IMG/VR virus record: IMGVR_UViG_3300022687_000029
Location: 1 to 35,599 of that record
Source: a virus
Length of the DNA stretch: 35,599 bases
Strand: one strand, 5' to 3'
A program made the position numbers and the translations under genes. Positions 1 to 35,599 of this stretch are shown piece by piece (position 1 is the first letter of the stretch; every line of letters begins with the position of its first letter). The notes beneath the pieces are model-generated. The model saw only the letters and a list, made by a program, of their open reading frames with translations. It was not told the origin of the DNA and did not search any database.

Positions 1-138
1 GTCGTCCACACCGACACCGTGCCGCCCGCGATCGTGAGCCGATACCTCTCCGACGCCGGCTGGGTCATCGTCGACGAGGACGCCGACCACCAGACCACTC
101 TCTGCCCGCTCTGCGCCCCCCTGGCAGGTGTGTCATGA
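1..138 (+). CDS. 3' end of a small hypothetical protein (partial)
   Basis: The reading frame is open from the first base of the window to a TGA at 136-138, giving the last 45 residues of a protein whose start lies outside. The tail contains CPLC, a single knuckle that could belong to a zinc ribbon whose other half is missing here. The stop overlaps the ATG of the next gene (ATGA), which supports real translation and an operon running in from the left. Function unknown. Confidence 0.6.
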   Translation, partial: VVHTDTVPPAIVSRYLSDAGWVIVDEDADHQTTLCPLCAPLAGVS

Positions 139-827
139 CCCCTCGCCCGATCGCGCCACCCTTGCGCAACGGTGCACCGCGCACTCGCCCCGAGGTCATC
201 CTCGACGGCGACCACGACACGATGACCGCACCGCAGCTGCGCAGCCACTACTCGAAGGGCTGCACCCACGAAGCATGCCGAGCCGCCGTGCGCGAAGCAG
301 CACGCGAGCGAAACCGCCTCAAGAAGGCACACGCCGTCGAGGCGCCCACCGAGCAGCGCCAGCCTGGTCTCACGCTCTCTGGATCTCGTGTGCCCGCTCG
401 TGGCGCCTCACGCCGCCTGCAGGGCCTCCTGTTCGTCGGCCACTCACCGGTCGCGATCGCCCGCCGCACCCAGGTCGGCGTCGACGCGATCTGGTGGCTC
501 CTCCACGACCTGGTCGACACCATCGACGCCGTCACCCACCGCGTCATCGACCGCGAGTTCCGCCTCCTCCGCGAGCAGGAACCGCAACCGCAAGCGAAGA
601 CCGCCGTCGCCGCCGAGCAGTTCACCGCCATGAGCCGTCACCTGGCGGCCGTGCACGGTTGGGCTTCCCCGTTCGCGTGGGACGACATCGACGCCGACGA
701 GAGGCCCTCCTACAGCAGCACTGTCGACGCGAGCAGCACCTACAGCGACCGTCAGAGGGACCTCTCGCGTGACCGCGGTCGCGAATGGCGTGCGGCGCGC
801 TCCGATCACGAAGGGGAGGCGCAGTGA
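135..827 (+). CDS. Hypothetical phage protein, possible DNA-binding
   Basis: This is a 230-residue protein starting at the ATG that overlaps the previous stop. Residues 36-66 form a basic segment with two cysteines, including SKGCTHEACR, a short pattern I associate with small actinophage proteins. The segment around residues 95-125 (VGHSPVAIARRTQVGVDAIWW) reads like a helix-turn-helix. The C-terminal 40 residues are polar and probably disordered. It sits directly ahead of the replication initiator and ends in a GTGA overlap with it, so it may regulate or assist early functions. That role is inference from position; no family is recognised with certainty. Confidence 0.7.
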   Translation: MTPRPIAPPLRNGAPRTRPEVILDGDHDTMTAPQLRSHYSKGCTHEACRAAVREAARERNRLKKAHAVEAPTEQRQPGLTLSGSRVPARGASRRLQGLLFVGHSPVAIARRTQVGVDAIWWLLHDLVDTIDAVTHRVIDREFRLLREQEPQPQAKTAVAAEQFTAMSRHLAAVHGWASPFAWDDIDADERPSYSSTVDASSTYSDRQRDLSRDRGREWRAARSDHEGEAQ

Positions 828-1663
828 GCATCCGGCACCTCGAGGACGCCGCGAACCTCTCGATGAATCCGACGCGGAAGCTCGTGTTCATGGCGTTGTG
901 CGACGACGCCAACAAGCTGAACAGGCGCACCTACCCCGGCATGGAGAAGCTCCTCACCTGGTCGGGTGTCTCGCGGGCCAGCATCCACCGGCACATCACT
1001 GCCCTGTGCGAGGCCGGCCTGCTGCTCCAGGTTGGCCGTGGCATGCCTGGACGCAGGTCGGAGTACATCGTCTTCCCCACGGAGGAGGACCACGCAAAGC
1101 ACGCCCTTCCTGAGGCGGACGACGACGCATCAGGAGAGGCCGACGAGCCTGTGGATAACTGCTCAGGAATGTGTCGCACCGGTGCGACACATTCGGAAAT
1201 AACGTGTCGCACTTCGGGCGGAATGTGTCGCACCGGTGCGACCCCTCCCCTTAGAAACTCCCCTTCTTATGGTCACCTACCCGAGGTGAGTCACGACGAC
1301 ACCGGCGAAGTTCTCCACAGCGACGACCGGGATTCGTCATCGGCGGATCAGGATCCCAAGCCCGGCATGCGTGATCGAGTCAAGCTGCGACGCCTGTCGA
1401 AGTCTCTCGACATCGACGTCCTCGTCGACGACGTCGGACGAGTGCTCACCGCCGACCACGGCATCGACGACAACCGACTTCGACCGGTGCTGCAGCTGGT
1501 CGCCTACCGCATCCTCGCCAAGGCCCTAACCGCCGGCACCCGCGTCGCCTTTCCGACCGCGTACGTCATCCGCGCGATCCGCACCGACCCCGAGGTGTGG
1601 CGGCGGGCCGCGTTCGGCTTCGACGAGCAGCTGCACACCACCACGGAACGGAGCAACCGATGA
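824..1663 (+). CDS. Winged-helix replication initiator-like protein
   Basis: The 279-residue protein starts at GTG 824. This start overlaps the upstream TGA and has a clear ribosome site (AAGGGGAGG, 811-819); an in-frame ATG at 785 lacks these. Residues about 5-85 form a winged helix typical of phage replication initiators (NPTRKLVFMALCDDAN, then TWSGVSRASIHRHITAL). The middle (about 100-165) is low-complexity and is encoded by an array of inverted repeats flanked by DnaA-box sequences. This recalls lambda O, where the initiator gene contains its own origin. The C-terminal 110 residues are helical and basic and may contact a helicase or its loader. No DnaB-type helicase gene was recognised in the window. 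Family assignment is by pattern only. Confidence 0.72.
   Translation: MSIRHLEDAANLSMNPTRKLVFMALCDDANKLNRRTYPGMEKLLTWSGVSRASIHRHITALCEAGLLLQVGRGMPGRRSEYIVFPTEEDHAKHALPEADDDASGEADEPVDNCSGMCRTGATHSEITCRTSGGMCRTGATPPLRNSPSYGHLPEVSHDDTGEVLHSDDRDSSSADQDPKPGMRDRVKLRRLSKSLDIDVLVDDVGRVLTADHGIDDNRLRPVLQLVAYRILAKALTAGTRVAFPTAYVIRAIRTDPEVWRRAAFGFDEQLHTTTERSNR
1150..1319 (+). other. Candidate replication origin inside the initiator gene
   Basis: Within 170 bp lie TGTGGATAA at 1150-1158 (reverse complement TTATCCACA, the consensus DnaA box), a 28-bp perfect palindrome at 1167-1194, a half-site at 1204-1212, a 16-bp palindrome at 1227-1242, short A/T-richer patches (1191-1203, 1251-1271) and TTCTCCACA at 1311-1319, one base from a DnaA box. 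The combination of iterons, DnaA boxes and A/T patches within an initiator gene is the layout of lambdoid origins. Origin function is inference. Confidence 0.55.
1167..1242 (+). repeat. Iteron-like inverted repeats (GTGTCGCAC units)
   Basis: The unit GTGTCGCAC occurs at 1171, 1204 and 1225. The first and third are followed by their reverse complement, making GTGTCGCACCGGTGCGACAC at 1171-1190 (palindromic out to 1167-1194) and GTCGCACCGGTGCGAC at 1227-1242. Positions 1167-1188 and 1221-1242 are identical over 22 bp. Unit spacing is 33 and 21 bp, both multiples of three, so the encoded peptide also repeats (MCRTGAT twice). Confidence 0.85.
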
Positions 1664-2139
1664 CCGCCACGATCACCCGAGACGCCTACTGGGCCCGCCT
1701 GGTCGAGTTCGCTGCCGAGCACTCCCGCCCCGACGGGAGCGACTGCCGGCACTCCTCCGACGACTGTCCCGGACTGGCCGACCTCACCGACGGCCTCGCC
1801 GCCCTCCTCGCCCGCAGCGAGGCGTGGGACGTCATCGACTGGCTCGCCACCCACCTGATGCGCGAGACCACCGCCATCGCCAAGACCCGACACGACGACA
1901 CAGGCATCGGCTTCGCTGGCCTCGCGTTCGACACGCGCAGCGCCGCCGAGCTCCTCGCCGGCGCCCTCATCATGGGCCGCGCACAGCACCGCGACGACCT
2001 CGATCAAGCCGCACGCACCATCCTCGACTTCGCCCCACCCCACGTCGGGCCCGGCGTCGCCGCAGCACTCGTCCAGCAGCTCATCGCGGCACTCGCCCAA
2101 CGGCACCGTCAGCTGCAGGGCACGAAGGCGAGCCTGTGA
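1660..2139 (+). CDS. Hypothetical early protein
   Basis: The start is the ATG at 1660 that overlaps the initiator stop (ATGA). The 159-residue product is acidic and mainly helical, with a small Cys/His cluster near residues 28-36 (CRHSSDDC) that could bind a metal. The rest (LLARSEAWDVIDWLATHLM, then AAELLAGALIMGRAQHRDDLDQAARTI as separate helices) has no recognisable catalytic motif. It is translationally coupled on both sides, to the initiator and to the VRR-NUC nuclease, so it probably works in early DNA metabolism. Function not identified. Confidence 0.75.
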   Translation: MTATITRDAYWARLVEFAAEHSRPDGSDCRHSSDDCPGLADLTDGLAALLARSEAWDVIDWLATHLMRETTAIAKTRHDDTGIGFAGLAFDTRSAAELLAGALIMGRAQHRDDLDQAARTILDFAPPHVGPGVAAALVQQLIAALAQRHRQLQGTKASL

Positions 2140-2492
2140 TGGACGGCGCATCGATCTCCGCCGAGGAGTACCAGCAGATGCAGGCCGACCGGATGACGGA
2201 GAAGCAGCTGCAGTCCGCAGTGATCGCAGCCGCTCACTCGCTGGGCTGGATGGTCTACCACACGTACTCGTCGGTCCGATCAGCACCCGGCTACCCGGAC
2301 CTGCACCTGCTCCACACACGTCGCCGCATCAGCCTCTTCGTCGAGCTGAAGAGCCAGAAGGGCAAGCTCTCACCCGCCCAGCAGCAGTGGCTGGCCGCAC
2401 TGAAGACCGCCGGATGCCGAGCCGAAGTGTGGCGGCCCATCGACTGGCAGTCCGGCCGCATCCAGGAGATCCTCGCCGGCGGTGCCCTGTGA
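2139..2492 (+). CDS. VRR-NUC domain nuclease
   Basis: The 117-residue protein is a minimal VRR-NUC (PD-(D/E)XK fold) enzyme. The catalytic core is visible: PGYPDLHLL with Asp54, then LFVELKSQ with Glu69 and Lys71, followed by the family's SPAQQQWLAALKTAG helix. Small phage VRR-NUC proteins act as structure-specific DNA endonucleases in replication or recombination. The ATG at 2139 overlaps the previous TGA by one base; a GTG three bases upstream is an alternative. It overlaps the next gene by four bases. The family call is strong; the exact substrate is unknown. Confidence 0.9.
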   Translation: MDGASISAEEYQQMQADRMTEKQLQSAVIAAAHSLGWMVYHTYSSVRSAPGYPDLHLLHTRRRISLFVELKSQKGKLSPAQQQWLAALKTAGCRAEVWRPIDWQSGRIQEILAGGAL

Positions 2493-2776
2493 AAGTCACC
2501 CTCGACCTGCCCGACGACGTCTACTGGCGACTCACGTCGATCGCCGCCCGCGATGACAGCACCGTCGACGAACTCCTCACCAGGTTCGCGACGATGCGCT
2601 CCCGCGTCGACGGAGACCCTGTCGTGCAGCTCGTCTCGATCGGTCTCACCGACAGGGAGATCGCCCGCAACCTCGGTCTCACCAACGACGTCGTCTCCGA
2701 CCGCCGCCGCCGTGCCGGCCTGCCCGCCAACCGTCGCCCGCGCGGCACCGAGCTCACGTGGAAGGCCACCGGATGA
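2489..2776 (+). CDS. Small helix-turn-helix DNA-binding protein
   Basis: The 95-residue product starts at GTG 2489 (GTGA overlap). The N-terminus (VKVTLDLPDDVYWRLTSIA) looks like the strand-helix part of a ribbon-helix-helix domain. Residues about 47-76 (QLVSIGLTDREIARNLGL, then TNDVVSDRRRRAGL) form a LuxR/sigma-like helix-turn-helix, and the tail is basic. It is probably a regulator, possibly of the early operon in which it sits. Targets cannot be read from the sequence. Confidence 0.75.
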   Translation: MKVTLDLPDDVYWRLTSIAARDDSTVDELLTRFATMRSRVDGDPVVQLVSIGLTDREIARNLGLTNDVVSDRRRRAGLPANRRPRGTELTWKATG

Positions 2777-3042
2777 GCACCCCCATCATCACCGTGAAGA
2801 CGATCCTCGAGTTCGAGGCAGCCGGCCGCGGCGGATTCGGACCCGGCGCCAACCAACGCGTACGCGACGCCCTCGGCATCAGCCTCATCGGATACCACCA
2901 GATCCTCACAGCCCTCGTCAACAGCCCCGAGCAGCTCCGCCGCGCCCTCGCCCTCGACCCGATCACGACGAACCGGCTCCTCGAGCGTCGCGACGCCGCG
3001 ATCGCCGCCCGCGAGAGAGCCACCGGACGACTCAAAGCCTGA
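2773..3042 (+). CDS. DUF3263-like protein
   Basis: The 89-residue protein starts at the ATG overlapping the previous stop; an in-frame ATG 15 bases upstream has no better ribosome site. The order ILEFEAAG, then RVRDALGISLIGYHQILTAL, then PEQLRRALALDPITTNRLL matches the DUF3263 family of actinobacteria and their phages, a short helical protein with a probable helix-turn-helix. The function of the family is not established. It is followed by a 32-bp gap that holds a duplicated leader sequence. Confidence 0.78.
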   Translation: MSTPIITVKTILEFEAAGRGGFGPGANQRVRDALGISLIGYHQILTALVNSPEQLRRALALDPITTNRLLERRDAAIAARERATGRLKA

Positions 3043-3045
3043 CCA

Positions 3046-3068
3046 CCCCACCACCCACCACGAAGGAG
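3046..3068 (+). repeat. Start-associated repeat with ribosome-binding site, copy 1
   Basis: Twenty-three bases ending in the ribosome site GAAGGAG are identical to those at 8733-8755. Both copies sit 6 bases in front of an ATG, here the ParB-like gene. A degenerate minus-strand version (CCCACCCACGAGGAGCATC) precedes the gene that starts at 33397. This resembles the start-associated sequences known from cluster K mycobacteriophages. Confidence 0.8.
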
Positions 3069-3074
3069 CACCAC

Positions 3075-4433
3075 ATGAACGCCATCACCGCCACCACCAT
3101 CAACCCTGCCGACGTCATCGTCGACTCCAACATTCGACGCGAGGTCAAGACCGACCGGTCCTTCTGGGCCTCGATCAAGCAGGACGGAGTCCTGAACCCG
3201 ATCCTCGTCGAACTCCGCAACGGCAAACACCACCTCATCGACGGCCAACGCCGCCTACTCGCCGCCCTCGACGCAGCCCTGACAGAGATCCCCGCCACCG
3301 TCATCGACCCCGCCAAGGACCCCGCCGGCCACGTCGTCCGCCAGCTCGTCGTCAACGAACACCGCGAGCAGCTCACCGACGCCGACCGCACCGCCGCCTA
3401 CCAAACCCTCTTCGACCTCGGCGTCACCGCCGAACAGATCGCCCGCCGCACCAAGGCACCCAAGAAGACCGTCGAGACTGCGCTCGCCGTCAACGCGTCC
3501 ACCATCGCCACACACGTCACCGAACACCGCATCACCCTCGACGTCGCCGCCCGCCTCCTCGAGTTCGACGATAACCCCGACACCGTCGAGCACCTCACCC
3601 GCGTCGCCACCGACAACCCCGGCAACCTCGACTACCAGATCGAACGCCACCGAGAGCAGCGCGAGCACGACCGCGTACTCGCAGAGGCGCTCGCCGAAGC
3701 TGAAGCGGCGGGAGAGACGGTCCTCGACGCCTCGGTTCTGAGCTACGACCACAAGGGCCCCGAAGCGCACATCAGAAGCCTGTACCCCTCGGAGGCGGCC
3801 TGGAAGAAGAACGCACGGCTGAAGCCGGAGGATCACGCGTCGTGCCCGGGCCGCGCCATCGTGGTCCGAGTCACCTACCAGTGGGACGCCGGCACGAGGA
3901 CGCACGAGGCGATCACTGACGAGGTGTGCGCCGACTGGGCCGCGAACGGCCACTACAAGCCGCAGAGCGCAGCGAGTGCTGCAGGCCCGCTCACCGAGGA
4001 GGAGAAGGCGCGCCGGAAGGAGGCGCGAGAGAACAACAAGTCCTGGTCGACCGCGTCCGTCGTGCGCCGCAACTTCCTCATCGGACTCCTGGCGGAGAAG
4101 GAAGCCCCCGTCGGGTGGGAACTGTTCGTCGCCCGCTATCTCGCCCGCGGCACCGACGGCGACTACCGGATCCGCAGCACCGTCATCGATCTCCTGCAGC
4201 TCAAGGACCGCATGGAGCAGGCCGCATGGCTGGAGAGCTTCCCCAACCGTGCTCCGCAGCTCCTCATCGCCCACGCGCTCGCCTCGATCGAGGCCCAGTA
4301 CGAGTACGCCAAGAAGGGCTGGAGCCACAGCCTCACCCCCGACTACCTCAAGCAGCTCTCCACTTGGGGCTACAACCTCTCCGAGCTCGAGGAACGCATC
4401 GCCACGTCGCACAAGGGCGGAGCGGCATCGTGA
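3075..4433 (+). CDS. ParB-like nuclease/partition domain protein
   Basis: The ATG at 3075 follows GAAGGAG. The 452-residue protein has a ParB N-terminal domain in its first 110 residues: VIVDSNIRREV, ISIKQDGVLNPI-type spacing (ASIKQDGVLNPILVEL), LIDGQRRLLAALDA (ParB box) and VVRQLVVNEHREQLT. A helix-turn-helix follows (VTAEQIARRTKAPKKTVETAL). The C-terminal half is unfamiliar and rich in Lys/Glu around residues 300-320. No ParA is encoded nearby, so plasmid-style partition is doubtful; phage ParB-like proteins also act as regulators or nucleases. Its coupling to the next gene (GTGA) and its place in the replication block suggest DNA binding during replication. Confidence 0.85.
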   Translation: MNAITATTINPADVIVDSNIRREVKTDRSFWASIKQDGVLNPILVELRNGKHHLIDGQRRLLAALDAALTEIPATVIDPAKDPAGHVVRQLVVNEHREQLTDADRTAAYQTLFDLGVTAEQIARRTKAPKKTVETALAVNASTIATHVTEHRITLDVAARLLEFDDNPDTVEHLTRVATDNPGNLDYQIERHREQREHDRVLAEALAEAEAAGETVLDASVLSYDHKGPEAHIRSLYPSEAAWKKNARLKPEDHASCPGRAIVVRVTYQWDAGTRTHEAITDEVCADWAANGHYKPQSAASAAGPLTEEEKARRKEARENNKSWSTASVVRRNFLIGLLAEKEAPVGWELFVARYLARGTDGDYRIRSTVIDLLQLKDRMEQAAWLESFPNRAPQLLIAHALASIEAQYEYAKKGWSHSLTPDYLKQLSTWGYNLSELEERIATSHKGGAAS

Positions 4434-5056
4434 CCTACTGGCCCGCAGGAATGAAGGTCGACCCGATCGGGGAATGGCCCGGCCCCCTCACCCCGCAGCG
4501 TTCCCGCTCACCGTTCAGCGCACACCTCTCGAGCACGATGGAGGTGCTGAAGCGGGAGCTGCGCGAGCTCGGCGCGAAGAACGCCCGCATCCAGATCGCG
4601 GTCCCCGCCAACCAGTTCCGCCTCGACGGCTACCCTCGCGCGACCGCGAAACCCGAACACCCCGGCATCATCCTCACCCTCGAGTCCCGCCACGGCCCCC
4701 TCTCGTACCCCTGCGACACCTTCACCACCTGGCAGGACAACCTCCGCGCGATCGCCCTCGCACTCGAAGCGCTCCGCAAGGTCGATCGGTACGGAGTCAC
4801 CAAGCGCGGCGAGCAGTACCGCGGCTTCCTCGCCCTCGAAGCCACCTCGAGCACGGGTTTCACCACCGTGACCTCCGCCGCGATATACGTCGGCGAGCTC
4901 GCCGGCACCGCCCTCACCGAAGGCAACCCGGAAGAAGCCCGCCGCACCCTCCGCCTCGCCAAGCGCGCCGCACACCCCGACACAGGCGGCACCCCAGACG
5001 CATGGGCCCGCCTCACCCAAGCCGAGCAGAACCTCCGCCGCGCCGGCTGGATCTAG
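4430..5056 (+). CDS. Phage protein with C-terminal J-domain-like segment
   Basis: The 208-residue protein starts at GTG 4430, overlapping the ParB-like stop. Residues 1-160 form an unknown domain with many beta segments and TLESRHGPLSYPCDTF. The end (residues about 165-206) reads as a J-domain: a helix rich in Arg/Lys, the HPD tripeptide at 182-184 (KRAAHPDTGG), and a second helix (AWARLTQAEQNLRRAG). J-domains recruit Hsp70 ATPases such as DnaK. Recruiting the host chaperone to remodel replication complexes, as lambda does, is a reasonable guess but not shown. The upstream domain is not recognised. Confidence 0.75.
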   Translation: MTYWPAGMKVDPIGEWPGPLTPQRSRSPFSAHLSSTMEVLKRELRELGAKNARIQIAVPANQFRLDGYPRATAKPEHPGIILTLESRHGPLSYPCDTFTTWQDNLRAIALALEALRKVDRYGVTKRGEQYRGFLALEATSSTGFTTVTSAAIYVGELAGTALTEGNPEEARRTLRLAKRAAHPDTGGTPDAWARLTQAEQNLRRAGWI

Positions 5057-5066
5057 GACCACCACC

Positions 5067-5432
5067 ATGACCACCATCACCCGCATCCACGACGTCGCCG
5101 CGAACCTCACCCCGACCTACCGGGACGAGTACGACCTGCAGACGGCGCTCGCCGGAGCGCTCGAGCAGGCGGGCATCCGCGTCGACCGGGAGCACCGGCT
5201 GAGCGATGGCGAATCCCGCGTCGACATGTGGGCGTGGAAGTCGGGTGTCGCCATCGAGGTGAAGATCAAGGGGCAGGCCGCGCAGGTGATCCGTCAGCTG
5301 TCACGCTATGCGCGCTGCCCGGAGGTCAACTCGGTGGTGCTCGTCACGACGAAGGCGAGCCACCACCATGTGCCGGCGCAGCTGCATGGCAAGCCGATCG
5401 TGCTGGTCTCCCTGATCGGGGGAGGCCTGTGA
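5067..5432 (+). CDS. PD-(D/E)XK-like nuclease
   Basis: The 121-residue protein starts at ATG 5067. The core SDGESRVDMWAWKSGVAIEVKIKG carries the PD-(D/E)XK signature: Asp53, Glu64 and Lys66 (EVK), followed by a helix (QVIRQLSRYA) that usually closes this fold. It is the second nuclease of this superfamily in the block. Its stop overlaps the start of the SNF2-type helicase, so the two are probably made in fixed ratio and may work together on DNA. Substrate unknown. Confidence 0.82.
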   Translation: MTTITRIHDVAANLTPTYRDEYDLQTALAGALEQAGIRVDREHRLSDGESRVDMWAWKSGVAIEVKIKGQAAQVIRQLSRYARCPEVNSVVLVTTKASHHHVPAQLHGKPIVLVSLIGGGL

Positions 5433-7153
5433 CTCGCACGTACGGTTCGTACACGCTGCGCGTCCCCACCTCGGGAGGCCGCGCCTCGTGGGTGCTGATG
5501 CTGGAGCCGGCGGTGCGGATGCGCGCTCGGCGGATCTTCGGCCGGGTGCAGTTGACGCGGTCGATGGAGGTGACGATCGCGGACACCGATGAGGTGTGCC
5601 GGGATCTGCTGTGGTTCATGGAACGGTTCCCGCTCGAGCCGGGTGACGACCGGTCCCGGCAGCGCCTCGAGCTCGGTGCGCGCGAGCACGAGCGCGTGGA
5701 GGTGCAGCTCGACGAACTGCGCGCCGGCGGTGTCGTCCAGCTGGCCCTCGAGCAGGCGCCGACGAAGACCGCTCGGGACTACCAGACGTCGGCGGTGCAG
5801 GTCCTCCGTCTGGGCAAGCGACTCCTGCTGACCGACGAGGTCGGCCTGGGGAAGACGTTCACGGGCCTCCTGGCGTGCGCGCCCGCTGACGCGCGACCGG
5901 CGCTGATCGTCCCGCCCACGCATCTGCCGCCCCGGTGGGAGACGGAGCTGCAGGAGGCATTCCCGTGGATGACGTACAAGGTCGCCACCTCCCGCACCCC
6001 TCCAGCGTGGGCGGCTGCCGGCGACCTCCCGGACGTGACGATCGTTTCGTACTCGAAGCTCGACGGGTGGGCCGGCTACCTCAAGGGGCACGTGCGCACC
6101 GTCGTCTTCGATGAGGTGCAGGAGCTGCGCCGCGGCGTCGTCACTGACAAGGGGGCTGCGGCTGCCCTCGTCACGGAGGACGCCGACTTCGTCATGGGCC
6201 TCACCGCCACACCCGTCTACAACTACGGCGGCGAGATCTTCAACGTCGTCGACACGATCGCGCCGGGCCGGCTCGGCACCCGGGAGGAGTTCAACCGCGA
6301 ATGGGTCGGCTCCTACGTGTCCGGCAACGCCGTCATCGCCGAGCCCGACGCGCTCGGCAACTACCTCCGTGAGCAGGGCCTCATGCTCGGCCGCACCCGC
6401 AAGGACGTCGGCCGCGAACTGCCCAAGGCGATCAAGGCACCCATGGTCGTCGACTCCGACCACGCCGCCCTCGACGAAGTCCGCGAGTCCGCCGCCGCGC
6501 TCGCCGCCACGATCCTCTCCGACACCGCCACGAATCAGGAGAAGTGGCAGGCCGCCGGCGAGATCGACTGGAAGGTCCGCCGCGCCACCGGCGTAGACAA
6601 GGCCCCGTACGTGGCTGACTTCGTCCGCCTCATCCTCGAATCCGAGCAGCGCGTCGTCCTCTTCGGCTGGCACCGCGACGTCTACGACATCTGGCTGGAC
6701 CGCCTGGCCGACTTCAACCCCCTCATGTACACCGGCACCGAATCACCGAAACAGAAATCCGCCGCCGAGGCCGGCTTCACCAAGCCGTGGGACCCCGACG
6801 ACGACAACCACCGCATCCTCATCATGAGCCTCCGCTCCGGCGCCGGCGTCGACGGCCTCCAGAAGGTCTCCCGCGTCGCAGTGTTCGGCGAACTCGACTG
6901 GTCACCCCAAGTCCACGAGCAAGCCCTCGGCCGCCTCCGCCGCGACGGCATGGGCGACGACCCACCCGTCGCCTACTACCTCTACTCCACCCAAGGATCC
7001 GACCCCGCCCTCCTCGACGTCCTCCAAGTCAAGCGACAGCAGTCCGAACCCATGATCAGCCCCGACGGAAAGCTCCTCACCAACGCCACCGTCGACCAAG
7101 GCCGCGCACGACGTCTCGCCGAACAGTTCCTCGCCATCAAGGAGACCCGCTGA
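5429..7153 (+). CDS. SNF2-like superfamily 2 DNA helicase/translocase
   Basis: The 574-residue protein starts at GTG 5429. Helicase motifs are clear: motif I DEVGLGKT (136-143), motif II DEVQ (228-231, in place of DEAH), motif III GLTATP (257-262), motif V-like SLRSGAGVDGLQ, and motif VI QALGRLRR (498-505). About 110 residues ahead of motif I form a separate N-terminal domain. Phage SNF2-type proteins act in replication or recombination. Coupling to the small nuclease upstream makes a helicase-nuclease pair likely. Strongly assigned to superfamily 2; the specific role is inference. Confidence 0.9.
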   Translation: MTRTYGSYTLRVPTSGGRASWVLMLEPAVRMRARRIFGRVQLTRSMEVTIADTDEVCRDLLWFMERFPLEPGDDRSRQRLELGAREHERVEVQLDELRAGGVVQLALEQAPTKTARDYQTSAVQVLRLGKRLLLTDEVGLGKTFTGLLACAPADARPALIVPPTHLPPRWETELQEAFPWMTYKVATSRTPPAWAAAGDLPDVTIVSYSKLDGWAGYLKGHVRTVVFDEVQELRRGVVTDKGAAAALVTEDADFVMGLTATPVYNYGGEIFNVVDTIAPGRLGTREEFNREWVGSYVSGNAVIAEPDALGNYLREQGLMLGRTRKDVGRELPKAIKAPMVVDSDHAALDEVRESAAALAATILSDTATNQEKWQAAGEIDWKVRRATGVDKAPYVADFVRLILESEQRVVLFGWHRDVYDIWLDRLADFNPLMYTGTESPKQKSAAEAGFTKPWDPDDDNHRILIMSLRSGAGVDGLQKVSRVAVFGELDWSPQVHEQALGRLRRDGMGDDPPVAYYLYSTQGSDPALLDVLQVKRQQSEPMISPDGKLLTNATVDQGRARRLAEQFLAIKETR

Positions 7154-7155
7154 CC

Positions 7156-7953
7156 ATGCACACCTACCCCGCCCACGTGAAGCCGAACGGCACGGTCCAC
7201 TGCGTCGCCAACGGCTGCTCCACAGCAGCATCCACCCAGCAGGGTGCGGCGCTCGCCGAGGGTGCTGTGGCGCGTCTGGCGGTGCAGGGGTCGGACATGT
7301 GTCGGTGGCATGAGGCGCAGCTGATGCGCGTGCTCGATGAGTTGTCCCGGGATCTGCGCACTGTCCGCGGGGCGGTGTTGAAGGGGCCGGGGCGGGACGA
7401 GTCGGCGCGGGGTCGGGGGTCGACGGTGACGGACGTGTCCGCACGGTGGAACCCGGTGGCGTCCGCGGTCGTGTATGAGATCGAGGACTGGACGGGTTTC
7501 GTCGTGCGGACGGTGTTGAACGAGCGACCGGTGGGGGAGGGACAGTCGCACGGCTCACTGGGGGAGGCGGACGCCCCGGTCGCCCTGGCGGCGCTGTCCC
7601 GCTGGCATGCGACGTGGCTCGCCCGCTACCCCGACTTGGGGCCGAGTCTGCTCACGGACGCTCTCGCGCACCGCCGCGCCGTGGTGCGGGCGTGCGGGAG
7701 TGCGTCTGTGCAGCGCGTGACGACCCCTCTGCGCTGTCAGGAGACCATCCGCGACACCGATGCCGGCCCGGTCCTGTGCGAGGCCGTCATGGTCGGCGTC
7801 CTCCGCGACGTCGACGACCAGCGTCCCTCGACGATCCTGTGCTCGGCGAACCCGAACCACCAGCAGCTGTCCCGCGACGAGTGGATGAGGCAGGCCCGCC
7901 CGTTCATGGAGGCCGCGTACGGCGTCGACTACGTGGAGGCCACCTATGGCTGA
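7156..7953 (+). CDS. Hypothetical protein with Cys/His clusters
   Basis: The 265-residue product starts at ATG 7156, two bases after the helicase stop. The N-terminus has CVANGC and then CRWH, spaced like a zinc site. A second group (LRCQETI, VLCEAV, ILCSANPNHQ) follows in the C-terminal third. The middle contains WHATWLARYPDLG. This looks like a metal-binding actinophage protein, but I do not recognise a named family. It overlaps the next gene by eight bases. Probably an accessory factor of the replication block. Confidence 0.7.
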   Translation: MHTYPAHVKPNGTVHCVANGCSTAASTQQGAALAEGAVARLAVQGSDMCRWHEAQLMRVLDELSRDLRTVRGAVLKGPGRDESARGRGSTVTDVSARWNPVASAVVYEIEDWTGFVVRTVLNERPVGEGQSHGSLGEADAPVALAALSRWHATWLARYPDLGPSLLTDALAHRRAVVRACGSASVQRVTTPLRCQETIRDTDAGPVLCEAVMVGVLRDVDDQRPSTILCSANPNHQQLSRDEWMRQARPFMEAAYGVDYVEATYG

Positions 7954-8161
7954 CCACCAGCTCCCACCCGGCGCCGGCCACCGCTGGGTCTCCATCGACA
8001 CCGCAGCCGAAGCGCTCAACGTGTCCGTGAAACGCGCCTACCGCATCGCCCGCGCCGAGGGCTGGCGACGCACCCGCCGCCGCCCCTACGAGTACGCCTT
8101 CGCGGACGTCGTCCGCACCTACACCCGCCGCGCAGCATCCACCCCGAAGGACACCCCATGA
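7946..8161 (+). CDS. Small helix-turn-helix protein
   Basis: This is a 71-residue protein. Residues 13-60 (WVSIDTAAEALNVSVKRAYR, then RTRRRPYEYAFADVVRTYTRR) have the arrangement of a MerR/excisionase-type winged helix-turn-helix: a first helix, the turn at ALNVS, a recognition helix, then a basic wing. Excisionase or a transcription regulator are both possible. It lies far from the integrase and in the early block, so a regulator is slightly more likely. It overlaps its neighbours on both sides. Confidence 0.78.
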   Translation: MADHQLPPGAGHRWVSIDTAAEALNVSVKRAYRIARAEGWRRTRRRPYEYAFADVVRTYTRRAASTPKDTP

Positions 8162-8385
8162 CCGCCCTCACCATCATCTCCGCCGTCATCGTCGCCTTCC
8201 TGCTCCTGGCGCTGCTCTACCACCGAGGCGTCCACGCCGCGACCCGAGCAGACCGACCCCACCAGGCCGCCGCGTACCGCATCGAGCGCACCGGCTGGCT
8301 CATCCTCGCCACCTTCGCCACCACCGTGTGGATCCTCACCGCGATCGCACTCGCCCTCGACGGCCAACTGCAGGTGCCCGCATGA
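8158..8385 (+). CDS. Small two-helix membrane protein
   Basis: The 75-residue protein has two hydrophobic segments (about residues 3-20 and 46-68) joined by a charged loop rich in Arg and His. It starts at the ATG overlapping the preceding stop. There is no signal peptidase site, so both segments probably stay in the membrane. Early phage membrane proteins of this kind can be anchors or act in exclusion. Function not identified. Confidence 0.7.
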   Translation: MTALTIISAVIVAFLLLALLYHRGVHAATRADRPHQAAAYRIERTGWLILATFATTVWILTAIALALDGQLQVPA

Positions 8386-8732
8386 CCCGCCGTCCCCGCA
8401 CCCCCGAACACTTCCCCCGCATGAAGCACCGAGCCGCCGGCAGACTCCTCGGCCTCCGCGGACACCCCTGGCCACGAGCACACGCACGACAAGCCCTCCG
8501 CGACTGGTGCAGGCAGCAGCTCGCCCTCGCCTACGACGAACTCCAGGCGGCCGCGATCACCGAACACCGAGCCCGCGCCACACTCCACGCACCGACCCGC
8601 CGACGCCTCCGCATCAACTCCTGCCCCCAATGCATCGACGAACTCCTCGACCCCTACTCACCACACCACGACCCCCACCCCGCCTGCCAAGCCGGCAGCC
8701 CCGACCACTGCACCTGCCCCACCTGCCACTAA
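8382..8732 (+). CDS. Small basic protein with C-terminal zinc-binding motif
   Basis: The 116-residue protein starts at ATG 8382 (ATGA overlap). The first 80 residues are strongly basic. The C-terminus has CPQC, CQAGSPDHCTC and CPTCH, enough cysteines and histidines for one or two zinc sites. Nucleic-acid binding is plausible. No family recognised. The stop is followed directly by the second copy of the duplicated start-associated sequence. Confidence 0.7.
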   Translation: MTRRPRTPEHFPRMKHRAAGRLLGLRGHPWPRAHARQALRDWCRQQLALAYDELQAAAITEHRARATLHAPTRRRLRINSCPQCIDELLDPYSPHHDPHPACQAGSPDHCTCPTCH

Positions 8733-8755
8733 CCCCACCACCCACCACGAAGGAG
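8733..8755 (+). repeat. Start-associated repeat with ribosome-binding site, copy 2
   Basis: These 23 bases are identical to 3046-3068 and again end in GAAGGAG, six bases before an ATG (8762). The match stops at the ribosome site and is not part of a longer duplicated gene, so the conserved unit is the translation leader itself. Confidence 0.8.
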
Positions 8756-8761
8756 AACACC

Positions 8762-9178
8762 ATGAACAACACGACCCACCAGAAGACCGCCCTCGCCGAC
8801 ATCGAGAAGGAACGCGCCCGCCAAGACGAGAAGTGGGGCGAACAGAACCACCCCGACGGCACCGGACGAACCAAACGGCCGCTCACAGGCATCCAGGACC
8901 ACTCGTCCTACTTCCACGCCACCAACAGACTCGGCCCCGCCGACGACCTCGCCGCCGCAGCCACCCGCAGCACCGACGCCGCCGCACAAGCCGGCATCGT
9001 CACATGGTCAGACATCCTCCTCGAAGAGGTCTTCGAAGCCCTCGCAGAAGCCAACCCCGACCGACTGCGCACCGAGCTCATCCAAGTCGCAGCCGTCGCC
9101 ACCCAATGGGCCGAAGCCATCGACCGCCGCCAAGCACAGCAGGACACGGCGCTCGCCGAGGGTGGTGAGCAGTCGTGA
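8762..9178 (+). CDS. MazG-like nucleotide pyrophosphohydrolase-related protein
   Basis: The 138-residue protein opens with ALADIEKERARQDEKWGEQN, a segment common in phage MazG-like/NTP pyrophosphohydrolase-type proteins. It continues with ILLEEVFEALAEANPDRLRTEL and QVAAVATQWAEAIDRR, an E-x3-E-type helix pair consistent with the all-alpha NTPase fold. If active it would hydrolyse nucleoside triphosphates or alarmone-related nucleotides during infection. The canonical EExxE...ExxD set is only partly visible, so activity is uncertain. It ends in a GTGA overlap with the next gene. Confidence 0.75.
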   Translation: MNNTTHQKTALADIEKERARQDEKWGEQNHPDGTGRTKRPLTGIQDHSSYFHATNRLGPADDLAAAATRSTDAAAQAGIVTWSDILLEEVFEALAEANPDRLRTELIQVAAVATQWAEAIDRRQAQQDTALAEGGEQS

Positions 9179-9816
9179 CGCGCACGTGGCCGCGGAAGCT
9201 GGTGCTGACGCTCGTGCTCGCCTTGGTGGGTGCTGCAGCGTTCCGTCTGTCGTTCGACGCGCAGGTGGTGCTCGCGGTCGCGTCGGGCATCCCGGGCGAC
9301 TTGGCGCTGCTGTACCCGCTGGTGGTGGATGCGGCGATCGCGGCCGCGATGCTGATCGGCATCTGGGTGCCGACCCTCACGGTGGGGCAGCGGCGCTACG
9401 TGTGGGGCGCGGTGGCGTTCTTCACGGCGATCAGCATCGTCGGCAACGCGGTCAGTGTCCTCGTCATCAGTCCCGACCGGGTGACGATGCCGATCGCGGC
9501 CGCGGTCGCCTTGCACGCAGTGCCGGCGATCACCCTGTTCCTCGTCGTGCACCTGTCAGCGACGACCGTCCTGAACCCTGCAAGCCAGACGCCGGCGCCT
9601 ACCAGAAGGGCGCCTCGAGCTCGCGTGGCGCGCCCAGCGAAGGAGCAGGCGCCGGCGAGGGACATTCCGCCGGTGTCGGGTGAGCAGCTGATCGCCTTGG
9701 CCGACGGTGAGGGTCTGAGCGTGCGCGACATCGCGGCCCGGGTGGGCCGCTCCAAGACGTGGGTCTCGAAGCACCTCAGCCAGGCCCGCACCGACCGAGA
9801 GGAGCAGGCATCGTGA
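9175..9816 (+). CDS. DUF2637-like membrane protein with C-terminal helix-turn-helix
   Basis: The 213-residue protein starts at GTG 9175. Residues about 8-130 hold four hydrophobic segments in the pattern of DUF2637 proteins of actinobacterial plasmids and phages (PLVVDAAIAAAMLIGIW is typical). A basic Pro/Ala linker follows, then a cytoplasmic helix-turn-helix at about 165-203 (GLSVRDIAARVGRSKTWVSKHL). A membrane-tethered DNA-binding protein could anchor phage DNA or replication complexes to the membrane, which is inference. The family is often annotated as plasmid-spread-like, without proof. Confidence 0.82.
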   Translation: MTRTWPRKLVLTLVLALVGAAAFRLSFDAQVVLAVASGIPGDLALLYPLVVDAAIAAAMLIGIWVPTLTVGQRRYVWGAVAFFTAISIVGNAVSVLVISPDRVTMPIAAAVALHAVPAITLFLVVHLSATTVLNPASQTPAPTRRAPRARVARPAKEQAPARDIPPVSGEQLIALADGEGLSVRDIAARVGRSKTWVSKHLSQARTDREEQAS

Positions 9817-9824
9817 CCTTCCCT

Positions 9825-9867
9825 AGTTCACCCATTTCCGGCACTACCGAACAGACAGGGGAGCACC
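9825..9867 (+). repeat. Start-associated leader, type 2, copy 1
   Basis: The leader of the 9868 gene contains AGTTCACCCA and then GACAGGGGAGCA with the ribosome site. The same two blocks recur at 10440-10468 (AGTTCACCCA and GACAGGAGAGCA) in front of another small gene, with a shorter spacer between them. Confidence 0.6.
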
Positions 9868-10083
9868 GTGGTTGACGTGAATTTGCACGACATTGTGAAG
9901 CTGGGGAAGACGGCTCAAGAGACGCACCTTGTCATCGGAGGGGGAGGGGACTACCGGAACGTCAAGCAACTGAGCACCGGGAAGGTTCGCCTTGTGCAGA
10001 CGAGAAGGTGCATCGTCGTCGGGCATGACGCAAGCTACGATCGCGTCCCGGCTTCGCAGGATTCCGGGGAGGCTGAGCGATGA
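9868..10083 (+). CDS. Small hypothetical protein (mini-gene array, gene 1)
   Basis: The 71-residue product starts at GTG 9868 behind AGGGGAG. It begins VDVNLHDIVKLGKTAQETHLV and contains a glycine run (IGGGGDY). No motif is recognised. Codon choice is less GC-biased than in the replication genes, as in the four genes that follow. The C-terminal peptide SQDSGEAER is encoded by the repeated junction sequence and recurs, slightly changed, in two neighbours. Confidence 0.6.
   Translation: MVDVNLHDIVKLGKTAQETHLVIGGGGDYRNVKQLSTGKVRLVQTRRCIVVGHDASYDRVPASQDSGEAER
10053..10077 (+). repeat. Gene-junction repeat, degenerate copy
   Basis: TTCGCAGGATTCCGGGGAGG followed by CTGA matches the 34-bp junction repeat found at 10665 and 10903 with about three changes. 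It covers the end of one small gene and the ribosome site (GGGGAGG) of the next. Confidence 0.7.
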
Positions 10084-10481
10084 TCAAGCCCGTCTCCATT
10101 CGATATCGAGTGTTCGGCTGGTGGCCCACGCGGGCTGAGTTCCGGATACTGCTTTTCGACACTCGCCAACGTCTATCTGGGCGCTGCAACGACTGCCCTT
10201 GGTCACCGGACTGGCGCACGAACGAACACCGAGGCGGCTACTCGCACTGGCGCTGCGGGCTACCGCGAGGACACCAAACCTTGCATAGGTTCCGCAACTA
10301 CACATGGGGCGACACCGCGGGCGAGCGGGTGGCCTATGACCCCGTGCCGGTGCGGCTGTCTTCGTCGGCGGGGGCTCACAGTGACCCGTCGGGATTCGGC
10401 CTGTCCTTCCAGCAGCGCAGAGCGTTCCTGGCGTTCCACAGTTCACCCAATTCAGAGACAGGAGAGCAGACCGATGGATGA
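10080..10481 (+). CDS. Small zinc-finger-like protein (mini-gene array, gene 2)
   Basis: The 133-residue protein starts at the ATG overlapping the previous TGA. Residues 36-67 contain CNDCPW and then CGLPRGHQTLH, a C-x2-C plus C-x4-GH-x3-H pattern seen in many small actinophage proteins and likely to bind zinc. The C-terminal third looks disordered. Function unknown. It lies in the mini-gene array and its 3' end carries the second type 2 leader. Confidence 0.65.
   Translation: MIKPVSIRYRVFGWWPTRAEFRILLFDTRQRLSGRCNDCPWSPDWRTNEHRGGYSHWRCGLPRGHQTLHRFRNYTWGDTAGERVAYDPVPVRLSSSAGAHSDPSGFGLSFQQRRAFLAFHSSPNSETGEQTDG
10440..10468 (+). repeat. Start-associated leader, type 2, copy 2
   Basis: AGTTCACCCA at 10440-10449 is followed by GACAGGAGAGCA, as at 9825-9867. 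Here the leader lies inside the 3' end of the upstream gene and serves the ATG at 10474. Confidence 0.6.
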
Positions 10482-10698
10482 CTACCGATACCTCAAGCTC
10501 GCCCCAGAACGCGAAGGCAAGGCGTGGCCGGTTGAGGCCCGCCTGAAGCCCGGCTCGATCATTCGCGTGCCTGTCGATGACCCGTGGCCGGAGGGCTTCG
10601 CGATGTTCAACGAGCAAACGCACGAGTGGGTGTCTGCGCCGTGGGTGGAAACCACAGACCCCCGTTCGCAGGGTTCTGGGGAGGGTGACCGTGGCTGA
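10474..10698 (+). CDS. Small hypothetical protein (mini-gene array, gene 3)
   Basis: The 74-residue product starts at ATG 10474, five bases behind the type 2 leader. It opens MDDYRYLKLAPEREGKAWP and has two tryptophan-proline stretches (DDPWPEGFAMF, WVSAPWVETT), suggesting a small beta-rich fold. The C-terminus RSQGSGEGDRG is encoded by the 34-bp junction repeat. No known family. Confidence 0.6.
   Translation: MDDYRYLKLAPEREGKAWPVEARLKPGSIIRVPVDDPWPEGFAMFNEQTHEWVSAPWVETTDPRSQGSGEGDRG
10665..10698 (+). repeat. Gene-junction repeat, 34 bp, copy B
   Basis: This 34-bp block is identical to 10903-10936. It encodes the C-terminal SQGSGEGDRG of the upstream gene, contains the ribosome site GGGGAGGG, and includes the GTG start and first codon of the downstream gene, ending on the upstream stop TGA. 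Confidence 0.9.
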
Positions 10699-10936
10699 GA
10701 TGACCGACGCGGAAGCGTTAGCACATGCAAAGTCGCGCGAGATTCGGCAGTACACACGCGACGTGATCGCTGAGTTCTTGCGAATGCACGATGCAACTCA
10801 GCGCCGCCAGTCCATTGAGCACCACGAAGGCAACAGGCATGAGTCGGCGGGCTTCATATACGACAAGGTCGTGGAGATAGCCAAGCGGCACGCGGTAGAG
10901 GCTTCGCAGGGTTCTGGGGAGGGTGACCGTGGCTGA
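10691..10936 (+). CDS. Small helical hypothetical protein (mini-gene array, gene 4)
   Basis: The 81-residue product starts at GTG 10691 inside the junction repeat and overlaps the previous gene by eight bases. It is helical and highly charged (EALAHAKSREIRQYTRDVIAEF, then YDKVVEIAKRHAVEASQ). No motif is recognised. The C-terminal ten residues repeat those of the gene upstream because both are encoded by the same junction sequence. Confidence 0.6.
   Translation: MAEMTDAEALAHAKSREIRQYTRDVIAEFLRMHDATQRRQSIEHHEGNRHESAGFIYDKVVEIAKRHAVEASQGSGEGDRG
10903..10936 (+). repeat. Gene-junction repeat, 34 bp, copy C
   Basis: Identical to 10665-10698, 238 bp downstream. The two copies flank almost exactly one mini-gene, which could therefore be deleted or duplicated by recombination between them. 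Confidence 0.9.
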
Positions 10937-11252
10937 CCTCAACAACCTCGTCGTGATAGGTGCCCGCGTGATCTACATGGTGGCGCAGGACAACGCGACG
11001 GGGAAAGCAGTAGCGATGGGCGAGCGCCCCCACTGCGCAATGTTCTCAACGCTCTCTGGCCGCGTGCAATGCTCATCGACCATGAGCGTGACCAACGAGG
11101 GGGACGGAGAGAGCTTCAACGAGACATGTACTCGCGAGTCGGGTCACCACGGGCCGCACGTTGTTCACGCCGCGCCCGGGCTTCCTGTGCTCGCGTGGTT
11201 ACTTGAGGCCGTCCCGGCTTCTCCGGTTTCAGAGAACGCCACCCCGTCATGA
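10929..11252 (+). CDS. Small zinc-binding-like protein (mini-gene array, gene 5)
   Basis: The start is taken as GTG 10929, the position equivalent to the start used in the preceding copy of the repeat; GTG 10923 is in frame and would add two residues. The 107-residue product has cysteines in HCAMF, QCSST and CTRESGHHGPH. The last is the C-x4-GH-x3-H pattern also seen in the gene at 10080, suggesting shared ancestry or a common zinc fold. It ends in an ATGA overlap with the next gene. Confidence 0.62.
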   Translation: MADLNNLVVIGARVIYMVAQDNATGKAVAMGERPHCAMFSTLSGRVQCSSTMSVTNEGDGESFNETCTRESGHHGPHVVHAAPGLPVLAWLLEAVPASPVSENATPS

Positions 11253-11551
11253 CCGGTGAGCTCACGATCACGCGAGGCCGCCACCTCCCCACGGTGGCGC
11301 AGCTCCTCCACGACGACCACTCCACCGACCTCCTCGACGACGTCATGCCCGACCTCCTGGAAGCACACCGCCTCGGCGACCAGCACCCCGAGAGCGCACG
11401 CCTCCAACAACGCGCTGCTGACACGATCCGCCGCGCCTTCTCCAGCGACGCCGGCTACACGCACGAGGAGACCGAAGCGATCCTCTACGCGATCGCCGCC
11501 ACCGCACAGTGGACCTACTGGAACACGGCGCTCGCCGAAGGCGACGTCTGA
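11249..11551 (+). CDS. Hypothetical helical protein
   Basis: The 100-residue protein starts at the ATG overlapping the previous stop. It is acidic and helical (LPTVAQLLHDDHSTDLLDDV, then LQQRAADTIRRAFSSDAG) and ends WNTALAEGDV. The TALAEG ending is close to that of the MazG-like protein at 8762. No function recognised. Codon use returns to the strong GC bias of the replication genes, marking the right edge of the mini-gene array. Confidence 0.68.
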   Translation: MTGELTITRGRHLPTVAQLLHDDHSTDLLDDVMPDLLEAHRLGDQHPESARLQQRAADTIRRAFSSDAGYTHEETEAILYAIAATAQWTYWNTALAEGDV

Positions 11552-11967
11552 TGCGGCCGACCGTGATGGGCCAGTTCGTACTCCCGCCGATGTGGGATGG
11601 TCACCGCGTCGACTGGGAAGACGAGCTGGTCCCACTGGAACCGTTCATCTGCCCGCCGCCCCCGCCGCGCGCCTGCAGCAACTGCGGCACCCCGCGCGCA
11701 CCCCTGATGTGGCGAGGCCTGCGCCATCCACTCCCAGGCGAGACGTTCGAGACCACGAGACGCAGGATCGGCCGCTGGGGATCCACCCTCCACGTCCCGA
11801 CCCGAGTGCCAGCATGGCCCGTCTACGACCTCTTCGCGTTCCGCTGCAGCGACTGCGAGCTCGACGAGGTGTGGGACATGCGCACCGACGAGTGGTGGGA
11901 ACTCGAACCCGACGACTATGGCCCACAGGGCTCACAGCACCCGAATCTCCCGCGTCTGAGGCCCTAG
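11551..11967 (+). CDS. Zinc-ribbon-like hypothetical protein
   Basis: The 138-residue protein starts at ATG 11551 (TGATG overlap). CSNC near residue 42 and CSDC near residue 93 can form a four-cysteine zinc ribbon with a 47-residue insertion. Many tryptophans and a proline run (PPPPPR) are present. It is the last plus-strand early gene, and its end overlaps by 36 bp the end of the convergent gene at 11932, so their transcripts must interfere or terminate within coding DNA. Confidence 0.7.
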   Translation: MRPTVMGQFVLPPMWDGHRVDWEDELVPLEPFICPPPPPRACSNCGTPRAPLMWRGLRHPLPGETFETTRRRIGRWGSTLHVPTRVPAWPVYDLFAFRCSDCELDEVWDMRTDEWWELEPDDYGPQGSQHPNLPRLRP

Positions 11968-12408
11968 CCCTTCCTCTTCCCACTCCAGCACTACGACGCC
12001 CTTCGTCCCGCCCGAACCGCCCACGACGTACATGAGCTCGTACACGCCGCTGCGGGGGACATCGATCGGACCCTCAACCAGCGCCTCGATAGAGCAGTTC
12101 TCCTGCTCCCACACCCACCCGATGACGTTCATCGCAGGCCGACCACCCATGTTCCGCAGCTTGATCGACTTCGGATACCGCTCGGCTACCCACTCGACAT
12201 GACCAGGTTCACCCTGCCGCGCCGCAGCATCAGCCAATCTCCGCTGCGAATCCGCGATCGCCTCCAAGGCACGGGACGCCACAACACGAGACGCAGCAGC
12301 ACTTCTCCCAGCCGCCTCAGCCCTCCGACCCGCACGCCACGACAACACGACCGCAACAACGCTCACAACAAGACCACCACCAGCGACCAACACCGACGCA
12401 AGCTCCAT
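11932..12408 (-). CDS. Membrane-anchored accessory protein, opposite strand
   Basis: The 158-residue protein has one N-terminal membrane helix (about residues 5-23), a basic stop-transfer RRAEAAGRS, a helical stalk (ALEAIADSQRRLADAAARQ) and a C-terminal beta-rich domain (SIKLRNMGGRPAMNVIGWVW) resembling the Ig-like outer parts of small host-surface proteins. It is coded against all its neighbours and has its own TAGGGT box six bases from the ATG. This is the profile of a lysogenically expressed accessory gene. A role in exclusion or lysogenic conversion is inference. Confidence 0.72.
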   Translation of the reverse strand: MELASVLVAGGGLVVSVVAVVLSWRAGRRAEAAGRSAAASRVVASRALEAIADSQRRLADAAARQGEPGHVEWVAERYPKSIKLRNMGGRPAMNVIGWVWEQENCSIEALVEGPIDVPRSGVYELMYVVGGSGGTKGVVVLEWEEEGLGPQTREIRVL

Positions 12409-12414
12409 CCCGCA

Positions 12415-12420
12415 ACCCTA
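12415..12420 (-). promoter_or_regulatory. -10 box of a leaderless promoter for the 11932 gene
   Basis: On the minus strand TAGGGT is followed by six bases (TGCGGG) and then the ATG at 12408. Transcription would begin at or next to the start codon. No ribosome site is present and no convincing -35 was found. Confidence 0.5.
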
Positions 12421-12465
12421 GCCACCACGATGAACGGCGCTCGCCGAAGGTGCTGGATGCTCAGG

Positions 12466-12471
12466 TAGCCT
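12466..12471 (+). promoter_or_regulatory. -10 box of a leaderless promoter for the 12478 gene
   Basis: TAGCCT is followed by six bases (CGATGG) and GTG at 12478, with no Shine-Dalgarno sequence. The arrangement mirrors the divergent box at 12415-12420; 45 bp separate the two boxes. The -35 region is not recognisable. Confidence 0.5.
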
Positions 12472-12477
12472 CGATGG

Positions 12478-13335
12478 GTGGACGATGTGACGAAATCGAC
12501 GCCGGACTTCCGCTGGTCGTTCATGAGGCTCGAGCGCGGCTTTGGGCTCCTCGATGAGGTCAAGGCGCGGGCCCACGTGTGGAATGCCCGGAAGGTCCTG
12601 CAGGCTCCAATTCGGTTCAGCTCCGACATGACTGCGATTGAGGTTCTCCCGACGGATCTGAGCGTCATCCCGGTTGACGAGTGGGCATTGCTCGTCGGTG
12701 AGGCCATTCACCACGCACGCTCCGCTCTCGATGCGGCGGTCTGGCAGATGGCCACTGCGCAGGGGGAGACGCCGAAGCGGCCTCAGCAGATCAGCTTCCC
12801 CATCACGAGCAAGCCAGAGGACTGGTCGAAGCGGCGGAGGGAGCTCGCGCAGTACCTCACCGAGAAGGATCTCGACACCATGCAGAGAGCGCAGCCCTGG
12901 GCGCTGGATATCCCGGCGGGCCAGGTGTCGTTCCTTGCCGCTCTTGGCGAGCTCGATATCAAGAACAAGCATCACGGCACACTCAGGGCGGCCGCTGTGT
13001 TCCAAGCAGTTGAGATCAACGACATGCAGATCCTCTGGACGGCCCCGGAGGGCAACGTGCAGGTGCGGTTCACGGGGAGCGAGCTGGACCCCGACGCAGT
13101 TCAGAGCGATCCACGCACACCGTTCGCACGCATCGAGTTCAGCGAACCGTTGCGTGCCAATTCCAAGCTGCCACTGACCGCGCCTCTCGACGCCTCGATC
13201 GTTGCGATCGCGGGCCCGGAAGTGAGACTCACTCTTGACGACTTGCAGGCGGCAGTTCAGCACGTGTGGACGATCCTCGAGACCCTGAAACACGGCGGTA
13301 GTCGCTTGCGTCCCGCGTCCCCACCAGCGGTCTAG
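12478..13335 (+). CDS. Accessory protein with an RSALD-type helical domain
   Basis: The 285-residue protein starts at GTG 12478, apparently on a leaderless mRNA. Residues about 60-90 (EWALLVGEAIHHARSALDAAVWQMA) match a motif I know from a widespread but uncharacterised actinobacterial family usually reading LRSALDHLVW, with a helical, HEPN-like look. A basic segment follows (KPEDWSKRRRELAQYL), then a beta-rich C-terminus. Its own promoter, its place between early and packaging genes and its divergent membrane-protein neighbour suggest an accessory gene, perhaps defence. No nuclease motif is evident, so function is unassigned. Confidence 0.75.
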   Translation: MDDVTKSTPDFRWSFMRLERGFGLLDEVKARAHVWNARKVLQAPIRFSSDMTAIEVLPTDLSVIPVDEWALLVGEAIHHARSALDAAVWQMATAQGETPKRPQQISFPITSKPEDWSKRRRELAQYLTEKDLDTMQRAQPWALDIPAGQVSFLAALGELDIKNKHHGTLRAAAVFQAVEINDMQILWTAPEGNVQVRFTGSELDPDAVQSDPRTPFARIEFSEPLRANSKLPLTAPLDASIVAIAGPEVRLTLDDLQAAVQHVWTILETLKHGGSRLRPASPPAV

Positions 13336-13477
13336 CTGGAGGATTGCGGCGAGGCCCCGGAAGAGCTGGTCGTCTCAGCGCATGACCAGTATCGCGACAC
13401 GCCGACGCGCATCCCACCGAATGGGCGTTCAATGCTGCGAAATGGAGTCTGTAAGTTGGGTGTTCTGCACCCGGATG

Positions 13478-13500
13478 GGCCTCGCGAATGCGGGGCCTTT
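13478..13500 (+). terminator. Rho-independent-like terminator
   Basis: GGCCTCGC and GCGGGGCC pair over eight positions (one G-T) around the loop GAAT and are followed by TTT. It would stop transcription from the 12478 gene before the packaging and late genes. The short T run makes it moderate in strength. Confidence 0.6.
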
Positions 13501-13524
13501 CGTGTTCTCGTGGTGGGGGACACG

Positions 13525-13563
13525 CGTCGGGGCGTGTGCCGCATTGCGCAGGCCGCCCCGACG
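13525..13563 (+). other. Perfect 10-bp stem-loop
   Basis: CGTCGGGGCG at 13525-13534 is the exact reverse complement of 13554-13563 with a 19-base loop and no T run. It could be part of a non-coding RNA, a protein-binding site or a packaging-related structure. Nothing in the sequence decides between these. Confidence 0.5.
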
Positions 13564-13665
13564 ACTCCCACTCGTCAGCACTCTCGAGCCGCCGGCCGCC
13601 GCTCCACACACCATCAGACTCGGGAGCCCGAGCGGCCGGCACCTCTTCCCGCCAAGGAGCTCTCC

Positions 13666-13974
13666 ATGGCACGCAAGAACACGCGCCGCATGCACAAGCT
13701 CCGTGACGAGTTCTTGGCCGAAGGCAAGCGACTCGATGCCGCTGGCGACCCTGCCGCGAACTGCTGGCGATGCCGCATGCGCATCGACTACGAGGCCGAC
13801 CCGAACACGACGCCTGACAGCCACAACCTCGGCCACTTCAAGTCGGTCCACGACTTCCCCGAGCTGCAAGAGGACTGGGACAACTTCCGGCACGAGCACG
13901 CCCTCTGCAACCAGAGTGCAGGCAAGGGCATGCACAGTCTCGGCCTCGGCGAGCCGGTACCCGAATGGTGGTAG
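13666..13974 (+). CDS. HNH endonuclease
   Basis: The 102-residue protein starts at ATG 13666 behind AAGGAG. The HNH core is visible: CWRC (Cys33, Cys36), a conserved His pair (DSHNLGHFKS, His53 and His57) and HEHALCN with His78 and Cys81, which give the zinc-stabilised beta-beta-alpha metal fold. HNH proteins encoded next to terminase genes are known to help cos-type phages cut DNA during packaging. Its position just before the terminase genes fits that role. Confidence 0.88.
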   Translation: MARKNTRRMHKLRDEFLAEGKRLDAAGDPAANCWRCRMRIDYEADPNTTPDSHNLGHFKSVHDFPELQEDWDNFRHEHALCNQSAGKGMHSLGLGEPVPEWW

Positions 13975-13996
13975 CCACGAGACGCAGGAGAACTCG

Positions 13997-14347
13997 ATGA
14001 ACAAGTACGCAGCAACTGGGCTGGTCCTCGCTGCCGCAGGCGAGCACAAGCGCGTCCTGGTCCTGAACCACAACCAGCGGGCAGCGCGGGACTCCTTCGA
14101 GAACTGCGTGGCCGTGCTTGCCGCGCTCGGCAACGAGCACTTCCAGGTGCGTCGGGCCAACGGCGCGGAACGGATCACCCACAGCGGCGGCGGAACGATC
14201 GTCTTCCGCTCGAGCTTGTCGAACCTCCATGCCCACCGCGCCGACGTCGTCTTCCTCGACGTCGGCTTCGACCTTGAGATCCGCTCTCGCTTGCACGAGG
14301 ACATCCTCGCCATCACAGCAACCGGTGGAGACATCGTCCGCGCCTAG
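13997..14347 (+). CDS. Terminase-like ATPase fragment without Walker A
   Basis: The 116-residue protein starts at ATG 13997 (ribosome site GCAGGAG). Its order of elements follows the ATPase half of terminase large subunits: a strand KRVLVLNHNQRAARDSFENCV, then GAERITHSGGGTIVFRSS, then a Walker-B-like RADVVFLDVG. The P-loop expected near the N-terminus is absent, and the acidic residue after Asp in Walker B is replaced by Val. ATP hydrolysis is therefore unlikely. It could be a packaging cofactor, a decoy or a relic of recombination. Real TerL is encoded separately at 14916. Confidence 0.68.
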   Translation: MNKYAATGLVLAAAGEHKRVLVLNHNQRAARDSFENCVAVLAALGNEHFQVRRANGAERITHSGGGTIVFRSSLSNLHAHRADVVFLDVGFDLEIRSRLHEDILAITATGGDIVRA

Positions 14348-14565
14348 CGCCCCGGGGTCACGACGTCACGATCCCAGCGGGCCGAGACTCGAAAGTGCGC
14401 TCACGGCGCTCCTACGGCTAGCAGGACCCGCTACAGCCTCACCTCCCAACGGAATCCGCCAGAAAATCCAGCGAACCGTTGGGGGGCGGACCAGAGCCCG
14501 GGGGAGTGTTCCTCTCTCCCCGCCCGATGAGGCGGTTTTTTACCCCACCCCTGGAGGTCGCTGGC
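14348..14565 (+). other. Non-coding region before terS, candidate packaging (cos) site
   Basis: These 218 bp lack a credible gene. They contain GC-rich blocks (GCGCCCCGGGG at the start, TTGGGGGGCGGA at about 14479), a terminator at 14520-14541 and the terS ribosome site (CTGGAGG). Phages with an HNH gene beside terS usually carry cos next to it. No cohesive end can be pinpointed from sequence alone. Confidence 0.35.
14520..14541 (+). terminator. Rho-independent terminator upstream of terS
   Basis: CCGCC and GGCGG form a five-pair GC stem around the loop CGATGA, followed by six T residues. This is the clearest intrinsic terminator in the window. It lies 24 bases before the terS start, so either late transcription begins downstream of it or it is read through by antitermination. 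Confidence 0.75.
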
Positions 14566-14895
14566 ATGGCTCAGTCGCCGCGTCATTACAGGGATGCGCT
14601 TACGCGGGTGCTTCGAGCGACGGGGCTGCTTCATGTGCCTGAGGCGGCGCTGTTGGTGGCGACGTTGAAGGATCTCGCGCTGCAGCTGGATGAGGGCGCG
14701 GGGCAGCGGGTGATGGCGTTGTGGATCTCGGCGCAGAAGGACCTGCAGCGATTCCTCGCTGGTCACGCGTCGAGCTCGAGCAAGCCGCCGGCGAGTAAGA
14801 AGCCGGCCGCTGAGGAGAAGCCGCCCGCGCCGACGCCCGCGCCGAAGCGGAATGACCTGGCGGAGTTCAAGACCAAGCACGGCATCGCCTCGTAG
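14566..14895 (+). CDS. terS: Terminase small subunit
   Basis: The 109-residue protein starts at ATG 14566 with ribosome site CTGGAGG; the frame is open upstream but covers the terminator. The N-terminal 65 residues are helical (YRDALTRVLRATGLLHVPEA, then TLKDLALQLDEGAGQRVMA), a Lys/Pro/Ala linker follows, and it ends NDLAEFKTKHGIAS, a tail typical of actinophage small terminases. TerS recognises the packaging site and loads TerL. The assignment rests on size, tail motif and position directly before terL. Confidence 0.82.
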   Translation: MAQSPRHYRDALTRVLRATGLLHVPEAALLVATLKDLALQLDEGAGQRVMALWISAQKDLQRFLAGHASSSSKPPASKKPAAEEKPPAPTPAPKRNDLAEFKTKHGIAS

Positions 14896-14915
14896 CTGCC
14901 GAGAAGGGGCCGTCC

Positions 14916-16610
14916 GTGTCGACTGTCGCTCCTCCTCGTCCGCGGGCGAAGTCGAAGAAGGGCCCGCAGAAGCGAGTCGGGTCGACGGAGCCGAGGCTGT
15001 GGACGCGGCCGCTGCGGGAGCTGACGCCGGAGACATCGCTCGGGTTCGAGGTCATCGACTTTGCGCTGACGGTGCTGGGCATCGTCCTTTACCCGTGGCA
15101 GAAGTGGCTGCTGATCCACGCGCTCGAGCTGCTCGAGAACGGCGAGTACCGGTTCCGTCGAGTGATCGTGCTCGTCGCCCGGCAGAACGGGAAGACGACC
15201 TTGGCGAGCGTGCTCGCCGCCTGGTGGCTCTACGCCGACTCGGCGCGACGGCCTGACAAGGTGCCGCCGCTGAAGTTCAAGGTCGTCGGCGTCGCGCAGA
15301 ACCTCGACATCGCCCGCGAGCCGTGGTCGGCGGTGAAGCTGTGGTGCGACCCGGACCCGGAGACGGCGGAGGAGGGCGAGCTCGCGATCGAGGCGCTGCA
15401 GGATGCGACCGCGAAGGTGTCGGACACGAACGGCAAGGAAGCGATCGTCGCCCGGTCCCGAGCTCACTACGAGATCCGCGCAGCGAAGAACGCGCGCGGC
15501 AAGCCGGCCGCGCGGGTGCTCATGGATGAGATGCGCGAGCAGAAGGACTGGACCGCGTGGGATGCGGTGTCGCAGACCACGAAGGCGTTCTGGAACGGCA
15601 TGCTCATCGGCCTGTCGAACGCGGGCGACTCGTCGTCGGTGGTGCTGCGTCAGCAACGCAACGCCGCGCTACTCGACCTGATCGCCGCAGGATTCGACGT
15701 ACCCGACTACGTCGACCGCGGCCTGGCCGAAGCTGAAGCCCACGCCAACGGCGAAGACGTCGACCTGTCGCTGGGACTGTTCGAGTGGTCGGCCGAGCCG
15801 GGCTGTCTGAAGAACGACCTCGACGCGATTCTCCAGTCGAATCCGTCGATCGGCTACGGGTCGATGACGATCGCGACCTGCTTGGCCGACATCCGCGGGA
15901 TGACAGCCGCCGGCTACCGCACCGAGGTCCTCTGTCAGTGGGTGACGACGCGAGTCAACTCGCACATCGACGTCAAGGACTGGAAGGGCTTGCATGTGCC
16001 GATCCGCGAAGTGCGCATCCCCTTGGGGTCGCGCACGGTCTGGGGTGTAGACACCTCAGCCGACCGCTCGAAGACGTGGATCGCGGCCGCGGTCATGACG
16101 GAGGACGGCAAGCCGTTCGTCACCGTCCGCGTAGAGCGCGCCGGCATGATGTGGGTTCCCGAGTACATGGCGGAGCTCGCCGAGCAGTCGGGTCAGCGTG
16201 AGGTGGTCCTTCAGCGCAAGGGGTGCGCGGCGATGGAGTTCATCGAGCCGCTCGAGAACCTCGGCCTGATCGTCCACGCGATCGAGGGCCCACAGTTCGC
16301 GATCGCGACCGGCCGACTGAAGGACCACGTCCGCGACGGGAACCTCGTGCTCGTCGAGCAGCCAGCGGTGGATCTCGGCATCGAGGGCGGCGTGGTTCAG
16401 AAGTACGCCGAGAACCTCGCCTGGTGGCGACACGGCTCGATGCCCGTCGACGTCTCGGGCGTCGTCGCCGAGTCGAACGCGCTCTACGGACTCGAGATGC
16501 TCGAGCCGCCCCCACCCGAACCGACACCGCCTCCGCCTCCTCAGGCGGAGATGGTCGAACGGGAATCGACAGACGCCTCCGAGGTGAACCTCGCCGTCGC
16601 ACAATTCTGA
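14916..16610 (+). CDS. terL: Terminase large subunit
   Basis: The 564-residue protein starts at GTG 14916. The ATPase has Walker A ARQNGKTT (88-95) and Walker B VLMDEM (201-206). The RNase H-like nuclease begins at WGVDTSADRSKTW, with Asp379 as the first metal ligand. The protein cuts concatemeric DNA and drives it into the prohead with TerS and the portal. The C-terminal 50 residues are proline- and acid-rich. Length is normal for an actinophage TerL. Confidence 0.95.
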   Translation: MSTVAPPRPRAKSKKGPQKRVGSTEPRLWTRPLRELTPETSLGFEVIDFALTVLGIVLYPWQKWLLIHALELLENGEYRFRRVIVLVARQNGKTTLASVLAAWWLYADSARRPDKVPPLKFKVVGVAQNLDIAREPWSAVKLWCDPDPETAEEGELAIEALQDATAKVSDTNGKEAIVARSRAHYEIRAAKNARGKPAARVLMDEMREQKDWTAWDAVSQTTKAFWNGMLIGLSNAGDSSSVVLRQQRNAALLDLIAAGFDVPDYVDRGLAEAEAHANGEDVDLSLGLFEWSAEPGCLKNDLDAILQSNPSIGYGSMTIATCLADIRGMTAAGYRTEVLCQWVTTRVNSHIDVKDWKGLHVPIREVRIPLGSRTVWGVDTSADRSKTWIAAAVMTEDGKPFVTVRVERAGMMWVPEYMAELAEQSGQREVVLQRKGCAAMEFIEPLENLGLIVHAIEGPQFAIATGRLKDHVRDGNLVLVEQPAVDLGIEGGVVQKYAENLAWWRHGSMPVDVSGVVAESNALYGLEMLEPPPPEPTPPPPPQAEMVERESTDASEVNLAVAQF

Positions 16611-16623
16611 GAGAAGGTGACCC

Positions 16624-18063
16624 TTGGCCGAGGAGATCGGATACCAGACCGTTTCGCTTCCCGGCTGGGGTCAGCTCGTTGCGGAGACGGGAGAGACGAA
16701 CCCGCAGCTGATGTGGCCGGCGTCGATCGACGTCTTCGACAAGATGCGCCGCGAGGACTCGCAGGTCGGATCGGTGCTCCGCGCTGTGACGCTCCCGATC
16801 CGCAAAGCGAAGTGGATGATCGACCCCGCAGGAGCTCGCCCCGAGGTGGTCGAGCTGATCGCCGGAGATCTCGGTCTGCCGGTGAAGGGAAGCTCGCCGA
16901 CCGCGGCCTTGCGGACCAAGGGTCGGTTCTCCTGGGCGGAGCACCTCCGGTTGGCGATGCTCGAGCTGGTCTACGGCCACTCGTACTTCGAGCAGGTCTA
17001 CCGGATCGAGGGCGGCCGCGCGCACCTGGCGAAGCTCGCTTGGCGGCCGCCGCGCACGATCTCAGAGTTCGACGTCGCAGCCGATGGCGGTCTGATCTCG
17101 ATCACTCAGCACGGCACGCCGAAGGGTGGCCGAGCGATGCCGATTCCGGTCGACCGGCTCGTGGCATACGTGAACGAGCGCGAGGGTGGCAACTGGATCG
17201 GCCAGTCGTTGCTGCGCACGGCGTACAAGAACTGGCTGCTGAAGGACCGGATGCTTCGCGCTCAGGCGCTCACGGTCGAACGCAACGGGCTAGGCGTGCC
17301 GGTATACGAAGGGGCGCCGGTGCCCGATGCGGCTTCGTCGGACGAACGCGACAGGTGGCAGGCATCCGAGAAGGAAGCCGGGCTGAAGCTCGCCAAGGGC
17401 TTTCGCGCCGGCGAGGCGGCGGGTGCGTCGATTCCCAACGGCGCCAAGCTCGAGCTGAAGGGTGTGACGGGGAAGCTGCCTGACACGGACGCGCCGATCC
17501 GCTACCACGACGAGCAGATCGCTCGCGCGGTGCTCGCTCACTTCCTGAACCTCGGGACCGAGACAGGCTCGTGGGCCCTCGGGTCGACGTTCGCAAACTT
17601 CTTCACCGACTCGCTCAACGCCGTCGCCGAGCACGTGCAGGACGTCACCCAGCAGCACGTCGTCGAGGACCTCGTCGACGCCAACTGGGGAACCCAGGAG
17701 CCGGCACCGCGACTGGTCGTGGACCCGATCGGTTCCGAGCACCCCGTGACGGCGGAGGCCATCAAGGCTCTCATCGACTGCGGTGCGCTCACCAACGACC
17801 CGAAGCTGGAGGCTCACCTCCGCGCAACATACGGCCTACCGGTCCTCGACGCAGCACCGAGTTCCAATGCAGCGCCGGAGGAGGACGAGCGCGCGATCGC
17901 TCGCGGGGCAGCTGAGACCGCCCAGAAGGTCTACCTCGCGACGGACAAGCCGCCGCTGACACAGGCCGAGGCGCGAGAGCTCATTCGCCGTTCCGGCGCA
18001 GACCTGAGTGGTGATGGCCCACCCGGCAACGCCACTCCATCGACCGAGCCGCAGGAGGCCTGA
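16624..18063 (+). CDS. Portal protein (DUF935-like)
   Basis: The 479-residue protein starts at TTG 16624 behind GAGAAGGTGA. Motifs fit the DUF935/Mu gp29-like portal family: MRREDSQVGSVLRAVTLPIR at the N-terminus, ELVYGHSYFEQVYRI, RTISEFDV, then LTHFLNLG-type text (VLAHFLNLGTETGSWALGS). The portal ring is the vertex for DNA entry and tail attachment. The C-terminus (last 60 residues) is Ala/Pro-rich. The TTG start is unusual but no better start with a ribosome site exists. It overlaps the protease start by one base. Confidence 0.9.
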   Translation: MAEEIGYQTVSLPGWGQLVAETGETNPQLMWPASIDVFDKMRREDSQVGSVLRAVTLPIRKAKWMIDPAGARPEVVELIAGDLGLPVKGSSPTAALRTKGRFSWAEHLRLAMLELVYGHSYFEQVYRIEGGRAHLAKLAWRPPRTISEFDVAADGGLISITQHGTPKGGRAMPIPVDRLVAYVNEREGGNWIGQSLLRTAYKNWLLKDRMLRAQALTVERNGLGVPVYEGAPVPDAASSDERDRWQASEKEAGLKLAKGFRAGEAAGASIPNGAKLELKGVTGKLPDTDAPIRYHDEQIARAVLAHFLNLGTETGSWALGSTFANFFTDSLNAVAEHVQDVTQQHVVEDLVDANWGTQEPAPRLVVDPIGSEHPVTAEAIKALIDCGALTNDPKLEAHLRATYGLPVLDAAPSSNAAPEEDERAIARGAAETAQKVYLATDKPPLTQAEARELIRRSGADLSGDGPPGNATPSTEPQEA

Positions 18064-19331
18064 TGAACGACCGCAAGAAGTTGCAGAACCGGTACTGGGG
18101 TGACCGCACACCGCCGGAGTCCAAGCTCGAGTTCTTCAACGCCGTCACCACGCTCGCGCCTGACGGAGAGGGCACGGTCGCCACGATCCGCCTGTACGGC
18201 CCGGTCGACAGCTGGGGAGGCTGGTGGGGCGTCTCGGCCGCGGAGGTCGGCGCGGTGCTCGATGCGTTGCCGGACTCGGTGACGGACGTCATCCTCCGCA
18301 TCAACTCCCCAGGCGGCGAGGTGTTCGAGGGCGTCGCGATCCTCAACCTCCTCCGCGCGCACAAGGCGAAGATCACCGCCGTCGTCGACGGCTTGGCCGC
18401 CTCGGCAGCGTCGGTCATCGCAGCCGGCGCCGACGAGACGGTCATGTCGCCGGGCACGCAGATGATGATCCACTCCCCGTGGACGATCACCGTTGGCAGC
18501 GCGACCGAGCTCCGCAAGGACGCAGACCGGCTCGACGGGGTCGAGCTCTCCCTGGTGGAGATCTATTCCGCGAAGGCGGGGGAGAAGGACTGGGCGGAAC
18601 TCCTGGCGGAAGAGACCTGGATGACGGCACAGGAGACGGTCGACTTCGGTCTGGCCGACCGGGTGGCAGTAGTCCAGGACCAGGGCGCCACCGCGACCGT
18701 CGGCGACGAGGACGACCTGGTCGTCATCGAAGTCACGCCTGGCGATGACGAAGACTCCGCGCGAGTCGTACGACTGACCGGGGTGGCTGCTGCCGCCGCG
18801 GTCCACAAGCTCCCGAGCTCGTCCGAGCCGGGTGACCCCAACCAGAAGGAGGCGCTCATGTCGAGCGACACCATCAAGGCTGGCCTTCGCGAGCGGCTCG
18901 GCGTGACCGATGCCGACGCCTCGGACGAGACGCTGCTCGCAGCTCTCGACCAGGTCATCGACCAGGCCACCACCCCGCCGGCGCCGACCGCGCCGACGGC
19001 GCCGGAAGGCACCACGCTGATCGACTCGGAGGTTCTCGCGAACCTCCAGGCCGATGCAGCCGCAGGTCGCGAGGCCCTGGCCGCGCAGACCAGCGCCCGC
19101 CGCGACGCCCTCGTCGACGCGGCGATCGCCGACGGTCGGATCGCGCCCGCGAACCGAGACACGTGGCGCGCCCAGCTCGACAGTGCGGAGGAGACCACCA
19201 CGGCTCTCCTCGCGGAGCTGCCGAAGAACACCATCCCGGTCAAGGAGGTCGGACACTCCGACGACGTCAACTCGGCCGAGGAGGCGCTGTACGCCAAGGC
19301 GTGGGGCGCCAACGAGAAGAAGGGGGCCTGA
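18063..19331 (+). CDS. Capsid maturation protease (ClpP-like) fused to scaffold
   Basis: The 422-residue protein has a ClpP/S14 serine protease in residues about 35-210: RINSPGGEVFEG, then DGLAASAASVIAAGAD with catalytic Ser114, and MMIHSPW with His137. After an acidic linker (GDEDDL, PGDDED) the C-terminal 157 residues are helical, Ala/Glu-rich and scaffold-like. The protease processes the prohead after assembly. A strong internal start at 18858 would make the scaffold alone, as in lambda C/Nu3. Confidence 0.92.
   Translation: MNDRKKLQNRYWGDRTPPESKLEFFNAVTTLAPDGEGTVATIRLYGPVDSWGGWWGVSAAEVGAVLDALPDSVTDVILRINSPGGEVFEGVAILNLLRAHKAKITAVVDGLAASAASVIAAGADETVMSPGTQMMIHSPWTITVGSATELRKDADRLDGVELSLVEIYSAKAGEKDWAELLAEETWMTAQETVDFGLADRVAVVQDQGATATVGDEDDLVVIEVTPGDDEDSARVVRLTGVAAAAAVHKLPSSSEPGDPNQKEALMSSDTIKAGLRERLGVTDADASDETLLAALDQVIDQATTPPAPTAPTAPEGTTLIDSEVLANLQADAAAGREALAAQTSARRDALVDAAIADGRIAPANRDTWRAQLDSAEETTTALLAELPKNTIPVKEVGHSDDVNSAEEALYAKAWGANEKKGA
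18858..19331 (+). CDS. Nested scaffold protein, in-frame internal start
   Basis: An ideal ribosome site (AGAAGGAGG, 18844-18852) lies five bases before an in-frame ATG at 18858, which is residue 266 of the protease fusion. Initiation here would give a 157-residue protein beginning MSSDTIKAGLRERLGV with heptad-like Ala/Leu/Glu content (LANLQADAAAGREALAAQ). Nested scaffolds sharing the C-terminus of a capsid protease are known in lambdoid phages. The start site is seen directly; expression is inference. Confidence 0.65.
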   Translation: MSSDTIKAGLRERLGVTDADASDETLLAALDQVIDQATTPPAPTAPTAPEGTTLIDSEVLANLQADAAAGREALAAQTSARRDALVDAAIADGRIAPANRDTWRAQLDSAEETTTALLAELPKNTIPVKEVGHSDDVNSAEEALYAKAWGANEKKGA

Positions 19332-19333
19332 TC

Positions 19334-19705
19334 ATGGCCGAGTCCACTCACCTGTTCGAGCCGGGTGCGCCCGGCATCACCTTCACCGCCGACGCCGCGA
19401 TCACCGGGGGACAGGTCGTGTACGTGTCCGCCGCGCGTCAGGTCACACCGACCGCCGGCGCCTCGGCCGCGGTCATCGGCGTCGCTGCGCACGACGCAGC
19501 TGACGGCGACAAGGTCCTCGTCCTCGTCGGCGGGGTCGTCAAGGTCACGGCGTCCGCCGCGATCTCCGCCGGCGCACTCGTCGTCTCCGCCGCTGCGGGG
19601 AAGGTCGCCACGATCGCGTCGAACACGTTCGACAAGCTCGTCGGTCGCGCCCTCACCGCCGCCGGCGACGACGGCGACGTCATCGAAGTCCGACTCGGCG
19701 TCTGA
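19334..19705 (+). CDS. Capsid decoration protein (DUF2190-like)
   Basis: The 123-residue product starts at ATG 19334, two bases after the protease stop. It is Ala/Val/Gly-rich and beta-structured (ITGGQVVYVSAARQVTPTAG, then GDKVLVLVGGVVKVTASAAI), with GALVVSAAAGKVATIAS near the end, the arrangement of DUF2190 proteins. These trimeric proteins, related to lambda gpD in role, stabilise the expanded capsid. Position between protease and major capsid supports this. Confidence 0.82.
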   Translation: MAESTHLFEPGAPGITFTADAAITGGQVVYVSAARQVTPTAGASAAVIGVAAHDAADGDKVLVLVGGVVKVTASAAISAGALVVSAAAGKVATIASNTFDKLVGRALTAAGDDGDVIEVRLGV

Positions 19706-19727
19706 CGCCAGGAAGCAGAGGAACATC

Positions 19728-20663
19728 ATGGGATACACCTACCCCGCACCGCCCGCCTCCACGGACGGCGACAACATCGACGTCCATCACCTCCTCAGCA
19801 CGCCGACGGTGCTCGCCCGCCGACTCCGTGGGCTGCTGGACCACGCCTACATCGCTGACGCGCTGCTCACCGGCCGCTACACGGCCGTCGGCGGAGCGAT
19901 CCTCTACGAGGTCGACGAGCCCGACGAGACCGACAGCGACCCGGAGGCCGTCAACCCGGGAGGCGCCTACCCCGTCACGGGCCTGACCGCCGGCGAGATC
20001 GCGGCCGCGAAGACCACGAAGTGGGGCCAGGACGCGATCGTCACCGACGAGGCCATCTCGCGGCTTCGGCTGGATCCGGTCAACCGGGCGTTCTCGAAGC
20101 TCGTGAACCGCTCGGTCGGGTTCGTGGACGGTACAGCTCTCGCGGTCATCGCCTCGAAGGTCACGGCCACGTGGGACGTCACGGGCAGCTCCAACGCGAA
20201 CGGCGGAGCGTGGTCCACGGGCGACGCGATCGTCTCTGGGGCCCTCCAGGCGAAGCAGTACGTCATCGACCTCGAGCAGGGGTACGTGCCGGACATGATC
20301 GTCCTCAAGGGGTCGCAGTGGGCGAAGGCCATGGCCCTGTTCGTCAAGGCCGGCATCCTCCCGCGCGAGGGCGCCAACCCGGTGGTCTCGGGTGAGTGGC
20401 CGAACGTGCTCGGCCTCACCTGGCTGACCTCGCCGCACGTGCCGGCGACCGACCCGATCGTGCTCGACTCTGAGCAGCTCGGCGGCATGGCCGACGAGAA
20501 CATCGGCGGCCCCGGCTACGTCCAGTCGAACGGCATCGGCGTGGAGACCAAGTCGATCCGCGACGATGACCACGACCGCTGGAAGCTGCGCGCACGACGC
20601 GTCACCGTTCCGGTCGTCCGTGAGGCGGCCGCGGCCGTCAAGATCACGAACACGGGCATCTGA
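19728..20663 (+). CDS. Major capsid protein
   Basis: The 311-residue protein starts at ATG 19728 with a GAGGAAC ribosome site. It is placed between decoration and connector genes and has the expected composition: an N-terminal arm with helices (HHLLSTPTVLARRLRGLL), a long mixed domain with WGQDAIVTDEAISRLRLDP, and a C-terminus RWKLRARRVTVPVVREAAAAVKI typical of HK97-fold capsids of this group. It forms the icosahedral shell. Family by context and pattern. Confidence 0.88.
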   Translation: MGYTYPAPPASTDGDNIDVHHLLSTPTVLARRLRGLLDHAYIADALLTGRYTAVGGAILYEVDEPDETDSDPEAVNPGGAYPVTGLTAGEIAAAKTTKWGQDAIVTDEAISRLRLDPVNRAFSKLVNRSVGFVDGTALAVIASKVTATWDVTGSSNANGGAWSTGDAIVSGALQAKQYVIDLEQGYVPDMIVLKGSQWAKAMALFVKAGILPREGANPVVSGEWPNVLGLTWLTSPHVPATDPIVLDSEQLGGMADENIGGPGYVQSNGIGVETKSIRDDDHDRWKLRARRVTVPVVREAAAAVKITNTGI

Positions 20664-20914
20664 TGGCTGCGAAGAAGCCCACGGGCTACAAGGTCATCGG
20701 CCGCGCCGCCGTCGTCCGCCACGGGAAGTCTGAGCGGTACTTCTACCGCGACGACACTTTCCCGGTCGACGCGATCGATCCCGAGAACGCCAAGCACCTG
20801 CTTGACGTCAAGCTCATCGAGTCGGTCTTCGAGGACGACAAGGAGAGCGCGGACGCTGCCGCGAAGAAGGCCGAGGCCGACGCGGCCAAGAAGCAGACGC
20901 CGCCGGCGTCCTGA
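20663..20914 (+). CDS. Small head-associated protein
   Basis: The 83-residue product starts at the ATG overlapping the capsid stop (TGATG). The first 55 residues form a compact beta-rich unit (YKVIGRAAVVRHGKSERYFY, DDTFPVDAIDP). The rest is a Lys/Ala/Glu tail. Small proteins in this slot are common in actinophage head operons and may be minor capsid or assembly factors. No named family is certain. Confidence 0.72.
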   Translation: MAAKKPTGYKVIGRAAVVRHGKSERYFYRDDTFPVDAIDPENAKHLLDVKLIESVFEDDKESADAAAKKAEADAAKKQTPPAS

Positions 20915-20934
20915 CCAGTAGGGGGCGATGAAGC

Positions 20935-21306
20935 ATGTCAATCACACACGAGATGATCGGTAGCGACGAGAACCTCGCGCGCCGAGTGCTCGTGCGGGCA
21001 CGCAACATCGCCCCCTGCATCGACTCCTTCGCCGACGACAGCGAAGAGCAGAAGGACGCGATCGCGATCCTGAAGGGCGTCATCGCCGAGATCCCGGCAG
21101 CGGGCTCGAGGCGGGTGCGGTCGAAGAGCCGCAACGGCACCTCGATCAGCTACACCGACATCGGAGGCGCGTTCACCCCGGACGACATCTCTGCACTGCG
21201 ATCGCTGTGCTCGTCGAACGCCGGGCCCCGGGATCCCATCGGCAGCTTCCCGACCTCGCGACCATTCGGCAACGTGTGGCCCGAGCTCGAGGAGTACAGC
21301 TCGTGA
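20935..21306 (+). CDS. Head-tail adaptor protein
   Basis: The 123-residue protein starts at ATG 20935, nine bases after GGGGG; an ATG at 20928 is out of frame. Helices dominate the N-terminus (ENLARRVLVRARNIAPCIDS, EEQKDAIAILKGVI), and the C-terminus has PIGSFPTSRPFGNVW, a tail often seen in actinophage proteins of this slot. It occupies the position of the first connector ring on the portal (HK97 gp6/SPP1 gp15 type). Assignment is from synteny, size and fold impression. Confidence 0.75.
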   Translation: MSITHEMIGSDENLARRVLVRARNIAPCIDSFADDSEEQKDAIAILKGVIAEIPAAGSRRVRSKSRNGTSISYTDIGGAFTPDDISALRSLCSSNAGPRDPIGSFPTSRPFGNVWPELEEYSS

Positions 21307-21626
21307 GCTGGGACGACGGATTCTTCTACCCGCACACGGTCAAGGTCCGGGAGCCAGTCGTGGGCGGCATGGGGACGACCTACGGGTCCAGCCGCAACGT
21401 TGCCTGCGAAGTGCGCGACGAGCAGCGCCTGGTGCGCGCGGCAGACGGCTCCGAGGTGGTCTCGTCCTCCCAGGTGACTGTGGCCGCGAGCGAGCACATC
21501 CCGCTCGGGTCTCTCGTCACAGTGTGGCCGGGGACCGCGGGCGAGAGAGAAGCAACCGTGCTCGCGGTCGGGCGGAACGAGAACGACATCGACATGGACT
21601 CGTTCGTCGTGCTCTCACTGACCTAG
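21303..21626 (+). CDS. Head-closure (stopper) protein
   Basis: The 107-residue protein starts at GTG 21303 (GTGA overlap). It is beta-rich: FFYPHTVKVREPVVGGMGTT, then VVSSSQVTVAASEHIPLGSLVTVWPG, as expected for stopper rings of the SPP1 gp16/lambda FII type. Position after the adaptor supports this. Just downstream the operon is interrupted by a gene on the other strand. Confidence 0.72.
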   Translation: MSWDDGFFYPHTVKVREPVVGGMGTTYGSSRNVACEVRDEQRLVRAADGSEVVSSSQVTVAASEHIPLGSLVTVWPGTAGEREATVLAVGRNENDIDMDSFVVLSLT

Positions 21627-21633
21627 CGGCGGC

Positions 21634-21972
21634 TCAGTACTGCAGGCAGTAGTCCCGCCAGATCCCGGCGACCTCTCCTGCAGAGATGGATTCCGGTGAA
21701 CCGAGGGTCTCCCACATGTACTCGTAGCCTGCGACTTCCAGGTCCGCGCACATCTGTGACTTCTCATCGTCGGTCAGAGCGCCCCAGGAATCCGCCATCG
21801 CTTTGACCAGCCCCTCGCGGGATGGGCCCGCCGGATCAGGCTCAGCCGCCTGCGCTGAGGGAGCGGAGTTGGGCGCCGAGGCCGGGGGCTCTGCAGGCGC
21901 GGAGGACGCGCATCCGACGAGAGCGCCCACAAGGGCGATGCACATGAGTCCGTACGAGCTGCGTCGTGACAT
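21634..21972 (-). CDS. Lipoprotein inserted in the head-tail operon
   Basis: On the minus strand, 112 residues from ATG 21972. The signal peptide is basic then hydrophobic (MSRRSSYGLMCIALVGALVG) and is followed by Cys21 with lipobox LVGC. After a disordered Pro/Ala/Ser linker (22-55) there is a small acidic helical domain (EGLVKAMADSWGALTDDEKS, Cys86, EYMWETLGS, Cys109). Lipoproteins carried by prophages can block superinfection at the surface. Divergent coding inside a late operon and its own TAGACT box seven bases from the start mark it as an independently expressed accessory gene. Function is inference. Confidence 0.82.
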   Translation of the reverse strand: MSRRSSYGLMCIALVGALVGCASSAPAEPPASAPNSAPSAQAAEPDPAGPSREGLVKAMADSWGALTDDEKSQMCADLEVAGYEYMWETLGSPESISAGEVAGIWRDYCLQY

Positions 21973-21979
21973 ACGCGCG

Positions 21980-21985
21980 AGTCTA
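21980..21985 (-). promoter_or_regulatory. -10 box of a leaderless promoter for the lipoprotein
   Basis: On the minus strand TAGACT is followed by seven bases (CGCGCGT) and the ATG at 21972, with no ribosome site between. The box lies just before the start of the divergent late gene at 21999. A -35 hexamer is not evident. Confidence 0.5.
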
Positions 21986-21998
21986 CGAGGAGGCAGAC

Positions 21999-22316
21999 GT
22001 GAGAATCTATACGCCGGTTCTGAGCGAGCTCGAGAAGGCAACCCAGGACGGACTACGCGACGCCGGCAAGGCGCTGCTGAAGCGCGCTCGCGAGCTCAGC
22101 CCTACCGACACCGGCGAGTCGGACAAGTCCGGCTTCGTTCGTATCGACGACCTCACTCTGCAGGTCGGCTTCACCTCGTATATCTCGCGCCTGCAGCACG
22201 AGAATCTCGACTGGCAGCACGAGAACGGCCAGGCCAAGTTCCTCGAAACTGCCGGCGACGAGATCGCGGTGGAGGACTTCATCGCCGAGCGCGTGAGGCA
22301 GGCGCTCAGTGGATGA
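21999..22316 (+). CDS. Neck/HK97 gp10-like protein
   Basis: The start chosen is GTG 21999, seven bases behind an ideal GAGGAGG (21986-21992). An in-frame GTG at 21966 would overlap the lipoprotein and lacks a ribosome site. The 105-residue protein has LEKATQDGLRDAGKALLKRA, then RELSPTDTGESDKSGFVRID, the helix-then-PxdTG pattern of HK97 gp10-like proteins that sit at the head-tail junction. It overlaps the next gene by eight bases. Confidence 0.8.
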   Translation: MRIYTPVLSELEKATQDGLRDAGKALLKRARELSPTDTGESDKSGFVRIDDLTLQVGFTSYISRLQHENLDWQHENGQAKFLETAGDEIAVEDFIAERVRQALSG

Positions 22317-22728
22317 CGCGGAGCTGACGACGCTCATCTGTGAGCAGCTCGCGTTGATCCCCGACTGGGCGTGGCGCCCCGAGGGGCCGGCCTATTCGGA
22401 GGCCGAGGTCGGCATCTTCTACGGCGCCCTCGGCGCGAGCCCCGATCGCGCGGTCGGGGTGCGTGTCTACAGCACGACTGACAACGACCGCGAGCACCTG
22501 CGGTCTCGACGAGTGCAGCTGCGGCTGCGCGGTCCGCGCGCCCGACCGGACGGCGCCGATGTGCTCGCGGGCCTAGCTTTCGGGGCCCTTCAAGGACTCT
22601 CCCGCGTGGGAGGGATCAGCGGCGCGAGCCGCCTGTCCATGGCTCCTGCGGGTGCCGACGAGAACGGTCGCGAAGAGCGCACCGAGAACTACACCATCAT
22701 CCTCGACAATCAGGAGGCTCTCTCATGA
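22309..22728 (+). CDS. Tail terminator / minor capsid-type protein
   Basis: The 139-residue protein starts at GTG 22309. The sequence runs from a helix (ELTTLICEQLALIPDWAW) into beta strands (DRAVGVRVYSTTDN, RRVQLRLRGPRARP) and ends NYTIILDNQEALS. This is the fold order of tail terminators (lambda gpU/HK97 gp10-next family), which cap the growing tail tube. The slot before the major tail protein fits. Overlaps the next ATG by four bases. Confidence 0.76.
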   Translation: MDDAELTTLICEQLALIPDWAWRPEGPAYSEAEVGIFYGALGASPDRAVGVRVYSTTDNDREHLRSRRVQLRLRGPRARPDGADVLAGLAFGALQGLSRVGGISGASRLSMAPAGADENGREERTENYTIILDNQEALS

Positions 22729-23507
22729 GTGAAGCAGTTCCCCTTCCCGCTGGTACGACGCTCGGCAAGAGCTTCGAGTACGGGCTCGATGTCAACCTCG
22801 GCACATACGAATCGCCGAATTGGCAGCCCGTTCGCCGCATGAGCGGCTACCAGCCGACCTACACGCCGACGACTCAGGACGCGCAGACCTACGATGACCT
22901 GGGCGCGCAGAACAGCGACGTCACCGGCTGGTCGCACGCGCACGCTTTCAACGTTCAGGTGAACCGGTCCCTCACGACCGGCGCCTACCTTCCCGAGGTT
23001 GAGGCGCTCCGTGCCCGCACGCTCCCGTCGGCGAAGGGTGCTGCCGCTGTTCTGGACGTTCGCTGGTACCACAAGCCGGAGACCGGTGAGCCGAACCCGG
23101 ACGACGCCGGCCGCGGGTTCGTGACCGTCTCCTACTCGCGCCAGAACACCGGCCCGAACGGCGAGATCGAGCTTTGGTCGGTCTCCCTTACGGGCAAGGG
23201 CCCGTACGAGGAGATCACCAACCCGTTCGCCGGGTGGGACGTCGCCGCCCCGTCGATCTCGACCGTCACCGCCGCGGCCCCCGCGACAAACCCGGCGGGC
23301 ACGGGCGACCAGGTCATCATCACCGGAGTCAACTTCTCCGGCACGACGGCCGTCACCTTCGAGGGCATCGACGCGGCCGCGTTCACGGCGATCAGCACGA
23401 CCACCATCGTCGCGGTCCTCCCGACCGACGACGCCGGCGTGGTCGACGTCGTCGTGACGACCCCCGAGGGCGCGTCGACCGCGCTCGAGTACACGAGGGA
23501 CGCGTAG
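22725..23507 (+). CDS. Major tail protein with C-terminal Ig-like (IPT/TIG) domain
   Basis: The 260-residue protein starts at ATG 22725. Residues 1-165 are the tail-tube domain (GKSFEYGLDVNLGTYESP, VTGWSHAHAFNVQVNRSL, then GEIELWSVSLTGKGPYEEIT). Residues about 172-256 form an added Ig-like domain with IPT/TIG character (QVIITGVNFSGTTAVTFEG, then VVDVVVTTPEGAS). Such domains decorate the outside of siphophage tails and may bind cell-surface polymers. The tube domain is clear by context, the Ig-like domain by motif. Confidence 0.9.
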   Translation: MSEAVPLPAGTTLGKSFEYGLDVNLGTYESPNWQPVRRMSGYQPTYTPTTQDAQTYDDLGAQNSDVTGWSHAHAFNVQVNRSLTTGAYLPEVEALRARTLPSAKGAAAVLDVRWYHKPETGEPNPDDAGRGFVTVSYSRQNTGPNGEIELWSVSLTGKGPYEEITNPFAGWDVAAPSISTVTAAAPATNPAGTGDQVIITGVNFSGTTAVTFEGIDAAAFTAISTTTIVAVLPTDDAGVVDVVVTTPEGASTALEYTRDA

Positions 23508-23510
23508 GCG

Positions 23511-23948
23511 GTGGGCGCCGTCGACTTCAGCGAGTGGGCGGCGCCCGCTCTCACCCTCACCTACGGGGAGCACGTGTACGAGGTGCAGCCGCCGTCGGTG
23601 GACGCGGCGAAGCGGATCCTCGCAGCCGCCGTGCGCGGCGAGGTGAAGCTGGGCCTCGTGCAGGCCGAAGTGCCCGAGGAGATCCAGGCGATCCTGGATC
23701 GAATCGGGCCAGACGACCACCCCGCGCTCGGCGCGGACGTGTATCAGCAGATGGTCGCCGACGGCTTGCCACAGGTGACCATCGACCGGATGGCGTACTA
23801 CGCGACCTTCTACTGGGCCCGCGGCCGCGAATACGCGGACATGCTGGCGAAGATCCTGTGGCTGCCTCGCGAGGAGCCCACAGAGGGGTCCGGTGGTGCT
23901 GCCCCAAAAGGCTCGTCACGGCGGAGGACTGGGCGCCGTACGGGATAG
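23511..23948 (+). CDS. Tail assembly chaperone G
   Basis: The 145-residue protein starts at GTG 23511. It is helical with FSEWAAPALTLTYGEHVYEV at the N-terminus and a basic end (SSRRRTGRRTG). It lies between major tail protein and tape measure, the fixed place of lambda G-type chaperones that hold the tape measure during tail polymerisation. A slippery heptamer twelve codons before its stop allows a longer product. Confidence 0.88.
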   Translation: MGAVDFSEWAAPALTLTYGEHVYEVQPPSVDAAKRILAAAVRGEVKLGLVQAEVPEEIQAILDRIGPDDHPALGADVYQQMVADGLPQVTIDRMAYYATFYWARGREYADMLAKILWLPREEPTEGSGGAAPKGSSRRRTGRRTG

Positions 23949-24232
23949 GCGTGCCGGACGCGGACGGCTGGTACCCGGACTACCGTACGCCGCCGGCGCA
24001 CCTTAGGCCGGAGCGTGTCGCGGAGCCGTCCGACCCCAAGAAGGTCGAGATCGACGGCTCGCTGTTGGCGATCGTCACCCACTGGCGCCTCGTGGTCGCT
24101 GAGCTCGCGGAGCGCGGGCTCGACCTGTACGACCCGGTCGTGCTGGCGCGGCCCTGGCTTGGCGTTCGGGCGGTGATCTTCTCGCTGTTGGACTCGAACA
24201 CGCGCCTGCGGGCGGTTCTCACCCGGAGGTGA
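23511..24232 (+). CDS. Tail assembly chaperone GT, -1 frameshift product
   Basis: Slipping back one base at CCCAAAA (23903-23909) joins the G frame to the downstream open frame, which has no start of its own near this point. The fusion is 133 residues of G plus 107 of T (about 240 residues), continuing PKRLVTAEDWAPYGIGVPDA. The T part is helical and ends four bases before the tape measure ATG. The in-frame reading at the site is C CCA AAA, exactly as the -1 slip model needs. Confidence 0.88.
23903..23909 (+). promoter_or_regulatory. Programmed -1 ribosomal frameshift site CCCAAAA
   Basis: The heptamer fits X XXY YYZ with codons CCA and AAA re-pairing as CCC and AAA. It sits at the end of the chaperone G gene, where nearly all siphophages with G/GT chaperones have theirs. 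The frame that continues covers the whole gap to the tape measure. Confidence 0.88.
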
Positions 24233-24235
24233 CTC

Positions 24236-27046
24236 ATGGCTCTACGCGCTGCCGAGCTCGAGCTCCTCTTCACCGCGAACACCTCGCAGGTGGACCAGGC
24301 GGAGAAGAAGGTCCAGGCGACCGGGAAGAAGATCGAGTCCAAGCCGATCACGGCCAAGGTCGACGCCGACGAGAAGGGCGCCCTCGCCGGCATGGACCGG
24401 GTCGAGCAGGCGGCGAAGAAGCTGGTCTCGGCGGACACCGCGATCAATCTCGACGTGAAGATCGCCGGCGCCGAGCGGAACCTCGATCGCACGAAGCAGC
24501 GCCTCGAGGAGCTGGAGGCTCTGGCCCTCGGTGGGCTGGACGTCACAGCTGACGTGCGTCGCGCCGAGGCGAGCCTGTCGAAGTTCGAGCGGCAGCTGAG
24601 CGGCCTGACGAACGCGCGGCAGATGATCGAGGTGGACGCGAACACCGAGCCGTCGGAAGCTGCGCTGAAGCGTCTGCGCCGAGTGTCGGGGGAGGCCGGC
24701 GCCGAGGCAGGTGACGAGGCGGGCGAGGAGTTTGGTTCCAACATCGTCGCTGCGCTCGTGAGTATCCCGATCGCGGGCGCCGTGATCGGCATCGGGGTGG
24801 CTGCCGGCAAGGCGCTCATCGAGGGCCTGAACGATGGCCTGCAGCAGGAGGTCAGCTACGACCGTCTGCAGGCCCTCACCGGGATCAGCGAGGCCGACGC
24901 GCTGCGCCTGGGCCGCGCGGCCGGTGAGGCGTACGCGAACAACTTCGGCGAGTCGATCGAAGCGAACATGGACACCGCACGCCTCGCGCTGCAGTTCGGG
25001 CTCATCGACGAAGAGTCGACGACCCGATCCGCACAGCGGGTGGTGCAGAGCCTGTCGGGCATCGCTGACGTGCTCGGCGAGGACATCCGCCCCGTGGCCA
25101 CCGCTGTCACGACGCTGCTCAGCTCGGGCATCGCGAAGTCCGCTGACGAGGCCTTCGACCTGCTCGCTGCCGGCGCCCGAGAGGGCGTGAACCGCAGCGA
25201 GGACTTGCTCGACACGATGACGGAATACCCCGTCGTGCTCAAGCGACTCGGCCTCTCGGGCGAGGAGTTCCTCGGACTGCTCAACCAGGGCCTCGAGGCG
25301 GGCGCCCGGAACAGTGACGTCGCGGCGGACGCACTCAAGGAGTTCCAGATCCGCGCCACCGACGCCTCCGTCGCGTCGGCTGACGGATTCCGTCGCCTCG
25401 GTCTCGATGCCGAGGAGATGACGGCCAAGATCGCTGCCGGCGGAGAGTCGGCTCGCGAAGGCCTCGAGCTCGTCCTCGATCGACTTCGCGCGACCGAGGA
25501 CCCGGTCGTGCGCAACGCGGCCGCGGTCGAGCTCTTCGGCACCAAGGCTGAGGATCTAGGCGAGGCGCTCTTCGCGATGGACCTCTCTTCGGCTGTCGAT
25601 GAGCTCGACGGCGTCACCGGCGCCGCGCAGCGCATGTTCGACACGCTCGCAGACAATGATGCGACCAAGTTGGAGGCGGCGCAGCGCAATATCGAGATCG
25701 CCTCTGACGGCATCAAGGGCGCGCTTGCGCAGGCGTTCTCCGAGCCCCTCGGTGAACTGGCCGACTTCGTGTCCGAGAACCGTGGCCCTGTGCTGCGGTT
25801 CCTGCTCGATATGGCGAACGGCGCGATCGACTTCGGCATCTCCATGGTCAACGCTTCAGCGGACAGTACCGAGGCCATCGGTGCGTTCCTTGCGGGGCCG
25901 GGTGCCGACCTGGTCGACATTCTCATTCGAGTACAGAAGTCCGCGAACCCCTTCGCTGATGTGTCAGGGCTCGAAGACCTGCAGACCGAGATGCGCGGAC
26001 TCGACGAAGTCACTTCGGCGACCGCTGACACGATGCGCCGGCAGCTCATCGAGCGGGGTCTGGAGCCTGCCCGCGACCGCCTGAACGAGTTCGGCGAGGG
26101 CGCCGTCGCCATCGGCTTCCTCAACGACGCCACCCGTCGACTCGCGGGAGCTCTCGACCAGGTCGGTTTCGACGCTGACGGTGCGGCGATAGCGCTGGAC
26201 GCTGTCGACACGGCGAACTTGAGCGCGACCGAGTCCGGGCGTGACCTCGAGCGGCAGGTGCGCAACGCGATCGAAGCGTTGTTCGACGAGCAGGTCGCGG
26301 CCTACGAAGCTGGCGAAGGCCAGGCAGCGCTCGCTGAACGGTACAACGCCGGCACAGAGGCTCTCGTCGCGCAGATGGTCCAGATGGGCCTCACCGAGGA
26401 CGAGGCGCGGTCGCTGATCGATACCGTGCTGCAGACGCCGAGCTCGGCGACGACGACGTTCGACTCGAACGCCCCTGAGCAGCAGGGTCAGGTCCAGGCG
26501 CTCGCGGACCGCATCACCACGCTCCCAGATGGGACTGTGGTGATCGACGCGGAGACGAAGGATGCGGAGAGGGAGATCGATCGGTTCGTCCTCGCGGCAT
26601 CACGCCAGGTCATCACGATCCAGACGCGCGTTTCGGGCGGTGGTGGCAACGGTGTCGGCGGTGGTGGCGGAGTCCGCTTTGGCGGCATCGTCGACTTCAT
26701 GGCGAACGGTGGCATCCGCGACCTGTTCACGCCGATGTCGCCGGTCGCTCAGATGGTGCCGCCGAACACGTGGCGTGTGGTCGGGGACCGCATGGACGTG
26801 TCCGAGGCCTACATCCCGATCGACGGGTCCACGCGGTCCATGTCGATCCTGCTCGAGGCGATGCGTCGCATGGGCGTCACGGCGATGGCTGGTGGTGGCG
26901 TGGTCGACGCGCGAGGTCAGTCGTCTGTGAGGCCGACGGCGCGGGAGGCAACCCAGGAGGTGGCCTTCGCCCCGTCCACACTGCGGCAGCTTGCCGACAT
27001 CATCGTCGCTGCACTGCGCGCGCAAGCTTGGGGAGGTGACGTCTGA
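24236..27046 (+). CDS. Tape measure protein
   Basis: The 936-residue protein starts at ATG 24236 behind GGAGGTGA. The first 170 residues are coiled-coil (QVDQAEKKVQATGKKIESKP, then LDRTKQRLEELEALALGGL). A hydrophobic patch follows (IVAALVSIPIAGAVIGIGVA), then a phage-minor-tail-like region of long helices with ILSSGIAKSADEAFDLLA-type text. A Gly-rich stretch (SGGGGNGVGGGGG) lies before a C-terminal module of about 130 residues. Tape length sets tail length; at about 0.15 nm per residue this is roughly 140 nm. Confidence 0.95.
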   Translation: MALRAAELELLFTANTSQVDQAEKKVQATGKKIESKPITAKVDADEKGALAGMDRVEQAAKKLVSADTAINLDVKIAGAERNLDRTKQRLEELEALALGGLDVTADVRRAEASLSKFERQLSGLTNARQMIEVDANTEPSEAALKRLRRVSGEAGAEAGDEAGEEFGSNIVAALVSIPIAGAVIGIGVAAGKALIEGLNDGLQQEVSYDRLQALTGISEADALRLGRAAGEAYANNFGESIEANMDTARLALQFGLIDEESTTRSAQRVVQSLSGIADVLGEDIRPVATAVTTLLSSGIAKSADEAFDLLAAGAREGVNRSEDLLDTMTEYPVVLKRLGLSGEEFLGLLNQGLEAGARNSDVAADALKEFQIRATDASVASADGFRRLGLDAEEMTAKIAAGGESAREGLELVLDRLRATEDPVVRNAAAVELFGTKAEDLGEALFAMDLSSAVDELDGVTGAAQRMFDTLADNDATKLEAAQRNIEIASDGIKGALAQAFSEPLGELADFVSENRGPVLRFLLDMANGAIDFGISMVNASADSTEAIGAFLAGPGADLVDILIRVQKSANPFADVSGLEDLQTEMRGLDEVTSATADTMRRQLIERGLEPARDRLNEFGEGAVAIGFLNDATRRLAGALDQVGFDADGAAIALDAVDTANLSATESGRDLERQVRNAIEALFDEQVAAYEAGEGQAALAERYNAGTEALVAQMVQMGLTEDEARSLIDTVLQTPSSATTTFDSNAPEQQGQVQALADRITTLPDGTVVIDAETKDAEREIDRFVLAASRQVITIQTRVSGGGGNGVGGGGGVRFGGIVDFMANGGIRDLFTPMSPVAQMVPPNTWRVVGDRMDVSEAYIPIDGSTRSMSILLEAMRRMGVTAMAGGGVVDARGQSSVRPTAREATQEVAFAPSTLRQLADIIVAALRAQAWGGDV

Positions 27047-29304
27047 TGGCGACGAATCGACTGGTGCAGGGGATCTCGACGCCGACGGTCGACTTCTACC
27101 TGCAGGCCGACGAGATCTCCAACGACGTCGACGACAACGACCACGTCGTCCGCTGCTACATCAAGGCCGTGAACCGCGGCAACAGCTCGACCTTCTACGG
27201 CTTCACGAACGCATCCGTGACGGCGTCGGTGAACGGCAACGGTTTCGGGGTGTCGGGCTCCAGCGCGCAGCTGGCTTCCGGCACCCCGAACGGGGGCACG
27301 TTCTGGACCGCGGGCCCGTTCGACATCACTGTCGACGGCAACCCGGACGGTACGGCGACCGCGAACCTGACGCTGGTCGTGTCGTACCCGAACGCGAGCG
27401 GCACGGGCGGCTCGAAGTCGGGCAGCTTCGCGCTCCAGACGCTGATCGCGTTGCCGGGTGTGCCGGACGACCTCAGCTTGGTGCGGAACTCGGACACGCA
27501 GGCCGCCCTGTCGTGGGACAACAACGGGCCATCGAACGGGCAGCCGACGTCGAACCAGGTCCGCGTCTCGATCAACGGCGGCGCCTTCGCGCAGGTCGCC
27601 TCCGTCTCGGCGACCGAGTCGCTGGTGCTGTCGACTGCGCCGAACCGGAAGACCGTCGCGCAGGTTCGGGAGACGAACAGTGCGGGCTCGGCCGACTGGT
27701 CGGCGTCCTCGAACCCGATCTACACGACGCCGGGCGCCCCGACTGGTGTGACGGCGACGAAGGACGCCGAGCTCGACATCACCGTCGCGTGGACGCCGAC
27801 CGTCGCATTCTCGGAGCACCAGCACGTCGTCGAGTTCTCAACCGACGCCGGGGACACGTGGACCGAGCTCGCCACCGTCGCGGCGGGCACGACGTCGTAC
27901 AAGCATGTCGACCCGAACCCTGCGCTCGTGCACGTGTACCAGGTGTACCCGCGCAACACGGCGACGCCGAACCTCACTGGGGCGGCGGTGGAGTCGAACT
28001 CGGTGCAGCTGCTCGCTGCGCCGAACAAGCCGACTCTCTCGGGCCTGCCGAGCTTCGCCGACAAGGCGGCCGAGCTGCTCGTGCCATGGACCCACAACCC
28101 GGTTGACACGACCCCGCAGACGGCCTACGAGGTCGAGTACTCGACCAACGGCGGCAGCTCGTACACGTCCACGGGGAAGGTGACAGACACCGACTCGGAG
28201 TGGGCTGTCGCGGCCGACACGTACTCGGCCGACGACGAGCTCACGGTACGCGTGCGCACGTGGGGCGAGGCGACGTCGGGAGGCTCTGACGGCACGGGTG
28301 CGTCGCCGTGGTCGGATGCCGACACCGTGACGTTCAAGACCCGCCCCGTCGTGACGATCGATGGGCCGGCGGACGAGTCGACGTACGACCAGGCAGACCT
28401 GGTGGTCGAGCTCGGCTTCTCGCAGGCGGAGTCCGCGTCGTTCGTCTCGGCGACGATCGTGCTCTCGGAGGGCGCGACGGTGCTCGAGGAGCGGGAGTCG
28501 ACGACGCTGGCGGCAACGCTCATGAGCGTCGACGTCGCGGATGGCGGCACCTACACGCTCAGCGTGACGGTGCTGGACTCGCACGGCATCATCTCAAGCG
28601 CGGTCGAGTCTACGTTCGATGTCGAGTACACGCTGCCGGTGGCCGCGACGGTCACCGCTTCGTTCGATGACGCGTCAGCCACCACGGGGCTGTCGGTCAC
28701 GATCCCGGAAGCGGGTGTCGGCGAGGTCGCCGCGGTGGCAGTGTCGATCTCGCGGGTTATCGACGGAGTCCGGGAGATCCTCTACTCGAACTTCCCGATC
28801 TCGGTGGGGACGACGACCTTCCGAGACATGACGCCGGCGACGAATGGATCGAACGAGTACCGGGTGCGGACCATCTCGGCCGACAGCGCGACAGCAGACA
28901 CCGAGCTCACGCTCGAGACGACCGATGCGAAGTGGGTGTACCTCTCGACGGGGCCGCAGTTCGAGCACATCGTGCGGTTCTCCCGCGGCCTCGTGACCGG
29001 AGCAGCTCCCTACCGTGAGCGCGTGCTCCGCGCCATGGCGGGGAGGACCCGTCGGGTGGCGCTCTTCGGCCCGCTGCAGTCCCTGAGCGTGTCGGGCACG
29101 GCAACGGTCCTCACGGCGGAGATGAAGTCTGCGATGGGCGACGGCGGCTCCACCGTCGACGAGATCGAGGAGTTCCTGCAGACGGCGGATCGTGTCTGCC
29201 TCAGGGATCCGAGCCGGCGCATCTTCGGCACCGTGGAAGGGGAGCTGGTGAATCGGACGGGGGTGAGCGCTGAGCTGGAGTACACGGTAGAGGAGGCGTC
29301 ATGA
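27046..29304 (+). CDS. Minor tail protein with fibronectin III-type repeats
   Basis: The 752-residue protein starts at the ATG overlapping the tape measure stop (TGATG). Residues about 140-430 contain consecutive fibronectin III/Ig-like modules (LPGVPDDLSLV..., APTGVTATKDAELDITVAWT, NKPTLSGLP...), each with the Pro start and W/Y core. The C-terminal 170 residues (KWVYLSTGPQFEHIVRFSRG) lack repeats and may dock to the tail tip. Such proteins make the distal tail and bind surface sugars. Order after the tape measure suggests the distal tail (Dit-like) position. Confidence 0.85.
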   Translation: MATNRLVQGISTPTVDFYLQADEISNDVDDNDHVVRCYIKAVNRGNSSTFYGFTNASVTASVNGNGFGVSGSSAQLASGTPNGGTFWTAGPFDITVDGNPDGTATANLTLVVSYPNASGTGGSKSGSFALQTLIALPGVPDDLSLVRNSDTQAALSWDNNGPSNGQPTSNQVRVSINGGAFAQVASVSATESLVLSTAPNRKTVAQVRETNSAGSADWSASSNPIYTTPGAPTGVTATKDAELDITVAWTPTVAFSEHQHVVEFSTDAGDTWTELATVAAGTTSYKHVDPNPALVHVYQVYPRNTATPNLTGAAVESNSVQLLAAPNKPTLSGLPSFADKAAELLVPWTHNPVDTTPQTAYEVEYSTNGGSSYTSTGKVTDTDSEWAVAADTYSADDELTVRVRTWGEATSGGSDGTGASPWSDADTVTFKTRPVVTIDGPADESTYDQADLVVELGFSQAESASFVSATIVLSEGATVLEERESTTLAATLMSVDVADGGTYTLSVTVLDSHGIISSAVESTFDVEYTLPVAATVTASFDDASATTGLSVTIPEAGVGEVAAVAVSISRVIDGVREILYSNFPISVGTTTFRDMTPATNGSNEYRVRTISADSATADTELTLETTDAKWVYLSTGPQFEHIVRFSRGLVTGAAPYRERVLRAMAGRTRRVALFGPLQSLSVSGTATVLTAEMKSAMGDGGSTVDEIEEFLQTADRVCLRDPSRRIFGTVEGELVNRTGVSAELEYTVEEAS

Positions 29305-30533
29305 TCCCCGTCCCTGCCGGCGTGCTGCCGGTCGTCGACACCTCGACGCGAGCCGTGCTGTACGGGTCCCGGAAGACTTCCTTCCGGTACGAGCTGCTCT
29401 CCCACGATCCGTCGACGGGCGTCGACTCGCTCGCAGGGTTCCTCGACGGCGTCGACCCGACCTCGGGCCGGCTGAAGTGGGAGGCTGGAGCGTCGGTGAA
29501 GAAGTCGGGAACGCTGTCCGTGACCGACGTCTCCGTCGCGAAGGACGGGTCGACGGCGATCGCCGGCGTCAACCTGCTGACCGCCCGCATCCGGCCGGTG
29601 CGAGTCATCGAGGGCCTGCCGGAGACCCCGCTGGGCGTCTACCTCCTGAGCGCCTCGCCCGAGCAGTGGTCGGGCACGGGCCGGACCCTGGACGTCGTCA
29701 TGCACGACAAGTCGACCGTGCTCGAGCAGGACGCGATCGAGGAGTCGTTCACGGCGGGCACTGGGGAGCCTGTCCTGCAGATCGTCGCGGACCTGATCGC
29801 TTCGGCCGGGGAAACGATATCCTTCGACGGCTCCGACACGACCACGCTGTCGTCGCCGGCGACGTGGGAGGCGGGGACCTCGAAGCTGAAGATCGTCAAC
29901 GAGCTGCTCACGCGCTCGCTCGGCTACTTCGCACTCCGCGTCGACGGGCTCGGGAACTTCCGTGCCACGCCGTACGTCGAACCGGCTGACCGTTCGACCC
30001 GGTACTCGATCCTCAACGGGGAAGACGGGCAGCCGCTGCAGCGCGAGCTGCGCGATGGGCAGGAGTCGATCTACTCGCCGGAGTGGACGCGTGACCGGGT
30101 GAACTACAAGGTGCCGAACAAGGTGATCGCGATCTCGTCGGGCACCGGAGGCGCGCCAGCTCTGCGGGGCGTGGCCACGAACGAGAATCCCGACTCGCCC
30201 TATTCGTACCAGGCACGGGGGAACCGGTGGATCGCGCCGGAGTCCGGGCCGCTCGTGGTGGACCTGCCGGACTTCTCGGCGGAGGGGGATCCGACGGCGG
30301 CCGCGGAGGCGTTCCTGGAGGCCGCGGCGCGGCGATCCCTGATCGCGCAGTCGTCGGTGCAGGCCTCGGTGGATGTTGAGTGCCTGCCGGTTCCGATCGA
30401 GCTGCTCGACGCGATGATCTTCGCCAACGCGCCGGCGGGCGTGGATGCGCGCCACACGGTGCGGTCGGTCACGATTCCGCTCACGTTCGACGGGCTGATG
30501 TCGCTGAAGCTGCAGGAGGTGGTGTCACTGTGA
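29301..30533 (+). CDS. Minor tail protein, tail-hub/Tal-like
   Basis: The 410-residue protein starts at the ATG overlapping the previous stop. Beta-rich halves with EVVMHDKSTVLE-type text (LDVVMHDKSTVLEQDAIEES), a helical hinge (KLKIVNELLTRSLGYFALRV) and FRATPYVEPADRSTRY match the hub-like proteins at the tip of actinophage tails. It would form the baseplate hub through which DNA exits. No peptidase domain is attached. Family by context and pattern. Confidence 0.8.
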   Translation: MIPVPAGVLPVVDTSTRAVLYGSRKTSFRYELLSHDPSTGVDSLAGFLDGVDPTSGRLKWEAGASVKKSGTLSVTDVSVAKDGSTAIAGVNLLTARIRPVRVIEGLPETPLGVYLLSASPEQWSGTGRTLDVVMHDKSTVLEQDAIEESFTAGTGEPVLQIVADLIASAGETISFDGSDTTTLSSPATWEAGTSKLKIVNELLTRSLGYFALRVDGLGNFRATPYVEPADRSTRYSILNGEDGQPLQRELRDGQESIYSPEWTRDRVNYKVPNKVIAISSGTGGAPALRGVATNENPDSPYSYQARGNRWIAPESGPLVVDLPDFSAEGDPTAAAEAFLEAAARRSLIAQSSVQASVDVECLPVPIELLDAMIFANAPAGVDARHTVRSVTIPLTFDGLMSLKLQEVVSL

Positions 30534-31159
30534 GGTGGGCGCAAGTGACGCAGGTTGACCCGGTGAGGGTGCAACTGAACGGCGACACCTCACCCCTGCC
30601 CTACACGCCACCGTCCGCCGTGGATCTGGACTACGTCTCCCTCGACGAGATGGTGATCGTCGACCGCGTTGACAGCCTCTACGTGATCGTCGGCCGCTCC
30701 GGCGGCGACGGCTTCACGCTGCCGAACGCAGAAACGACCGTGCGGGGTGCTGTCGAGCTCGCGACCGTAGAGGAGGCGGAAAGCGGGACCGACACGGAGC
30801 GCGCTGTAACTGCGGCAGGTCTCAAGGCCGTGGTCGACGCGGCGATCGCGTCGGTGCAGGCGACCCTCGACTCGACGCCACTGCCCTATCGGGTCGCCGC
30901 GGGCTACTACTACAACGGATCGAACATCAGCAACGGTGCGGGCGTGACGATCAGCATCGCGCTGCCCGCGGGACGTTTCACACAGCCTCCTATTGTGACG
31001 GCCACAGTCTTCTCGTCGGCTCGAAACCAGATCGCGGTCACGGCGGTGTCGACCTCCGCGTTCGACATCCGGTTGGACAACTTCTCGGGCGCCACCGCGG
31101 GCGATCGCGCCTTCTACTGGGAGGCCAAGCAGATGACTTCAGGGAGCGCCGCCGGATGA
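30530..31159 (+). CDS. Tail fibre-like / receptor-contacting minor tail protein
   Basis: The 209-residue protein starts at GTG 30530. The segment TVRGAVELATVEEAESGTDT followed by ERAVTAAGLKAVV is the well-known tail-fibre motif seen in many phage fibre tips. The C-terminal 90 residues form a beta-rich, aromatic domain (AAGYYYNGSNISNGAGVTIS, FTQPPIVTATVFS) suited to surface binding. It follows the hub gene by a GTGA overlap and so is likely the receptor-binding fibre or its anchor. Confidence 0.8.
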   Translation: MRWAQVTQVDPVRVQLNGDTSPLPYTPPSAVDLDYVSLDEMVIVDRVDSLYVIVGRSGGDGFTLPNAETTVRGAVELATVEEAESGTDTERAVTAAGLKAVVDAAIASVQATLDSTPLPYRVAAGYYYNGSNISNGAGVTISIALPAGRFTQPPIVTATVFSSARNQIAVTAVSTSAFDIRLDNFSGATAGDRAFYWEAKQMTSGSAAG

Positions 31160-31344
31160 GCACCTGGCCGGTATACGACCCCTTCACGAGAGAGCTCATC
31201 GGAACAGTCGGTGGCCGATTCGTGCAGTGCGACACCGAGGGCTGCGTGAACTTCGGCGTCTCGATCGAGTTCGCCGACAACGGCAACGAGATCGTGTGCG
31301 GGCCGTGCGGGCAAGTCATCGAGCCCGCAACTGAGCAGCCCTGA
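31156..31344 (+). CDS. Small zinc-ribbon protein in the tail/lysis junction
   Basis: The 62-residue protein starts at ATG 31156 (ATGA overlap). CDTEGC at residues 25-30 and CGPC at 48-51 make a compact four-cysteine ribbon around a short beta core (NFGVSIEFADNGNEIVCG). Function unknown. It is too small for a tail structural part and may be a chaperone or regulator. It ends 25 bases before the endolysin start. Confidence 0.72.
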   Translation: MSTWPVYDPFTRELIGTVGGRFVQCDTEGCVNFGVSIEFADNGNEIVCGPCGQVIEPATEQP

Positions 31345-31369
31345 TTCCTACAGAAACGGAGTGTCCCGC

Positions 31370-32209
31370 ATGCTCGCCAAGCCTGTGATGGGCCCGGTGA
31401 CGTCGCCCTACGGGTGGCGCGGTTCGGGCCGCAGCCGCAACTTCCACAACGGCATCGACTGGGGCTGGCTCCTCCTCCATCCGATCAAGAGTCGCCGCGT
31501 CTCCTCGCCCGCCAACGGTGTCGTGATCGAGGCCGGCTGGAGCGCTGTCGCCGGCAACTACATCCTCATCCAGGTCACTCCGACGCTGCGGGTGCGCCTC
31601 ATCCACTTGAAGTCGATCGCGGTGAACCGCGGCGATCGCGTGCAGGTGGGCCGGTTCCTCGGCGTCATGGGCGCCACCGGTTCGTCGACGAGCTCGTGGA
31701 TGGTGCACCTCCACCTGGACGTCTACGTCCTGGTGAACGGTGTCTGGCGCCGCGTGAATCCCGCCCCGTACATCACCCTGCCCTATCCCGGCGAGCACTC
31801 GTTCGCCGGCGAGGGCGCACTCATCATCGTCGACGACCAGGAAGAGGACGACATGGACCTGCAGAAGCCCACCGCATTCGAGCGCTCCGACGGCAAGGAG
31901 TGGATGATCGGCGCACCGTGGCTCGTCGGCAATGACGAGAAGCAGCACGGCTACATCGTCACCACGAACAAGCGCCGCGGCAAGGCGTGGATGCGCATGT
32001 TCGCCAAGGGCATCGGCTCGAACCGTGTCGAGCGGGACGAAGAGGGCGGCTACATCGACATCCAGGCCGCCTATCGTCAGCTGCGAGACCTGTGGCTTGC
32101 CGCCGTCCCGGAAGCCGAAGTGCAGGCCGGCGCCGACATGAGCGAGGTGCTCGCCAAGATCGGCGAGGTTCCCGGCGACACCGTGCAGGCCTTCAAGAGC
32201 GCGCTCTGA
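31370..32209 (+). CDS. Endolysin, M23 metallopeptidase type
   Basis: The start is ATG 31370, spaced properly from AAACGGAG; the in-frame GTG at 31361 touches that site and is unlikely. The 279-residue protein begins with an M23 (LytM) peptidase in residues 5-135: HNGID (His26, Asp30), IHL at 78-80 and HLHLD (His113, His115) as zinc ligands. It cuts peptide bridges of cell-wall peptidoglycan. The C-terminal 130 residues, starting MDLQKPTAFERSDGKEWMIG, are a separate helical domain that may bind the wall. Lysis by an M23 enzyme fits the following membrane genes. Confidence 0.9.
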   Translation: MLAKPVMGPVTSPYGWRGSGRSRNFHNGIDWGWLLLHPIKSRRVSSPANGVVIEAGWSAVAGNYILIQVTPTLRVRLIHLKSIAVNRGDRVQVGRFLGVMGATGSSTSSWMVHLHLDVYVLVNGVWRRVNPAPYITLPYPGEHSFAGEGALIIVDDQEEDDMDLQKPTAFERSDGKEWMIGAPWLVGNDEKQHGYIVTTNKRRGKAWMRMFAKGIGSNRVERDEEGGYIDIQAAYRQLRDLWLAAVPEAEVQAGADMSEVLAKIGEVPGDTVQAFKSAL

Positions 32210-32238
32210 CCCCACCCGCCTCGGGAGGGGGCAACACC

Positions 32239-32670
32239 ATGACCGAACCGCTCACCCTCGACGACGTGAGTACATGGGGACAACTGATTCAGTGGGCGTG
32301 GCAGGGCATCCAGGAAGCCTCACCCTGGCTCGCACCCCTGCTCTGGACCATCCTCGCAATCGCCGCACTCGTCCTCTGGATCCGCGGCCGCGGCTGGCAG
32401 AAACTCAAGGCCGCACTCAAGTGGGCCCAAAGGGCCGTCCGAGCCGTCGACCAGTTCCTCACCCTCGCCGAGGACATCTCCTACATCAAGGGCCAGCTCG
32501 AGAACAACGGCGGCACCACCGTCAAGGACGCCGTCCAACGACTCGACGCGTCCGTCAGCCGTGTCGAACGAAAGGTCGACAGCGCGGCACGCACCGCACG
32601 GGAAGCGAAACGGACAGCGGCTCAGAGCCAGCAACTGCTCCTGCAACACCTCTCCAACCAATCGACCTGA
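32239..32670 (+). CDS. Membrane protein, possible holin partner (DUF2746-like)
   Basis: The 143-residue protein starts at ATG 32239. There is one hydrophobic helix (about 30-48, APLLWTILAIAALVLWI) followed by a basic segment and a long coiled-coil (NNGGTTVKDAVQRLDASVSR, then VERKVDSAARTAREAKRTAA). The layout resembles DUF2746-like phage membrane proteins found next to lysins. It might act as holin, antiholin or spanin-like helper. The gene after it has the more typical holin shape. Confidence 0.72.
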   Translation: MTEPLTLDDVSTWGQLIQWAWQGIQEASPWLAPLLWTILAIAALVLWIRGRGWQKLKAALKWAQRAVRAVDQFLTLAEDISYIKGQLENNGGTTVKDAVQRLDASVSRVERKVDSAARTAREAKRTAAQSQQLLLQHLSNQST

Positions 32671-32679
32671 GGAGGTCAC

Positions 32680-33063
32680 ATGCTCCGCCAATACGCGGCC
32701 GCGATCCTGCCGGCCATCATCATCCTGCTCGGCGCACTCCAGACGGCGCTCGCCGACGGTATCGTCGACGTCACCGAGGGAGGGCAGCTCATCGCCCTCA
32801 CTGCCGGCGTCGGAGGCACCTTCGGTGTGCGTCTCGTCGAGGGACGTTGGGCGGGTCTGCTCAAGACCGGCTGCGCAATCCTCGCGGCGATCGCCACGCT
32901 CATCATTCCCCTCGTGCTGGGGTTCAGCTGGCAGGCCCTCGTCATCGTCGCTCTGGCAGCCCTGCAGGCCCTCGCGACCGAGATCGGAGTGCAGTGGCGC
33001 ACCAAGCCACTCATCGACGCCGGCACCGCTTCAGGCGAACCTTCCCGCATCACCAGCCTGTAG
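32680..33063 (+). CDS. Putative holin
   Basis: The 127-residue protein starts at ATG 32680 behind GAGGAGG. Hydrophobic segments at about 6-24, 38-55, 62-80 and 85-102 give up to three or four membrane helices, the size and shape of actinophage holins, with a polar tail. Holins open the membrane so that endolysin reaches the wall. It is the last gene of the late operon, followed by a strong hairpin. Confidence 0.8.
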   Translation: MLRQYAAAILPAIIILLGALQTALADGIVDVTEGGQLIALTAGVGGTFGVRLVEGRWAGLLKTGCAILAAIATLIIPLVLGFSWQALVIVALAALQALATEIGVQWRTKPLIDAGTASGEPSRITSL

Positions 33064-33070
33064 CAGCACC

Positions 33071-33397
33071 TCACGACCGCGCCCCCGGCGCTCCACCCTC
33101 AAGGGTCGGAGCAGCCGGGGGCGTTCTGTCGTGCTCGGGGTACCCGGCGAAGTCGCCCGGCCCGTGGCCGGCCAGGTACGCGCGGTGCGCAAGCTCGCAC
33201 GCTGAGCGGAGAGTAGTGCGATACCCGAGCAGGCGCCGATCCTCGGAGCGCTCAGCCCAGGTCACGGCACGGTAGCCGCGCTCGCCGGCGACCTCGAGCG
33301 CACGCACGACTGCGTACGGCTTAGCGGAGGGGTCGACCATGATCCATTCGCCGGCGGCGTACTCGTGAGCGGCGAGGATGGGGTGCCAAGCGGCCAT
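33071..33397 (-). CDS. Hypothetical protein, minus-strand cluster
   Basis: The 108-residue protein starts at ATG 33397 behind GAGGAG; its leader resembles the 23-bp start-associated repeat at 3046 and 8733. The body (AAHEYAAGEWIMVDPSAKPY, then RGYRAVTWAERSEDRRLLGY) is a compact alpha/beta unit found in actinophage genomes, without known function. The last 20 residues are coded by the late-operon terminator region and are low-complexity, suggesting the gene grew into it. Confidence 0.7.
   Translation of the reverse strand: MAAWHPILAAHEYAAGEWIMVDPSAKPYAVVRALEVAGERGYRAVTWAERSEDRRLLGYRTTLRSACELAHRAYLAGHGPGDFAGYPEHDRTPPAAPTLEGGAPGARS
33080..33123 (+). terminator. Strong hairpin at the end of the late operon
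   Basis: CGCCCCCGGC (33080-33089) and GCCGGGGGCG (33114-33123) are a perfect 10-bp stem. Inside it GCTCC pairs with GGAGC and ACCC with GGGT, so nearly the whole 44 bases fold. TTCTGT follows on the plus strand. The hairpin lies inside the 3' end of the convergent gene at 33071 and probably ends late transcription. Confidence 0.72.
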
Positions 33398-33444
33398 GAT
33401 GCTCCTCGTGGGTGGGGAGCAGCCCGGCCGCTGCAGAGCCGATG

Positions 33445-33906
33445 CTAGCGGTTGGAGGCGCGAGCCTCGACCTCGCTGCGTGCGACGACCCAGACGCGCT
33501 CGCCGACCCGTCGCGCGGTGGCGAACTTGCCCTCGTCGACCATCTGCCGGGCGCGCTGCGCGCTGACGCCCAGAGCGGCGGCCGCCTCAGGGAGGCTCAT
33601 GAGGTCGGGCACGTGCACGAATCCCTGGCGTGCGTCGAACTCGGCCTCCGTCATGGCCTCGACCCGGACGACGGTCGCGGCGGGGTCGATGTGCGCGACG
33701 GGTGCCGCGGTGAGCGCGCAGGCGGCGCGCACGGCCTGCTCAGTACCCTCGGCGGGCATGGTGAGCAGGATGCTCAGCCAGCCTCGGGGGGTGAAGCTGA
33801 CGGCGGGGTGGAATCCGTCGAGGCTGCTGACGAGCTCGTCGAGCTTCGCGGCCGGGGCCTGGTCTGCGCGGATCGTGTAGTTGATCTCGATGTTGTAGTG
33901 CGTCAT
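33445..33906 (-). CDS. Helix-turn-helix protein, candidate regulator or antitoxin
   Basis: The start is ATG 33906, six bases behind CAGGAGG; a longer frame reaches across the upstream hairpins and is rejected. The 153-residue protein has an N-terminal alpha/beta domain (YNIEINYTIRADQAP, GWLSILLTMPAEGTEQAV) and a C-terminal excisionase/MerR-type helix-turn-helix (residues about 103-150: MSLPEAAAALGVSAQRARQM, then FATARRVGERVWVVARSEVE). It follows the HicA-like gene. It could be an antitoxin, a repressor or an excisionase. The best-supported statement is that it binds DNA. Confidence 0.8.
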   Translation of the reverse strand: MTHYNIEINYTIRADQAPAAKLDELVSSLDGFHPAVSFTPRGWLSILLTMPAEGTEQAVRAACALTAAPVAHIDPAATVVRVEAMTEAEFDARQGFVHVPDLMSLPEAAAALGVSAQRARQMVDEGKFATARRVGERVWVVARSEVEARASNR

Positions 33907-33927
33907 GGGGTCCTCCTGGATGGTGGT

Positions 33928-33958
33928 GCGCCCGCCGGCGTGGTGCGCCGGCGGGCGC
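33928..33958 (-). terminator. GC hairpin in the leader of the HTH gene
   Basis: A perfect 13-bp stem (33928-33940 with 33946-33958) encloses a 5-base loop. It lies 22 bp upstream of the HTH gene start, just before its ribosome site, on the minus-strand transcript. No T run follows, so attenuation, RNA protection or factor-dependent termination are all possible. Confidence 0.5.
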
Positions 33959-33997
33959 CGTGTCAGAGAGCGGCGGATGTGTGAGGATGGATCTCCC

Positions 33998-34030
33998 GGG
34001 CCCGGGGGCACTTTCTCTGCCCCCGGGCCC
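33998..34030 (-). terminator. GC hairpin after the HicA-like gene
   Basis: GGGCCCGGGGGCA and TGCCCCCGGGCCC (33998-34010, 34018-34030) pair perfectly over 13 bp around a 7-base loop. It begins eight bases after the stop of the HicA-like gene on the minus strand and may terminate or partly terminate that transcript. On the plus strand it is followed by TTCGT. Confidence 0.6.
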
Positions 34031-34037
34031 TTCGTGG

Positions 34038-34238
34038 CTACCTAGGCGGCCACTGGAATCCCGCACGCCTGGCGGCGGCGATGCCGTTACGCATCGAGCG
34101 CCAGTCGCTAGCGGTTCCCGCGAACATCACCACGAACCGGCCGTCCTTGCTGACAGCGATGTGCTGCTTGCGGGTGACGGTCACCTCGAAGCCCTGTGCT
34201 TCCAGGGCCTTGATGATCTTCTTGAGATCCTTATCCAT
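34038..34238 (-). CDS. HicA-like small protein (putative toxin)
   Basis: The start is ATG 34238, 11 bases from an ideal AAAGGAGG; an upstream in-frame ATG would overlap that site. The 66-residue protein has the HicA order: a helix (DLKKIIKALEAQGFEVTV), a strand pair with RKQHI (His26, the usual catalytic position) and DGRFVVMFAG, and a final helix (DWRSMRNGIAAARRAGF). HicA proteins are double-stranded-RNA-binding-fold mRNA interferases. The SDWRSMRNGI region resembles phage HicA-like variants. The partner would be the HTH gene downstream, though 131 bp and two hairpins separate them. Confidence 0.68.
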   Translation of the reverse strand: MDKDLKKIIKALEAQGFEVTVTRKQHIAVSKDGRFVVMFAGTASDWRSMRNGIAAARRAGFQWPPR

Positions 34239-34269
34239 TGTGCTTGCCTCCTTTCTCTCTGACAATCAA

Positions 34270-34300
34270 AGACTATCAAAGGACTAGCGCTAGCGCAAGT
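34270..34300 (-). promoter_or_regulatory. Promoter and operator of the HicA-like/HTH operon
   Basis: On the minus strand TTGCGC (34298-34293), a 17-bp spacer and TAGTCT (34275-34270) form a proper promoter, and transcription would start near 34263. The near-perfect inverted repeat 34283-34300 with core GCGCTAGCGC covers the -35 side of it, a natural operator. ATCAAAG is repeated at 34265-34271 and 34275-34281 (plus strand), ten bases apart. The stop codon of the next gene lies inside the operator. Confidence 0.6.
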
Positions 34301-34451
34301 CAGGAGGGGAAGAATCTCGACTCAATAGGTCACTCAATCGCACGGCTTCCCGACACTCGGCACACCACCACCCGCCGACCACGAGCACCATCGGCTCAAG
34401 GCACGCGGGGCAGTTCGGGTCAACCGCGTCAGACAGAGGATCAGACTCCAC
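34290..34451 (-). CDS. 53-residue zinc-ribbon protein
   Basis: A short frame from GTG 34451 to TAG 34292-34290 on the minus strand. It reads VESDPLSDAVDPNCPACLEP at its start and has CPAC (14-17) and CAEC (30-33), 12 residues apart, a typical zinc ribbon, with MVLVVGGWW between. A weak AGGA lies eight bases before the GTG. It sits 50 bp after the integrase stop in the same direction. Motif spacing makes it likely real despite its size. Confidence 0.65.
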   Translation of the reverse strand: MESDPLSDAVDPNCPACLEPMVLVVGGWWCAECREAVRLSDLLSRDSSPPDLR

Positions 34452-34501
34452 GAAGCGATCCTGACCTAGCCTCGGCGGTCAACGGTCGGGCTCTCCACAG
34501 G

Positions 34502-35338
34502 TCACGCAGCATGGGGTCGCGCGATCGTCGTCGACGGGAACTCCGAGATCGTCGCGGTGAACGACGTGCCCTGAGCGGCTGCGCGTAGGCCCTCGACACC
34601 AGGGTGGAGGTACCGCTGAGTCGTGGCCATGCTCGAGTGTCCGAGCATCAGCTGCACGCTGCGGAGGTCTCGCGTGGCGAGGTACGCGGCAGTGGCGCCG
34701 GCGTGGCGGAGCGAGTGGGGGTTGCAGCCGGTCTTCCTCGTAATGATCTTGTTCACGCTGGCGGTGTGCATGTGCCCACCGAAGCGGCCGGGGAAGTAGT
34801 AGCCGCGGCCCTGAATGCGTTCGAGGACGAGGAGCGCGTGGAGCAGCTCGTCGTTGATGTAGACCAGGCGTTCCTTGTCGCCCTTGCCGATGATGCGCAG
34901 GCAGTCGTGCATGCGGTGGCGAGTGTGGAGGGTGGTGAGTTCGGTGAGGCGGAGGCATCCGAAGCGGGCGAGCATGATCATCGCAGTCTCATGCTCGTCG
35001 GCTGTGATGAGCGCGTGCTGGAGGACGTCGTCGGGTGCGATGCGTGGCACTCGGATGGGGATCGCAATGGGCTGGAGGTCAGCAGCGGGGTCGTGGTCGA
35101 CGAGACCGCAGCGGAATGCCCACCGGTAGAAGGACCTCAGGGACGAGCGGAGAGAGTGGCGCGTCTCGGCCTGGTGGGTCTCGCGCATGCTCGCGAGCAT
35201 CCGCTCGAGGTCGGTCGTCGTGACCTGTGCGAGGTCGGGGTGGCGGCGCTGCAGCTGCTCGAGGTGGGTGATCCTGAGGCGAATGGTCCCAGTCGCGCGT
35301 CCTGCGGCTGAGAGGTGCTGGGCGTAGAGGGCGATCAT
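34502..35338 (-). CDS. int: Tyrosine recombinase (phage integrase)
   Basis: The 278-residue protein starts at ATG 35338 behind ACGGAG. The N-terminal SAM-like domain (about 1-90) has TIRLRITHLEQLQRRHPDL. The catalytic set is complete: Arg130 (CLRLTE), a Lys in GKGDKER (about 152-156), His208 and Arg211 (HSLRH), His234 (LGHSS) and Tyr243 (QRYLH). It lacks an arm-binding domain, so it is a compact integrase. It would insert the phage into the host chromosome. No attP was located. Confidence 0.93.
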   Translation of the reverse strand: MIALYAQHLSAAGRATGTIRLRITHLEQLQRRHPDLAQVTTTDLERMLASMRETHQAETRHSLRSSLRSFYRWAFRCGLVDHDPAADLQPIAIPIRVPRIAPDDVLQHALITADEHETAMIMLARFGCLRLTELTTLHTRHRMHDCLRIIGKGDKERLVYINDELLHALLVLERIQGRGYYFPGRFGGHMHTASVNKIITRKTGCNPHSLRHAGATAAYLATRDLRSVQLMLGHSSMATTQRYLHPGVEGLRAAAQGTSFTATISEFPSTTIARPHAA

Positions 35339-35370
35339 CGTTGGCTCCGTTCCAGTTCCATGTGGGAGCG

Positions 35371-35400
35371 AAGTTAACGAGAGGCGCTCAGGGTGTACAA
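35371..35400 (-). promoter_or_regulatory. Candidate integrase promoter
   Basis: On the minus strand TTGTAC (35400-35395), a 17-18 bp spacer and TTAACT/TAACTT (35377-35371) precede the integrase. Transcription would begin near 35364, just before a short upstream ATG at 35361. The -10 match is moderate. Confidence 0.4.
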
Positions 35401-35422
35401 GCCCGTCTAGTGGGACTCGCGG

Positions 35423-35599
35423 TCAGACGGGGCGACGGGCATGGAGACCGCGGTCGACGATGGTGTCGAAGATGTCGACCATGGGCGTTCCCGTCTCGCT
35501 CTCGTCCAGGACGAGCTGCATGGCGGGCTCGAAGTTGCAGTCGAGCTCGCGCTCGATCGACTCGGCGAGGGCGGTGAGGGTGTTCTTCATGGCAGACAT
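35423..35599 (-). CDS. Small hypothetical protein at the window edge
   Basis: On the minus strand the frame runs from ATG at the last three bases to TGA at 35425-35423, 58 residues. A second ATG is three codons in. It reads KNTLTALAESIERELDCNFE at the start and has PAMQLVLDESETGTPMVDIF, acidic and helical. The true start may lie outside the window. It precedes the integrase in the same direction. No function recognised. Confidence 0.55.
   Translation of the reverse strand: MSAMKNTLTALAESIERELDCNFEPAMQLVLDESETGTPMVDIFDTIVDRGLHARRPV

Follow-up and report, generated by a model that had tools for sequence, protein, structure and literature searches.

It is well known that the gene of a replication initiator can contain the origin, as in lambda O, SPP1 gp38 and pSK41 Rep. 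In lambda, inverted-repeat iterons lie in the middle of the O gene, just after the part for the DNA-binding domain, and the O protein comprises an N-terminal DNA-binding part, a linker and a C-terminal part (PMC7466680, PMC5043065). In the staphylococcal plasmid pSK41, the N-terminal domain of Rep, a RepA_N initiator, binds Rep boxes in the middle of the rep gene; the linker encoded by the origin is dispensable, and the C-terminal domain is a compact five-helix structure (PMC5703833). Phage SPP1 has initiator-binding direct repeats (oriL) inside gene 38 and a second, similarly organised origin elsewhere, and encodes its own loader and helicase (PMC6316719). The replication starts of actinophages are mostly unmapped in the literature that we searched. 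One study of a few mycobacterial extrachromosomal prophages suggested an origin inside repA or upstream of it, on the pattern of lambda, and its authors reported no repeated motifs in this region (PMC7157519).

The DNA analysed here (the window) is an IMG/VR contig of 35.6 kb, taken whole, that has terminase, portal, capsid, tail and lysis genes. Given this gene set, the tyrosine integrase and excisionase-like genes (Table 1), and nearest DNA matches that are mainly phages of Microbacterium, Gordonia and Arthrobacter, the record is, on sequence grounds, that of a temperate actinophage, and it is possibly incomplete. The window also has a ParB-like gene (phrog_6218, positions 3075–4433), for which the genes scanned include no recognised ParA partner. 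A ParB-like gene is kept near the initiator in L147 to L150 (L numbers designate the sequences compared), and in L149 it is split by a transposase-like open reading frame (4341–5661, IS256-type by eye); the window phage carries an integrase. The lowest GC of the record (46%) is found at 34161–34280, near the integrase, where a divergent gene start or an attachment site is possible.

An earlier note on this DNA placed a replication origin in the low-complexity middle of a winged-helix initiator gene, and family matches, codon shuffles, a ranking across the record and a structure model all support that location. The gene starts with GTG, although an ATG at 785 is also possible. Its product matches HTH_36 over residues 14–67 in a Pfam scan (E 6.8e-9, 35.9 bits against a cut-off of 25) and three PHROG profiles for replication initiation, some of them annotated as 'O-like' (phrog_270, 4617 and 391; E 7.6e-10 to 5e-8). 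An NCBIfam search gave no match, a sequence search of solved structures returned only generic winged helices or chance matches, and searches with peptide patterns for close relatives of the whole protein found none in viral contigs, genome contigs or plasmids. In the AlphaFold model, a winged helix (residues 1–83; helices 16–28, 40–47 and 51–63, wing strands 67–71 and 80–83) and a C-terminal domain of five helices (residues 180–275) are separated by residues 95–179, where pLDDT is below 50 and disorder is predicted. The putative sites encode residues 109–140 and thus fall entirely inside the predicted disordered stretch. The C-terminal domain is common to L160, L150 and L149 (a profile of the window, L160 and L150 proteins matches L149 at 9.5e-27) and is a candidate domain for the recruitment of a helicase or loader.

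The 28-bp perfect palindrome that had been reported in this linker-coding stretch is the longest in the record, where the runner-up has 16 bp; 60 simulated sequences of the record's length, drawn from a first-order Markov model, gave at most 22 bp. The single half-site and the 16-bp palindrome are also present as described, but the stretch shared between the two palindromic copies is 23 bp rather than 22 bp, and it forms the only exact direct repeat of at least 15 bp within 200 bp in the record. The five half-sites, centred at 1175.5, 1185.5, 1208.5, 1229.5 and 1239.5, are almost in phase with the helix (resultant 0.95 for a turn of 10.7 bp) and so share nearly the same face, and the three same-strand copies, spaced 33 and 21 bp apart, are in one reading frame. 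The 255-bp window that holds the cluster ranks first in the record, with a score of 23 compared with 11 for the best of 2312 others, and shuffling of synonymous codons, which preserves the protein and its codon usage, reached the observed repeat score in 0 of 1000 trials. A motif and repeat search found no second cluster of this kind anywhere in the record. The A/T patches that had been pointed out are real but mild: GC is 57% over 1150–1319 against 67.6% for the record, which is within about the lowest 1–2% of 100-bp windows though not the lowest. GC skew along the record does not change abruptly here and gives no clear origin signal.

Of the two DnaA boxes proposed earlier, the consensus box on the minus strand is exact, has no other exact match in the record and sits 8 bp before the 28-bp palindrome, whereas the near-consensus box has one mismatch and is at chance level, since the record has four such sites and about five are expected. 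L160 has different repeats, yet its only exact DnaA box is at the same place and on the same strand, and it shares with the window 14 bp spanning the box (GCCTGTGGATAACT) in otherwise diverged DNA. Among the homologues compared, L160 alone has the box in common with the window, and so the box is not a feature of the family; a helper role for DnaA is plausible for the window/L160 subgroup.

Table 1. Features of the 35.6-kb window that bear on the putative origin and on the phage lifestyle
Feature	Position	Strand	Basis or remark
Replication initiator gene	824–1663	+	279 aa; HTH_36, PHROG matches, AlphaFold model
Winged-helix DNA-binding domain, predicted, residues 1–90	824–1093	+	HTH_36 and AlphaFold model
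Linker-coding stretch, residues 95–179, holding the putative origin	1106–1360	+	predicted disordered; repeat excess
DnaA box TTATCCACA, exact	1150–1158	-	sole exact match in record to class searched
Perfect palindrome, 28 bp, GAATGTGTCGCACC/GGTGCGACACATTC, opposed half-sites TGTCGCAC and GTGCGACA	1167–1194		putative initiator site 1
A/T patch GGAAATAAC between sites	1195–1203		sequence, local GC
Half-site GTGTCGCAC	1204–1212	+	putative initiator site 2
Second copy, 23 bp identical to 1166–1188	1220–1242	+	putative initiator site 3
Palindrome, 16 bp, GTCGCACCGGTGCGAC	1227–1242		inside second copy 1220–1242
Lower-GC stretch TTAGAAACTCCCCTTCTTATGG, candidate unwinding region (weak)	1251–1272		GC 55%, 60 bp from 1250
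DnaA-like site TTCTCCACA, one mismatch	1311–1319	+	not above chance alone
C-terminal helical domain, predicted, residues 180–279	1361–1660	+	profile match and model
Excisionase-like gene	9175–9816		
Tyrosine integrase gene	34502–35338	-	

We consider it very likely that positions 1150–1319 are the replication origin of this phage, or the core of that origin, situated within the initiator gene. The initiator would bind the iterons, open the DNA and recruit the host helicase. In this scenario, the N-terminal winged helix would bind the TGTCGCAC half-sites, four of which form two opposed pairs while the fifth stands alone and all of which face roughly the same side of the DNA, and host DnaA would probably assist at the adjoining single perfect box. 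The bound initiators would bend and open nearby DNA that is less GC-rich, and the C-terminal helical domain, tethered through the predicted disordered linker, which is itself encoded by the site DNA, would recruit the host replicative helicase directly or via a loader. We infer use of this site as the lytic origin. Recruitment of a host helicase is proposed because a profile scan, in which positive controls were detected, found no DnaB_C or IstB/DnaC match anywhere in the record; the phage may have a novel loader, or a loader gene may lie outside the record if the record is incomplete.

Comparison with homologous initiators, put forward earlier as a check, bears on what shapes the repeats. We gathered 22 homologues without use of the motif, by tblastn on known phages, from actinobacterial genomes, and from viral contigs via the neighbouring helicase gene; membership was confirmed by profile, and the set is not phylogenetically independent. 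The repeat layout is kept in 18 of the 22, in which the 240 bp downstream of the winged-helix part exceed synonymous shuffles (15 at 0/1000, and all 18 at no more than 17/1000), while the winged-helix and C-terminal parts have almost no repeats by the same test. Shuffles were not exceeded in L109, L137, L138 and, in the fixed 240-bp window, L110. The linker holds the top repeat cluster of its locus in 16 of the 22. The repeat sequence itself is not kept and differs by phage (e.g., CAGTGTCCGG in L139, AAGACCCGACAG in L140, CCGCAAACCCTGCG in L146, CAGAATCTGG in L152 and L163, and AACAGTCCCAAA in Bcep176).

Helical phasing is known for plasmid iterons (PMC5043065). The 57 same-strand spacings in the homologues, which are phylogenetically non-independent, peak at 22, 33–36, 44–45 and 55–56 bp, that is, at whole helical turns (best period about 11.2–11.4, resultant 0.73), and favour no codon phase (21/19/17); in Bcep176 and L140, one repeat is read in all three frames. 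Because the spacings follow helical turns and ignore the codon frame, selection acts on the DNA and not on the peptide. The suggestion that frame-keeping repeats place protein and DNA under joint constraint thus holds for the window gene as far as frame is concerned but not for the homologues, and the comparison supports a pattern that would be set by DNA binding.

The layout is also found with a second type of initiator. The helicase (69–70%) and ParB-like (51–56%) proteins closest to those of the window are in L149 and L150. There, the initiator gene in the equivalent position is of another winged-helix type (PHROG 2447) and has distinct GTCACG repeats, but the C-terminal domain of its product is related to that of the window protein. 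L150, with short GTCACG units, is marginal in the shuffle test (7/200), and L149 was excluded from the shuffle results of the PHROG 2447 family. Relatives of the L150 protein occur in 438 phage records, all with hosts that are actinobacterial by name. All eight cultured actinophages tested that have a PHROG 2447-type initiator, and one HTH-type Rhodobacter phage, have repeats that exceed those of 200 shuffles and of all other windows in the locus. The layout thus seems, from these sequences, to hold generally in two families of winged-helix initiators. Dense mid-gene repeats (VEGEVEGEVE, SQSQSQSQ) also occur in other putative initiators from this neighbourhood (L154, L158 and L165), and the layout may span more families.

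Among other explanations, the one that survives best is still improbable: the palindromes could be an operator for the winged-helix protein or for a phage repressor, regulating transcription through the gene, with the origin elsewhere. Palindromic dimer-type sites are generally known to be typical of operators, the location is in the early gene cluster, and a bound initiator could also block RNA polymerase. However, the site is about 340 bp into the gene with no promoter-like sequence found nearby, the single cluster is unlike the dispersed sites of a repressor, and homologues have 3–10 phased copies at the same place, as expected of iterons. We give even less credence to the 28-bp palindrome as a hairpin in RNA or single-stranded DNA (an attenuator, a cruciform or a single-strand initiation site) in place of protein sites; its single-strand fold is strong (-31.8 kcal/mol, z -7.7), but no terminator-like T run was found, and most homologues have direct repeats at this position, which form no hairpins. 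It is hardly credible that the DNA repeats simply follow from a repetitive, low-complexity linker peptide (MCRTGATHS..TCRTS..MCRTGATPP), even if the same-strand copies in the window gene stay in frame, given the outcome of the shuffles, the predicted disorder of the linker, the use of two or three reading frames for a single DNA repeat in homologues and the indifference of their spacings to codon length.

The TGTCGCAC palindrome was also considered as a marker of the family and was rejected, as most copies in viral contigs are in unrelated places. Five contigs (L016, L043, L060, L062 and L086) have it inside HTH_36 genes, where it is read in another frame and where three of the five contigs have one and the same sequence, and none of 22 genome matches of the motif 18-mer is inside an HTH_36 gene. 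Since the contexts are mostly unrelated, the shared motif is not counted as evidence and reflects convergence at most. In the Spirochaetes sequences L117, L118, L124 and L134, the 18-mer TGTCGCACCGGTGCGACA is directly upstream of a related gene (GRND..D..SGDINEYN..) and is likely an operator or plasmid site. In L041, L080, L090 and L094, repeated TGTCGCAC/GTGCGACA pairs precede a series of small genes that share a leader, and resemble the regulon of one DNA-binding protein.

Read as an origin within its initiator gene, the locus resembles lambda O in that the inverted repeats lie mid-gene, just after the DNA-binding domain (nucleotides 344–419 of the window gene and 349–433 of lambda O), and in the order of DNA-binding part, linker and C-terminal part. 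Lambda O served as a positive control, with 0/1000 shuffles and the top cluster of its 5-kb locus. The lambda O-like arrangement of the earlier note therefore stands as layout, seen in this control and in the homologues, but not as detectable kinship: a 16-seed profile scores lambda O at -1.2 bits, and Pfam lists no lambda O family for the window protein at E up to 0.1. Unlike lambda, the window has no detected DnaC or DnaB gene, its A/T tract is much weaker, a perfect DnaA box lies beside its sites, and its iteron sequences differ.

The pSK41 Rep gene parallels the window gene no less closely than lambda O does, although it belongs to a plasmid rather than a phage. In both, the sites (putative in the window) lie centrally and encode a linker that separates two domains, the C-terminal one with five helices, as modelled in the case of the window protein. 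The top Foldseek matches to the modelled N-terminal domain are 4pql, 5kbj and 4pt7 (E 5e-3 to 1e-2, not decisive), which we take to be N-domain structures of staphylococcal plasmid RepA initiators; the match is weak, with rank 1 at E 5.1e-3 and Z 8.4 amid many unrelated winged helices. The fold search with the C-terminal domain gave no clear match, and 4pqk, presumably the C-domain of the same RepA protein, ranked level with unrelated folds at Z 3.9. A Pfam scan at E up to 0.1 did not list a RepA_N domain in the window initiator. SPP1 likewise has repeats, there bound by the initiator, inside an initiator gene but differs in its second origin, where the window record has a single cluster, and in its own loader and helicase. 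The mycobacterial RepA prophages are likewise actinophages but are extrachromosomal, whereas the window phage has an integrase. The window is a well-supported further case of an initiator gene carrying its own origin, in an actinophage, and it would work like lambda O without detectable sequence kinship.

In Gordonia phages, the winged helices of initiators are known to be swapped while the C-termini are kept (PMC10684548). The Gordonia phages StorminNorm (L167) and Tangerine (L173) are 94.8% identical up to initiator codon 27, and 90.6% identity resumes from the last 37 initiator codons. Across the winged helix and repeats between these points just a 29-bp piece aligns, and the repeats differ (ACGTAACGGCGTTAC and GTCACGCGTGAC, respectively). 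In both phages the repeats, despite their difference, are followed by CCCGACCCGACCCGACC (peptide RPDPTRP), and RPDPTRP-like peptides come after the repeats in many of these initiators. What the present comparison adds, from this one phage pair and from L149 and L150, is that the repeats seem to travel with the domain.

The chances seem to us evenly balanced that, in actinophages and others, a winged helix and its own sites form an exchangeable 'lock and key' cassette within one gene. Recombination would then swap both and leave the C-terminal part and the adjacent genes in place, replication specificity would change in one step, and the origins of hundreds of cultured actinophages could be read from the initiator gene. 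The locus is a clear case of one DNA stretch that doubles as the code for a predicted disordered protein linker and as a putative array of binding sites. If the layout holds, it would explain the swapped winged-helix domains (PMC10684548), as domain and sites would move together, and the origins of the window phage and of many cultured phages of Gordonia, Mycobacterium, Microbacterium and other hosts would be predictable from sequence.
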